44,615 nt of DNA from Armatimonadota bacterium (GTDB lineage: Bacteria > Armatimonadota > Zipacnadia > UBA1398 > JAKPQA01). A program made the translations under genes and the position numbers. The stretch spans positions 1-44,615 of the forward strand of contig JAKPQA010000158.1 of NCBI GenBank assembly GCA_029547025.1, read 5' to 3'. Under the pieces are notes generated by a model. That model was not told where the DNA came from. It ran no database searches and saw nothing but the letters and a program-made list of their open reading frames with translations. Shown piece after piece: positions 1 to 44,615 of the stretch (positions are counted from its first letter, which is position 1; the number at the start of each line of letters is the position of its first letter).

Positions 1-276
1 TTCACGATATCCGATGCGGCCCTGGCGGAGATCTTCCCACCGAGGGTGCGCGGCCGAGTCTTCGGGCTGTTCATCACCTTGTGTCTCGGGCTCTCATCCT
101 CGGCCCAGTGGGCCGTGGGGCACTGGGTCGACCGCTCGTCGCTGGTCGTCACGGCGCAGTCGGCATACCACGCGCCATTCGCAGTCCTTGGGCTCGTCTT
201 CCTCTCCAGCGCCTCCGCCCTGCCGGCCCTCCGCTGGCTCCGGCGAGTGGTGGAGAAGGGGAGTGCGGTGGGATAG
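1..276 (+). CDS. MFS transporter, C-terminal fragment (5' end outside window)
   Basis: The reading frame is open from base 1 and ends at TAG 274-276, so only about 91 C-terminal residues are present. It begins with a segment containing EIFPPRVRGRVFGLF, which resembles the loop before the late transmembrane helices of major facilitator transporters (acidic residue, FP, then RGR.FG). Two hydrophobic stretches follow, roughly residues 20-36 and 52-75, and the tail is short and basic. The family moves small solutes across the inner membrane using an ion gradient. The substrate cannot be read from this fragment. The MFS call rests on the loop motif and the helix pattern only. Confidence 0.6.
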   Translation, partial: FTISDAALAEIFPPRVRGRVFGLFITLCLGLSSSAQWAVGHWVDRSSLVVTAQSAYHAPFAVLGLVFLSSASALPALRWLRRVVEKGSAVG

Positions 277-319
277 TCGCGTCGGCCGGGGCGATGGGTC
301 TCCCGTGGCTGCGCAGGGA

Positions 320-329
320 AGTGTACACT
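320..329. promoter_or_regulatory. Perfect 10-bp palindrome upstream of mntA
   Basis: AGTGTACACT is a perfect palindrome 27 bases upstream of the GTG start of the nucleotidyltransferase gene. Its right half contains a weak -10-like TACACT. Toxin-antitoxin operons are often autorepressed at short palindromes at the promoter, so this is a candidate operator. That role is inference. Confidence 0.35.
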
Positions 330-356
330 GGGCTCGCATCGAGGGGAGGTGCTGCA

Positions 357-668
357 GTGGCCCACGGACTGCCAGTGACTCAGGAGGGCCTGCGACAGTT
401 CTGCGACCGCCATGGCGTCCGGCGGCTATCGCTGTTTGGCTCCGCGGTCCGCGGCGAGTTGGGTCCCGAGAGCGATGTCGACGTCGTTGTCGAGTTCCGC
501 GACGGAGTCGCCGTGACGCTCATGCTCCTGCTGGACATGGAGGAGGAGCTCTCGAAGCTCTTCGGGCGGCCCGTTGACCTGTTGAGGCGAGAGGCCATTG
601 AGGCCAGCCCGAACTACATTCGCAGGCGCGGCATTCTTGACAGCCTGGAGCCTCTCGTTGATGCGTGA
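357..668 (+). CDS. mntA: MntA-like nucleotidyltransferase antitoxin
   Basis: A 103-residue minimal nucleotidyltransferase. The GTG start at 357 is chosen because GGGGAGGT (343-350) lies 6 bases upstream; an ATG at 294 would add a poorly conserved leader. The catalytic signature LFGSAVRG is followed by SDVDVVVEF, the GS...DxD pattern that binds nucleotide and Mg2+. In characterised MntA/HepT modules the MNT protein transfers AMP to a tyrosine of the HEPN toxin and inactivates it. The stop overlaps the start of hepT by 8 bases, so the two are translationally coupled. All the usual catalytic residues of the N-terminal motif appear intact. Confidence 0.88.
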   Translation: MAHGLPVTQEGLRQFCDRHGVRRLSLFGSAVRGELGPESDVDVVVEFRDGVAVTLMLLLDMEEELSKLFGRPVDLLRREAIEASPNYIRRRGILDSLEPLVDA

Positions 669-1002
669 TGAGGCCTATGCGCTCGACATGGTGCTTGCCG
701 CCACTGAAGCCCGGGACCTATGCGCCGGCAGCACACTCGAGGCATTTCTGGCCGATCGGGTGCTCCAGCTCGCGGTAACGCATGTTGTCCAGGCCATCGC
801 CGAGGCAGCCAGCCGAACGTCGGAGGCGTTCCGCGCAGAGCACCCATCGGTTCCGTGGAGGGCCATTGTGGGCATGAAGCACCGGCTAGTTCATGACTAC
901 TCTGGCACGGACTTCTCCCTCGTCTGGGACGTGGTGCAGAACCACCTCCCACCCCTCCTGGCCGCACTCAGCGGCATGTTCCCGCCGGACAACGAGGCAT
1001 AG
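661..1002 (+). CDS. hepT: HepT-like HEPN-domain toxin (DUF86)
   Basis: A 113-residue helical protein starting at ATG 661, inside the end of mntA. The C-terminal segment GMKHRLVHDYSGTD aligns with the HepT active site, normally R-x4-H-x-Y, where Arg and His act in RNA cleavage and the Tyr is the AMPylation site used by MntA. Here the His and Tyr are present but the leading Arg is Lys, which is unusual and could weaken RNase activity. The length and the pairing with a MNT gene fit the type VII MntA/HepT toxin-antitoxin family. It ends 42 bases before the convergent apgM gene. Confidence 0.85.
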   Translation: MRDEAYALDMVLAATEARDLCAGSTLEAFLADRVLQLAVTHVVQAIAEAASRTSEAFRAEHPSVPWRAIVGMKHRLVHDYSGTDFSLVWDVVQNHLPPLLAALSGMFPPDNEA

Positions 1003-1005
1003 CCA

Positions 1006-1041
1006 CGCGCCGTCGCGATTCGCCGGTGCGAGAGCGGCGCG
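1006..1041. terminator. Possible bidirectional hairpin between hepT and apgM
   Basis: CGCGCCG (1006-1012) and CGGCGCG (1035-1041) are perfect inverted arms of 7 bases with a 22-base loop, lying exactly between two convergent genes. There is no T tract, so it is a weak terminator candidate supported mainly by position. Confidence 0.28.
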
Positions 1042-1044
1042 GCC

Positions 1045-2235
1045 CTACTTGCCCACCAGCAACGGAACGAGTTGGTCGGCGCTGGAGAGTGCGAGCCCCG
1101 TGGTGCGTGCGGCGGCCTCCGAGAACCCCGGCGCGGGACGCGAGCCGATGGACTCCGGCGCCGGCCAGATGGCGAAGGGCACCGGGTCGGCCGCATGGGT
1201 GCGGGTGGACAGCAGTGTGAAGTGGTCCGGCAGGACCAGCACCCGGTGTGGTCCCAGGGAGGGCAGTGCCTCGAGCAGCGGGCCCACGATCTCGGCATCG
1301 ATGCGCTCGATGGTGCCGATCTTGCCCTCGAGCCGGCCGGCGTGGGTCTCCTCGTCCGGCGCCTCGACATGGACCGCGACGAAGTCCTCGACGGCCAGAG
1401 CGTCCAGTGCGTGAGCCAGCTTCGCCTTCAGGTCGGTGTCCGCGAACCCCGTGGCGCCGGGGACGTTCGGATGGGCCAGCCCACCATACTCGGCGATGCC
1501 CTTCACCAGGTCGACGGCCCCAATGACGCTGCCGCCCACGCCAAAGCGCTCCCGGAATGACGGCGCCGACTTGACCCGGCCCTGGCCCCACGGCCAGATT
1601 CCGTTGCCGGGGTTGTGGCCCTCGTTCCGGCGCCGACGGTTCACTCCGTGCGAACTGAGCAGTTCATGGGCGCGCCAGAAGGCCTCGCGCAGACGCCCTG
1701 ATCCCTCGCCCCGGGGCAGGACGCCGTCCAGCAAGTCACCCACATGGTCGTGCGGCGCCCGGGTCTCGGCCCCGGTCGGGCCACCGGCCCAGACCATGAT
1801 GTGCCGGTAGGCCACGCCGGGGTAGAAGCGCAGGTCCTCGAGCCCTGGCTGCCCGTTGAGCGATGTCATCAGCTCGGCGGCTTCCTCCGAGGTGATGTGC
1901 CCGGCTGTGAAGTCCACCAGTCGCTCGCCATCGGTGGTGACCAGGTTGCATCGATAGACGGCGTCGGTGGGCGAGAGCTCGATCCCCATGGCGAGTGCCT
2001 CGAGCGGGCCGCGGCCGGGGAAGCATGTGATCGGATCGTACCCCAGGATACCGAGGATCGCCACCTCGCTGCCCGGCCTCATGCCTTCCGGAATGGTCTG
2101 TACCAAGCCCGTCGCACCCTCGCGCGCGATGCGGTCCATGTTGGGGATGTGCGCGGCCTCAAGCGGAGTGCGACCGCCCAGCTCGGGGCATGGGAGGTCG
2201 GCGGAGCCATCGGGGATCACAAGGACGTACTTCAT
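1045..2235 (-). CDS. apgM: 2,3-bisphosphoglycerate-independent phosphoglycerate mutase, archaeal (ApgM) type
   Basis: A 396-residue member of the alkaline-phosphatase superfamily, converting 3-phosphoglycerate to 2-phosphoglycerate in the cytosol. It begins MKYVLVIPDGSADLP with the metal-binding Asp, and RPGSEVAILGILGYDP carries the serine expected to be phosphorylated. GRGPLEALAMG follows as usual. HVEAPDEETHAGR and the later VLPDHFT contribute the remaining metal ligands. ATG 2235 matches the usual family start; a GTG at 2244 would add three residues. Close relatives have also been proposed to be homoserine kinases from gene neighbourhood (the TIGR02535 group), and the N-terminus resembles that subgroup. 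No threonine-pathway gene lies nearby here, so I keep the mutase call. It is the last gene of a three-gene minus-strand run. Confidence 0.88.
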   Translation of the reverse strand: MKYVLVIPDGSADLPCPELGGRTPLEAAHIPNMDRIAREGATGLVQTIPEGMRPGSEVAILGILGYDPITCFPGRGPLEALAMGIELSPTDAVYRCNLVTTDGERLVDFTAGHITSEEAAELMTSLNGQPGLEDLRFYPGVAYRHIMVWAGGPTGAETRAPHDHVGDLLDGVLPRGEGSGRLREAFWRAHELLSSHGVNRRRRNEGHNPGNGIWPWGQGRVKSAPSFRERFGVGGSVIGAVDLVKGIAEYGGLAHPNVPGATGFADTDLKAKLAHALDALAVEDFVAVHVEAPDEETHAGRLEGKIGTIERIDAEIVGPLLEALPSLGPHRVLVLPDHFTLLSTRTHAADPVPFAIWPAPESIGSRPAPGFSEAAARTTGLALSSADQLVPLLVGK

Positions 2236-2278
2236 CGGCGACACGACCCATTCCGCCAGGTGTGCTCTGCAGCGCCCA

Positions 2279-3751
2279 TTATGGCCCCGCGACCGGCGAA
2301 CTCACAACCAACGTCTGGGTTGCGGGCACGTCCGTCGCCGTCCACGTGGTGCCGCCGGGAAGCACGACCTCCACGTCGTACCGGCCGTCGGCCGGGAGGC
2401 CGAAGTGCGCTTCCGGCGGCGGAGCCGAGCACCAGCCGCAAGCGGCCACGATCTCCCGCTGCCCACGCAGGTGCGCCAGGTCGCCCAGCGATCCCCCGTC
2501 GAACACGCGCACGCGAGCGCCAATGCCGAACCGGTTCAGCCCGGGGCCATCGACCCGCACCTTCAGCCAGTTGGGGCTATCGGTCGTGTTGCGGAAGACC
2601 CGGTCGTGCGCTCGCCGGCAGCGCACGACAAGGTCGAGGTCGCCGTCGCCATCGAGGTCAGCGAGCACCGCACCCCGCGTCGAGGTGCCAGCGAGACGCA
2701 GCGCCTCCGGTGTGACGTCGACGAAGCGGCCGCGTCCATCGCTCAGGAACAGCCGGTTACCGCTGCCATCGTTGGTGATGTAGAGGTCTTCGTCTCCGTC
2801 GAGATCCACATCGCCCACGGCGCAACCGAAGCCGGTCCCTTCGTCACCCAGGCCCGACGCCTCCGTGCCGGGAAGGAACGCGCCCTTGCCGTCGTTCAGT
2901 AACAGCCGGTTGGTGTCGCGATGCCACCCCCCGCGGATCAGGTACAGATCCGTGTCGCCGTCGCCATCCGCATCGATCACGGCAGAGCCGAAGTCCGGCC
3001 CCAAGTCCCACAGCCCGCGGCGCTCGGACTCATCGACCAGCGTGCCGTGCGGGTCGTTGACGTAGTAGGTGCACTCGTGGCCATACCGCGAGACCCACAG
3101 GTCAGGCCGCGCATCGCCGGTGAGGTCAGCGAACAGCGCGTGCTCGGTGCCGGTGGCCTCGGGAAGGAGCCCGGACGCCCAGAGGGTGCCTTCCGCGCTG
3201 ACGAAGCTCCGTCCCGCGTCGTTGAGGTAGAGCACATCCGGCAGCCTCCCACGGCCGAGGTATACGTCTAGGTCACCGTCCACATCCACATCGCCCACCG
3301 CGATTCCGGCAGTTTCCACGGCCTCCTGGGTGGCCAAACCCCGGGTCGCGGTCGCGTCCTCGAAGGTGCCATCGCCCCCATTGGCCAGCAGGCTCCACTT
3401 CCGCGGCCAGCCGCCACAGATCAGGTCGAGGTCGCCATCGCCGTCATAGTCGATAGGTGCCGCGAACTCGACGTTGGTCTGCGGACCGGCAACGACCTCG
3501 GGCTCGAAGACCAGGCCACCCTCATTGCGATAGAGGAGCATCTCCGCATCGCTGGTGTCGGCGAACACCAGGTCGACGTCCCCGTCACCATCGAAGTCCG
3601 CGGCGGTCACACCCAGAGCCTGCGAGTGCAGCCCGATGCCCGACGCCTCCGTGGCATCGACGAACAGCTCGGCGGCCGAGATGCTCGGAGCGGCCAGCGC
3701 CAGCAGGGCGCACGCCATGGCTACGGCTTTCGGGCGTCCGCGGTCTCGCAT
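2279..3751 (-). CDS. Secreted seven-bladed FG-GAP/VCBS beta-propeller with ASPIC/UnbV domain
   Basis: A 490-residue exported protein. ATG 3751 is preceded by a purine-rich GAGAGGTGG and is followed by a signal peptide (about residues 1-26, ending SISA). I count seven calcium-binding-like repeats of the D.DGDGD.D type, including DFDGDGDVD, DYDGDGDLD, DVDVDGDLD, DADGDGDTD, DVDLDGDED and DLDGDGDLD, with DLTGDARPD as a degenerate fourth. That is the number expected for one closed seven-bladed propeller. The C-terminal part (SPNWLKVRVDG, then NRFGIGARVRV and AHFGLPADG) matches the ASPIC/UnbV domain found after such propellers. The start overlaps the upstream PH-like gene by 31 bases and apgM follows after about 43 bases. 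Substrate and role are unknown. Confidence 0.88.
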   Translation of the reverse strand: MRDRGRPKAVAMACALLALAAPSISAAELFVDATEASGIGLHSQALGVTAADFDGDGDVDLVFADTSDAEMLLYRNEGGLVFEPEVVAGPQTNVEFAAPIDYDGDGDLDLICGGWPRKWSLLANGGDGTFEDATATRGLATQEAVETAGIAVGDVDVDGDLDVYLGRGRLPDVLYLNDAGRSFVSAEGTLWASGLLPEATGTEHALFADLTGDARPDLWVSRYGHECTYYVNDPHGTLVDESERRGLWDLGPDFGSAVIDADGDGDTDLYLIRGGWHRDTNRLLLNDGKGAFLPGTEASGLGDEGTGFGCAVGDVDLDGDEDLYITNDGSGNRLFLSDGRGRFVDVTPEALRLAGTSTRGAVLADLDGDGDLDLVVRCRRAHDRVFRNTTDSPNWLKVRVDGPGLNRFGIGARVRVFDGGSLGDLAHLRGQREIVAACGWCSAPPPEAHFGLPADGRYDVEVVLPGGTTWTATDVPATQTLVVSSPVAGP

Positions 3752-4242
3752 GGCGGTTCCACCTCTCCACAGGCCTGCTCGGCGTACGGGACGCCCAGCG
3801 ACTCGAGCGCCGACCGCACTTCGGCCCCATTGCCAGAAAGGAACAAACGGCATCCGCGGTACGCGTCGAGGCGTGAGGGCGTCCGGCGAGTGCAGAGCAG
3901 GATCTGGTCGCCGCTGACCCGGTAGATCCGGAACTGATCCCAGGGCCGGCGATGCCGCCCGAATAGGGTGCGAACCTGCACCCCGTCGGGGTCCAGCCGG
4001 TAGTACGTCCGCGTCAGGTAGGGGAACAGGGCAGACAACAGGAAAACACAAGCAAGGACCACATAGAAAGGTGAGCCGAAGGCCGCGCCGACGAGACCCA
4101 GGACGACAACGATCATGGCAAGCGCCGCCCAGGTCCGGCCCGGGTGTTCCCGAGCCGGACAAACCGACCACTCGAGGATGACCTCCGGGTGGTCCTCCGA
4201 GGCGTCGCCCGATCGACTCACCGGGTCCCCGTGGGGTGTCAT
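3721..4242 (-). CDS. Small membrane protein with PH-like C-terminal domain
   Basis: About 173 residues from ATG 4242; an upstream in-frame start at 4263 is possible. After a polar N-terminus there are two hydrophobic helices separated by a very short turn (around TWAALAMIVVVLGLVGAAFG and FYVVLACVFLLSALFPYL). A soluble segment follows with YRLDPDGVQVRTLFGRHRR and PWDQFRIYRV. This two-helix plus beta-rich layout is typical of bacterial PH-domain (bPH/YcxB-like) membrane proteins of unknown function. It is the first gene of the minus-strand run with the FG-GAP protein and apgM, and is divergent from the membrane protein starting at 4287. I cannot assign a specific role. Confidence 0.6.
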   Translation of the reverse strand: MTPHGDPVSRSGDASEDHPEVILEWSVCPAREHPGRTWAALAMIVVVLGLVGAAFGSPFYVVLACVFLLSALFPYLTRTYYRLDPDGVQVRTLFGRHRRPWDQFRIYRVSGDQILLCTRRTPSRLDAYRGCRLFLSGNGAEVRSALESLGVPYAEQACGEVEPPCETADARKP

Positions 4243-4286
4243 GCTGTGCGATGCTCCCCCCAAGTCGACGCCCCTTCCCTGGCCCC

Positions 4287-6272
4287 ATGAGCACTCCCTC
4301 CGTCTGCCCCACAGGGGGCAAATCGCTCGAGATCGCTCAGCCGGCGGGCGAGTCTGGCTTCCGGTTCTGGGCCGTGTGCCTGGTCGCGCTCCTGGCGGCC
4401 CCGTTCAACGCGCTCTGGATCGTCCACATGGAGGGCGTCCGCGACCTGGGGCAGCCAACCATCGTGTCTGTCTTCTACAACGTCATCTTCATCGTCTTCG
4501 TCGTGACCAGCCTCAACCACCTGGTCCGCCTTGTGTCCCCACGCCGAGCGCTATCGCAGGCCGAGCTGCTAGTCCTCTATGTGATGCTCTCCGTGCTGAC
4601 CTCGCCGGCCGGGCTTGACACGCTCCAGATCCTCACCTGCACCATCACCGGCCCCTACCGGTTCGGCACGCCCGAGAGCGGCTGGCAGGAGCTGTTTTTC
4701 CAGTACCTGCCCGAGGGCATGATCGTCAGCGACCCGGTGGCCCTCAACAACATCTGGGCGGGCGGCGGCAGCCTCTACCAGCCGGAGAACCTGAATGGTG
4801 TCCTCGGCCCCATGCTCCGCTGGTGGGCGTTCCTCTCGGCGCTGTGGATCGCCCCGCTGGGCCTGGCCGTGCTGTTCCGCCGGCGCTGGATCGAGTCCGA
4901 GCGGCTCACCTTCCCCATCGTGCACCTGCCGCTCGAGATGACCCGGCCCGATGCACGCCTCTTCCGAAGTCGGCTCATGTGGATGGCCTTCGGCCTCGCC
5001 GCGACCATTCAGCTCCTGAACGGCTTGCACCTCATCTACCCGGTGGTGCCCCAGGTGCCGGTCAAGTTCCAGCAGGTGCCGGCCATGAACCTGGCGAGTC
5101 AGCTCCTCGACCGGCCGTGGAATGCCATCGGGACTTTCGGCGTCGCCTTCTACCCGTTCATCATTGGCCTGGCGCTGCTTCTGCCGATGGAGCTGCCCCT
5201 CTCGTGTGTCCTCTTCTACTTCTTCTTCAAGGCGCAGATGATCTTCTGCTCCCATGCGGGGCTCACCCAGTATCCCGAGTTCCCCTATCTCAAAGAGCAG
5301 TCGTTCGGCGGCTACATGGCCTTGCTGGTCTTCTCGATCTGGGCGGGGCGTAGCTACTACCGCGATGTGCTCGCCCGGGCCGTGGGGCTGTTGCGCAAGC
5401 CTATCGATCGCGATGAACCGCTCTCCTACCGCGCTGCCGTGCTGCTGTTCCTGGCCGGCGCGGCGTATGTCATCGGCGTCGGTGTGAACCAGCGCATGGC
5501 CCTGTGGGTCTCCATCGCCTTCTTCGCCCAGTACTTCGTGATGACATGTGTCGTCGGGCGCATCCGCGCCGAGATGGGCTTGCCCACGCACGAGATGGAG
5601 CGTCTTGGCCCCGCCGTGACCATGGGCAACGGCCTCGGGAAGCGCATCCTGGGCGATCAGAACCTCACCTCGCTGTCGCTCTTCTTCGGGTTCACCCGTG
5701 GCATCCGCAACGTGCCCTTCCCCCACCAGGTCGAGGGCCTGAAGCTGATGGAGCGCTCCCGGGGCTCATCGCGCCGGCTGCTCTATGCCATGGCCATCGC
5801 CGTGGTCGTCGGCATCGGGTGCGCGTTGTGGGCCGAGTTTCACCTCGCATTCGAGAACGGTTTCGGTGCCCGCTGGCGCGACCTTCCCGGCTGGCTCAGC
5901 CGGGAAGCCTGGGAGCAACTCGTCGGCTGGATCAATGTGCCGAAGGGGATCGACCGCGGCCGGGCCGAGGCGGCCCTCATTGGGTTCGTGTTCTACTTCG
6001 GCGCCATGGTGCTCCGGACCCAGTGTCTCTGGTGGCCCCTGCACCCGGCGGGCTTCGCGCTGTCGACGACCTACTTCATGGATCACATGTGGTTCCCGTT
6101 CCTCATCGCCTTCTGCGCCAAATGGACGCTGACGCGCTATGGGGGGCACCAGATCTCACGCGGCGTGGCCCTGTTCGCCTTGGGGCTGATCCTGGGCGAT
6201 ATCACCATCGGCTGCGGCTGGAGCCTCTACGGCATCGCCCGGAGCTTCAACGCGTGGCAGTTCTGGCCGTAG
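4287..6272 (+). CDS. Polytopic membrane protein, DUF6785/DUF6784-like
   Basis: A 661-residue integral membrane protein with about a dozen hydrophobic segments spread along its length. It starts at ATG 4287, just after a GC-rich divergent spacer. Visible features are an N-terminal helix near WAVCLVALLAAPFNALW, a conserved-looking ESERLTFPIVHLPLEM loop after about 200 residues, and a C-terminal region with HPAGFALSTTYFMDHMWFPF. This pattern resembles the large DUF6785/DUF6784 membrane proteins common in Armatimonadota and planctomycete-like genomes, usually near secreted hydrolases. A transport function is plausible but not demonstrated. The gene stands alone, with about 175 bases to the next coding start. 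Confidence 0.72.
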   Translation: MSTPSVCPTGGKSLEIAQPAGESGFRFWAVCLVALLAAPFNALWIVHMEGVRDLGQPTIVSVFYNVIFIVFVVTSLNHLVRLVSPRRALSQAELLVLYVMLSVLTSPAGLDTLQILTCTITGPYRFGTPESGWQELFFQYLPEGMIVSDPVALNNIWAGGGSLYQPENLNGVLGPMLRWWAFLSALWIAPLGLAVLFRRRWIESERLTFPIVHLPLEMTRPDARLFRSRLMWMAFGLAATIQLLNGLHLIYPVVPQVPVKFQQVPAMNLASQLLDRPWNAIGTFGVAFYPFIIGLALLLPMELPLSCVLFYFFFKAQMIFCSHAGLTQYPEFPYLKEQSFGGYMALLVFSIWAGRSYYRDVLARAVGLLRKPIDRDEPLSYRAAVLLFLAGAAYVIGVGVNQRMALWVSIAFFAQYFVMTCVVGRIRAEMGLPTHEMERLGPAVTMGNGLGKRILGDQNLTSLSLFFGFTRGIRNVPFPHQVEGLKLMERSRGSSRRLLYAMAIAVVVGIGCALWAEFHLAFENGFGARWRDLPGWLSREAWEQLVGWINVPKGIDRGRAEAALIGFVFYFGAMVLRTQCLWWPLHPAGFALSTTYFMDHMWFPFLIAFCAKWTLTRYGGHQISRGVALFALGLILGDITIGCGWSLYGIARSFNAWQFWP

Positions 6273-6354
6273 GGCCAAACCGGGAACCTGGAGCCTCAAC
6301 ACTCGGTCCAACCCCCTGATGCGCAGCGCCGCGCGTGGCACTGAGTGCGGGCAA

Positions 6355-6403
6355 CGTTATCAGTTGCCTCGCGAAGTTACCTGTGCTACGCTAAGCGATA
6401 ACG
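6355..6403 (+). promoter_or_regulatory. Candidate promoter framed by an inverted repeat
   Basis: TTGCCT (6364-6369) and TACGCT (6387-6392) are spaced by 17 bases, and TGC before the -10 resembles an extended -10. The pair is framed by perfect 7-base inverted arms, CGTTATC (6355-6361) and GATAACG (6397-6403), whose starts are 42 bases apart, about four helical turns. This would suit paired operator half-sites. It lies about 50 bases upstream of the start region of the transglutaminase-like gene. Both hexamers are imperfect, so this is tentative. Confidence 0.35.
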
Positions 6404-6426
6404 CTCGTGCAGCGGTACCCTCTTCT

Positions 6427-6435
6427 GGAGGAGGT
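6427..6435 (+). promoter_or_regulatory. Strong Shine-Dalgarno that sits better for an out-of-frame ATG
   Basis: GGAGGAGGT lies 8 bases before ATG 6444, which is in the wrong frame and stops after about 28 codons. It lies 13 bases before ATG 6449, which is in frame with the long gene. The site is complementary to the CCTCC motifs repeated in the following (TCCC)n tract, so the mRNA could fold over its own ribosome-binding site. Confidence 0.6.
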
Positions 6436-6448
6436 ACCTCGTCATGGT

Positions 6449-8839
6449 ATGCGGGCACCACCGGCTTGTCTCCCTCCCTCCCTCCCTCCCTCCCTCCCTA
6501 TCATCTCGTTCCTATGTGTCTGTGGTCTGACTCTCCCCGTGTCCGCGGAACCCACCTTCACGCTCACGCTCCAACCGTCTTCGTCCACGGTGTCTGACAT
6601 GTGGCACTGGTCCGTATCGGCGTCGGCTCCGCCGCCGGGCACCATGATGATGTGGGGCATCTCCGGCATCTGGAAGAAGCGCGACAACGGCGCCTGGCAG
6701 AGCGCGCCGAACATCTTCATCGACCCGGCGGGCACCAAGGGGGGAACCTGGCTGACCTACGGCGATGGCGATCAGAACTTCCCCATCGACGTGAAGTGCA
6801 GCATCACGTACACCCTCTTCGGCCCGGGCGGTTCGAGTCAGGGCAGTGCTGAGACCAACACCGTAACGGCCACACCGGGCAACATGGTGACCCACTGCAC
6901 GGGCGGCAACGCCCTGCTCATTCTCCATGCCCCGGGCGATGAGGACCCGAACACTCCGGGCGCCGAGGAACACGTGCTGACGTGGAACGCCTACCACCAG
7001 GACTGGTGCCACAGCGCGTTCGCGAACGAGCACATGCACTGCGGCATCTCGGTGCTGCCGGTCACGGGGAACCCGGCATCGCCCGACTGGCAGATCACCG
7101 TGCCCCAGGGCGATCCAGGAGACGGCTCCTACACCTGGGAGGGTCAGCGCACCCCGCCCAGGCCATCGGCGCCCAAGGGGATCTACACCTGGCTCGTCTC
7201 CGCCTCCCACAAATACGACCCCGATGGCACCGGCTGCCCCGTGGGCTGCGGTCACGTCGCCGAGTGTCCGCCCGATACCGACAAGGTGGGGCGGCCCGCC
7301 ACGGTCCAGTCGTTCGAGTACCTTCACCTCGACCCGGAGGCGAACCGGCTCTTCGTGAGGGTGACCTACGCCCTCGCGACCGATGTCGGCGAGTGCATGG
7401 TGAAGGTCTTCACGCCCAGCTTCGACGCGGTCACCTGGGCGGCATCGGGCGACGAACTGACGGCGGGGACACACACCACCGACGTCCTCGAGATCGAGGG
7501 CGTCAATGACGACCAGGGCAACGTGGTCGACGGCGACGAGTTCTGCGCGGTGGTTCTCTCGAGCCAGACGGCTGCGGAGGGCCTGCTCAACCGCGACCGG
7601 CAGCCGAAGCCCCACGTGCCTCACGGCATGTACGGTCAGGCACAGACCGGGAGCGTGACCCTCGAGAGCATCTCGTTCGAGGACGACATCCCCATGAAGT
7701 GGGCTGTGCACCCTCTCGACGGCAACCCGGTCGACCTCGGGAACCCCGAATGGACGCGAGCGGACGTCCGGCAGGACTGGAAGCTCCTCCGGCCCTATTG
7801 CACGTGCCCGAGACCCTATGACTTCCTTCCGGGGAGCCCGTCAGGGGCCTGCCCCAACCATGGCGGCGCGTGGTCCGGGCCGAAGCGGGATCCGGCCGCG
7901 TACGTTCGGCCATCTAAGGCCAACCGGACGAACAACGTCCCGCTGCTCGTCACGCTCAAGGGTCCGGCGGGTGCGACTGGTACGGCGTGGGCTACCGGAA
8001 GCCTCGGCGGAGTGATGGCGTTCCCTGTCGAGTTCGACTCGAACGGCGACGCCACCGACCAGCCCGCTCACACGGGAGCCGAAGTGACCGACACGGTGGA
8101 TGTGCTGGGTGTGAACTGGAGCTGGCACTTCCAGTTCGACGAGACGGCCCACCAGATTGCTCTTGGCGACTCGGAGCACACGGTCTACGTGACCTTGGAC
8201 CAGCGGCTCGCAGGCGTACCGGTGTTCTTGCAGCTAGTGGACTTCTCGTGCCGGTGGGCCGATGGCGGCGAGGCCGCCGCATACGTGTTTGACGCGATCT
8301 GGCATGAGATCAAGTTCAACTACCTGCCACCGTACCAGTACTACTCCGAGCCGGGGAGCACCTTTAGCCCAGACCATCTGGGCGACCCCGACCTCGATCT
8401 GTGGGCCCTTCTCGGGTCCGAGCGTGGGCGCTGCGGGCACTACGCTGACCTCATGTGGGGGCTGAACGCGGTCCACGGCCTGCAGGTAGCCAGACAAGAG
8501 GTACATGGCGGGCCTCAGGGGGATCGCACAGGCACTTGGGTCTGGTTCCACGTCAGGTACCGTGGATCGTCTGGGATCCGGGCCCATGGCACTCTCGATC
8601 CCGCGCAGAAGTGGTTCCGGAACCACGGGCTGTGCTGGCTAGGCGACCGCCTGACGCTCTACGATCCCTCGTACGGCGTCTGCGAGGACGGCGCTAGCGC
8701 GGACGATGCCCTGCGGAAGTACGAGAACAACGCCGTCTGCGACTACAGCGAGGATGCCCTGCCGGGCCCTCCGTCCAACTGGGTGCCGAACGACCTGGCA
8801 GCGCCGTTTGCCGAACTCGCCTTCGGCGGCTCGTGGTGA
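6449..8839 (+). CDS. Large secreted protein with C-terminal transglutaminase-like domain
   Basis: A 796-residue exported protein from ATG 6449; a GTG at 6407 is an alternative. The first codons include the (TCCC)7 tract, encoding PPSLPPSLP, followed by a hydrophobic core and a likely cleavage after PVSA. Most of the protein is beta-rich and unrecognised; a Cys-rich segment with CTCPRPYDFLPG lies near residue 450. The C-terminal part has RCGHYADLMWGL (Cys near residue 661), WFHVRYRG (His near 700) and LYDPSYGV (Asp near 737). This is the Cys-His-Asp order of transglutaminase-like hydrolases. The next lipoprotein gene starts 14 bases after the stop, so they are probably co-transcribed. The enzyme call is by motif; the substrate is unknown. 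Confidence 0.65.
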   Translation: MRAPPACLPPSLPPSLPIISFLCVCGLTLPVSAEPTFTLTLQPSSSTVSDMWHWSVSASAPPPGTMMMWGISGIWKKRDNGAWQSAPNIFIDPAGTKGGTWLTYGDGDQNFPIDVKCSITYTLFGPGGSSQGSAETNTVTATPGNMVTHCTGGNALLILHAPGDEDPNTPGAEEHVLTWNAYHQDWCHSAFANEHMHCGISVLPVTGNPASPDWQITVPQGDPGDGSYTWEGQRTPPRPSAPKGIYTWLVSASHKYDPDGTGCPVGCGHVAECPPDTDKVGRPATVQSFEYLHLDPEANRLFVRVTYALATDVGECMVKVFTPSFDAVTWAASGDELTAGTHTTDVLEIEGVNDDQGNVVDGDEFCAVVLSSQTAAEGLLNRDRQPKPHVPHGMYGQAQTGSVTLESISFEDDIPMKWAVHPLDGNPVDLGNPEWTRADVRQDWKLLRPYCTCPRPYDFLPGSPSGACPNHGGAWSGPKRDPAAYVRPSKANRTNNVPLLVTLKGPAGATGTAWATGSLGGVMAFPVEFDSNGDATDQPAHTGAEVTDTVDVLGVNWSWHFQFDETAHQIALGDSEHTVYVTLDQRLAGVPVFLQLVDFSCRWADGGEAAAYVFDAIWHEIKFNYLPPYQYYSEPGSTFSPDHLGDPDLDLWALLGSERGRCGHYADLMWGLNAVHGLQVARQEVHGGPQGDRTGTWVWFHVRYRGSSGIRAHGTLDPAQKWFRNHGLCWLGDRLTLYDPSYGVCEDGASADDALRKYENNAVCDYSEDALPGPPSNWVPNDLAAPFAELAFGGSW
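6471..6499 (+). repeat. Tetranucleotide repeat (TCCC)7 in coding sequence
   Basis: Seven perfect TCCC units plus one extra T run without interruption inside the signal-peptide codons. Gain or loss of one unit shifts the frame. The opposite strand reads (GGGA)7, which satisfies the usual G-quadruplex pattern of four or more GGG runs with one-base loops. The tract is the only simple-sequence repeat of this length that I see in the window. Confidence 0.97.
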
Positions 8840-8853
8840 AGGGGGCAGATGAG

Positions 8854-10152
8854 ATGCAGAGACGCTTCGCCCGTCGCCTGTTCGGGTCTGGGGCACCGCT
8901 AGCGGCTGCCCTGTCACTCACACTTCTAGGATCCGCGCTGGGCTGCGGCCGTGGTGACGCCGACGGCCATTCGGTGGCGACCGTCGGGGCCGCCCCAGAG
9001 CCGGCCAAACCGGGCCGCGCGTCCGCTGCCTCGGCACGCGTGACCGGTGCGGTGGTGGCGGCGCCTGCGCGCGGGCTGCCGCGCCCGCGCCGTATAGACC
9101 CGCCCGGCGACCACCCGCCGGTGGGCGCCGTGCTCTACGTGGCACCCGACGGGCCGCACATCGTCGTCGCGCTCTCTCCGGAGACCAGCCTGGCACCGAA
9201 CGGAGAGTGGTGCGACGCGTTCGACTGCACCGCCCTCAAGTGTTGGGAAGCCAAGCTTGGAGCCGGCTGTGCAGCGACTGGTGTGGAGCCTGCCCCCTCC
9301 CTGACGACGGGTCGGCGCTGGGATGGGCAGGGGCTCTGTATCGTGCAGCAGGGCGGAGAACGCATGGCGGTCATCGAGCGGTGGCCTATGTCTGCCTACA
9401 CAACGTCCCACATCACGGTCGAGCGCGCTGGCGAGGTCGTGTTTTCGAAGACGCTCGGGATCCCCGGTTACAACGACATGCAGGCGGTCGCGAGGCCTGA
9501 GTACCCCCGTGATGTCTCGGCGCTGGGGGCATTCGAGCCGTCGGCAACCCTGGTCGACGAGCGTGTGTGGCTCGTCACGCGTGACGGCTTTGGGTACGCG
9601 TCGGTCAGTTCGACGCGTTGGGGTCATTTCACCTACGGCGACTGGGCCGTCTCCAAGCGCCTGGGCCGGGGGTACTCCCCAGCCATCGTGGGGAGCCGCG
9701 ATCGCGGCCTGTTCGTGTCGTGCGTCAGGTCTGCAGCTGCCTCGTCAAGCACAGGCCGGGCCCCGAGCACGATCGCGCTCTTCCGGTCGACCGACGGGCA
9801 GGACTGGAAGGCGCTGCAGCCCGTGACCGACGAGACGACGGCCCGTACGCAGGCGCTGGCACTGGACCCCGAGCACGGGCTGTGCGTGGTCTACGCGGCA
9901 AAGCGCGAGGGCGGGTGGCCGCTGATGGCCGCCCGGTCGGCCGACTTCGGACAGACGTGGGGCAAGCCCGTCATGCTGACCGAGCGGACGATCTACGCCT
10001 CGCAGCCCCAGGTGGTCGCCTACGGGGGGAGGTTCTACATCTCCTACCGCGACACAGCGGACGTGATGTCGAAGCGGTGGAACCCGCTCTTCGACGGCGA
10101 CCCGCTGGGCATCTACACGCTCGTGCTCGAGCCGGAGCAGTTGCCGGCGTAG
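8854..10152 (+). CDS. Asp-box (sialidase-like) lipoprotein, copy 1
   Basis: A 432-residue predicted lipoprotein. ATG 8854 follows a G-rich GGGGGCAGATGAG leader; an upstream GTG at 8833 would overlap the previous gene. The signal peptide ends SALGC, an imperfect but acceptable lipobox, and a Pro/Ala-rich linker follows. Asp-box motifs typical of six-bladed beta-propellers appear late in the protein, STDGQDW near residue 315 and SADFGQTW near 365. I do not see the arginine triad or RIP motif of true sialidases. The gene is followed by a close paralogue in the same orientation, including similarity beyond the stop codon. It probably binds or processes glycans at the cell surface, which is inference. 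Confidence 0.8.
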   Translation: MQRRFARRLFGSGAPLAAALSLTLLGSALGCGRGDADGHSVATVGAAPEPAKPGRASAASARVTGAVVAAPARGLPRPRRIDPPGDHPPVGAVLYVAPDGPHIVVALSPETSLAPNGEWCDAFDCTALKCWEAKLGAGCAATGVEPAPSLTTGRRWDGQGLCIVQQGGERMAVIERWPMSAYTTSHITVERAGEVVFSKTLGIPGYNDMQAVARPEYPRDVSALGAFEPSATLVDERVWLVTRDGFGYASVSSTRWGHFTYGDWAVSKRLGRGYSPAIVGSRDRGLFVSCVRSAAASSSTGRAPSTIALFRSTDGQDWKALQPVTDETTARTQALALDPEHGLCVVYAAKREGGWPLMAARSADFGQTWGKPVMLTERTIYASQPQVVAYGGRFYISYRDTADVMSKRWNPLFDGDPLGIYTLVLEPEQLPA

Positions 10153-10173
10153 GTGAGGGGGCGGGGGCCGGGG
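10132..10173 (+). repeat. Direct repeat spanning the 3' end of copy 1
   Basis: These 42 bases cover the last codons, the TAG stop and 21 bases beyond it. They are repeated at 11503-11544 with a single mismatch (G/T). They mark the tandem duplication of the Asp-box lipoprotein gene. Confidence 0.9.
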
Positions 10174-10239
10174 CTAGGTCGCTGCGTCCCGGCCCCCCGC
10201 CCGCGACATGCGGTGCTACGTGTGGGAGGTGCTGTGGTC

Positions 10240-11523
10240 GTGCGGAGAGGCATCACGTACGTTGTGCCTGCGGTGGCTGTTGCGGCGCTGGCGCTGGTAG
10301 TGCCACACCTGACCGGCTGCTCGCGTGGCGACGCCGACACTGCAGGGCCCCGAGCGGCGCCCTCGGAGAGTGCAGGCGGTGTGCCAGACGCGGCCGCGCC
10401 GTCGGCCAGCAACGGCGGCGCACCTGCTGCGCCCGTGCGCGACCTGCCCCGCCCGCGGAAGATCATGCCTCCCGGTGACCACCCGCCCGTGGGGGCCGTG
10501 CTCTACGCGGCATCCGATGGGCCGCACATCGTCGTCGCGCTTTCCCCAAAGACTGATCTGGCGCCAGGCGGCAAGTGGCAGGGCGGCTTCATGTTCTCCG
10601 ACGTGCCATCGTGGGAGGCACGGCTCGGCGAGGACGGATCGGCCTCTGGGGCGGACACCGGGCCACCGGCGAAGACGGGGCGTGGATGGAACGGACGCGG
10701 CTGGTGCATCGCCCAGAAGGGTGACGAGCGCGTCTCGTTCATCGTCGAGTGGCCCGCCTCAGCCTTCGGGACTTGCCACCTGACGCATGAGCGCGGCGGC
10801 CAGATCGTGTTCTCGAAGAACCTCGGCATTGCTGGCTACAACACGTGGGTGCCGGTGGATGGGCCCAGGTACCCGCAGGATCTGAGTGTGTACGACATCG
10901 CTGATCCTTCCGTGGCGCTCGTGGGCGAACGGCTGTGGTTCGTGAGCCGTGACATGTTTGCGAACCCTTCGGTCAGCCACACCCGGTGGGGCGAGTTCAA
11001 ATACACCGACTGGGCGCCATGCCGACGGCTGGGCAAGGGGTACTTCCCGAGCATCGCTGGCAGCGAGGACAAGGGCGTCTTCGTGTCCTATGTGAAGCTC
11101 GCCACGAAGGACCTGATCGATGGCGACGTTCGCGGCACCATCGCTGTGCGTCACTCCACCGACGGCGAGGAGTGGAAGGAGCTGCCGCCAGCGACTGACG
11201 AGAAGGCCGCGCATATGCAGGCGCTGGCGCTGGACTCCGAGCACGGGCTGTGCGTCGTCTACGCGGCCAAGCGCGAGGGCGGCTGGCCGCTGATGGCGGC
11301 GCGGTCAGCGGACTTCGGCCAGACCTGGGGCGAGCCCGTCATGCTGACCGAGCCGACGATCTACGCCTCGCAGCCGCAGGTGGTGGCGTATGGCGGGCGG
11401 TTCTACGTCTCCTATCGAGAGATGACCGGCGTCCGGAACAGCCGCAAAGAGGGCGGCCCCTTCGAAGGCGACCCGGTCGGGATCTACACACTCGTGCTCG
11501 GGCCGGAGCAGTTGCCGGCGTAG
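10240..11523 (+). CDS. Asp-box (sialidase-like) lipoprotein, copy 2
   Basis: A 427-residue paralogue of the preceding gene. GTG 10240 is chosen because GGGAGGT (10224-10230) lies 9 bases upstream; GTG 10234 is also in frame but too close to that site. The lipobox HLTGC is good. The two copies share the DHPPVGAVLY region, the GLCVVYAAKREGGWPLMAAR block and the terminal LVLxPEQLPA almost unchanged. The N-terminal linker and the central region (near DVPSWEARLGED) have diverged, and cysteines differ. SADFGQTW is kept as an Asp-box. The gradient, conserved at the C-terminal half and variable before it, suggests the central part faces a changing ligand or lacks constraint. Confidence 0.8.
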   Translation: MRRGITYVVPAVAVAALALVVPHLTGCSRGDADTAGPRAAPSESAGGVPDAAAPSASNGGAPAAPVRDLPRPRKIMPPGDHPPVGAVLYAASDGPHIVVALSPKTDLAPGGKWQGGFMFSDVPSWEARLGEDGSASGADTGPPAKTGRGWNGRGWCIAQKGDERVSFIVEWPASAFGTCHLTHERGGQIVFSKNLGIAGYNTWVPVDGPRYPQDLSVYDIADPSVALVGERLWFVSRDMFANPSVSHTRWGEFKYTDWAPCRRLGKGYFPSIAGSEDKGVFVSYVKLATKDLIDGDVRGTIAVRHSTDGEEWKELPPATDEKAAHMQALALDSEHGLCVVYAAKREGGWPLMAARSADFGQTWGEPVMLTEPTIYASQPQVVAYGGRFYVSYREMTGVRNSRKEGGPFEGDPVGIYTLVLGPEQLPA

Positions 11524-11544
11524 GTGAGGTGGCGGGGGCCGGGG
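11503..11544 (+). repeat. Direct repeat spanning the 3' end of copy 2
   Basis: Partner of 10132-10173: 41 of 42 bases are identical, including the stop codon and the G-rich sequence after it. Confidence 0.9.
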
Positions 11545-11578
11545 ATCGCGTGCGGCCGGCAGCCACCACACCGGGCCG

Positions 11579-11628
11579 GTCAGGGGCCCCGCGCCCCCCG
11601 GGCGCACCCCTGTGCGGCCCCTCCTCAA
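11579..11628. repeat. Palindromic repeat element, copy A
   Basis: A 50-base unit starting GTCAGGGGCCCC. Outer arms GGGGCC (11583-11588) and GGCCCC (11616-11621) can enclose an inner hairpin GCGCCC-ccc-GGGCGC (11591-11605). A second, competing hairpin is CGCAC-ccct-GTGCG (11603-11616). It resembles REP-type intergenic elements in size and structure. Confidence 0.85.
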
Positions 11629-11740
11629 CATGCCGAACGTTGCCCTGCCCATCTTGCGGAGGGGCGCCATGGGGGGAACCACGCGGTTCCCAGCGTGGTG
11701 GGCCCCCAACGCGCCCGCTCTTCGCGCCTTATCTTCGGGT

Positions 11741-11757
11741 CCTTCGACAAGCTCAGG
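11741..11757. repeat. CCTTCGACAAGCTCAGG intergenic motif
   Basis: This 17-base motif abuts copy B of the palindromic element. From memory, the same core (TTCGACAAGCTCAGG) recurs between genes of many unrelated environmental bacteria, often as part of small repeated elements. Its presence beside another repeat suggests a composite mobile or REP-like element. Confidence 0.55.
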
Positions 11758-11807
11758 GTCAGGGGCCCCGCGCCCTCCGGGCGCACCCCTGTGCGGCCCC
11801 TCCTCAA
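11758..11807. repeat. Palindromic repeat element, copy B
   Basis: Identical to copy A in 49 of 50 bases. The only change (C to T at 11776) falls in the three-base loop of the inner hairpin, leaving both stems intact. The copies start 179 bases apart in the same orientation. Confidence 0.85.
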
Positions 11808-11871
11808 GACAGGCCAGCGCCGTGTACGGACCTTCCGCGCACCGCCCAGGCCTACGTTACCGCCGATGCCC

Positions 11872-13182
11872 CTACGCCTCGACCACCTCATACCCCTCTG
11901 CCTGGCCCAGGCCTGTGGCCTCGGCGGCCTTCAGGTAGCCGATGTCGAACCCGTCCCTCAGCCCCTCGTGAAGCGCCCGCTCGGCCGCGACGATCTGCGT
12001 CGCGGCGGCATCGATCGCCACCGGGTCGGTCGACAGCAGCAGCGTGTTCGGTGTCCGCTCCGGGTACGACTGGAACTCGTGTGGCTCGTGGTAGGGGCCT
12101 TCATCGTAGATGCCACGAAGGCCGTCGATGACGCATAGCCTGGTCTTTCCGCCCAGCATCTCGTGCCCGTATAACTCGGCGATGGTCTGGTTCACATCGG
12201 TGGCGAAGTACGTGCCCTCCGGCACGCCCAGCGTCCCGGCCAAGGGGCCGCTGACCGCCATCTCCCTGCACTCGCCCGGGGCGGCGAGCAGTAGGAGGTC
12301 GCCCATATAGGCCATCTTGATGACCTCACACGGCCCCAACTGGGGCTTGAGCTGGCCCACGATCTGGTCGCCGCTGTACGTGCCCGCTTTGAGTGTGGCA
12401 TTGAAGGACTCGCGCCCGTCGAGCCGCACGGCCATCGAGAGGTCGGCGGGTAGGTTCCACGGCCCGAACACCTCAGAGCGGGCCATGGGCGCGTGCGAGT
12501 GGAGTTCGACGGCCAGGGGCACGGCACCAAAGTAGTTCTTCATGACTCCGCACGTGCCCGCCAGCGGGTGGGCCTTCAGCGCCCCGAAGCTGATGAGGTG
12601 GTCGGCCTGCGTGAGCACGCGCTGCACGGGCAGTCCCGGCGAGCTGGGGGGATGGGGCAGCACGACGCGGGTATGGGGGTCAACGTCCCACTGCTCGCGC
12701 AGATAGGTCGAGTGGATCCGGCACAGCCCGTCGAGGGCCGGCTCGAGATAGGCCACCGGCGCGTTATCCCACACGGTGATCTGTTCCATCTCCACAGCCC
12801 CCTGCCCAGCCAGGAGCTGCCGCAGGATCACGACCAGGCCGCGCACCGCCTCGGCCGAGGTGCCGATGGCTGGTGGGCCGCCCATGCTGTTGATCTTGAT
12901 GACGATCCGCTGCTCGGGGCCGACGGGGCCCATGAGCTTGCCCAGGCCGGTCACTTCGTCCTGGAGCCCGGTCAGCCGGCGGATCGATGCCCGCATCATG
13001 GCCTCCACCACATCGGCCTGGGGGGCGAAATCGGCCGTCGCGGCCACGTTGTGGGCGCGGACGACGCGCGAAACCCGGGCTGCGGGCTGGGCGGGTAGGC
13101 GGTCGCCGATGGCGGCCGTGGCCGCCAGGGCGGCCGCCGACTGGATGAAGCGCCGTCGCGTCAGACCGTTCAGATGCTCCAA
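11872..13182 (-). CDS. Tat-exported DUF362 domain protein
   Basis: About 436 residues. I choose the TTG start at 13182, preceded by AAGGAG, because it places a twin-arginine signal TRRRFIQSAAALAA near the N-terminus; the longer upstream frame is not conserved-looking. DUF362 features follow: IVIKINSMGG near the start of the domain, ITVWDNAP, HLISFGALKAHPLAG, and near the C-terminus LSTDPVAIDAAATQIV. DUF362 proteins are often found with iron-sulfur or metal centres, and some carry ferredoxin domains. None is visible here, and only scattered cysteines are present. A folded, cofactor-bearing protein in the periplasm would fit the Tat signal. It is divergent from the ACT/liv operon. Confidence 0.85.
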   Translation of the reverse strand: MEHLNGLTRRRFIQSAAALAATAAIGDRLPAQPAARVSRVVRAHNVAATADFAPQADVVEAMMRASIRRLTGLQDEVTGLGKLMGPVGPEQRIVIKINSMGGPPAIGTSAEAVRGLVVILRQLLAGQGAVEMEQITVWDNAPVAYLEPALDGLCRIHSTYLREQWDVDPHTRVVLPHPPSSPGLPVQRVLTQADHLISFGALKAHPLAGTCGVMKNYFGAVPLAVELHSHAPMARSEVFGPWNLPADLSMAVRLDGRESFNATLKAGTYSGDQIVGQLKPQLGPCEVIKMAYMGDLLLLAAPGECREMAVSGPLAGTLGVPEGTYFATDVNQTIAELYGHEMLGGKTRLCVIDGLRGIYDEGPYHEPHEFQSYPERTPNTLLLSTDPVAIDAAATQIVAAERALHEGLRDGFDIGYLKAAEATGLGQAEGYEVVEA

Positions 13183-13238
13183 AGTCAGGCTCCTTCGCCT
13201 TGGGTGGCCCGTCCGGGCCGGGGTGGCACGCGGCCCTA

Positions 13239-13267
13239 CTGTAGCAGAACGAGGCGGGCGGCTACAG
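13239..13267. promoter_or_regulatory. Inverted repeat in divergent promoter region
   Basis: CTGTAGC (13239-13245) and GCTACAG (13261-13267) are perfect 7-base arms with 15 bases between, spaced 22 bases start to start, about two helical turns. They lie between the divergent DUF362 gene and the ACT/liv operon, so they could be an operator for either. No clear -35/-10 pair was found beside them. Confidence 0.35.
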
Positions 13268-13372
13268 GCTGGCGCGGAGCCGACAACCCCATTGCCGCAC
13301 CGATGAAGGACTGCGCCCCCTGCCTGCCGTATCCGACGAAGAACTCGGTGCGTGCGACTGGCCCGGGAACGG

Positions 13373-13822
13373 ATGGTGGAATTGAGCTCGGTACAGCAAG
13401 TCTCGGTGTTCCTCGAGAACAAATGCGGGCAGCTGGCCGACGTGCTGCGGGTACTCTCCGAAGCCGGCATCAACCTGGGGGCGCTGTCGATTGCCGACAC
13501 GGCCGGGTTCGGCATCCTGCGGTTCCTCTGTGGCGACCCCGCTCGAGCGGCCGCAGTGCTCCGCGAGGCGGGCTTCTCGGTCGGCGAAACCGAGGTCGTT
13601 GCCGTATGGGTCCCGCATCGGCCTGGTGGCCTTTCTGGGGTCACCGAGGTGCTCAGGCCGCTCGGGATCAACATTGACTACCTCTACTCATTCCGTGGTC
13701 CCGACCCCGGCTCCGCCGTGGTAGTGCTACGGGTCGAGAATGGGCGGGATGCCCAGGCCATGGCCGCGCTGCGGCAGGCTGGGCTCCAGCTGCTGACGGC
13801 TGAAGAGGCCAATGGGCTGTGA
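13373..13822 (+). CDS. Tandem ACT-domain protein
   Basis: 149 residues from ATG 13373; a GTG at 13352 would add seven residues. Two ACT folds are visible. The first spans about residues 4-70 (VSVFLENKCGQLADVLRVLS, then INLGALSIADT). The second spans about 73-140 (VVAVWVPHRPGGLSGVTEVL, then INIDYLYSF). Each has the Gly-containing strand-helix turn where ACT domains bind amino acids. Stand-alone tandem ACT proteins of this size are recurrent neighbours of phenylacetate-CoA-ligase-like genes and branched-chain amino-acid transporters, as here. It is probably a small-molecule sensor or chaperone for the operon product. It is the first gene of the plus-strand operon, with 66 bases before livK. Confidence 0.88.
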   Translation: MVELSSVQQVSVFLENKCGQLADVLRVLSEAGINLGALSIADTAGFGILRFLCGDPARAAAVLREAGFSVGETEVVAVWVPHRPGGLSGVTEVLRPLGINIDYLYSFRGPDPGSAVVVLRVENGRDAQAMAALRQAGLQLLTAEEANGL

Positions 13823-13888
13823 GTTGCCGGGGTAGTGGGTGTACTGGTGTGCGCTGTGTCGACGATTCGACTTCGCAGGAGGTGCGGT

Positions 13889-15130
13889 ATGAGAAGGTCG
13901 ATCCGCCCCGAGGGCGCCCGCGTGGCTCTAGTCGGGGCCGTCCTCGCACTACTGGTCCTTTCGCTCGTCGCAGGGTGTGCCAAGAAGCCGACCGAGGAGA
14001 CTCCCGTGCCCCCCGGGCCCAAGGGCCCCGCCAAGACCGAGACGAAGGCCCCGAGCGGCGAAGCCATCAAGATCGGAGCCATCTTCAGCGTCACCGGGCG
14101 AGGGGCGCCTCTCGGCGAGCCCGAGAAGCAGACCGCCGAGATGCTGCAGGAGCAGATCAACGCCAAGGGCGGCGTGCTCGGCCGCCCCATCGAGATCATC
14201 ATCAAGGACAACAAGACCGAGCCGCAGGAGACCGTGATCGCGGCCAAGGACCTGATCGAGAACGAGCAGGTCGTGGCCATTGTCGGTACGTCGGACACAC
14301 CGACCACTATGGCCATCAAGGACATGTGCCAGAAGGCGAGTGTGCCGCTGGTCTCGTGCGCGGCCGGGAGGACCATCACCGATCCGATCGCCAGCTTCGT
14401 GTTCGCGGTGCCCCAGACCAATGCCCTGACCGCCGACAAGATCTGCCAGAAGCTGACCGAGAAGGGCATCAAGAGCATCGCCATACTCTCCGTCGACAAC
14501 GCGTTCGGCACCGATGGGGCCGCCAACACGGAGACGGCGGCCAAGGCTGCGGGCATCCAGGTCGTTGACAAGCAGACCTACGGCCCCGACGACACCGACA
14601 TGACCGCGCAGCTCACCAAGATCAAGGCGGCCTCGCCCGGAGCCATCGTCATCTGGGGCACCAACCCCGGGCCGGCGAGCGCCACGAAGAACGCCAGGAC
14701 TCTGCAGATCACCGTGCCCATTATCCAGAGCCATGGCGTCGCCAACGCCAAGTTCATCGAGCTGGCCGGCGAGGCCGCCAACGGTGTGGAGCTCCCCGCC
14801 GGCAGGCCCATCGTTGTCGACCAGATCCCCAATGACGATCCGCAGAAGGAGATTCTCACAAGGTTCGCCAAGGACTTCGAGGCCAAGTACGGATCCAAGC
14901 CCGACACCTTCGCCGGGCACGCCTACGATGCCATCCACCTGGTCATCAAGGGTCTCGAAGCCGCGGGTGAGGTCGACCAAGCCAAGCTGCGTGATGCCAT
15001 CGAGGCGACTCAGGGATTCGTGGGCACCGCCGGCATCTTCAACTACAGTGCCAGAGACCACAACGGGCTGACTGTCGATGCCTTCGTGTGGGTGAAGATC
15101 GAGGACGGCAAGTGGAAGCTGGCGGAGTAG
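13889..15130 (+). CDS. livK: Branched-chain amino-acid type ABC transporter, substrate-binding lipoprotein
   Basis: 413 residues. ATG 13889 has AGGAGGT (13877-13883) 5 bases upstream. A lipoprotein signal ends LVAGC, followed by a Pro/Lys linker. The mature part is a type I periplasmic binding protein: IKIGAIFSVTGRGAPLG opens the first lobe, then INAKGGVLGRPIEII, VVAIVGTSDTPTTMAI, and later KFIELAGEAANG and TFAGHAYDAIHLV. This is the Leu/Ile/Val-binding (Peripla_BP_6) family, whose members bind amino acids, amides, urea or aromatic acids. The ligand here cannot be read directly; the neighbouring ACT and CoA-ligase-like genes favour an amino acid or aryl acid. It is anchored in the membrane and feeds the permease pair encoded next. 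Confidence 0.92.
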   Translation: MRRSIRPEGARVALVGAVLALLVLSLVAGCAKKPTEETPVPPGPKGPAKTETKAPSGEAIKIGAIFSVTGRGAPLGEPEKQTAEMLQEQINAKGGVLGRPIEIIIKDNKTEPQETVIAAKDLIENEQVVAIVGTSDTPTTMAIKDMCQKASVPLVSCAAGRTITDPIASFVFAVPQTNALTADKICQKLTEKGIKSIAILSVDNAFGTDGAANTETAAKAAGIQVVDKQTYGPDDTDMTAQLTKIKAASPGAIVIWGTNPGPASATKNARTLQITVPIIQSHGVANAKFIELAGEAANGVELPAGRPIVVDQIPNDDPQKEILTRFAKDFEAKYGSKPDTFAGHAYDAIHLVIKGLEAAGEVDQAKLRDAIEATQGFVGTAGIFNYSARDHNGLTVDAFVWVKIEDGKWKLAE

Positions 15131-15176
15131 CCCGGGCGAGGCGCGTAGGGGCACCGGTGGCGGGACTCCATCGCCC

Positions 15177-16046
15177 ATGAGCCTCGCGGACCAGCTCGTC
15201 CAGTATGTGATCGCGGGCCTCTCCGGGGGCCTGGTCTACGGCCTGGTGGCCCTGGGCCTCACGGTCATCTACAACGCCACCGGGGTCATCAACTTCGCCC
15301 AGGGCGAGTTCGTGATGCTCGGCGGGATGTCGGCCGTGGCGCTGAACGCGGCCGGCATGCCGCTATGGCTCTCCGCCGTGCTCGCCGTGGCCATCGTCAC
15401 CGCCGTGGGTATCGGCCTGGTCCGGCTGGCCATCTACCCCGTGCGGGATCGGCCCGCTCTGAGTGTCATCATCGTGACCATCGGCGCCTCTCTGGTGCTT
15501 CAGGGGGGCGCCAAGCTGCTCTGGGGCCCGGACGCGGTCCGGCTGCGGTCCTTCAGCGGCGATACGCCCATCCGGCTCGGAGCCGGCGGCATCGAGCCCC
15601 AGCGGCTGTGGGTCGCCGGCTTAGCTCTGCTCACGGTCGTGGCCGTCCACGGGTTCTTCACCTGGACCGCCCACGGCAAGGCCATGCGCGCCGTTTCCCT
15701 CAACCGTGCGGCGGCGCGACTGTGTGGCATCAACGCCGACTCCGTCGTCGCTCTGGCCTTCGGGCTCAGCGCGGCCACGGCCGCTCTGGCGGGAGTCGCC
15801 CTGACCCCCGTCGAGATGATGCGCTGCTCGCAAGGCACTCACTACACGCTGGCCGGCTTCCTCGCCGCCGTAGTCGGCGGGCTCGGCAACGGCTTCGGTG
15901 CCGTGGTGGGTGGCCTGGTCCTGGGTCTGCTCGAAGCCCTCTCGAAGGGTCTGATCTCGTCGGGCTACGCCCGGGCCATCGCCCTGGGCGTGGCCCTGCT
16001 GGTCCTCTGGCTCCGCCCACAGGGCCTGTTGGGCCGACGGAGGTAG
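15177..16046 (+). CDS. livH: ABC transporter permease, LivH type
   Basis: 289 residues with about eight membrane helices. It starts at ATG 15177, 46 bases after livK. The family hallmark GVINFAQGEFVMLGG near residue 37 is intact, and the C-terminal part has the HYTLAGFLAAVVGGLGNGFG segment that contacts the ATPases. It forms the membrane channel with LivM. The gene overlaps the ribosome-binding site of livM at its stop codon, which fits coupled translation. Confidence 0.92.
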   Translation: MSLADQLVQYVIAGLSGGLVYGLVALGLTVIYNATGVINFAQGEFVMLGGMSAVALNAAGMPLWLSAVLAVAIVTAVGIGLVRLAIYPVRDRPALSVIIVTIGASLVLQGGAKLLWGPDAVRLRSFSGDTPIRLGAGGIEPQRLWVAGLALLTVVAVHGFFTWTAHGKAMRAVSLNRAAARLCGINADSVVALAFGLSAATAALAGVALTPVEMMRCSQGTHYTLAGFLAAVVGGLGNGFGAVVGGLVLGLLEALSKGLISSGYARAIALGVALLVLWLRPQGLLGRRR

Positions 16047-16049
16047 TCT

Positions 16050-17087
16050 GTGGGAACCGAGGCAACGCCGCTGGCAGAAGAACCAACAACTCCCAGGCCC
16101 GGCATCCGGCCCGCGAAAGTCGCCGGTTGGGCCCTGCTGTGCGCCATCGCCCTGGCGCCGGTTGTGGCCCGCAGCGGCTATCTCTCGAGCATGGGGTGTC
16201 AGATCGCCACCAGCGCCATCATAGTGGTCGGCCTGGGGCTGCTGATGGGCTACGCGGGGCAGATCTCGCTCGGCCACGCGGCCTTCTACGCCATCGGTGC
16301 CTACTCCAGCGCCATCCTGACCACCAAGGCGGGGGTGCACCCCCTCCTGGCTCTGTGCGCCGGTGCTGCGGCTTCCGCGCTGCTGGCCCTGATCGTGGGT
16401 ACGCCGGCACTTCGGCTCCATGGCCACTACCTGGCCATGTTCACACTGGGCCTCGGGATCATCGTCCAGATCGCCATCGAGCAAGGGAAGCGGCTCACGA
16501 ACGGATTCGACGGCATCACCGGCATCCCCGCGCTCGACCTGGGCTTCATCTGCCTCGACTCCGACCCGCGCATGTACGGCGCCACGGTGGTGGCCCTGGT
16601 CGGCTGCGTCCTGGCAGCGCGGAATCTGGTCGACTCCCGTCCCGGCCGAGCGCTGCGCGCCCTCCACGAGAGCGAGGAGGCTGCCAGCGCCTGTGGTGTC
16701 GATGTGGCCCGCGCCAAACTCGAGGTCTTCGTCCTCAGCGCCGTCATGGCTGCGGTGGCCGGATCGCTCTATGCCCACACCATCCAGTTCGTGAGCCCGG
16801 AGCCCTTCGGCGTCCAGTTCTCGGTGCAGCTCGTGGTGATGATGGTCGTCGGCGGATCCACCAGTGTCGGCGGGCCCGTGGCTGGCGCCGCGCTCTTCAC
16901 CCTCGTCAAGCAGCTGCTACAGGATGCCGGCGAGAAGGTGCGCTGGGTGGGCTACCTCGACACCGTGCTCTTCGGGTCCGTGCTGGTGCTCGTGGTCGTC
17001 TTCTGCCCCAAGGGACTAGCCGCCGTGCGCCTGCCCGCCATCCTCGGCGGAAGGACATTTGTCGGCGAGACGAGAGGCGACTCATGA
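16050..17087 (+). CDS. livM: ABC transporter permease, LivM type
   Basis: 345 residues from GTG 16050, with GGAGGT (16039-16044) overlapping the livH stop. A cytoplasmic N-terminus of about 25 residues precedes roughly nine helices. The LivM hallmark GYAGQISLGHAAFYAIGAY is present near residue 69. VVGGSTSVGGPVAGAA near the C-terminus is the ATPase-contact region. It pairs with LivH to form the pore. The stop overlaps the start of livG by four bases (ATGA). Confidence 0.92.
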   Translation: MGTEATPLAEEPTTPRPGIRPAKVAGWALLCAIALAPVVARSGYLSSMGCQIATSAIIVVGLGLLMGYAGQISLGHAAFYAIGAYSSAILTTKAGVHPLLALCAGAAASALLALIVGTPALRLHGHYLAMFTLGLGIIVQIAIEQGKRLTNGFDGITGIPALDLGFICLDSDPRMYGATVVALVGCVLAARNLVDSRPGRALRALHESEEAASACGVDVARAKLEVFVLSAVMAAVAGSLYAHTIQFVSPEPFGVQFSVQLVVMMVVGGSTSVGGPVAGAALFTLVKQLLQDAGEKVRWVGYLDTVLFGSVLVLVVVFCPKGLAAVRLPAILGGRTFVGETRGDS

Positions 17088-17917
17088 CCTCCACGACCAC
17101 CCCTCGTCCTCTTCTCGCCACCCAGGCCGTCACGAAGGCCTTCCACGCCCTGGTCGCGGTCTTTGAGGTCAGCATCGAAGCCTACCCCGGCCAGATACTC
17201 GGCATCATCGGCCCCAATGGCGCCGGCAAGAGCACCCTCTTCAATGTGATCACCGGCGCGGTCCCGCTCACCGCGGGCCGCGTCCTGCTCGAGGGGCGCG
17301 ACATCACCGGCCTGCCCATGCACCGCGTGGCGCGGCTCGGAGTCGCTCGCACCTTCCAGAACATCCGACTCTTCCGCGAGATGAGCGTGGTCGAGAACGT
17401 GATGGTCGGGCGGCACGCCCGCGGCCGCTCGGGCATCCTTTCGGCGGTGCTGAGGCTGCCCTCGACGCGCCGCGAGGACTCGACCCTGCTCGACCGGGCC
17501 ATGGCGTACCTCGAGCTGGTAGGACTGGCCGGCCGATGGCAACAGCCGGCGGGCGCTCTGACCACCGGGCAGCAGCGGCTCCTCGAACTTGCCCGCGCCC
17601 TCGCCGCGGAGCCCAAGGTGCTCCTGCTCGACGAGCCCGCGGCCGGACTCAACACCCGCGAGACCGAGACGCTGTCGGACTTCATCCAGTGCATACCGGG
17701 TGAGCTGGCCTCATCCGTGGTCCTGATCGAGCACGACATGCGGCTGGTCATGCGCGCCTCGCATCGCGTGGCGGTCATCGACCGCGGGCGCAAGATCGCG
17801 GACGGCCCGCCCGCGGAGGTCCAGGAGGACCGCGCCGTGATCGCGGCCTACCTTGGTGACGACTTCCTGGCCCGCGACACCAGCCGCGGGCGCCGTCCGG
17901 TGGAGGGACGCCCATGA
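17084..17917 (+). CDS. livG: ABC transporter ATP-binding protein, LivG type
   Basis: 277 residues from ATG 17084, which overlaps the livM stop. The Walker A is [12 protein letters not shown] near residue 44. The signature is [15 protein letters not shown], a LivG-like variant of LSGGQ, and the Walker B is [13 protein letters not shown]. The His-switch IEHDM is present. The insertion between Walker A and the signature is long, as usual in LivG. It powers import with LivF. A long open frame upstream in the same phase (from 15365) is a shadow of livH and livM. Confidence 0.93.
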
Positions 17918-18648
17918 GCCTGCTGCGCCTGAGCTCGGTCCGCGCCGGCTACGGGGGTCTCCAGGCGCTCCGAGGCGTCTCGCTCCACGCCAGCGAGGGA
18001 GAGATCACCGCCCTGCTCGGCGCCAACGGCGCCGGGAAGACCACGGTCCTCAACGCCGTGTGCGGGCTCGTACCTATCGCCGGGGGCGATGTCTTCTTCG
18101 CGGGAGAGAGGGTCACCGGCTACCCGACCGAACGGCTCGTGCGGATGGGACTCGCCCAGGTGCCCGAGGGCGGGAAGGTCTTCGGCGAACTCTCGGTGCG
18201 CGACAATCTGCTCCTCGGTGCCTACTCGCGCCGCGGCCGCAGCTCGCGCGCGGAGGTTCGAGACGACCTCGAGGAGATGTGCCGCATGTTCCCGGTGCTC
18301 CGCGAGGCCTCGAGCCGGAGAGGGGACACGCTCAGCGGGGGGGAGCAGCAGATGCTCGCCATCGCTCGTGCCCTCATGTCGCGGCCCCGGCTCCTGTTGC
18401 TCGATGAACCCTCCATCGGCCTGGCCCCGATGGCCGCTGCTGAAGTGCTGCGCCAGGTGGCGGCGCTCCGCGAACTCGGGACCACCGTGTTGCTGGTCGA
18501 ACAGAACGTGGCGGCGGCCTTGCAGATCGCCGACCGGGGCTATGTGCTCGAGGTGGGTCAGGTCGTGCTCGAGGGAACCGCCGCCGAGCTGCTGGCGAGC
18601 CGCGACGTGCGGCGCGCCTATCTGGGAAGAGACTACGAGGGGATCTGA
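17914..18648 (+). CDS. livF: ABC transporter ATP-binding protein, LivF type
   Basis: 244 residues from ATG 17914, overlapping the livG stop (ATGA). The Walker A is [12 protein letters not shown], the signature [15 protein letters not shown], the Walker [15 protein letters not shown], and the switch VEQNV, all characteristic of LivF. It is the shorter of the two ATPases and completes the LivKHMGF transporter. The next gene starts 5 bases after its stop. Confidence 0.93.
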
Positions 18649-18653
18649 GCCCC

Positions 18654-19949
18654 ATGCCACCGATAACGGACCGCTCGCGCGAGGTCGAGTCGATGCCGAG
18701 GACCGAGCTCCGGCAGCTCCAGCTCGAGCGCCTCCAGGCCACCGTCAACCGCGCCTACCGGAACGTGGCCTTCTACCGGCAGCGGTTCGACGAGCTCAAG
18801 CTGAGCCCGGAGGACTTCCAGTCACTCGACGACCTCGGGCGCCTGCCTCTGACGGGCAAAGATGACCTTCGAGCGGGCTATCCCTACGGCTTGTTCGCCG
18901 TACCGCTGCGTGAGGTCGTCCGAATCCATATGTCGGCCGGGACCACGGGGAGCCCCAGCGTTGTTGGTTTCACCGCCAACGATGTGCGCCACCTCGCCGC
19001 CTTGGTGGCTCGGAATCTGTCCGCCGCCGGTGTCACGGCCGACGACGTGATCCAGATCTCCTTCGAGCCGGGCATCTTCACCGCCGGCTTCGGTTTCCAC
19101 TACGGCGCCGAGGCCCTGGGGGCCTCGGTGATGCCGCTCGGGTACGGCAATCCCGAACGCCAGGTGCGGGTCATGCGGGACTTCCGAACCACCGTGCTCG
19201 TCGGCACCCCCGACTACGCACTGACCATCGCCGGGGCGATGGAGGATGCCGGCCTCGACCCCCACGAGCTCTCCCTCCGTGTCGGCATCTTCGGAGGCGA
19301 GCCCTGGGACGAGTCGGTCCGCCAGACCGTCGAAAATCGACTCCAGCTCCGCGCCTTCGACTGCTACGGTTTGGCCGAACTCGGGGGGCCCTCGGTCTCC
19401 TTCGAGTGCCCCCAGCACTCCGGCCTTCACATTGCCGAGGATCAGTTCCTGGTCGAGACCGTCGACCCGGTTACCGGCGAGCCCCTGACGGCTGGCGAGG
19501 AGGGCGAGCTGGTATTCACCACGCTGGCCAAGGAGGCATTCCCGCTGCTGCGCTTCCGCTCCGGGGACATCAGCCGGATCGACGAAACGCCCTGTCCCTG
19601 TGGCCGGACCCATGCCCGCATGGCTCGCGTTGGCCGGCATGCCGATGACCGAGTGGTGGTCCGAGGAGTGTGCATCGTCCCCGGCCAGATCGAGGCCCTG
19701 GTCGGCTCGGTCCCTGGCTTGAGCCCGGCCTGCCGAATCGTGGTCGACCGCTCGTCCCTGCTCGAGCGAATCGAGGTCCATGTTCAGCTCGCGCCGGGCA
19801 CCGTGCCCGACCGCGTCGGCCGGCTCATCCAGATGGAAGCGGAGGTGCGGCGCAAGCTCGAAGAGACCCTGGGCTTGCCGGTCGACGTGAAGCTGGGGGC
19901 GCCGGGAACGCTCCCGGCCGGCGCACCGGCGCTCGAGGAGACCTCGTGA
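18654..19949 (+). CDS. Phenylacetate-CoA-ligase-like adenylate-forming protein
   Basis: 431 residues from ATG 18654. The core resembles PaaK: an N-terminal helix pair with NVAFYRQRFDEL, the phosphate-binding loop SAGTTGSP near residue 94, VGIFGGEPW, then CYGLAELGGPSVSFEC, and RFRSGDIS with a CPCGRTHARM turn. PaaK enzymes activate aryl acids with ATP and join them to CoA in the cytosol. The usual C-terminal motif with the adenylation lysine (GS.P.SEGKA.R) is missing. The protein ends GTLPAGAPALEETS with no lysine there, so full ligase activity is doubtful. Together with the ACT and Liv genes it may bind or adenylate the imported acid. It overlaps the next gene by 4 bases. Confidence 0.82.
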   Translation: MPPITDRSREVESMPRTELRQLQLERLQATVNRAYRNVAFYRQRFDELKLSPEDFQSLDDLGRLPLTGKDDLRAGYPYGLFAVPLREVVRIHMSAGTTGSPSVVGFTANDVRHLAALVARNLSAAGVTADDVIQISFEPGIFTAGFGFHYGAEALGASVMPLGYGNPERQVRVMRDFRTTVLVGTPDYALTIAGAMEDAGLDPHELSLRVGIFGGEPWDESVRQTVENRLQLRAFDCYGLAELGGPSVSFECPQHSGLHIAEDQFLVETVDPVTGEPLTAGEEGELVFTTLAKEAFPLLRFRSGDISRIDETPCPCGRTHARMARVGRHADDRVVVRGVCIVPGQIEALVGSVPGLSPACRIVVDRSSLLERIEVHVQLAPGTVPDRVGRLIQMEAEVRRKLEETLGLPVDVKLGAPGTLPAGAPALEETS

Positions 19950-21067
19950 CCGCGGACCGTGCCCGTGAGCTCACCGACCTTTGGGCGGCCTTCTCAAAGG
20001 GCTGCAACACCCGCGTACCCCTGACCTTCGCGTGCGATGAGCAACTCTGGCTTCGCGTGTCGGGGCATACGTTCCGCGAGTTCTACACGCGGCCCGAAGT
20101 GCATCTGAAAGCCCAGCTCGAAGGCAAACGCTGGTTCTGCGAGCATGTCGAGGGCGATATGCCTCCCGGCTTGCCTGATGAGTGGGCCCTCGCCGTACAG
20201 CTCTGGATGGAGGAGGACGAGTTCTTCGGCTGCGAGGTGATCTACCAAGAGGACGACTACGCCTGGGCCCGACCTCTCGACCTCGACAACCACAGCCTGC
20301 TCGCCTGGATCGCCGATCTCGACCCGGAAGCGCGCGTTCGAGGCGGCCATGCGTTCCACCTCTACGAGGCCGTGAGCGAGCTGGCCGACGGCATGGAGTA
20401 CCTGGGTCGTCCGGTGCGCGTCGTGCCGCCCGGGCAGGGCACCCACGGGGTGTTCACCAAGGCCGCCGAGGTCCGAGGCCTCGAGCGCCTGTGCCTTGAT
20501 CTGGTCGAGTCGCCGGGCTTCGCCGAGCAGTTCCTGCGGTTGATGACCGAGAAGACCATCGAGCGGATCCGCGCCTGGCATCGCGTCACCACGGGTGCGG
20601 AACTCCAACTGCCCCACGCCGGCGGCTGGGGCTGCTGCGACGACAGCCTCCAGATGATCGGCCCTCACGTCTACGCCGACCTGGTGGCCCCGTGCCACGA
20701 GCGGCTGTACTCGGCGATGAGCACCGGGACGCGCTCCATGCACTTGTGTGGGCACGCCGAGCAGCACTATGTGGCCCTCCACGACCGGCTCGGCGTCACC
20801 ATCCTCGACGGTCCCGGCCCCTTCGTCGACCACGCGTACTACCTCGAACGGTTCGGGCCGGACTTCCGTTTCGCGGCCCAGACCGATCACAGCATCCTCG
20901 AACGAGGAACCCCCGCCCAGGTTCGTGAGATGATGCGCCGCCTCCTGACTCCTGGTGCCAAGCAGCCGGGGCGCTTCTCGCTGCTCGGCTACGTCACACG
21001 CCACACGCCGCTCGAGAACGTCCGGGCCTGCTACGAAGCCGCGCTCGAGTTCGGGCGGATCCAGTGA
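19946..21067 (+). CDS. Uroporphyrinogen-decarboxylase-like protein (corrinoid methyltransferase homologue)
   Basis: 373 residues. GTG 19946 overlaps the preceding stop (GTGA), so it is co-translated. It has the UROD fold pattern but is not hemE. The central AGGWGCCDDSLQMIGPHVY and the motif MHLCGHAEQHY match the zinc-binding H-x-C-G of MtaA/MtbA-type methyltransferases, which move methyl groups between corrinoid proteins and coenzyme M or tetrahydrofolate-type acceptors. The second conserved cysteine further downstream of those enzymes is not evident. As the last gene of the ACT/liv operon it may act on the product of the imported compound, for example by demethylation, but this is speculative. 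A hairpin follows the stop. Confidence 0.78.
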   Translation: MTADRARELTDLWAAFSKGCNTRVPLTFACDEQLWLRVSGHTFREFYTRPEVHLKAQLEGKRWFCEHVEGDMPPGLPDEWALAVQLWMEEDEFFGCEVIYQEDDYAWARPLDLDNHSLLAWIADLDPEARVRGGHAFHLYEAVSELADGMEYLGRPVRVVPPGQGTHGVFTKAAEVRGLERLCLDLVESPGFAEQFLRLMTEKTIERIRAWHRVTTGAELQLPHAGGWGCCDDSLQMIGPHVYADLVAPCHERLYSAMSTGTRSMHLCGHAEQHYVALHDRLGVTILDGPGPFVDHAYYLERFGPDFRFAAQTDHSILERGTPAQVREMMRRLLTPGAKQPGRFSLLGYVTRHTPLENVRACYEAALEFGRIQ

Positions 21068-21092
21068 CGCCCCGCAGAGCGTACGCACACAA

Positions 21093-21119
21093 AGCGCCGG
21101 CGCTGTCGCTGCCGGCGCT
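21093..21119. terminator. Hairpin terminator between convergent operon end and rpmE
   Basis: AGCGCCGGC (21093-21101) and GCCGGCGCT (21111-21119) form a perfect 9-base stem with a 9-base loop. It lies 25 bases after the UROD gene stop and 29 bases from the rpmE stop on the other strand, with no T tract. It probably serves both directions. Confidence 0.6.
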
Positions 21120-21148
21120 CTCCGAGTCCCTGTCCTAACCCACCGCGG

Positions 21149-21433
21149 CTAGCCCGCCGAAGGGGCAGCCTCCTTGGGTTTGGCCGCCCGGGCCTTCTTC
21201 TCGGCCCGCTTCTCCGCCTCTTGCTGAAGCTGCTGGGCCAGGATCTGCCGCTGCCGGAACCGGTCCACGCGTCCCTCAGTGTCGACGATCTTCTGCTTGC
21301 CCGTGTAGAACGGATGGCAAGCCGAGCAGATCTCGACCTTGATCTCAGCCTTGGTGCCGCGAGTCATGAAGTCGTGCCCGCAAGCGCAGGTCACGTGGCA
21401 ATCGACATACTCGGGATGGATCTTGTCCTTCAT
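21149..21433 (-). CDS. rpmE: Large ribosomal subunit protein bL31, with long basic tail
   Basis: 94 residues from ATG 21433. The core is typical bL31: [22 protein letters not shown] at the start and [26 protein letters not shown]. The cysteines (C12, C16, C18 region and the C-x-x-C pair) make it the zinc-binding C+ type. Standard bL31 ends soon after the DTEGRVDRF-type motif at about 65-75 residues. Here about 25 further Lys/Ala/Glu-rich residues follow, a tail also seen in some phyla. It joins the 50S subunit, bridging to the 30S head. A promoter-like pair lies at 21478-21507. Confidence 0.95.
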
Positions 21434-21477
21434 GGCGCTTCATTCCCTCGGGTTCCCACAAGACACAGTGAACTCTA

Positions 21478-21507
21478 ATGATAGCAGTCGACCTGCCCAC
21501 GCGGCAA
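21478..21507 (-). promoter_or_regulatory. Candidate sigma70 promoter of rpmE
   Basis: On the minus strand, TTGCCG (21507-21502) and TATCAT (21483-21478) are separated by 18 bases, and TGC before the -10 makes it an extended -10. TATCAT matches 5 of 6 consensus bases. The start would give a leader of about 38 bases before the ATG. Confidence 0.45.
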
Positions 21508-21526
21508 ACAAATCTCAGTGCCCGAA

Positions 21527-21568
21527 GACCGGCGACCATCGCCGGTCTCCTGAACCCCGAAAACGGGG
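21527..21568. promoter_or_regulatory. Two adjacent hairpins in the rpmE/UROD divergent spacer
   Basis: GACCGGCG-accat-CGCCGGTC (21527-21547) is a perfect 8-base stem, and CCCCG-aaaa-CGGGG (21555-21568) a perfect 5-base stem. They lie upstream of both divergent genes, before the -35 of the candidate rpmE promoter and over 140 bases before the UROD gene. Possible roles are operators, a leader structure of the UROD transcript, or an end for a transcript reading through. The function is not known. Confidence 0.4.
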
Positions 21569-21710
21569 CGCCTGCGACCGGTCCGCGTAGCCCAAGGCGG
21601 CCCGCCGGAGCTCCCACACCCACGGTCGACAGCAGGACCCGGCTCCCTTACGGCGAACCGCCACGCGCTGCTGCTCCGGTGCCCATATCCAGCCGGAAGG
21701 AGCCCTGCCC

Positions 21711-22697
21711 GTGAACCATGTCGAGCGTTTCCGCGCCATCATGGACTTCCAGCCCGTCGACCGCCTCCCGCGCTGGGAGTGGGCCATGTGGTGGGACCAA
21801 ACCATTGCCAACTGGCGTCAGCAGGGCCTTCCCCATGCACTGCAGAGCACACTCGAGATCGCCGAGTACTTCGGCCTCGATCCCTACCAGCAGTTCTGGT
21901 TCTCGACCACTGACCCGACCATCGAGGCAGTTCAGCACCATCTAATCGGGTCGGTCAGTTGTATGGATGACTATACCAATCTGCGCCCAGGGCTCTTCCC
22001 CGAGCATCGGGCGGCCATCGAGGCCATGGCACCGTGGCGGGACCGTCAGGCCCGCGGCGAAGTGGTCGTGTGGGCGACCCTCGAGGGCTTCTTCTGGTTC
22101 TCCCGCACCCTCATGGGCTTCACCAACGTCAGCCTGGCCTTCTACGACCAGCCGGAGCTGATCCATCAGATGAACCAGGACCTGGCCGACTTCAACGTGC
22201 GACTCATCGAGCAGATCCAGCAGGCTTGCGTCCCGACGTTCGTCACCATTGCCGAGGACATGTCGTACAACCACGGGCCCATGCTCTCTGAGCGGCACTT
22301 CGACGAGTTCCTGGCCCCCTACTACCGGCAGGTCGTCCCACGGCTGCTCGAGCTCGGCATCATCCCCATCGTCGACACCGACGGCGATGTCACCCAGATG
22401 GTGCCCTGGCTCCAGCGTGTCGGCATCCGGGGCGTGCTCCCGCTCGAGCGCCAGGCCGGGGTCGACGGCATGGCGCTGCGCCAGCAGTTCCCAGGGCTTT
22501 GCATGGTGGGCCATTTCGACAAGATGGTCATGGACAAGGGCGAGGACGCCTTGCGGCGTGAGTTCGAGCGGCTCATGCCCCTCATGCGCAGCGGAGGGTT
22601 CATCCCCAGCGTCGACCACCAGACACCACCGCATATCTCCCTCGACCAGTACTGGCTCTACCGGCGACTGCTCGACGAGTACACGGAGCTGATCTAA
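21711..22697 (+). CDS. Uroporphyrinogen-decarboxylase-family protein, second type
   Basis: 328 residues from GTG 21711, with AAGGAG 11 bases upstream. The start NHVERFRAIMDFQPVDRLPR is the common opening of UROD-like methyltransferase homologues. Later IAEDMSYNHGPMLS, EFLAPYYRQVV, IIPIVDTDGD and VDHQTPPHISLDQY fit this subgroup. It lacks the H-x-C-G zinc motif of the upstream homologue and the substrate-binding residues of true hemE. Members of this subgroup are frequent and multiplied in genomes of polysaccharide-degrading, uncultured bacteria and usually lack a known substrate. It stands apart from the liv operon, on the other side of rpmE. Confidence 0.82.
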   Translation: MNHVERFRAIMDFQPVDRLPRWEWAMWWDQTIANWRQQGLPHALQSTLEIAEYFGLDPYQQFWFSTTDPTIEAVQHHLIGSVSCMDDYTNLRPGLFPEHRAAIEAMAPWRDRQARGEVVVWATLEGFFWFSRTLMGFTNVSLAFYDQPELIHQMNQDLADFNVRLIEQIQQACVPTFVTIAEDMSYNHGPMLSERHFDEFLAPYYRQVVPRLLELGIIPIVDTDGDVTQMVPWLQRVGIRGVLPLERQAGVDGMALRQQFPGLCMVGHFDKMVMDKGEDALRREFERLMPLMRSGGFIPSVDHQTPPHISLDQYWLYRRLLDEYTELI

Positions 22698-22795
22698 GAA
22701 CCGACCCGGAACAATCCGTAGCGTATCGGTGCTGGCAAGCATTGTGGTGCATGATGTGGCGCGCTTGTCGGATTCGAGAGGAGATGGCAACGCTC

Positions 22796-24361
22796 ATGAT
22801 GCGATGGATGCGCTCCACTCTGGCCCGCGCGACTGCTTCAGTGCTGTGCCTGGCTCTGCTCTCCGCAACGGTCCCCTCGTGTGGCTCTGGTGCACCGCCC
22901 GTCGATGGCAACAACGGGAATGCTAACGGTGGGAACAACAACGGCGGGAGCGGCAACGGCGGCGTCGGAACCCCGACGGTCACGACGGTCGACGAGCGGT
23001 CCGCCTACGCCACATCGACCACCGGCAACGCGCTGGGGGCCAGCGTGGTCCCGGGAGGGGCCTACACGGGGGGCTTCAGCCTGATCGTAACCGCCCGGGA
23101 CGCCGATGAGATGGGCATGCTCGCCGTGGGTCCTCTGGCCGGTGCGGCGAACGGCGACCTGACCGGTGTGACGGTCATCGTCAAGAACCCGTCGGGTGCC
23201 GAGGTCGCCCGCCTCGGCGACGGCTCGGTGAGGTACGCCGCAGGACTGACATCCATCCCCGAGCCGGCGGCCGCCGTCACCACGGGCCTCGATGACTTCC
23301 TCACGAACACGGTCGGGGTCGATCCCACAGCCGATCCGGATACCAACGTTCAGAAGCTGGTCGACTACTGGGCCAACGGCGACAACGAGCCGCCGTCCGA
23401 CGCGGTCGAAACAGGCCTCACAGCCTACGTGGGGGCGCTGAAGGCCGCCAGCAATGCCGTGGGCCCCGACGTCGATGGCGCGACGCGGCCCACGGCCGTG
23501 GTTCTCAACCCCGCTGTGGGCACCTGGACGGTGGAGGTCACCTCGGCGGACGCTGCCGCAGCCTATGGGGTCACCGGCCTCTACTCGCAGAGCCGCTCGA
23601 GGATCGCCGACATGATCGGCATGCAGAATGCGCTGCCGAACGTCGAACCGGCCAGCGTCCGGGTGGGCAAGGACGACCCCGAGTGCCAGAAGGTCCTGGA
23701 CTCCTTCGCGATCGACATGCTCTCCTTCTTGCCACTCGAGCTGGCCGGGGTGGCGAACCCGGGGCTGCCGGGCCTCGTGAGCTGGATCATCGGCATCGGC
23801 GTGGGCGTGTTCTTCATCGAGGCGGCCGGGGCGGGAGCCGTGGGCTTCGTGTTCGGGCTGGCCTTCTCCTACCTGCTCGGCAAGACGATCGACTACGCCT
23901 TCCAGCAGGGCGGGCACCAGGACACCTGGGGCGACGCCTTCAAGATGGGGCTCTCGTCTCTGGTCGACCGCGACCCCGCGGGGCTGTCGCTGAATGTGTT
24001 CTTCCCTCCTGGCCCCTACAACCCGAAGACCCAGGTGCTCTACACAGGCCCGAGCCGCGAGTTCACCGTTCGGCGCTTGTTCGTCAACCACTGCGGCGCG
24101 CTGGCCCTTGGCTTCAGCTTCCCCGGCACGACCACCTGGAAGCTCCACGACGGCAGCGGCGGCGCCACCACCATGGGGAGCGTCATCGAGACGGAGTCGT
24201 CGTCAGGCTCCTACCTGAAGGTCCGCACGGCCGCCCGTGGCGAGTCGGTGGCGGCGGGGAACTTCTACATCGAGGCCAGACACCGCATCGCCGCCGACCA
24301 GCCTGAGATGGTCTCGACCGTGCGGGTGATCTACGACACCAACCCGCTGATCTTCCCGTAG
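22796..24361 (+). CDS. Secreted lipoprotein with Asn/Gly linker and hydrophobic hairpin, unknown function
   Basis: About 521 residues. The start is uncertain: ATG 22796 is placed 12 bases after AGGAG, while ATG 22784 sits directly against it and ATG 22799 is also possible. After the signal (ending TVPSC, a weak lipobox) comes a low-complexity linker of Gly and Asn. The body is unrecognised. A strongly hydrophobic stretch lies at about 23755-23890 (LVSWIIGIGVGVFFIEA, then VGFVFGLAFSYLLG), which could be two membrane helices or a hydrophobic hairpin. The C-terminal part is beta-rich. I find no catalytic motif. It may be anchored in the outer membrane. Confidence 0.65.
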   Translation: MMRWMRSTLARATASVLCLALLSATVPSCGSGAPPVDGNNGNANGGNNNGGSGNGGVGTPTVTTVDERSAYATSTTGNALGASVVPGGAYTGGFSLIVTARDADEMGMLAVGPLAGAANGDLTGVTVIVKNPSGAEVARLGDGSVRYAAGLTSIPEPAAAVTTGLDDFLTNTVGVDPTADPDTNVQKLVDYWANGDNEPPSDAVETGLTAYVGALKAASNAVGPDVDGATRPTAVVLNPAVGTWTVEVTSADAAAAYGVTGLYSQSRSRIADMIGMQNALPNVEPASVRVGKDDPECQKVLDSFAIDMLSFLPLELAGVANPGLPGLVSWIIGIGVGVFFIEAAGAGAVGFVFGLAFSYLLGKTIDYAFQQGGHQDTWGDAFKMGLSSLVDRDPAGLSLNVFFPPGPYNPKTQVLYTGPSREFTVRRLFVNHCGALALGFSFPGTTTWKLHDGSGGATTMGSVIETESSSGSYLKVRTAARGESVAAGNFYIEARHRIAADQPEMVSTVRVIYDTNPLIFP

Positions 24362-24371
24362 CCGGCACGAC

Positions 24372-24389
24372 GGGCCGGAGCGCCGGCCC
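24372..24389. terminator. Short hairpin between convergent genes
   Basis: GGGCCGG (24372-24378) and CCGGCCC (24383-24389) form a perfect 7-base stem with a 4-base loop, 10 bases after the lipoprotein stop. No T tract follows. It is a plausible terminator by position. Confidence 0.45.
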
Positions 24390-24460
24390 ATCGGGCGAGG
24401 GACTCTGTCCGCATGGTCTGTGTACTGTGCGAGGCAGCAGCGGGTCCTGTTGGTCATGCG

Positions 24461-25378
24461 CTACCCTTCCTCGCCCCACCCAAACCGCCACATGGTGTCG
24501 GTCTGAGCGTAGCCCTCGCTCACGTAGAGCGCCTGGGCGCGGAAGTTGCAGCCATCGGTGGTCAGCGTGACGACGCGGCAGCCCTCGTCGTAGGCGCGGC
24601 ACACCGCATTGCGGAGCATGGCCCGGCCCAGGCCGCGGCCTCGAAAGGCCTCGTTCACCCCGAGCCATTCAGTATAGGACATGCGCTTGCCCCTGCCGCG
24701 GACGAACCGCTCCTCGTAGAAGTTGTGGCACTGGGCGGCCTCCTGGCCGTCGATCCACAGGTGGCGGTGATGCTGGAACTCCTCGGCCACCCGATCGGAC
24801 TCGGGGGCAGTCGCGACTCGGAGCTCTGAGCCCTTCGGAAGCGCGATGGGCCTGGGCCGCTTCTCGAGAACCCGGCGCATCCGGATCTCGCTGCCCGCCG
24901 GCGCGTAGCCCGCCATGCATAGCCAGTGGCCAATCCACGGCCAGGCCGAGGGCACCATGGCGCAGGCCCAGTTGTGGAAGCCGGGGCCGCTACCATAGAC
25001 GCAGGCCATAGGGCGCTCGCCGCCGTCGGCACGGATCCTCGCCGTGGCGCGTCGGATCAGCTCGACGCAGGCCTCCTGCTCGCCGGGCGGGGCGAACACG
25101 AACCGCAGAACGCCCTGCCCGGTGGCCAGCTCCCAGAAGCCCTCGGTGCACACCGCCGTCGATGCAAATGCAACGGGCAGACCCGTCCGCACCGCGACAA
25201 ACGCCCGGCGTGGCGCCCCGGCCGTTCGCTGCTCCATGCGCCCCGTACCGAAGCCCTTCAGCTCAGTGGCGAACTGCTCCAGCGACACCTTGGGGTGGTT
25301 CGGAATCCGGGCGGCCAAGCGGGAGTAGAGCCGATGCAGTGGCTCGATGTCGGAGGTCTTCATCGCGCGGATTGTCAT
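24461..25378 (-). CDS. GNAT-family N-acetyltransferase
   Basis: 305 residues from ATG 25378, just 16 bases after the GH38-like gene stop, so likely in the same transcript. The C-terminal third carries the acetyl-CoA-binding motif A, NEAFRGRGLGRAMLRNAV, with the Q/R-x-x-G-x-G/A core, and then NFRAQALYVSEGYAQ, the usual motif B. The N-terminal half is a longer domain that may be a degenerate second GNAT fold, as 305 residues is about twice the minimal size. Such double GNATs occur among aminoglycoside- and peptide-acetylating enzymes, but no substrate is indicated. Linkage to a glycosidase suggests acetylation of an amino sugar, which is inference. Confidence 0.82.
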   Translation of the reverse strand: MTIRAMKTSDIEPLHRLYSRLAARIPNHPKVSLEQFATELKGFGTGRMEQRTAGAPRRAFVAVRTGLPVAFASTAVCTEGFWELATGQGVLRFVFAPPGEQEACVELIRRATARIRADGGERPMACVYGSGPGFHNWACAMVPSAWPWIGHWLCMAGYAPAGSEIRMRRVLEKRPRPIALPKGSELRVATAPESDRVAEEFQHHRHLWIDGQEAAQCHNFYEERFVRGRGKRMSYTEWLGVNEAFRGRGLGRAMLRNAVCRAYDEGCRVVTLTTDGCNFRAQALYVSEGYAQTDTMWRFGWGEEG

Positions 25379-25394
25379 CTGGATGGCCCCTTCG

Positions 25395-28300
25395 TCAGTC
25401 GTCCAGCGTCAGCTCGAAGGCGTGTACGCGCCTCGGCTTGCAGGTCACCTCGGCGGCCCCCTTGGCGGGCCCAACGGGCTCGGCGGTGAGTCGAACTTCA
25501 CGGATCGATGTGACCGCGTGCCCGGCGATGCGCACCGGCGCCGTTACCGTGCTGTCCGAGACGTTCCACAGCCGCATGACCACCTTCCGCGGCGTGGCCG
25601 ATGGGTCCACCGGGGCGATCGAGAGCAGCGTCAGGCGCGGATCGCCCACCTCGACGACGCGGTGCATGTCATCGGCCCCGCGCCAGACCATGAGCCCCGC
25701 TGACGCCTCCGCGCCGAAGTGCGAGGCCGCCACGGCGTCGTAGGGGCCCCTATGGCTCGTCAGCGAGTACCGGAAGATCAGCCGCCCGCCCTGACCTGCC
25801 TTATAGTTCGTGAACCAGTAGTTGTTCATGATGTACGAGTAGATCGTCTGGTTCGACAGGTCCAGCTTCTTCAACCACTTGTCAGTGTTGATGTCACACA
25901 GGCTGACCAACGGAGCATCGACCGACGACCATGTCACCCCGAAGCGCGGGTTGGAGATATCGACATAGTCCTGCACCGAGTACCAGTCCCGCGTGCCGCC
26001 AGCCAACTGATCGCGCTCCGGCACCGTCACACACGTCGGCCCCTGCAGCCGGAAGGTGCCATCGGGCACGCGGAACGGGAAGGCCAGGTAGACGGCCTCC
26101 TTGTCGTAGGTCAGCTCCTTGTCGAGCACGTTTCTGATGTCGATGCGCTTCACGTGGTCGTATAGGGTGATCTCGGCGCGCGCCGAAGTGACCTTGCCGC
26201 ACGCGGTCGTGACCACCAATGTGGTGGCGAACGGATGGCGGGTGATGGACTCGATGCGGGCCCAGGCCGGCGTCGCCCGCGCCACCGGGTTCGGTGGCTG
26301 CCCGGCGTCGTAGATCAGCTCGTTGAGGCCGTAGGGGCTCTTCCCGTCGACCAGCTCCCGGTCGACCTCCTTGTCATACAAGCTGACGATGGCGCCGGTC
26401 TGGTCGGAGACCTCGAGGCGGTAGAAGTGGTTCTCGAACACGCGGCGGCCAGTCGCCTCCTCGATGACCGGTGGGGTGACGTTCGCCTCAGGGACCGTGG
26501 TGGTGCTCAGCGCATCGACGTCCCACAGCCAGGCGCCCGGGCTGTGGGCAGGGCCGTCGCCGAACCACACGGGGCCCGAGCGCTGCCAGGGGCACGGGTT
26601 GAGCACGGTCCGCGAGCGCTGCGCGGTGGGGATGGCGGCCGCGTTGAGCAGCCGTGTCGTCGCGGCGGCCGAGTCAGTGCAGAACGCCGCTTTGGCGGCA
26701 AACTGCTGGGTTACGAAGTCGATCTCAGGGGCGCTGATGCTGTTGTAAGCGCCCCATGTATGCTCATCATACAAGAGGGAGTTGCTGTATGAATCATCGA
26801 GGGTCTGCGCGGGATACTCGGCCCCCTCAAGCCAGCGCCAGGTGCTCAGCGTCCGCGCCAAGGGGAGTTGCCAGTGGACCTGACGCGAGAGGGCAGTCTC
26901 CAGCGCCGAGGACGCCGCGCCATCCTCCCAGTAGTCGCCCATGTCGCCGACGCGGACGGGCACCTGGCTGCCCCAGCGCGCCTCGAGGTCCCGGAAGAAC
27001 TCGCTGGTCAGACTCACGCGGAGCCGAGGGTAGGCCCACTTCTCATTCCACTTGCGGACGGTGTCGCAGAACCCTCGGGCGATCAGCGAGTTGTCACCGA
27101 AGCCGCCGTAGGCCAGCACCATGTCATAGGGGTACCGATCCTCCGAGAACGGGGCCAGATAGCTGAGGACCCGGCCCTCCATCTCCTCCTCCGTGCAGAT
27201 GAAGCTGCTGGCGTGGGCGTAGCCGTTGGCGAACCACATGAGCACCTTCTGGCCGTCGTAGCCCTGCCACCAGATGGGTGGCATGCCGCCGCCGTTGCTG
27301 ATGAAGGGCCCGCGGGTCTCGTTGCAGCCCATGGCCAGGTAGCGGATGCCGCTGTTGTTGAGCAGTCCCGGGTAGGCCCAGGTGTAGGTGGGGTTGTCCG
27401 TCGTGGTGGCGCAAGCGACGGGCGCGCTGTACCGCTCGCGGACCTCGCGGGCCCGGGCCGTGAGCTCACACAGTTCATCGTGCCCACACAGGGCCGAGAG
27501 CATGTTCAGGTAGAGCCCGGAGACCTCCATGCGCCCCTGGCGCACCAGCTCCATCACCCGGGCAAGGGCGGCCTCTCCGCGCTTCCGCCGGTAGTTGTCG
27601 ACCTGCCACGCGGTCTCCAGGTTCCACCGGAACCGGGCATCGTCGGGATAGGTCGCCGTCTCCTCGCAGAACCGCACGGCATCATCGAGCACCTTGGCCT
27701 GGACCTCGTACACGTCCTGCTGTAGGTGCGTGTAGCCGATGTCGGTGTGGACGCTCGGCGCGATGTAGAGCGTCATCTTCCGGGGCGGCCGGATGGTTGC
27801 GGGGCTCGAGAGCTCCGTGCCGGCGCCGCGGAAGCGCACATTGAGCTGGGTCTCGACCTCCACGGGCTTGATGAAGGCGAACCGTGCAGTCTCCCCAAAG
27901 GGGACGCGCACATGAGACAGCGGCCGGAACCGCTTGCCGCCTGCCGGCGCCGACTCGAGCGTGCCCTCCACCGCGCGCCCGCGGTTGGTGACCACGACGC
28001 GGAGCGCCTGCATCAACCGGCCGTCGACGTCCTTGAGGAGCGGTGTGGGCTCGACCGACATGGTCGGCAATCGCGGTGCACCGCTCTCGCCCTCGACCAA
28101 CGTCAGCGTGATGCCGTCCAGCACGGCCCAGGATCCGCCCACCGATGTGAGCCGGATGGTGTTCTCTCCGGGCCTGAGCAGCTCGGTGCTGAAGGTAATG
28201 CCTCGCCAGTCGGGCCGGGTCTGGCCCGGGTCGGACAGCACGCCATCGGACGTGCCCTGGGGCGGGAACACGACCGTCGCCGCCTCGCCGTTGATCTCGG

Positions 28301-29144
28301 CCCGCTGCCGCTGGCCGTACTGGCCCTGCGAGCCGACCAGGGCAATCAGCAGATGGCCCTCGCCCGCGGGGACATGATCCAGCGGGAACCTGACCTCCAA
28401 GCAGTGGGGCTTGGCGCCGGCCCAGCCATCCTGTGGCCCGGGCAGGATGTAGGGCACGGTGGACGCGGCATCAGCGCCCGCGAGGTCGACGGTCACGTCG
28501 TCGGGGAAGCGTTCCGCGAACTGCGCATAGTCGCCGGCGATGGCGAACTCGCTGTACTGCCCATCGATGGCCCCGACAGCGAACGCGGTCTGAGTCTCGG
28601 GTAGCTCTCCGAGCCCGAACACCTCGATCTCGTTCATGCGGACCACATCATCGCCGCCCCCCGTCGCGGTGACGGTGAGCCTCACGGCTTCCGCCTGTAC
28701 GGGCGGGAAGGCGTCGAGCCGGTGCGCCGCCGTATTGCCCGTGACGCGCGCGACCGTGCGCCACTCGGCGGTGCCCGGTGGACGAACGTCGACGGTGTAG
28801 TCGCGCAACTCGAAGCGCAGCTCGGGGCGCTCATCGGCGTGGATGCGCACGGCCTGGACTGTCTGCGGTTGCTTGAGCGTGACCGTCAGCCACTGAGGCA
28901 TGCCGTGGCCGGACGACCACGAGCTCGCCCATGTGTGCCAGGTTCCGTTGATGGCGTTGGCCGGGGAGAGAACGGGGTCGAACTGGCTGGAGGCTTCCGC
29001 CGAGGCGCCCAGGGAGGCCAAAGCAACGTTGGGCGCGCGATGTTGGGCCCGCAATGGGAGCTGAAGTGTGAAGACGAGCGCCACGGCCATACCCGTGCGT
29101 AGGGTAAGAGCGTGAGCGGGGTGGACTGCGGAGTGGGTTCGCAT
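25395..29144 (-). CDS. Secreted GH38-like alpha-mannosidase with discoidin domain
   Basis: 1249 residues. ATG 29144 gives a signal peptide of about 33 residues ending LPLRAQ; the frame is open 150 codons further upstream but that part is low-quality. A discoidin (F5/8 type C) module spans about 38-178 (SSQFDPVLSPANAINGT, WLTVTLKQPQTVQAVRIH). A second beta-domain with PGENTIRLTSVGGSWAVLDG follows. The GH38-type catalytic part starts near residue 455. HTDIGYTH (near 465) supplies the zinc His/Asp, TTDNPTYTWAYPG (near 583) a candidate nucleophile Asp, and YGGFGDN (near 680) the Asp-Asn region. A large beta-sandwich ends the protein. It should cleave alpha-mannose-type linkages outside the cytoplasm, but this subgroup diverges from characterised mannosidases. 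The GNAT gene follows. Confidence 0.82.
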   Translation of the reverse strand: MRTHSAVHPAHALTLRTGMAVALVFTLQLPLRAQHRAPNVALASLGASAEASSQFDPVLSPANAINGTWHTWASSWSSGHGMPQWLTVTLKQPQTVQAVRIHADERPELRFELRDYTVDVRPPGTAEWRTVARVTGNTAAHRLDAFPPVQAEAVRLTVTATGGGDDVVRMNEIEVFGLGELPETQTAFAVGAIDGQYSEFAIAGDYAQFAERFPDDVTVDLAGADAASTVPYILPGPQDGWAGAKPHCLEVRFPLDHVPAGEGHLLIALVGSQGQYGQRQRAEINGEAATVVFPPQGTSDGVLSDPGQTRPDWRGITFSTELLRPGENTIRLTSVGGSWAVLDGITLTLVEGESGAPRLPTMSVEPTPLLKDVDGRLMQALRVVVTNRGRAVEGTLESAPAGGKRFRPLSHVRVPFGETARFAFIKPVEVETQLNVRFRGAGTELSSPATIRPPRKMTLYIAPSVHTDIGYTHLQQDVYEVQAKVLDDAVRFCEETATYPDDARFRWNLETAWQVDNYRRKRGEAALARVMELVRQGRMEVSGLYLNMLSALCGHDELCELTARAREVRERYSAPVACATTTDNPTYTWAYPGLLNNSGIRYLAMGCNETRGPFISNGGGMPPIWWQGYDGQKVLMWFANGYAHASSFICTEEEMEGRVLSYLAPFSEDRYPYDMVLAYGGFGDNSLIARGFCDTVRKWNEKWAYPRLRVSLTSEFFRDLEARWGSQVPVRVGDMGDYWEDGAASSALETALSRQVHWQLPLARTLSTWRWLEGAEYPAQTLDDSYSNSLLYDEHTWGAYNSISAPEIDFVTQQFAAKAAFCTDSAAATTRLLNAAAIPTAQRSRTVLNPCPWQRSGPVWFGDGPAHSPGAWLWDVDALSTTTVPEANVTPPVIEEATGRRVFENHFYRLEVSDQTGAIVSLYDKEVDRELVDGKSPYGLNELIYDAGQPPNPVARATPAWARIESITRHPFATTLVVTTACGKVTSARAEITLYDHVKRIDIRNVLDKELTYDKEAVYLAFPFRVPDGTFRLQGPTCVTVPERDQLAGGTRDWYSVQDYVDISNPRFGVTWSSVDAPLVSLCDINTDKWLKKLDLSNQTIYSYIMNNYWFTNYKAGQGGRLIFRYSLTSHRGPYDAVAASHFGAEASAGLMVWRGADDMHRVVEVGDPRLTLLSIAPVDPSATPRKVVMRLWNVSDSTVTAPVRIAGHAVTSIREVRLTAEPVGPAKGAAEVTCKPRRVHAFELTLDD

Positions 29145-29469
29145 GCCTAGCCCCCCGGAGCGATGCGGGTCGGCCGCACGGCTCGGGAACTCGCGCGGCG
29201 AGACGCGTCGTGCCCTACGCGTGCGGACACGCAGGCGATGCGACGCTTCGTGGGGGCGTGACTGATGTCCTGCGGGCGGGTTGCCTCCGTGCGGCGTAAC
29301 TGAAGGTTCGCCTTGTGGCTGTGTAATGGTGCTGTGGTCCTTTCGTAAAATGGTACGGGTAGGTCTGCCGAAAGACGCGTGCTGTGGTAGTCTGTGCGTG
29401 ACGTCATTGGCTCGGGGAGTTCGAGCTGCGTCCGGGGGGGCGCCAGGAGGGTTAGGGGGCACCGCCAGA
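29145..29469. other. Divergent intergenic region between GH38-like gene and response regulator
   Basis: This 325-base spacer has no supportable gene. A TAAAAT hexamer (29346-29351) resembles a -10 box for the response regulator but I see no good -35. An AGGAGG (29445-29450) and a GGGGG (29455-29459) precede the regulator start. The promoters of both divergent genes should lie here. Confidence 0.6.
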
Positions 29470-29862
29470 ATGGTCCCATTTGCCTTGCGTATCCTCGTCG
29501 CCGACGACGAGGAACTGATTCGCGAGGCCCTGGTTGACGTACTCGGCGCCACACAGCATACGGTTGTCGCCGCAGCGGATGGCCAGGTCGCCATCGAAGC
29601 CCTCGCCAGTCAGGAGTTCGACCTCGTCTTCACCGACGTGGTGATGCCGCGCGCTACGGGCATCCAGGTGCTGGAGGCTGCCCTGAGCCAGAAGCGCCCG
29701 CCCCGCGTTGTCGTGGTCTCCGGCAAGGAGATCGCCCACTCGGAACGCGACTTCCTCGACTATGGCGCCTACGCGTACTTCCGCAAGCCCTATCGGCTGG
29801 CGGACATCCTGTCCGTGACCCAACGCGTCGCCGCCGAGCTGGCCGCTGTCTGCGCGAGGTAG
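29470..29862 (+). CDS. Stand-alone response-regulator receiver domain
   Basis: 130 residues from ATG 29470. It is a single CheY-like receiver: acidic pocket VADDEE near residue 10, phospho-acceptor FTDVVMP near 55, the Ser/Thr switch VVVSGK near 83, and the conserved Lys in YFRKPY near 108. There is no output domain and no histidine kinase in the window. It therefore most likely acts by protein binding in a phosphorelay or as a regulator of an unlinked system. It sits alone between two glycosidase-like genes transcribed leftward and may control them, but nothing in the sequence proves it. Confidence 0.92.
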   Translation: MVPFALRILVADDEELIREALVDVLGATQHTVVAAADGQVAIEALASQEFDLVFTDVVMPRATGIQVLEAALSQKRPPRVVVVSGKEIAHSERDFLDYGAYAYFRKPYRLADILSVTQRVAAELAAVCAR

Positions 29863-29961
29863 CCGTCGCATCTACCCGCGCTTGCACGGCGCGCTGTGGG
29901 GTGTCACGCCCTCCGGGGGCTCAGCGAACGCCGAGTTCCCAGCCCCAGAGGCACAGCGCGG

Positions 29962-29991
29962 GCCCGCCCGTTGCGCGTGCTCGGGGCGGGC
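29962..29991. terminator. Hairpin between convergent response regulator and DUF4091 gene
   Basis: GCCCGCCC (29962-29969) and GGGCGGGC (29984-29991) form a perfect 8-base stem with a 14-base loop between convergent genes. No T tract is present. Its position supports a bidirectional terminator. Confidence 0.4.
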
Positions 29992-30029
29992 AGGGCGACG
30001 GAGGCGTCGTCAGCTTTCGGCAGCCGCCG

Positions 30030-33000
30030 TTACTCGGCGTTCGCCCGCTCCAGCCTATCGGCGGCGCGAAGGACTCGCTCGCGGATGCGGCTGACGGCTT
30101 CGGGGTCGGGCAGGAGCTCCGACGAGAAGCGCCCGCCGTTGTTCGGGATGCTCACGAGGGCCCGGGCCGCGGCCAGGGCAGCGTCGGCATCGGCGGTCTT
30201 CCGGCCGGCGGCGCGGGCCTCGTCGACCCGCTGCTGCAGGATGCGCAGTGCCTCGTAGTCCTCCATCCCCTCGCGAGCCTGCTCAAGCCGGATGGAGCTG
30301 ACCGGCCCCTTCACGCCGACGGCATCGCCCGGGTAGGTCAGATAGCCGTCGCCGTTCGGGTAGCGGATGTAGTAGTACTCCTTCCCCTCATCGCTCTGAC
30401 GAATGTACTGGTGCCAGCCGCGCTCCCACGGGTTGTACGTCCACCACGAAACACCCCAGAACTCGTAGGCCGCGTGGTCGTAGCGGAAGCAGAAGTACGG
30501 GAGCAGGCGCTCGATAGCACAGTAGGGGGTATCGATACACATCTGCCCATCGGTGGTGAACCACAGGGTCTCGCCCGCGGCGCGGCGGCGCGCCATCTCA
30601 TCGACCGGGAAGGTCCCCTGAGGGCCGGTGCCCCATATGTCGAGCGCGCCCACGAGCCGCTGGCTGAAGCGCCAGGTGCTCGAGTAGATGGGCACGGCAG
30701 GGTCGGCTTCGTGCGCCAGCGCTGCGATCTTCTGCAGGTTGGCGGCTACGTCGTTGTCGCCGTCCATGAAGGGCTCATCGGAGATGTAGTAGACGAGCCT
30801 GTCGAGCCAGCCACGTTCGCGCAGGTGATCGGAGAGCAGGCGGTAGGCCTGCTTGAAGGCCGCCTCGTACTCCGGCGTGAAGGGCTCGAGGCCGAAGATG
30901 GCTTTGGGGGGATACGCCCAGCCCAGGGCATAGAAGAGCCACGGGGTGTACATGTGCTTCATGCCGAGCTCATCGAAGCAGAGGGTGGCCATCTCGTCGA
31001 ACTCGGTGGCGTCCATCGTCACCTTGCCATCGGCATAGGTGAAGACGGGCTCGGGCACGATGCTATCGGGGCAGACCCGGCGCTCGGCCATGAAGCGGTA
31101 CCAGTCTCGCAGGCTCTCCTTCATGGGTCGGCCATCGTGGATGTTCTGCCCGGTGCCGCTGCGCAGGTCGTAGATGGCGCGGATGCTCGTCTCGCGCGGT
31201 AGCGTGAGACGGAGCACGTCGATTCGCAGCGGGATGCGGACCATCTGCTCGCCTGTCTCGATGGTGATCTCGCAGCGGTACTCGCCGGGCTCCGCGTCGG
31301 CTGGCACCTCGACGGTCACCCACACCGGCTGGGCCCGGCCGGGTTGCAGGGCGAAGGAGCCATCCGGGATGAGCGGATCGGGCCACTCGCCGGCCCAGCC
31401 GTCGGAGCCGGGGGCGCCCTGCGGGCACAACCGGAAGTAGGCGGGGAGGCGAGACGCGTAGTAGCCGCTTGGGTAGTCGATGGGGACGAAACCAACGCGC
31501 TCGATCCGGGGCGCGGGGAGGTGGTGACCGTCGCGAGCGGGCGGCGTCGCCGATACGCGGGCTCTCTCGACTTCGGTGTCGCTCCGCAGCACGAGCTGGC
31601 AGGCCTCGCGCTCGCCGCGGGCTGCAGTGAGCTCGACGCGCCTTGGCCGCGGTCCGGGAATCTCATCGGGGAACACCTTGGTGACAGGATCGACCTGCCA
31701 GACGGCCAGCCCGGTCTGGCCGTCCTCGCTGCGCGCTGCTTCGAGTGACTCGGCGGTGCCGTCGACCACCTCGGCCAGCAGAATACCATCGTGCCAGACG
31801 GTGCCGTGTGCGTTGACGGTCAGGTGCAGCTCGACGATGGCGGCATCGGGGCCGGTCGTGAACTGGCCCGAGGTGAGGGTCCAGTCTCGCGTCCCGCTCA
31901 GTGCGGTGCCGGCACCGACGTTCGAGGTCCCGCTCACGGGCCTTCCCTCGGAATCGAGGATGTGAGCGTAGAGCGTCACGCTGCCGTCGAGGTCCCGGCA
32001 CTTCAGGTAACCCATGTAGACGTAGCTCGTGCTCGGCTTCACGGGCACGCGCTGGTGCCAGCCGGCCCAGGCGAGAGGTGCATCGGGCGGGATGACGAGC
32101 TTGGCACAGCGCTCGCCCAGGCGCCCGGGGGTATCGACGGATGGCTCGCACAGCTTCGCCCCGCCGGCGCCCTCAGACGAGACCGTCCAGCCGCTCGGCG
32201 GATCGCCCTGCTCGAAGCTGGCATTGGCGACGAGGTTGGCGGGGGAGCTGACGAGCGCATCGGGGCCTTGTTCGGAGGCGGCCTTGGCGCCGTCTCCGCC
32301 GAGGTACATGGCGACGCGCGAGGCGGTGCGCGGGGGCAGGTCGGTTACGACCAGCGCGCTGGATCCGAGCCGGGCGAAGGGCAGCGGGCGCCCATCGGCC
32401 GCCACGGGCTGAAGGGTGGCACCGGCTCGCCCGCGGAGCCGGACGAGCTGGCGCGACAGGCCGACGCGAAGGAGGACGTTTGCCTGCGCGGTATCGGCAT
32501 CGTTGAGGGCTCGCACGGCACAGCGGAACGGCCACCGACCCTCGGGGAGCGCCCAGTCGGCGGGGAGCGGCACATCGGCCAGGCCGCGGTCTTCGACTGG
32601 GCCGCAGATGGCGACCAAGCCCGCACCCGCATCGGCGCCGGCCAGGCTGACGTCGTCGAACCAGGCCGTGCCGGTGCCGCGGAGTACGGTGCCGATGGTG
32701 GCGGTCTTTCCGTCAGGCGGGACGGTGAAACTGATCTCGAGCTTGCGCCAGTCGTACGTCCCCGCGCCCGCGTCGAGCACCTGGTTAATGAGCTGAGGCT
32801 TGTCGCCGTTGACGTGGACGAACCAGCCTGCGGCGCCAACGACGTCCTGAGCCTTGACCCAGGCCTCAATGCGATAGGTTCGGCCCGGGGTGACGGGGAT
32901 GTCCGTCTGCTGCCACTTGACCCAGGAGGGCTCGGCCCCGGGCTCGACGGTCGTCTTCAGGCAGCGCGTGCCGGAACGGGGGGCCTCGTCGACCCAGGAG

Positions 33001-33512
33001 ACCTGGTGGAGCGAATCGGCCTCAGCCGGCTGCCAGCCGGCGGGAGTATCGTCACCGGACTCCGCGCCGCCGTTGGTGAGGCCCGCGGTGAGGAAGTCGG
33101 GCACGGCCCACGCGCGTGGGTTGCCGAAGTAGACCCAGAAGCGCGCCGTGCCCTTAGCGGGGCAGTCGGCCGCGAAGTTCAGTCGGTCGCCGGCCGCGCA
33201 CGGGCCAGAACGCCGCGACGCCCCGACGGCATCGAGCACGTCGTAGAGCAGTTCGCGGCCGAGGTCGTCGCATACGCGAACCTGACTGATGGGTACCCCC
33301 GCGAGGGCGAGCGAGCCATCGGCCTCGCCAATCGGCACCTCGACCAGCACGCCGTTGGTCTCGGCGTCCCCGTCGTTGCGAACATCGATGGGCTGGCGCT
33401 GCGTCCACCACCCCCCTCCATCAAGGTAGAGGCTCGATGGCCAGAGGGGCGCATCGGCGGCGTGCGCGACGGTAGTGAGGGTAATGAGTGCAAGCGAGAT
33501 CAGCGTGGGCAT
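30030..33512 (-). CDS. Secreted DUF4091 (GH123-like) protein with two CBM-like modules
   Basis: 1160 residues from ATG 33512, with AGGAG 7 bases upstream and a signal peptide ending VAHA. Two similar carbohydrate-binding-like modules are visible at about 147-291 (TNGGAESGDDTPAGW ... AWFDDVSL) and 427-580 (NASFEQGDPPSGWTV ... TVWHDGILL). Each resembles CBM4/9-type jelly rolls that open with N.G.E/FE and end with a D-D/H-D-G pattern. A linker with YPSGYYASRLP precedes the catalytic part, and YISDEPFMDGDND near residue 910 provides the adjacent Asp-Glu of DUF4091/GH123 enzymes. Characterised GH123 enzymes remove beta-linked N-acetylgalactosamine with substrate-assisted catalysis. The region around ETLWFTTDGQM and CFRYDHAAYEFWGVSWW fits the barrel. 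The exact substrate is inferred only. Confidence 0.82.
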   Translation of the reverse strand: MPTLISLALITLTTVAHAADAPLWPSSLYLDGGGWWTQRQPIDVRNDGDAETNGVLVEVPIGEADGSLALAGVPISQVRVCDDLGRELLYDVLDAVGASRRSGPCAAGDRLNFAADCPAKGTARFWVYFGNPRAWAVPDFLTAGLTNGGAESGDDTPAGWQPAEADSLHQVSWVDEAPRSGTRCLKTTVEPGAEPSWVKWQQTDIPVTPGRTYRIEAWVKAQDVVGAAGWFVHVNGDKPQLINQVLDAGAGTYDWRKLEISFTVPPDGKTATIGTVLRGTGTAWFDDVSLAGADAGAGLVAICGPVEDRGLADVPLPADWALPEGRWPFRCAVRALNDADTAQANVLLRVGLSRQLVRLRGRAGATLQPVAADGRPLPFARLGSSALVVTDLPPRTASRVAMYLGGDGAKAASEQGPDALVSSPANLVANASFEQGDPPSGWTVSSEGAGGAKLCEPSVDTPGRLGERCAKLVIPPDAPLAWAGWHQRVPVKPSTSYVYMGYLKCRDLDGSVTLYAHILDSEGRPVSGTSNVGAGTALSGTRDWTLTSGQFTTGPDAAIVELHLTVNAHGTVWHDGILLAEVVDGTAESLEAARSEDGQTGLAVWQVDPVTKVFPDEIPGPRPRRVELTAARGEREACQLVLRSDTEVERARVSATPPARDGHHLPAPRIERVGFVPIDYPSGYYASRLPAYFRLCPQGAPGSDGWAGEWPDPLIPDGSFALQPGRAQPVWVTVEVPADAEPGEYRCEITIETGEQMVRIPLRIDVLRLTLPRETSIRAIYDLRSGTGQNIHDGRPMKESLRDWYRFMAERRVCPDSIVPEPVFTYADGKVTMDATEFDEMATLCFDELGMKHMYTPWLFYALGWAYPPKAIFGLEPFTPEYEAAFKQAYRLLSDHLRERGWLDRLVYYISDEPFMDGDNDVAANLQKIAALAHEADPAVPIYSSTWRFSQRLVGALDIWGTGPQGTFPVDEMARRRAAGETLWFTTDGQMCIDTPYCAIERLLPYFCFRYDHAAYEFWGVSWWTYNPWERGWHQYIRQSDEGKEYYYIRYPNGDGYLTYPGDAVGVKGPVSSIRLEQAREGMEDYEALRILQQRVDEARAAGRKTADADAALAAARALVSIPNNGGRFSSELLPDPEAVSRIRERVLRAADRLERANAE

Positions 33513-33643
33513 GGCAGTCTCCTGGTTGCGTCGCGGCGTAGCAGGTAGTGTGCGCGCGGTTCGCCCGGGGGTGCGTGGAGGCCTCCGCGCGGGCGGGGCA
33601 GGCCAAAGGCACGTGACCTGCTTATGTTAACATGGACTACCCA

Positions 33644-33672
33644 TTGACATGGCCCCGGGTCGGGCGCAGAAT
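33644..33672 (+). promoter_or_regulatory. Candidate sigma70 promoter
   Basis: TTGACA (33644-33649), a perfect -35, is followed after exactly 17 bases by CAGAAT (33667-33672), 4 of 6 matches to the -10. Transcription would start near 33679, leaving a short leader with GGAGGT at 33682-33687 before ATG 33695. Confidence 0.5.
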
Positions 33673-33694
33673 CCGGGCGCTGGAGGTGCATCGC

Positions 33695-34156
33695 ATGCAG
33701 CTCCGTCGACTCGCGCCTGGCCTCGTGCTCCCCCTCTGTTTTCTGCTGGCCGCGGTCGCCGAGGCCGTCCCGCCCGCGTTTGTTGCCCCGCCCGATGATC
33801 TCTCTTCGCTGACGGGCGATGGCTGGCGGGCCCTCGTCGAGCCCGACGGATCGTTCGTGTTCCAGAGCGGGCGGCGGTACGTAGCTGATGTGGGTCTGCG
33901 CTTCACGTCGCGGCCGAAGAACGAGGTCACGATGCAGAACTACGATGGCGAAGCGGAGCCCGGCTTCCCCGCTCTCGACGGTACCGGCGGCCTGCTGTTC
34001 GTCGGCGGAGTGAAGGAGAAGGAGTCGAAGCGGGCCGTCCACCTGAGGCAGACGTTGACTCCACTCGATGCGGGCCTGGCAGCGCGGTACGGGGTCACAG
34101 TCGACGAGGCCGTGCCGCTCAATCGGCTGAGCATGTGGATCACGCTGCCGATTTAG
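33695..34156 (+). CDS. N-terminal part of a secreted protein split by in-frame TAG
   Basis: 153 residues from ATG 33695, with GGAGGT 7 bases upstream and a good promoter just before. A signal peptide ends near AVAEA. The rest is beta-rich, with FVFQSGRRYVADVGLRFTS and LRQTLTPLDAGLAARYG. The frame ends LSMWITLPI, then TAG (34154-34156), and continues open in the same phase for 434 more codons. No restart signal lies after the stop. I read both parts as one gene broken by a nonsense codon. No known family is recognised. Other genes in the window end in TAG normally, so TAG is a real stop here. An assembly or sequencing error cannot be excluded. Confidence 0.6.
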   Translation: MQLRRLAPGLVLPLCFLLAAVAEAVPPAFVAPPDDLSSLTGDGWRALVEPDGSFVFQSGRRYVADVGLRFTSRPKNEVTMQNYDGEAEPGFPALDGTGGLLFVGGVKEKESKRAVHLRQTLTPLDAGLAARYGVTVDEAVPLNRLSMWITLPI

Positions 34157-34162
34157 TACCAC

Positions 34163-35458
34163 ATGGGCTCGCGGGTCGAGCTCACCCAGGAGACGCCCGA
34201 CACGGTGCTCGAGGCGTTCGACGTGGACCTTCCCGCTGAGCTCGACCGGACCAAGCCGATCGCGGAAGGCATTGGGCAGACGTTGGTCGTGTCGGATGCC
34301 GAGGGCCCCGTGCTCACGTTCCGGACGCTTGAGCCCATGCGGTGCGTGGTCGAGGACTGCCGCCAGTGGGAGACCTACTACTACGTGATCCGCTTCGAGG
34401 CGCCGATGGTCGGCGGGCAGCTGGCTCCCGGGCAGACACTCGAGATGGGCCTCGACGTGGCCGTGCGTCCCACGCAGGACGCTGGCCCTCCGGCTCGGAC
34501 CGAGCCCCTGCCTGAGCTGACAGCCGACCGCTCGATGGTCCAGCTCGAGGATGACGAGACGACTTGCGGCGACTGGGAGACGACGTACGGCAGCGAGGCG
34601 TACGTTCTCTGGGGCATGACAGGGGCGCACCTCTGCGGTGGGGCGTTTTGGCCGCTGCCAGTGCGGGCGTACACGGGGGACCCCGACCAACGCATCGCTC
34701 GATGGATGTCGAAGCTGCGCGAGCTGCACGACCGCCGAGCTCTCCTCTGTCCGAAGTACCGCGACCGACGGCCGAGCATCATCGACGACACTGGCGAGTC
34801 GCGGCCCCTCGGTGGGGGGCCGGACCTGCTGGTCGACTTCTCGGTGCCGCCGGGCGACCACGCGCTCAGCCTGTACTGGTTCGAAATCGACTACCCGCAG
34901 TACCGCGACTACGCGGTGGAGTTCTCCGACCGAGCGGGCAAGCGCCTGCTCGCGACCGACGCGCGGGACTTCTACAACGGCGTCTACAAGCGCTTCGCCG
35001 TGCGAGGCCCGCAGGAACTGACCGTACGCATACGTCGCAGCATGAGCATCAACGCCACGCTGTCGGGGCTGTTCCTCGACCCGCTGGCAGCGGACTGGCG
35101 CGACCCGGCGTGCGCCAATCCGGTGGCACACCTGCGCGAGCGGGGCATCCAGCAGGTCGAGGGGCAGTCGCCCGAGCTTGCGCGCGTCTACGACTTACTG
35201 CGGCAGAGGCGTGACCGAGAGGCCGAGGCGCTGTGCCGGGACGTCATGCAGGGCGACGGCAGGGATCCGACGGCGGTGTTCGCGGCGGAGCTTGCCTACA
35301 CGCTACGGACCTCGCGGGAGGACTTCGGCGGCGCTTCCGGGGTCGCCACCTGGCTGCTGGACGGCTGTTCTGATTCGTCACCGGGGCGGGCTGTTGGGGT
35401 GAAGGCGGGGTTCGACAGGATGGTGTTCGACGCAGGGCGGGGGCAGTCCAATGAGTAG
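34163..35458 (+). CDS. C-terminal part of the amber-split secreted protein
   Basis: 431 codons in the same phase as the upstream fragment and only two codons after its TAG. The first ATG, 34163, has no Shine-Dalgarno-like sequence before it, which argues against independent translation. Content looks coding: LVDFSVPPGDHALSLYWFEI and a tyrosine-rich stretch suggest a jelly-roll or lectin-like domain, followed by an alpha-helical end (ARVYDLLRQRRDREAEALC). Without the upstream signal peptide the product would stay in the cytosol. Restoring the stop codon would give a protein of about 587 residues. The family is not recognised. Confidence 0.55.
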   Translation: MGSRVELTQETPDTVLEAFDVDLPAELDRTKPIAEGIGQTLVVSDAEGPVLTFRTLEPMRCVVEDCRQWETYYYVIRFEAPMVGGQLAPGQTLEMGLDVAVRPTQDAGPPARTEPLPELTADRSMVQLEDDETTCGDWETTYGSEAYVLWGMTGAHLCGGAFWPLPVRAYTGDPDQRIARWMSKLRELHDRRALLCPKYRDRRPSIIDDTGESRPLGGGPDLLVDFSVPPGDHALSLYWFEIDYPQYRDYAVEFSDRAGKRLLATDARDFYNGVYKRFAVRGPQELTVRIRRSMSINATLSGLFLDPLAADWRDPACANPVAHLRERGIQQVEGQSPELARVYDLLRQRRDREAEALCRDVMQGDGRDPTAVFAAELAYTLRTSREDFGGASGVATWLLDGCSDSSPGRAVGVKAGFDRMVFDAGRGQSNE

Positions 35459-35484
35459 CCGCCCGCCCGTAGGGAGAGGGGACA

Positions 35485-35763
35485 ATGCGCCCATCGATCC
35501 GTACTGGCCTGGTGATGGCGGGGCTCTTGCTTGTGGCACCCGCGTCCTGGTGTGATGACCCGCCCCCGCCGCACCACGGAGGATGGGGCACGGGGCAGTG
35601 GTTCGCGTTCGACCCGCATCAAGGGCACTCCAGCTATGGGGTTCAGTCGGCCTCCACCGCGACAGCTACCCCCGCGACTAGGACGCTGTCTGTCTCAGCC
35701 AGCGGCACGGCACCAGCGTATAGCACGCCAGTACAATGCCTAGGTAACGCTACGGCCGGGTGA
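35485..35763 (+). CDS. Small secreted protein, unknown function
   Basis: 92 residues from ATG 35485, preceded by GGGAGAGGGG. It has a signal peptide (GLVMAGLLLVAPASWC) and then a short Pro/His-rich stretch (DDPPPPHHGGWG) and a Ser/Thr/Ala-rich tail. The stop overlaps the GTG of the next gene (GTGA), suggesting coupled translation. Low complexity and small size limit any call. It might be the truncated start of a longer gene, as the following protein also begins with a signal-like segment. Confidence 0.5.
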   Translation: MRPSIRTGLVMAGLLLVAPASWCDDPPPPHHGGWGTGQWFAFDPHQGHSSYGVQSASTATATPATRTLSVSASGTAPAYSTPVQCLGNATAG

Positions 35764-36959
35764 GCGCGATGGCGAGAACGCAGCGGTCGGGCTTGGCTCC
35801 GGTGGGAGTGCCTCGGCGGGCCCCGCGGCCCAGTGGGGTTTGCGCCGCCCTCCTGTTGTTCCAGGAATGCGCGTCGTTTGCCCAGCCCGTGGCTGACACC
35901 GGTGACGGGCGCGCGATCGAGGAGCGCATGGTCGAGCTGAAGCTGCCCGGCCACCTGGCGCCGGTGCTCGCCAACGGTCGGCTCGTGTTCGCGGGCGGCG
36001 GTGCGCCGATGTACGACGAGGGCACACCGTGGTACGTGCAGGTGTTCTGGCTCCAGGACGCCCTTCTGCCCCTGATGTGCCCCATCGACAGCGTGGGGCT
36101 CCACGACGCCAACTGCGCTGTGCTGGCTGTGATGGCAGGGCCCTGGCGGGAGACTTTCGCGGCCGGCGTGCGTCTTGCGGCCGAGCCCCCAGGACTCGGC
36201 AAGATGGTGTTCGAGTCACGGTGGGCGGCTTTCAACGACACCTACCGGGCGAACGTCGGGGGCGCACTCGTCTTCGCTGACGGTCGGCTCGTGCAGCGGC
36301 GTGCATGGGATGAGGATCTTGCCGTCTTCCCCTACGACAGCGAGGCCCTGGCCGTGCCCATGCGCTGGAACATCCCGATCGGCGGACTGCATCTGGTCCA
36401 GATCGGGCCCGCGCTCAGGGATCGGCTTCAGCTTCACCAGTGGCTATCCGCGCGGGTGCGCGAGACGCTGGGGCTGGCTCCCGGACCGGCGGGCGAGGCG
36501 GTGCCAACGCCGAGGCCGTTCGCGCACAGCATCGCGCACTGCGCGGTGACGGCGGCTCGGCTGACGCGTGAGGCCGATGCGGTGCGGGCCGACCTCTTGA
36601 CCGCGGGCGGGAACGCCATCGAAACGTGGGTCTGGCGATGGGCCGACGGCCGGCTCTCAAGCGCCACGTGCACCCGGGTGCGTGGCGTCGTGCCGTTCTA
36701 CGACGGGGTCAGGGACGCGAGCACGAAGGGCGAAACGAAGGACTGGTACAAGGGCGTGCCGGTGCCGCGGATGGAGCAGGAGTTCCGGTTCGGCGCAGTG
36801 GTTGGCATGCCCGATGCTGTCGTCCCCGTATCGATGACCGTGGTCTGCGAGGATGAGCAGTTCGCGTGTGACCTGCGGTACTTCGACTACCAGGTCAACA
36901 TGGGGCTGCCGGAGGGATGCTTCGGGTACGATGTGCCGGCGGCAGGCGGGGCGGAGTAG
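35760..36959 (+). CDS. Secreted protein of unknown function
   Basis: 399 residues from GTG 35760, overlapping the previous stop; ATG 35769 is a slightly later choice. The first 45 residues are basic and then hydrophobic (GVCAALLLFQECASFAQP), consistent with export. The body is beta-rich and aromatic, with VELKLPGHLAPVLANGRLVF near the start and FRFGAVVGMPDAVVPVSM near the end. I find no catalytic motif and no family. It lies with the amber-split gene in a plus-strand group between two leftward glycan-degradation genes and may be a glycan-binding or structural partner of them. Confidence 0.6.
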   Translation: MSAMARTQRSGLAPVGVPRRAPRPSGVCAALLLFQECASFAQPVADTGDGRAIEERMVELKLPGHLAPVLANGRLVFAGGGAPMYDEGTPWYVQVFWLQDALLPLMCPIDSVGLHDANCAVLAVMAGPWRETFAAGVRLAAEPPGLGKMVFESRWAAFNDTYRANVGGALVFADGRLVQRRAWDEDLAVFPYDSEALAVPMRWNIPIGGLHLVQIGPALRDRLQLHQWLSARVRETLGLAPGPAGEAVPTPRPFAHSIAHCAVTAARLTREADAVRADLLTAGGNAIETWVWRWADGRLSSATCTRVRGVVPFYDGVRDASTKGETKDWYKGVPVPRMEQEFRFGAVVGMPDAVVPVSMTVVCEDEQFACDLRYFDYQVNMGLPEGCFGYDVPAAGGAE

Positions 36960-37071
36960 GGGCGGGTGTGGCCGGCAGGAACAGGCCCGGGCGCAGCAAG
37001 CAGCGCCCCTACAACGGCAACGCCAAAGGGAAGAGGGGTCGGGACTCGTCTTCCTGTCCGGGCAGCCGGCC

Positions 37072-38823
37072 CTACAGCATCGGCTCGGTTTTCTCGAGCA
37101 GTGCATCAGCAAGGATCTGGTGGCCCTCGACGAAGGGGTGCACGCCGTCGAAGAGCAGGTCGAGCGCGCCGGGTCGCGTCATGAAAAGGTCGTAGACATC
37201 GAGGAGGGGCACGCCCATCTCGGCCGCGATCTGGCGCGTGGCTTCGACGTAGTGGATGAGCATGAAGTTGATATCTTCGTGCTCGGCATAGGCGCCGACG
37301 TGCTGGAAGTCGTACTTCCGCGTCATGGGGTTCGGCGTGCAGAGCAGCACCTTCGAGCCGGCCTCCCGCACACGGCTGACGATGGTGCGCAAGTTGGCTG
37401 AGTAGTCCTCGACCGAGACGCGCGGCGCGGTGCGGGCGGCCTCGGGCCCGTCGACCATGGCGGCGTCGTTGAGCCCGAACATGACGATAGTGAGTGCCGG
37501 TTGCTGGGCGAGCACGTCCAGCTCGATCCGCGCCAGGCCGTCGGAGGTGGTGTGCCCGCCCACGCCGGCACTGACCACGCGGACATTGCGGCCCTGTTCA
37601 CGGAGCTTCGTCTGCAGCAGGTGGCGGAAGGTCTGGTACTCGGTCACGCCGGGCCGGACGCCACGGGTCACCGAGTCGCCGAAGGCCACGATGGTCTGCG
37701 GCTTCGGCCAGGCGGCGGGCTCCTCGATCCATGCCCGGTTCGTGCGGGCTAGCATCACGGAGTTGCGCCCCTCGGTCGTCCGCTGCCACCACGCGAGGAG
37801 GATGGTGCCATCGGCGGCCTCGGCGATGGAGGGATAGCAGGCTGACTGGAAGGGCAGGGAGCCGTCGGCGTTGGGAGTCGGTTCAGTGACGGTACGCTGG
37901 GGCGTCCAGGTCTGGCAGTCGTCGGTGCTGAGGGCCACAACGAGCGGGAAGCGGTCGGTGGGGGAGTCATCCCACGCACGGACGATGGCGCCATCGCGCA
38001 GCCGGAGCAGTGCGGCGGGTGAGTTGAAGCCGAAGAAGCGGCTGGGCTTCAAGTCGGCCCAAGTGCGGCCGCCGTCGTGGCTGACGGCCTCATAGGGACG
38101 CCGGTCGCCGGTGCGGATGATGGCGAACAGGTCGCCGTTTGAGAGCCGAACGAAGGCGGGCTCATCGGCCCCCATGGGGTGCACGGGCACCTCGATGTCG
38201 GCACCGGGCGTCCAGGTGCGTCCGCGATCCTCGGAGATGAGTGCGCCAGCCTTGCACCACATCTGTCCCTCTTCGGCGGCCGGGTTGCCCTCCTCCGCGG
38301 GGACGTCCCAGGAGTAGGGCATGACGACGGTGTCGCCCTCAAGCCAGACGGGCACGTTGACGCACCCGCTGACGTACTTGCGGGGCACGGGAATGCGTTG
38401 TGGCTCGGACCATGTCTGGCCGCCATTGTCGCTCACACAGGCGAGGAACTCGCTGCGGGCCAGGTGGCCGGGCTGCTCGGGGAGATCGATCACGTGGGTG
38501 GCGACAACGATGAGACGGTCTCCATCGACCAGAATGTTGGCATCAGTGGTGTAGCGGGGGCCGGGCTCCATGATCTGGACGGGATCCGACCATGTGAGGC
38601 CGGAATCGCGAGTGGCCTGAATGTAGATGCCCTGGGTGTTGTTCGAGTAGACGCAGTAGATTGTGTGGCCATCACTAGTACTGAGGGTGGGGATCTCAAT
38701 ATCACCGGGCAGGCCAGGCCGTAGTTGGGACAGCTCGCAGAACGGCGCGGCGTTCCCGGCTCGGCCCTCCGCCGGCACGAGGGCGGCGGCGCAGGCAGCC
38801 AGGAGCGGGGCGGTGCATCGCAT
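37072..38823 (-). CDS. Asp-box propeller fused to SGNH/GDSL esterase
   Basis: 583 residues. ATG 38823 has AGGAGG 8 bases upstream and is followed by a signal peptide (LLAACAAALVPAEGRA). Residues about 35-370 form a sialidase-like six-bladed propeller with Asp-boxes SDNGGQTW, SEDRGRTW, SHDGGRTW and STDDCQTW. The usual FRIP/RIP arginine is replaced: the matching segment reads IEIPTLST. From about residue 380 an SGNH hydrolase follows: block I AFGDSVTRG, block II Gly in GVGGHTTSDG, block III FGLND, and the C-terminal DGVHPFVEGH with catalytic Asp and His. SGNH enzymes of this kind remove O-acetyl or other acyl groups from glycans. The fusion suggests a binding propeller that places the esterase on an acetylated glycan. 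Confidence 0.85.
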   Translation of the reverse strand: MRCTAPLLAACAAALVPAEGRAGNAAPFCELSQLRPGLPGDIEIPTLSTSDGHTIYCVYSNNTQGIYIQATRDSGLTWSDPVQIMEPGPRYTTDANILVDGDRLIVVATHVIDLPEQPGHLARSEFLACVSDNGGQTWSEPQRIPVPRKYVSGCVNVPVWLEGDTVVMPYSWDVPAEEGNPAAEEGQMWCKAGALISEDRGRTWTPGADIEVPVHPMGADEPAFVRLSNGDLFAIIRTGDRRPYEAVSHDGGRTWADLKPSRFFGFNSPAALLRLRDGAIVRAWDDSPTDRFPLVVALSTDDCQTWTPQRTVTEPTPNADGSLPFQSACYPSIAEAADGTILLAWWQRTTEGRNSVMLARTNRAWIEEPAAWPKPQTIVAFGDSVTRGVRPGVTEYQTFRHLLQTKLREQGRNVRVVSAGVGGHTTSDGLARIELDVLAQQPALTIVMFGLNDAAMVDGPEAARTAPRVSVEDYSANLRTIVSRVREAGSKVLLCTPNPMTRKYDFQHVGAYAEHEDINFMLIHYVEATRQIAAEMGVPLLDVYDLFMTRPGALDLLFDGVHPFVEGHQILADALLEKTEPML

Positions 38824-38987
38824 GGCGGGTCCTCCTGAGCGGTGGCGAGTCATGGTTCGCGGCGATGCCCGTCCGACCTCCCGGTGTGGGGTGGCGTCGT
38901 GGGTGTGGAACAAGGGCATTGGGGGCCGTCCGCGAATCTGACTGGTGGCTGCCGCACGCGGCAAGGCGATCCCGGAGGCGGAGGCGC

Positions 38988-40433
38988 ATGGCCAAGCAGG
39001 CTGTGTTAGCCTGCGGCGTAGTGGATGATCTGTGGGGTCAGGTACTCATCGACCACCTGGAGGGACGGTCGGCGCAGTACCGGCTCGTGTTCGACAGCGG
39101 GTACGAGGTCGTGTTCGATGCGGCCGAGCACTTCAGCCCGTACTTTCAGCCCCACGAACTGGAAGCGCTGTCGTTCGCCCATGGGCGCATCCTCGATATC
39201 GGGCCCGGTGCGGGCCGCCACATGCTGTGGGCGCTCTCGAAAGGCTTTCGGCCGACGGGCGTGGACCGATCACCTCTGGCCGTTGAGGCCTGCCGCCGCC
39301 GTGGGTGTGAGGACGTCACTTGTGCGGACATCCTCAATGTGGAGCTGCCCCCTGCCCACTTCGATTCTGTGCTCCTGATGGGCAACAACATGGGCCTGGC
39401 GGGTTCTGTCGATGGGACAGCGCATCTGCTGAGAATCGCGTTCGAGGCCGCAGCACCGGGCGCGTGGCTCATCGGCTCCTTCGTAGCCATGGACCATGTC
39501 CCCGATGGCGAGAGGCCCGAGCGCGGTGTCGTGGCCCGGCATCGCATCGCCTACCGCAGCCAGGTTGGGCCCCTCTTCGACTGGACCTTCTTCTCGACCG
39601 AACAGCTTGTGTCGCTGGCTCGCGAGCAGGGCTGGCAGATCCGCCGGGTGCTATCGGGCACCGATATCCAGTCGTATCTGATCGCCGCCAAACCGCTCCA
39701 GGGCATTGAGGCGCTATTGGGTCTGCCCGAGCGGGAGCTGGACTGTGATCTGTGGGAAGGCGTCCTGAGCCGAGCCTGGTTGGGGGAGGTTGCAGACCTG
39801 GAGATCGAGGGGTTCGGCTCGCCGCCGCGGGACCTGGTGGACGTCGACGCCGTTCTCGGCCCAGGCGTGAGCGACGCCGAGACGGCTGCTCTGTCTCGCC
39901 TGCGAGGCCGTGTGCTGGAGTTGGGATGCGGGGCCGGTGCGGCGCTCTCGTTCCTCACCGACCGGGGGTGCTCGGTCATCGGGCTCGACTCCAGCGACCT
40001 GGCCGTGGGGGCCGCGCACATGCGCGGGATTAGCCGCGCCCGCCGCGCGGACTGGTTGGACTCGCTGCCCGACGACGGGCCATTCGCTGGCTTCGTTCTA
40101 CTCCACAGCCGCGCAGCGCTGGCAGGCGATCTGCCGGGTGTCCGTCTGTTGCTGGAGCGGCTGCACTCGACGGGAACGCCCGACGCGGTGCTGGTGATGT
40201 CGTATGAGATCTCTGGCGTGTCTTTCCCGGGTCTGGCGCGCTACGTGCATGAGGGTCGGGCGGGCCCCTGGTGGTATTTCGCCCAGTTCGAGACGGACGA
40301 GGCGGTGTCCGATCTGATGGAGCGCGCGGGTTGGCGGTGTGTTGAGCTTCTGAACACCGGGCCAACCGGCCGAATCGCCATCGCCCGGCGCGCCGTGCAC
40401 GCAGGCCTCCCAGTGCCCGGCATGGGGGAATAG
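38988..40433 (+). CDS. Protein with two tandem SAM-dependent methyltransferase domains
   Basis: 481 residues from ATG 38988, preceded by GGAGGCGGAGG. The first class I methyltransferase spans about 1-235, with motif I RILDIGPGAGRHML near residue 68 and motif II-like GVDRSPLAVEACR. The second spans about 290-475, with motif I VLELGCGAGAALSFL and GLDSSDLAVGAA. Both glycine motifs are complete, so both may bind S-adenosylmethionine. The two halves share little beyond the fold and may not be recent duplicates. The next gene, a sugar-isomerase-like barrel, starts 5 bases after the stop, suggesting a shared pathway. The acceptor is unknown; an O-methylated sugar is one possibility. Confidence 0.82.
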   Translation: MAKQAVLACGVVDDLWGQVLIDHLEGRSAQYRLVFDSGYEVVFDAAEHFSPYFQPHELEALSFAHGRILDIGPGAGRHMLWALSKGFRPTGVDRSPLAVEACRRRGCEDVTCADILNVELPPAHFDSVLLMGNNMGLAGSVDGTAHLLRIAFEAAAPGAWLIGSFVAMDHVPDGERPERGVVARHRIAYRSQVGPLFDWTFFSTEQLVSLAREQGWQIRRVLSGTDIQSYLIAAKPLQGIEALLGLPERELDCDLWEGVLSRAWLGEVADLEIEGFGSPPRDLVDVDAVLGPGVSDAETAALSRLRGRVLELGCGAGAALSFLTDRGCSVIGLDSSDLAVGAAHMRGISRARRADWLDSLPDDGPFAGFVLLHSRAALAGDLPGVRLLLERLHSTGTPDAVLVMSYEISGVSFPGLARYVHEGRAGPWWYFAQFETDEAVSDLMERAGWRCVELLNTGPTGRIAIARRAVHAGLPVPGMGE

Positions 40434-40438
40434 GCCCC

Positions 40439-41248
40439 ATGCGGGTCGCTTACATGGTCAACACACCGGACGTGGACCCTCGCGGCGTGCTCGGGATGAC
40501 GGGCGATGTGGCCGAGAACCTGGGCCTCTTGGCCGATCTTGGCTTCGGGGCCGTCGAGCTGCAGGTACGCGACCCCTCGCGCATCGACCGGCCAGCGATC
40601 GAGCGGGCCCTGGACGCCGTAGGCCTGGCCGTGTGCTGCGTGTGCACGGGTGAGGTGCTGCCGCAGGACGGGCTGAGCCTCACGGACCCGAACCCTGTGG
40701 TGCGGGATCTGGCCCTCGCCCGATTACGGGACATGATCGACCTGGCGTCCACATGGGGGTGTTGTGTGAACATAGGGCGCCTGCGTGGCCAGTATGTGGC
40801 TGGAGTACCCGAGCGCGAGACGCGGACGTGGGGCCTCGACGCGTTCACGCGGGCGGCTGACTATGCCGAGCCCCGAGGCGTGACCCTGGTGCTCGAGCCG
40901 ATCGCTCCTCCATTCTGTAACTGGATCAACACCACGCACGAGGGCATCAGCATGTACCTGAAGGTAGCGCGCGCTAGTCTCCGGCTGATGCTCGATACGG
41001 CCCACCTCGAGGCCGTGGGAGAGGAGCCGGGCCACGCGGTCGAGACGGCCGCACATCGTTTGGCCCATGTGCACATCGCCGGCCGCGACCGGCAGGCCCC
41101 GGATGCCGACTCGCCGTCGCTGCGCAGTCTGGTGTCAGCGATGCGGGCGATTGGCTACACCGGGGCGCTGTCAGCCGAGCTCCGGGCCCAGGACCACCGC
41201 GAGGCGGCGCGGCGCACGATGGAGGCCCTGCTGCCACTGCTTAGCTGA
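40439..41248 (+). CDS. Sugar phosphate isomerase/epimerase-like TIM barrel (AP-endonuclease-2 family)
   Basis: 269 residues from ATG 40439. The barrel pattern is that of xylose-isomerase-like enzymes: LADLGFGAVELQVRD on strand two, VCCVCTGEVLPQDGL, then a metal-binding LVLEPIAPPFCNWIN with the conserved Glu, LMLDTAHLEAVGEE with the metal-binding Asp-x-x-His pair, LAHVHIAGRDRQAPD with His, and LSAELRAQ with the last Glu. Members isomerise or epimerise sugars and inositols, usually with a divalent metal. All expected ligands are visible, so it is probably active. It lies 5 bases after the double methyltransferase gene in one transcript. Confidence 0.88.
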   Translation: MRVAYMVNTPDVDPRGVLGMTGDVAENLGLLADLGFGAVELQVRDPSRIDRPAIERALDAVGLAVCCVCTGEVLPQDGLSLTDPNPVVRDLALARLRDMIDLASTWGCCVNIGRLRGQYVAGVPERETRTWGLDAFTRAADYAEPRGVTLVLEPIAPPFCNWINTTHEGISMYLKVARASLRLMLDTAHLEAVGEEPGHAVETAAHRLAHVHIAGRDRQAPDADSPSLRSLVSAMRAIGYTGALSAELRAQDHREAARRTMEALLPLLS

Positions 41249-41285
41249 CAGGCGCCCAAACGGTCGGAAACGCTCGGCGGCCTTC

Positions 41286-41312
41286 TGGCGGACCCGGGGG
41301 GCCAGTCCGCCA
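41286..41312. terminator. Hairpin between convergent genes
   Basis: TGGCGGAC (41286-41293) and GTCCGCCA (41305-41312) form a perfect 8-base stem with an 11-base loop. It sits between the isomerase-like gene and the stop of the giant leftward gene, fitting a bidirectional terminator. No T tract. Confidence 0.55.
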
Positions 41313-41314
41313 CA

Positions 41315-44300
41315 CTATCTGGGCACGAGCGTCACCGTGGGCACCGCGGCCTTCAGCCGCACCGCGGGCTCGCCCCAGCATCCCCAGTCCGAGGCCGAGT
41401 TGTCATTGGGCCCGACGTCGGCGATGAAGCGGAAGCTCACACGCTTACCGCGAACCGGTTCCAAGTCGGCCACGACTTCACGCCAGGCTCGGGCCGCAGT
41501 GTTCTCCTTCATCAAGGGCACCCGCGTGCCGTCATCGAGCCGGGCTTCGACAATGAAATCAACACCGTCGGAGGGGTCGCCCCCGTCCAGGAGGCCGATA
41601 AACAGGTGCATCTCGCACGGCTCGGCGGGCACCACAGTGGGCTCGAAGTCGATGTACGTATAGCCGACGCCGCCGTTGTAGGGCGGGTGGGTGAAGAGCC
41701 CCCTGCGCTCGACTCCACCCGAGGAGAGACCCGTACTGGCGTAGCAGTTCGAGCCCGTCTGCACATCACCCCGTCGCTCCTCCCCCCCGCGGAAGCACTG
41801 GCCCCACGAAAAGGGGATAGAGCCGTCGGCGAAGTCGAGCTCGTTGGGCCGCGCCTCGCCCGGCAGCAGCTCGAATGCGTGCACCTCGCAGAGCGGGCCG
41901 GCCTGGGCCACCAATCTGAGTTCCCCGGCCACGGCCCCGACCACACGGAGCTCGAGCTGTGCGTGGATCTCGGGCCCTCCCTCGATGTGCCGAGGCTCGA
42001 CCGACAGTCCCTCGGGCGCCTCGATGGCGAGCGTGGCGGGCTGGCCCGACACGCCCACGCGGCCACTGAGGTTGACCGTCGCCTCGCCGCCGCGGAGCAC
42101 CACGGTGGCCGGGCTCACGCTCAGCTCGGCGAGCCGCCGGACGTTCAGCACCAGCCATGCCGCCCGGCCGGCGTCCGGGGGCGCCACCCGCACCCACAAC
42201 GCTCGGCCGGGCTCCGCGTCCGCCGGCACAACGAAGGTGACACGACTTCGACCGGGCTCGACGCCCCGTACCGAAGCCTCGAGTGTGCGGCCCCGGGCGG
42301 ACACACTGAGCTCATCGCGTTGCGCCGGCGCGGCACTCTGAACGTCGATGGTCACCTCCTGACCTGGTGCCACCTCCGTCGGTGAACCTGCGATCTCAAG
42401 GGCGGCTCTGGGGGCTCCCGAGTCCGGCTTCACCTCGTACCGCACACCCTTCTCCACCGGCATGAGCCAGCACTTGCCGTTGGCCCAGCGAATCTCGGCG
42501 ACGCCCAGAGTGTTGCCGTCGGCATCGAAGGCGGCCGCCTCGGTAGGACGGCTGGCCGCGATGGCGGCCAGCCGGCGCAGGACGTGGTCGTGAGGCAGGT
42601 GTGAGACATCCTCGGTGCAGCCGAACCCGATCTCGTCGTTGCCCACGATGCCGATGATCTCCAGTCGCGTCTGCAGCGGCGCTCGCAGGGCGACCGAGCC
42701 GCGAGCCGCCAGGTGATCGAACTCGGTGAAGGCGCCGCGCCCGTCGATGTACAGGTACTCGGGCGACTCGACGACGTCGACTCGGCGGCCGCCGCGAAGC
42801 CCGCTGAGCTCGAAGAACCCGCCACCGGGCTCGCGGATGAACCACCCCGCGGGCGGGAGCACATGCCCCCCCGCCGAGGCCGGCAGCTTCCACCAGCGGT
42901 CCCAGCTGCCGTTCAGCCACAGCTCGAGGCCGTTCTCATATTCGATATGGAGCTGCGAGTGTCTGTAGGCACCCGACGCCAGTGCTTCCGACGTGGACAC
43001 GATGCGATCGCCGTCGAGGTAGTCCACTCGTTTGGGGGGCACCATGGCGTACCGCTTCGTGGCCTGCTGGATCATGTAGTATGAGCGGCAGGCCAGATCG
43101 ATCCCGTAGGCCTCCTCCACGAGCCACCCGATGTGGCCATAGGCCAGCGTGGCCATGAGGAATCGATCGATGCTGGCCGAGAGGTTCTCGGGTTTGCTCC
43201 AGCCATCCCAGTTGCAGAAGTTGGTCGTCCAGCCCATGCCGATGTCGGTGGACAGCGGATGGATCTTGTAGAGGTCGAACTGTGGCAGCATGGGGTCGCG
43301 GGCCAGGTTGTAGCCCCCGTATTGGAGCGCGTAGTTTCCGTCGGGCAGACCCGCATAGAGGCACTGGTAGGTGCCCTCGGAGAAGATGGGGCCGCCGTAG
43401 ACACGACTGTCGTTGAGCAGCAGCTCGCCATAGGCATAGAAGGTGGCGGCGAAGGTGCCGGCGCCGGGGACGCGCGCGTCGTAGTCGCAATACTGCCACG
43501 GTGCGACCGCGGTGTGCACGTCGGTGTAGGCTGAGTTCGAGCCGTAGCGCTCCTGGATCATGGGCGCGTACTTGGCGTCGAGCTCGACGGCGCGCGAGGG
43601 CTTCAGAGCGTAACAGCGCGGCCAGGCCGCTCGCCACTCGCGGTTGCCCTCGAGCTGCACGGCGTGCTCGTCCCAGTTCTCATTCACCGGGGCGAAGTCG
43701 GTGTAGTTGGTGTAGAGTCCGCTGAGCCAGCCCAGCCCCTTCTGCCGGGCCACGTACTCGCGCAGGGCCTCATCGCCGCCCTTCTTGGGTGCGGCCTTGA
43801 TGCGCAGGGTGAAGCTGTCGGCGTTGTCGCGCCATGAGATCTCGTGGTTGCACTGGATGAGTTTCTCGATACCGTATGCGCGAAGCCGTCGTGAGCGCTG
43901 GTGCTCAGCGGCGAAATCGGCAGGTCCCCAGCTCTCTTGCCACAGGCGTTCGCCGGCCACGTGGCCCCAGCGCGAGGGCGGGTTGGCGATGGTTGGCAGG
44001 GTCTCCTCGAACACGGGAGACACCGTGAGAAAGATGCGGTCGAAGAGGTCGTTTCGCTGCCCATCCGTCTTCGGCCGGTAGCGGGTGCCCCCATTGATGC
44101 GAGCCCGACGCCCCGCGACCTCTCGCCCCGTGAGGAGCTCTGAGGCGTTGCTGCGGTACCAGTCGATCCAAGCCGATGCGAAGAAGGTCCGTCCGCCGCT
44201 GCGAGCCATGAGGCAGTGCGACAGCCCGCCGTAGTTGCTGTAGGGGAGCGGGATGGTCCCGGGCTCGTCGACTTCGTCGAAGACGCCCACGTCCAGACCC

Positions 44301-44615
44301 GTGGCCGTCCCGCCGCGACAGATGGCGTCGATGACCAGCGACTTGCCCATGATGCGGTATGCATACTCGACCGGTATGGTCTGGCCGTCGACTTCGTGGA
44401 TCTGGCGCACGTGCAGCACGCCGTTGGTCAGCCGGACTCTTCCGAGCTCTGGTTCAGCCGAGGCCTTGCCGGCGAGCTGGACTCCGCCCTCACCCAGGGC
44501 GCGCCCGGCCGGTCGGCCGTCGATCTGCACCGCGATCTCGCCGAGGCCCGTCGCCGCAGGCACGACGGTGTAGCTGACGCTGCAATCGGGGCCGTCGTAG
44601 GAGAACCGGTAGGCG
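41315..44615 (-). CDS. Large secreted glycosidase-like protein with NPCBM-like C-terminus (N-terminus outside window)
   Basis: At least 1,099 residues; the frame is still open at the right edge, so the start and any signal peptide are missing. A beta-sandwich near the edge is followed by a barrel region. SAYTDVHTAVAPWQYCDYD (about 43490-43540) has an Asp in the place of a nucleophile, and PIFSEGTYQCLYAG (about 43350-43400) holds a Glu about 50 residues later. This spacing recalls GH101/GH129-type N-acetylgalactosaminidases, but I cannot confirm it. The next segments are Ig-like beta-domains (VTIDVQSAAPAQRDELSV, LSVSPATVVLRGGEATV). The C-terminal module, with LFTHPPYNGGVGYTYIDF and SFRFIADVGPNDNSASDW, resembles NPCBM/NEW2 carbohydrate-binding domains. 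It likely binds and cleaves an amino-sugar glycan outside the cell. Confidence 0.72.
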   Translation of the reverse strand, partial: AYRFSYDGPDCSVSYTVVPAATGLGEIAVQIDGRPAGRALGEGGVQLAGKASAEPELGRVRLTNGVLHVRQIHEVDGQTIPVEYAYRIMGKSLVIDAICRGGTATGLDVGVFDEVDEPGTIPLPYSNYGGLSHCLMARSGGRTFFASAWIDWYRSNASELLTGREVAGRRARINGGTRYRPKTDGQRNDLFDRIFLTVSPVFEETLPTIANPPSRWGHVAGERLWQESWGPADFAAEHQRSRRLRAYGIEKLIQCNHEISWRDNADSFTLRIKAAPKKGGDEALREYVARQKGLGWLSGLYTNYTDFAPVNENWDEHAVQLEGNREWRAAWPRCYALKPSRAVELDAKYAPMIQERYGSNSAYTDVHTAVAPWQYCDYDARVPGAGTFAATFYAYGELLLNDSRVYGGPIFSEGTYQCLYAGLPDGNYALQYGGYNLARDPMLPQFDLYKIHPLSTDIGMGWTTNFCNWDGWSKPENLSASIDRFLMATLAYGHIGWLVEEAYGIDLACRSYYMIQQATKRYAMVPPKRVDYLDGDRIVSTSEALASGAYRHSQLHIEYENGLELWLNGSWDRWWKLPASAGGHVLPPAGWFIREPGGGFFELSGLRGGRRVDVVESPEYLYIDGRGAFTEFDHLAARGSVALRAPLQTRLEIIGIVGNDEIGFGCTEDVSHLPHDHVLRRLAAIAASRPTEAAAFDADGNTLGVAEIRWANGKCWLMPVEKGVRYEVKPDSGAPRAALEIAGSPTEVAPGQEVTIDVQSAAPAQRDELSVSARGRTLEASVRGVEPGRSRVTFVVPADAEPGRALWVRVAPPDAGRAAWLVLNVRRLAELSVSPATVVLRGGEATVNLSGRVGVSGQPATLAIEAPEGLSVEPRHIEGGPEIHAQLELRVVGAVAGELRLVAQAGPLCEVHAFELLPGEARPNELDFADGSIPFSWGQCFRGGEERRGDVQTGSNCYASTGLSSGGVERRGLFTHPPYNGGVGYTYIDFEPTVVPAEPCEMHLFIGLLDGGDPSDGVDFIVEARLDDGTRVPLMKENTAARAWREVVADLEPVRGKRVSFRFIADVGPNDNSASDWGCWGEPAVRLKAAVPTVTLVPR

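Follow-up and report, generated by a model that had tools for sequence, protein, structure and literature searches.

We report here a perfect (TCCC)7 tract in the signal-peptide codons of a predicted exported protein, where it follows two alternative ATG codons served by a single Shine-Dalgarno-like sequence, so that a one-unit difference puts the downstream frame in or out of register with a start. The tract is real, and it is plausible that it acts as a functional translational contingency switch, a reading to which we assign a probability of roughly 0.4 on the one consensus sequence known, with neutral slippage as a nearly equal rival. The window, i.e. the whole stretch of DNA analysed, is a contig of 44,615 bases from a 6.3-Mb genome in 369 contigs, probably of the phylum Armatimonadota, with a GC content of 68%. 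The features concerned are listed below.

6427..6435, plus strand: Shine-Dalgarno-like GGAGGAGGT, common to the two candidate starts, read directly
6444..6446, plus strand: ATG, 8 nt past the Shine-Dalgarno, opening a 28-aa peptide at 7 units
6449..6451, plus strand: ATG, 13 nt past the Shine-Dalgarno, opening a 796-aa protein at 7 units
6470..6499, plus strand: (TCCC)7 tract, perfect period-4, 30 nt, 7 units plus two bases, read directly
6500..6547, plus strand: signal-peptide hydrophobic core IISFLCVCGLT and cleavage-site-like PVSA, directly after the tract
6449..8839, plus strand: predicted exported protein of 796 aa, N-terminal half of FlgD-Ig/PKD type, C-terminal part weakly transglutaminase-like
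8854..10152, plus strand: lipoprotein-like BNR-repeat gene, 14 nt past the stop of the 796-aa gene

Results

The initial annotation had placed seven unbroken TCCC units in the signal-peptide codons, and this proved correct to the base, the uninterrupted units (n = 7) occupying 6471-6498. An order-3 Markov model of the genome gives the 30-mer a log10 P of -18 and predicts, per 6.3-Mb strand, about 2e-6 30-nt period-4 tracts, whatever their motif. The tract is far beyond chance. No second site of (TCCC)4 or longer was found elsewhere in the 6.3-Mb genome, and a search of 290 other genomes of the phylum found no (TCCC)5. Our repeat survey beyond (TCCC)4 covered sampled stretches amounting to 1.51 Mb (24% of the genome), where the runner-up tetranucleotide tract had 3.25 units and, among runs of three or more copies of a 1-12 nt unit, only the (TCCC)7 tract was longer than 21 nt. 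The tract codons give SLPP repeats, free of stops, in all frames. Given the peptide, synonymous codons alone would yield the tract with a log10 P of -6.5, and hence it is not the by-product of a needed peptide. Since chance is excluded, the tract is one of a kind in these counts and codon choice does not account for it, we conclude that it arose by slippage and is singular. It also has the form looked for in phase variation, being a perfect simple-sequence repeat inside a coding sequence, far longer than chance, with a unit that is not a multiple of 3.

We then read the region of the two starts directly and modelled the frame outcomes for 5-9 units. The distances of GGAGGAGGT to ATG 6444 (8 nt) and to ATG 6449 (13 nt) were as first described, and so was the frame of each, ATG 6444 being out of frame with a stop after 28 codons and ATG 6449 in frame. 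This arrangement of GGAGGAGGT followed by ATGNNATG exists at one place only in the genome. The claim that one added TCCC swaps the roles of the two ATGs was likewise borne out by the modelling: with 8 units ATG 6444 opens 799 aa, with 5 units it opens 795 aa, and ATG 6449 then gives a short product. With 6 or 9 units neither ATG gives the protein, and the remote ATG 6319 alone is in frame. Over the 5-9 units modelled, a one-unit change thus brings a start codon into frame with the downstream sequence or takes it out of frame, which is the second property looked for in phase variation. GTG 6407 is also in frame with the protein at 7 units, giving 810 aa.

Among strong Shine-Dalgarno matches in the sampled genome, core-to-start spacing, which rests on heuristic start assignments, peaked at 7-8 nt and tailed off to 14 and beyond; on the same scale ATG 6444 stands at 9 and ATG 6449 at 14. 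Judged from spacing only, ATG 6449, the in-frame start of the assembly, is predicted to initiate less strongly than ATG 6444. Its spacing nevertheless lies within the tail of the genome's distribution, so that the gene may simply be fully on with 7 units. No ATG, GTG or TTG is in frame in the stretch from the tract to the hydrophobic core, the next being GTG 6539 in the cleavage region, and any secreted product must therefore be translated through the tract. Neither a sigma-70 promoter nor a terminator was found near the start, and the leader region as a whole folds less stably than most shuffles. A GGTACC inverted repeat (6414-6438) lies on both sides of the Shine-Dalgarno, and its pairing could cover GGAGGAGGT; as a sequestering hairpin it was rejected, its energy of -11.7 kcal/mol being no better than that of shuffles.

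Similarity to a relative (L006) begins at the hydrophobic core, or leader end, and continues downstream, and this onset speaks for the leader as predicted and for the frame downstream. Past the tract the frame is unbroken, with homology from the leader end onwards, so that 7 units is a productive state. Homologues within the phylum were partial matches only, 29-39% identical, and the genomes searched, all from other genera and families, yielded no close homologue for unit-number comparison, either in the phylum or in the collection scan. A conserved PPSLPP leader in relatives, which the initial annotation had named as evidence against its reading, was looked for and did not appear: the distant homologues have ordinary, non-repetitive leaders in which SLPP-type peptide is absent.

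The N-terminal half of the protein is common to surface proteins of the class that bear PKD and FlgD-Ig domains. No Pfam family exceeded its cut-off in the 796-aa protein, and profiles gave the label "transglutaminase-like" weak support. In its favour, Cys and His are invariant in the C-terminal domain, and Asp is present in 4 of 5 distant homologues. In contrast, all matches to Transglut_core (PF01841) stayed under the curated cut-off, both for the domain in the window (E 0.13, 13 bits against a cut-off of 23) and for four distant homologues (E 0.0067-0.2). A profile built from homologues of the C-terminal domain matched peptide:N-glycanase (E 0.0013), a member of the transglutaminase-like superfamily. 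The domain weakly resembles this superfamily at the sequence level, consistently in five distant homologues; its structure prediction from a single sequence reached a pLDDT of 35, too low to be of use. Four proteins of the phylum (L098, L099, L100 and L102), all from one distant genus, form a divergent transglutaminase-like family under the Pfam cut-off, with GRC and H motifs conserved.

Discussion

We propose that a microsatellite made by slippage separates two alternative starts from the hydrophobic core of a signal peptide, and that its repeat number would pick the ATG that is in frame. A single Shine-Dalgarno would serve both ATG 6444, which is well spaced, and ATG 6449, which is distant. 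At 8 or 5 units ATG 6444 would be used and high expression is predicted; at 7 units ATG 6449 would be used and low expression is predicted, with most ribosomes beginning the 28-aa peptide; and at 6 or 9 units neither ATG would serve and the gene is predicted to be off. Because the unit has four bases and no stop in any frame, the SLPP repeats, the core and the cleavage site would be the same in every productive state, and these states would differ only in level and first residues. The locus would thus predict three states. The relative strengths of the starts, variation of unit number in cells and selective maintenance for switching are what we infer here, and we are doubtful of the full proposal, that two starts five bases apart set three expression levels of the exported transglutaminase-like protein and perhaps of its operon partners.

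For a switch speak the tract with its frame arithmetic, the absence of the peptide in relatives and the productive frame at 7 units, as well as a layout shared with licA, modA and opa. The tract is singular in genome and phylum, though frame-breaking repeats are normally scarce in coding sequence, as seen in M. tuberculosis, where they are under-represented (PMC2430213). Against a switch, the tract stands alone in the sampled genome, whereas known phase-variable species have many such loci, H. influenzae for example 12-14 tetranucleotide loci in each genome (PMC2651432); nor is there any evident pressure from a host or its immune system. Of the phase-variation reading in the initial annotation, the start arithmetic and the capacity to switch have stood, but 7 units is short compared with H. 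influenzae, and the sampled genome shows no set of contingency loci. The length falls inside the range of 5-11 units in which H. influenzae tetranucleotide tracts show rare if any switching, according to De Bolle et al. as cited in PMC2992063; a 4-unit pentanucleotide tract in H. influenzae switches fast (PMC2651432). The rival is a neutral microsatellite, expanded by slippage from a chance CTCCCTCC seed where the leader was tolerant and weakly constrained, and then kept by drift; a change of unit number would in that case be a rare loss-of-function or start-shifting mutation without selected switching. We find this account about as tenable as the switch, somewhat below even odds. It agrees with a single locus in the genome, a tract short by phase-variation standards and leaders poorly conserved among relatives, and the poor conservation of the gene, with even a partial match in no more than 4 of 46 genomes of the class, suggests that it is dispensable. 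However, neutral growth to 7 units is no general habit here, since no other tetranucleotide tract exceeds 3.25 units in the 1.51 Mb, and the exchange of the two ATGs by one unit is left unexplained, though two ATGs in different frames were bound to allow some exchange of this sort.

Two further explanations appear improbable to us, and to a similar degree. The template (GGGA)7 could form a G-quadruplex, or the C-strand an i-motif, which would modulate transcription or replication with unit number playing a minor part. Effects of G-quadruplexes on gene expression in bacteria have been reported (review PMC7015867), and (GGGA)7 is the sole motif with one-base loops in 0.92 Mb of the genome; yet four units would be enough for such a structure and interruptions would be harmless, whereas seven perfect units are found, and the capacity is not unique, with 17 short-loop motifs in the sampled genome. 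Alternatively, the unit number could be an artefact of assembly or amplification, or the true start or leader could be another, such as GTG 6407, in which case no start exchange would occur. This would be in keeping with a draft genome fragmented into 369 contigs and with the in-frame position of GTG 6407. Nevertheless, ordinary reads are long enough to span a 30-nt tract, the site lies at 6.4 kb within a 44.6-kb contig, and 7 units leave the frame open; moreover, with GTG 6407 as start the tract would still be within the coding sequence, and changes in its length would still shift the frame.

The proposed switch may be compared with three known systems. In licA (lic1, H. influenzae, (CAAT)n), as here, a tetranucleotide tract lies at the 5' end of the coding sequence, several starts (alpha, beta, gamma) lie immediately 5' of it (PMC2992063), and one tetrapeptide results from every frame. 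In contrast, its tracts in nontypeable H. influenzae have 27 units on average (5-45), its product is a cytoplasmic enzyme of lipooligosaccharide decoration rather than an exported protein, and its switching is proven. The opa genes of Neisseria ((CTCTT)n) share with our locus a pyrimidine-rich leader repeat out of codon register (PMC3960869, PMC3899988), placed in the signal-peptide codons of a surface or exported protein. Unlike our locus, they carry a pentamer and one start codon, with simple on/off control, and belong to a family of about 11 members that switches at about 1e-3 per generation. Two potential starts depending on repeat number are found in modA, with AGTC/AGCC repeats (PMC3899988). 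The modA product differs in being a DNA methyltransferase that controls other genes, and the switching tracts tested there were much longer than ours, at 17-38 units.

To our knowledge, translational phase variation has been studied almost only in host-adapted bacteria. Among the papers searched, none joined "Armatimonadetes" and "phase variation", which is only weak evidence of absence. If the tract does switch, its occurrence in an environmental bacterium, together with two starts, one Shine-Dalgarno and a tetranucleotide tract located in the leader, would be unusual. In an uncultivated, apparently free-living lineage, this would be bet-hedging by repeat slippage that is not tied to immune evasion.

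Judging from the 14-nt gap, the 796-aa gene and the BNR-repeat gene are probably on the same transcript. Since the tract-bearing gene is closely followed by BNR-like genes, a switch might have polar effects on their expression. Two such genes lie in tandem at 8854-11523 and encode paralogous proteins with the lipoprotein-like leaders LGSALGC and HLTGC. Directly upstream, at 4236-6272, lies the gene of a large membrane protein with DUF6785 and DUF6784; the closest named relatives of this DUF6785 protein are 35-39% identical and come mostly from Armatimonadota-type metagenome bins.
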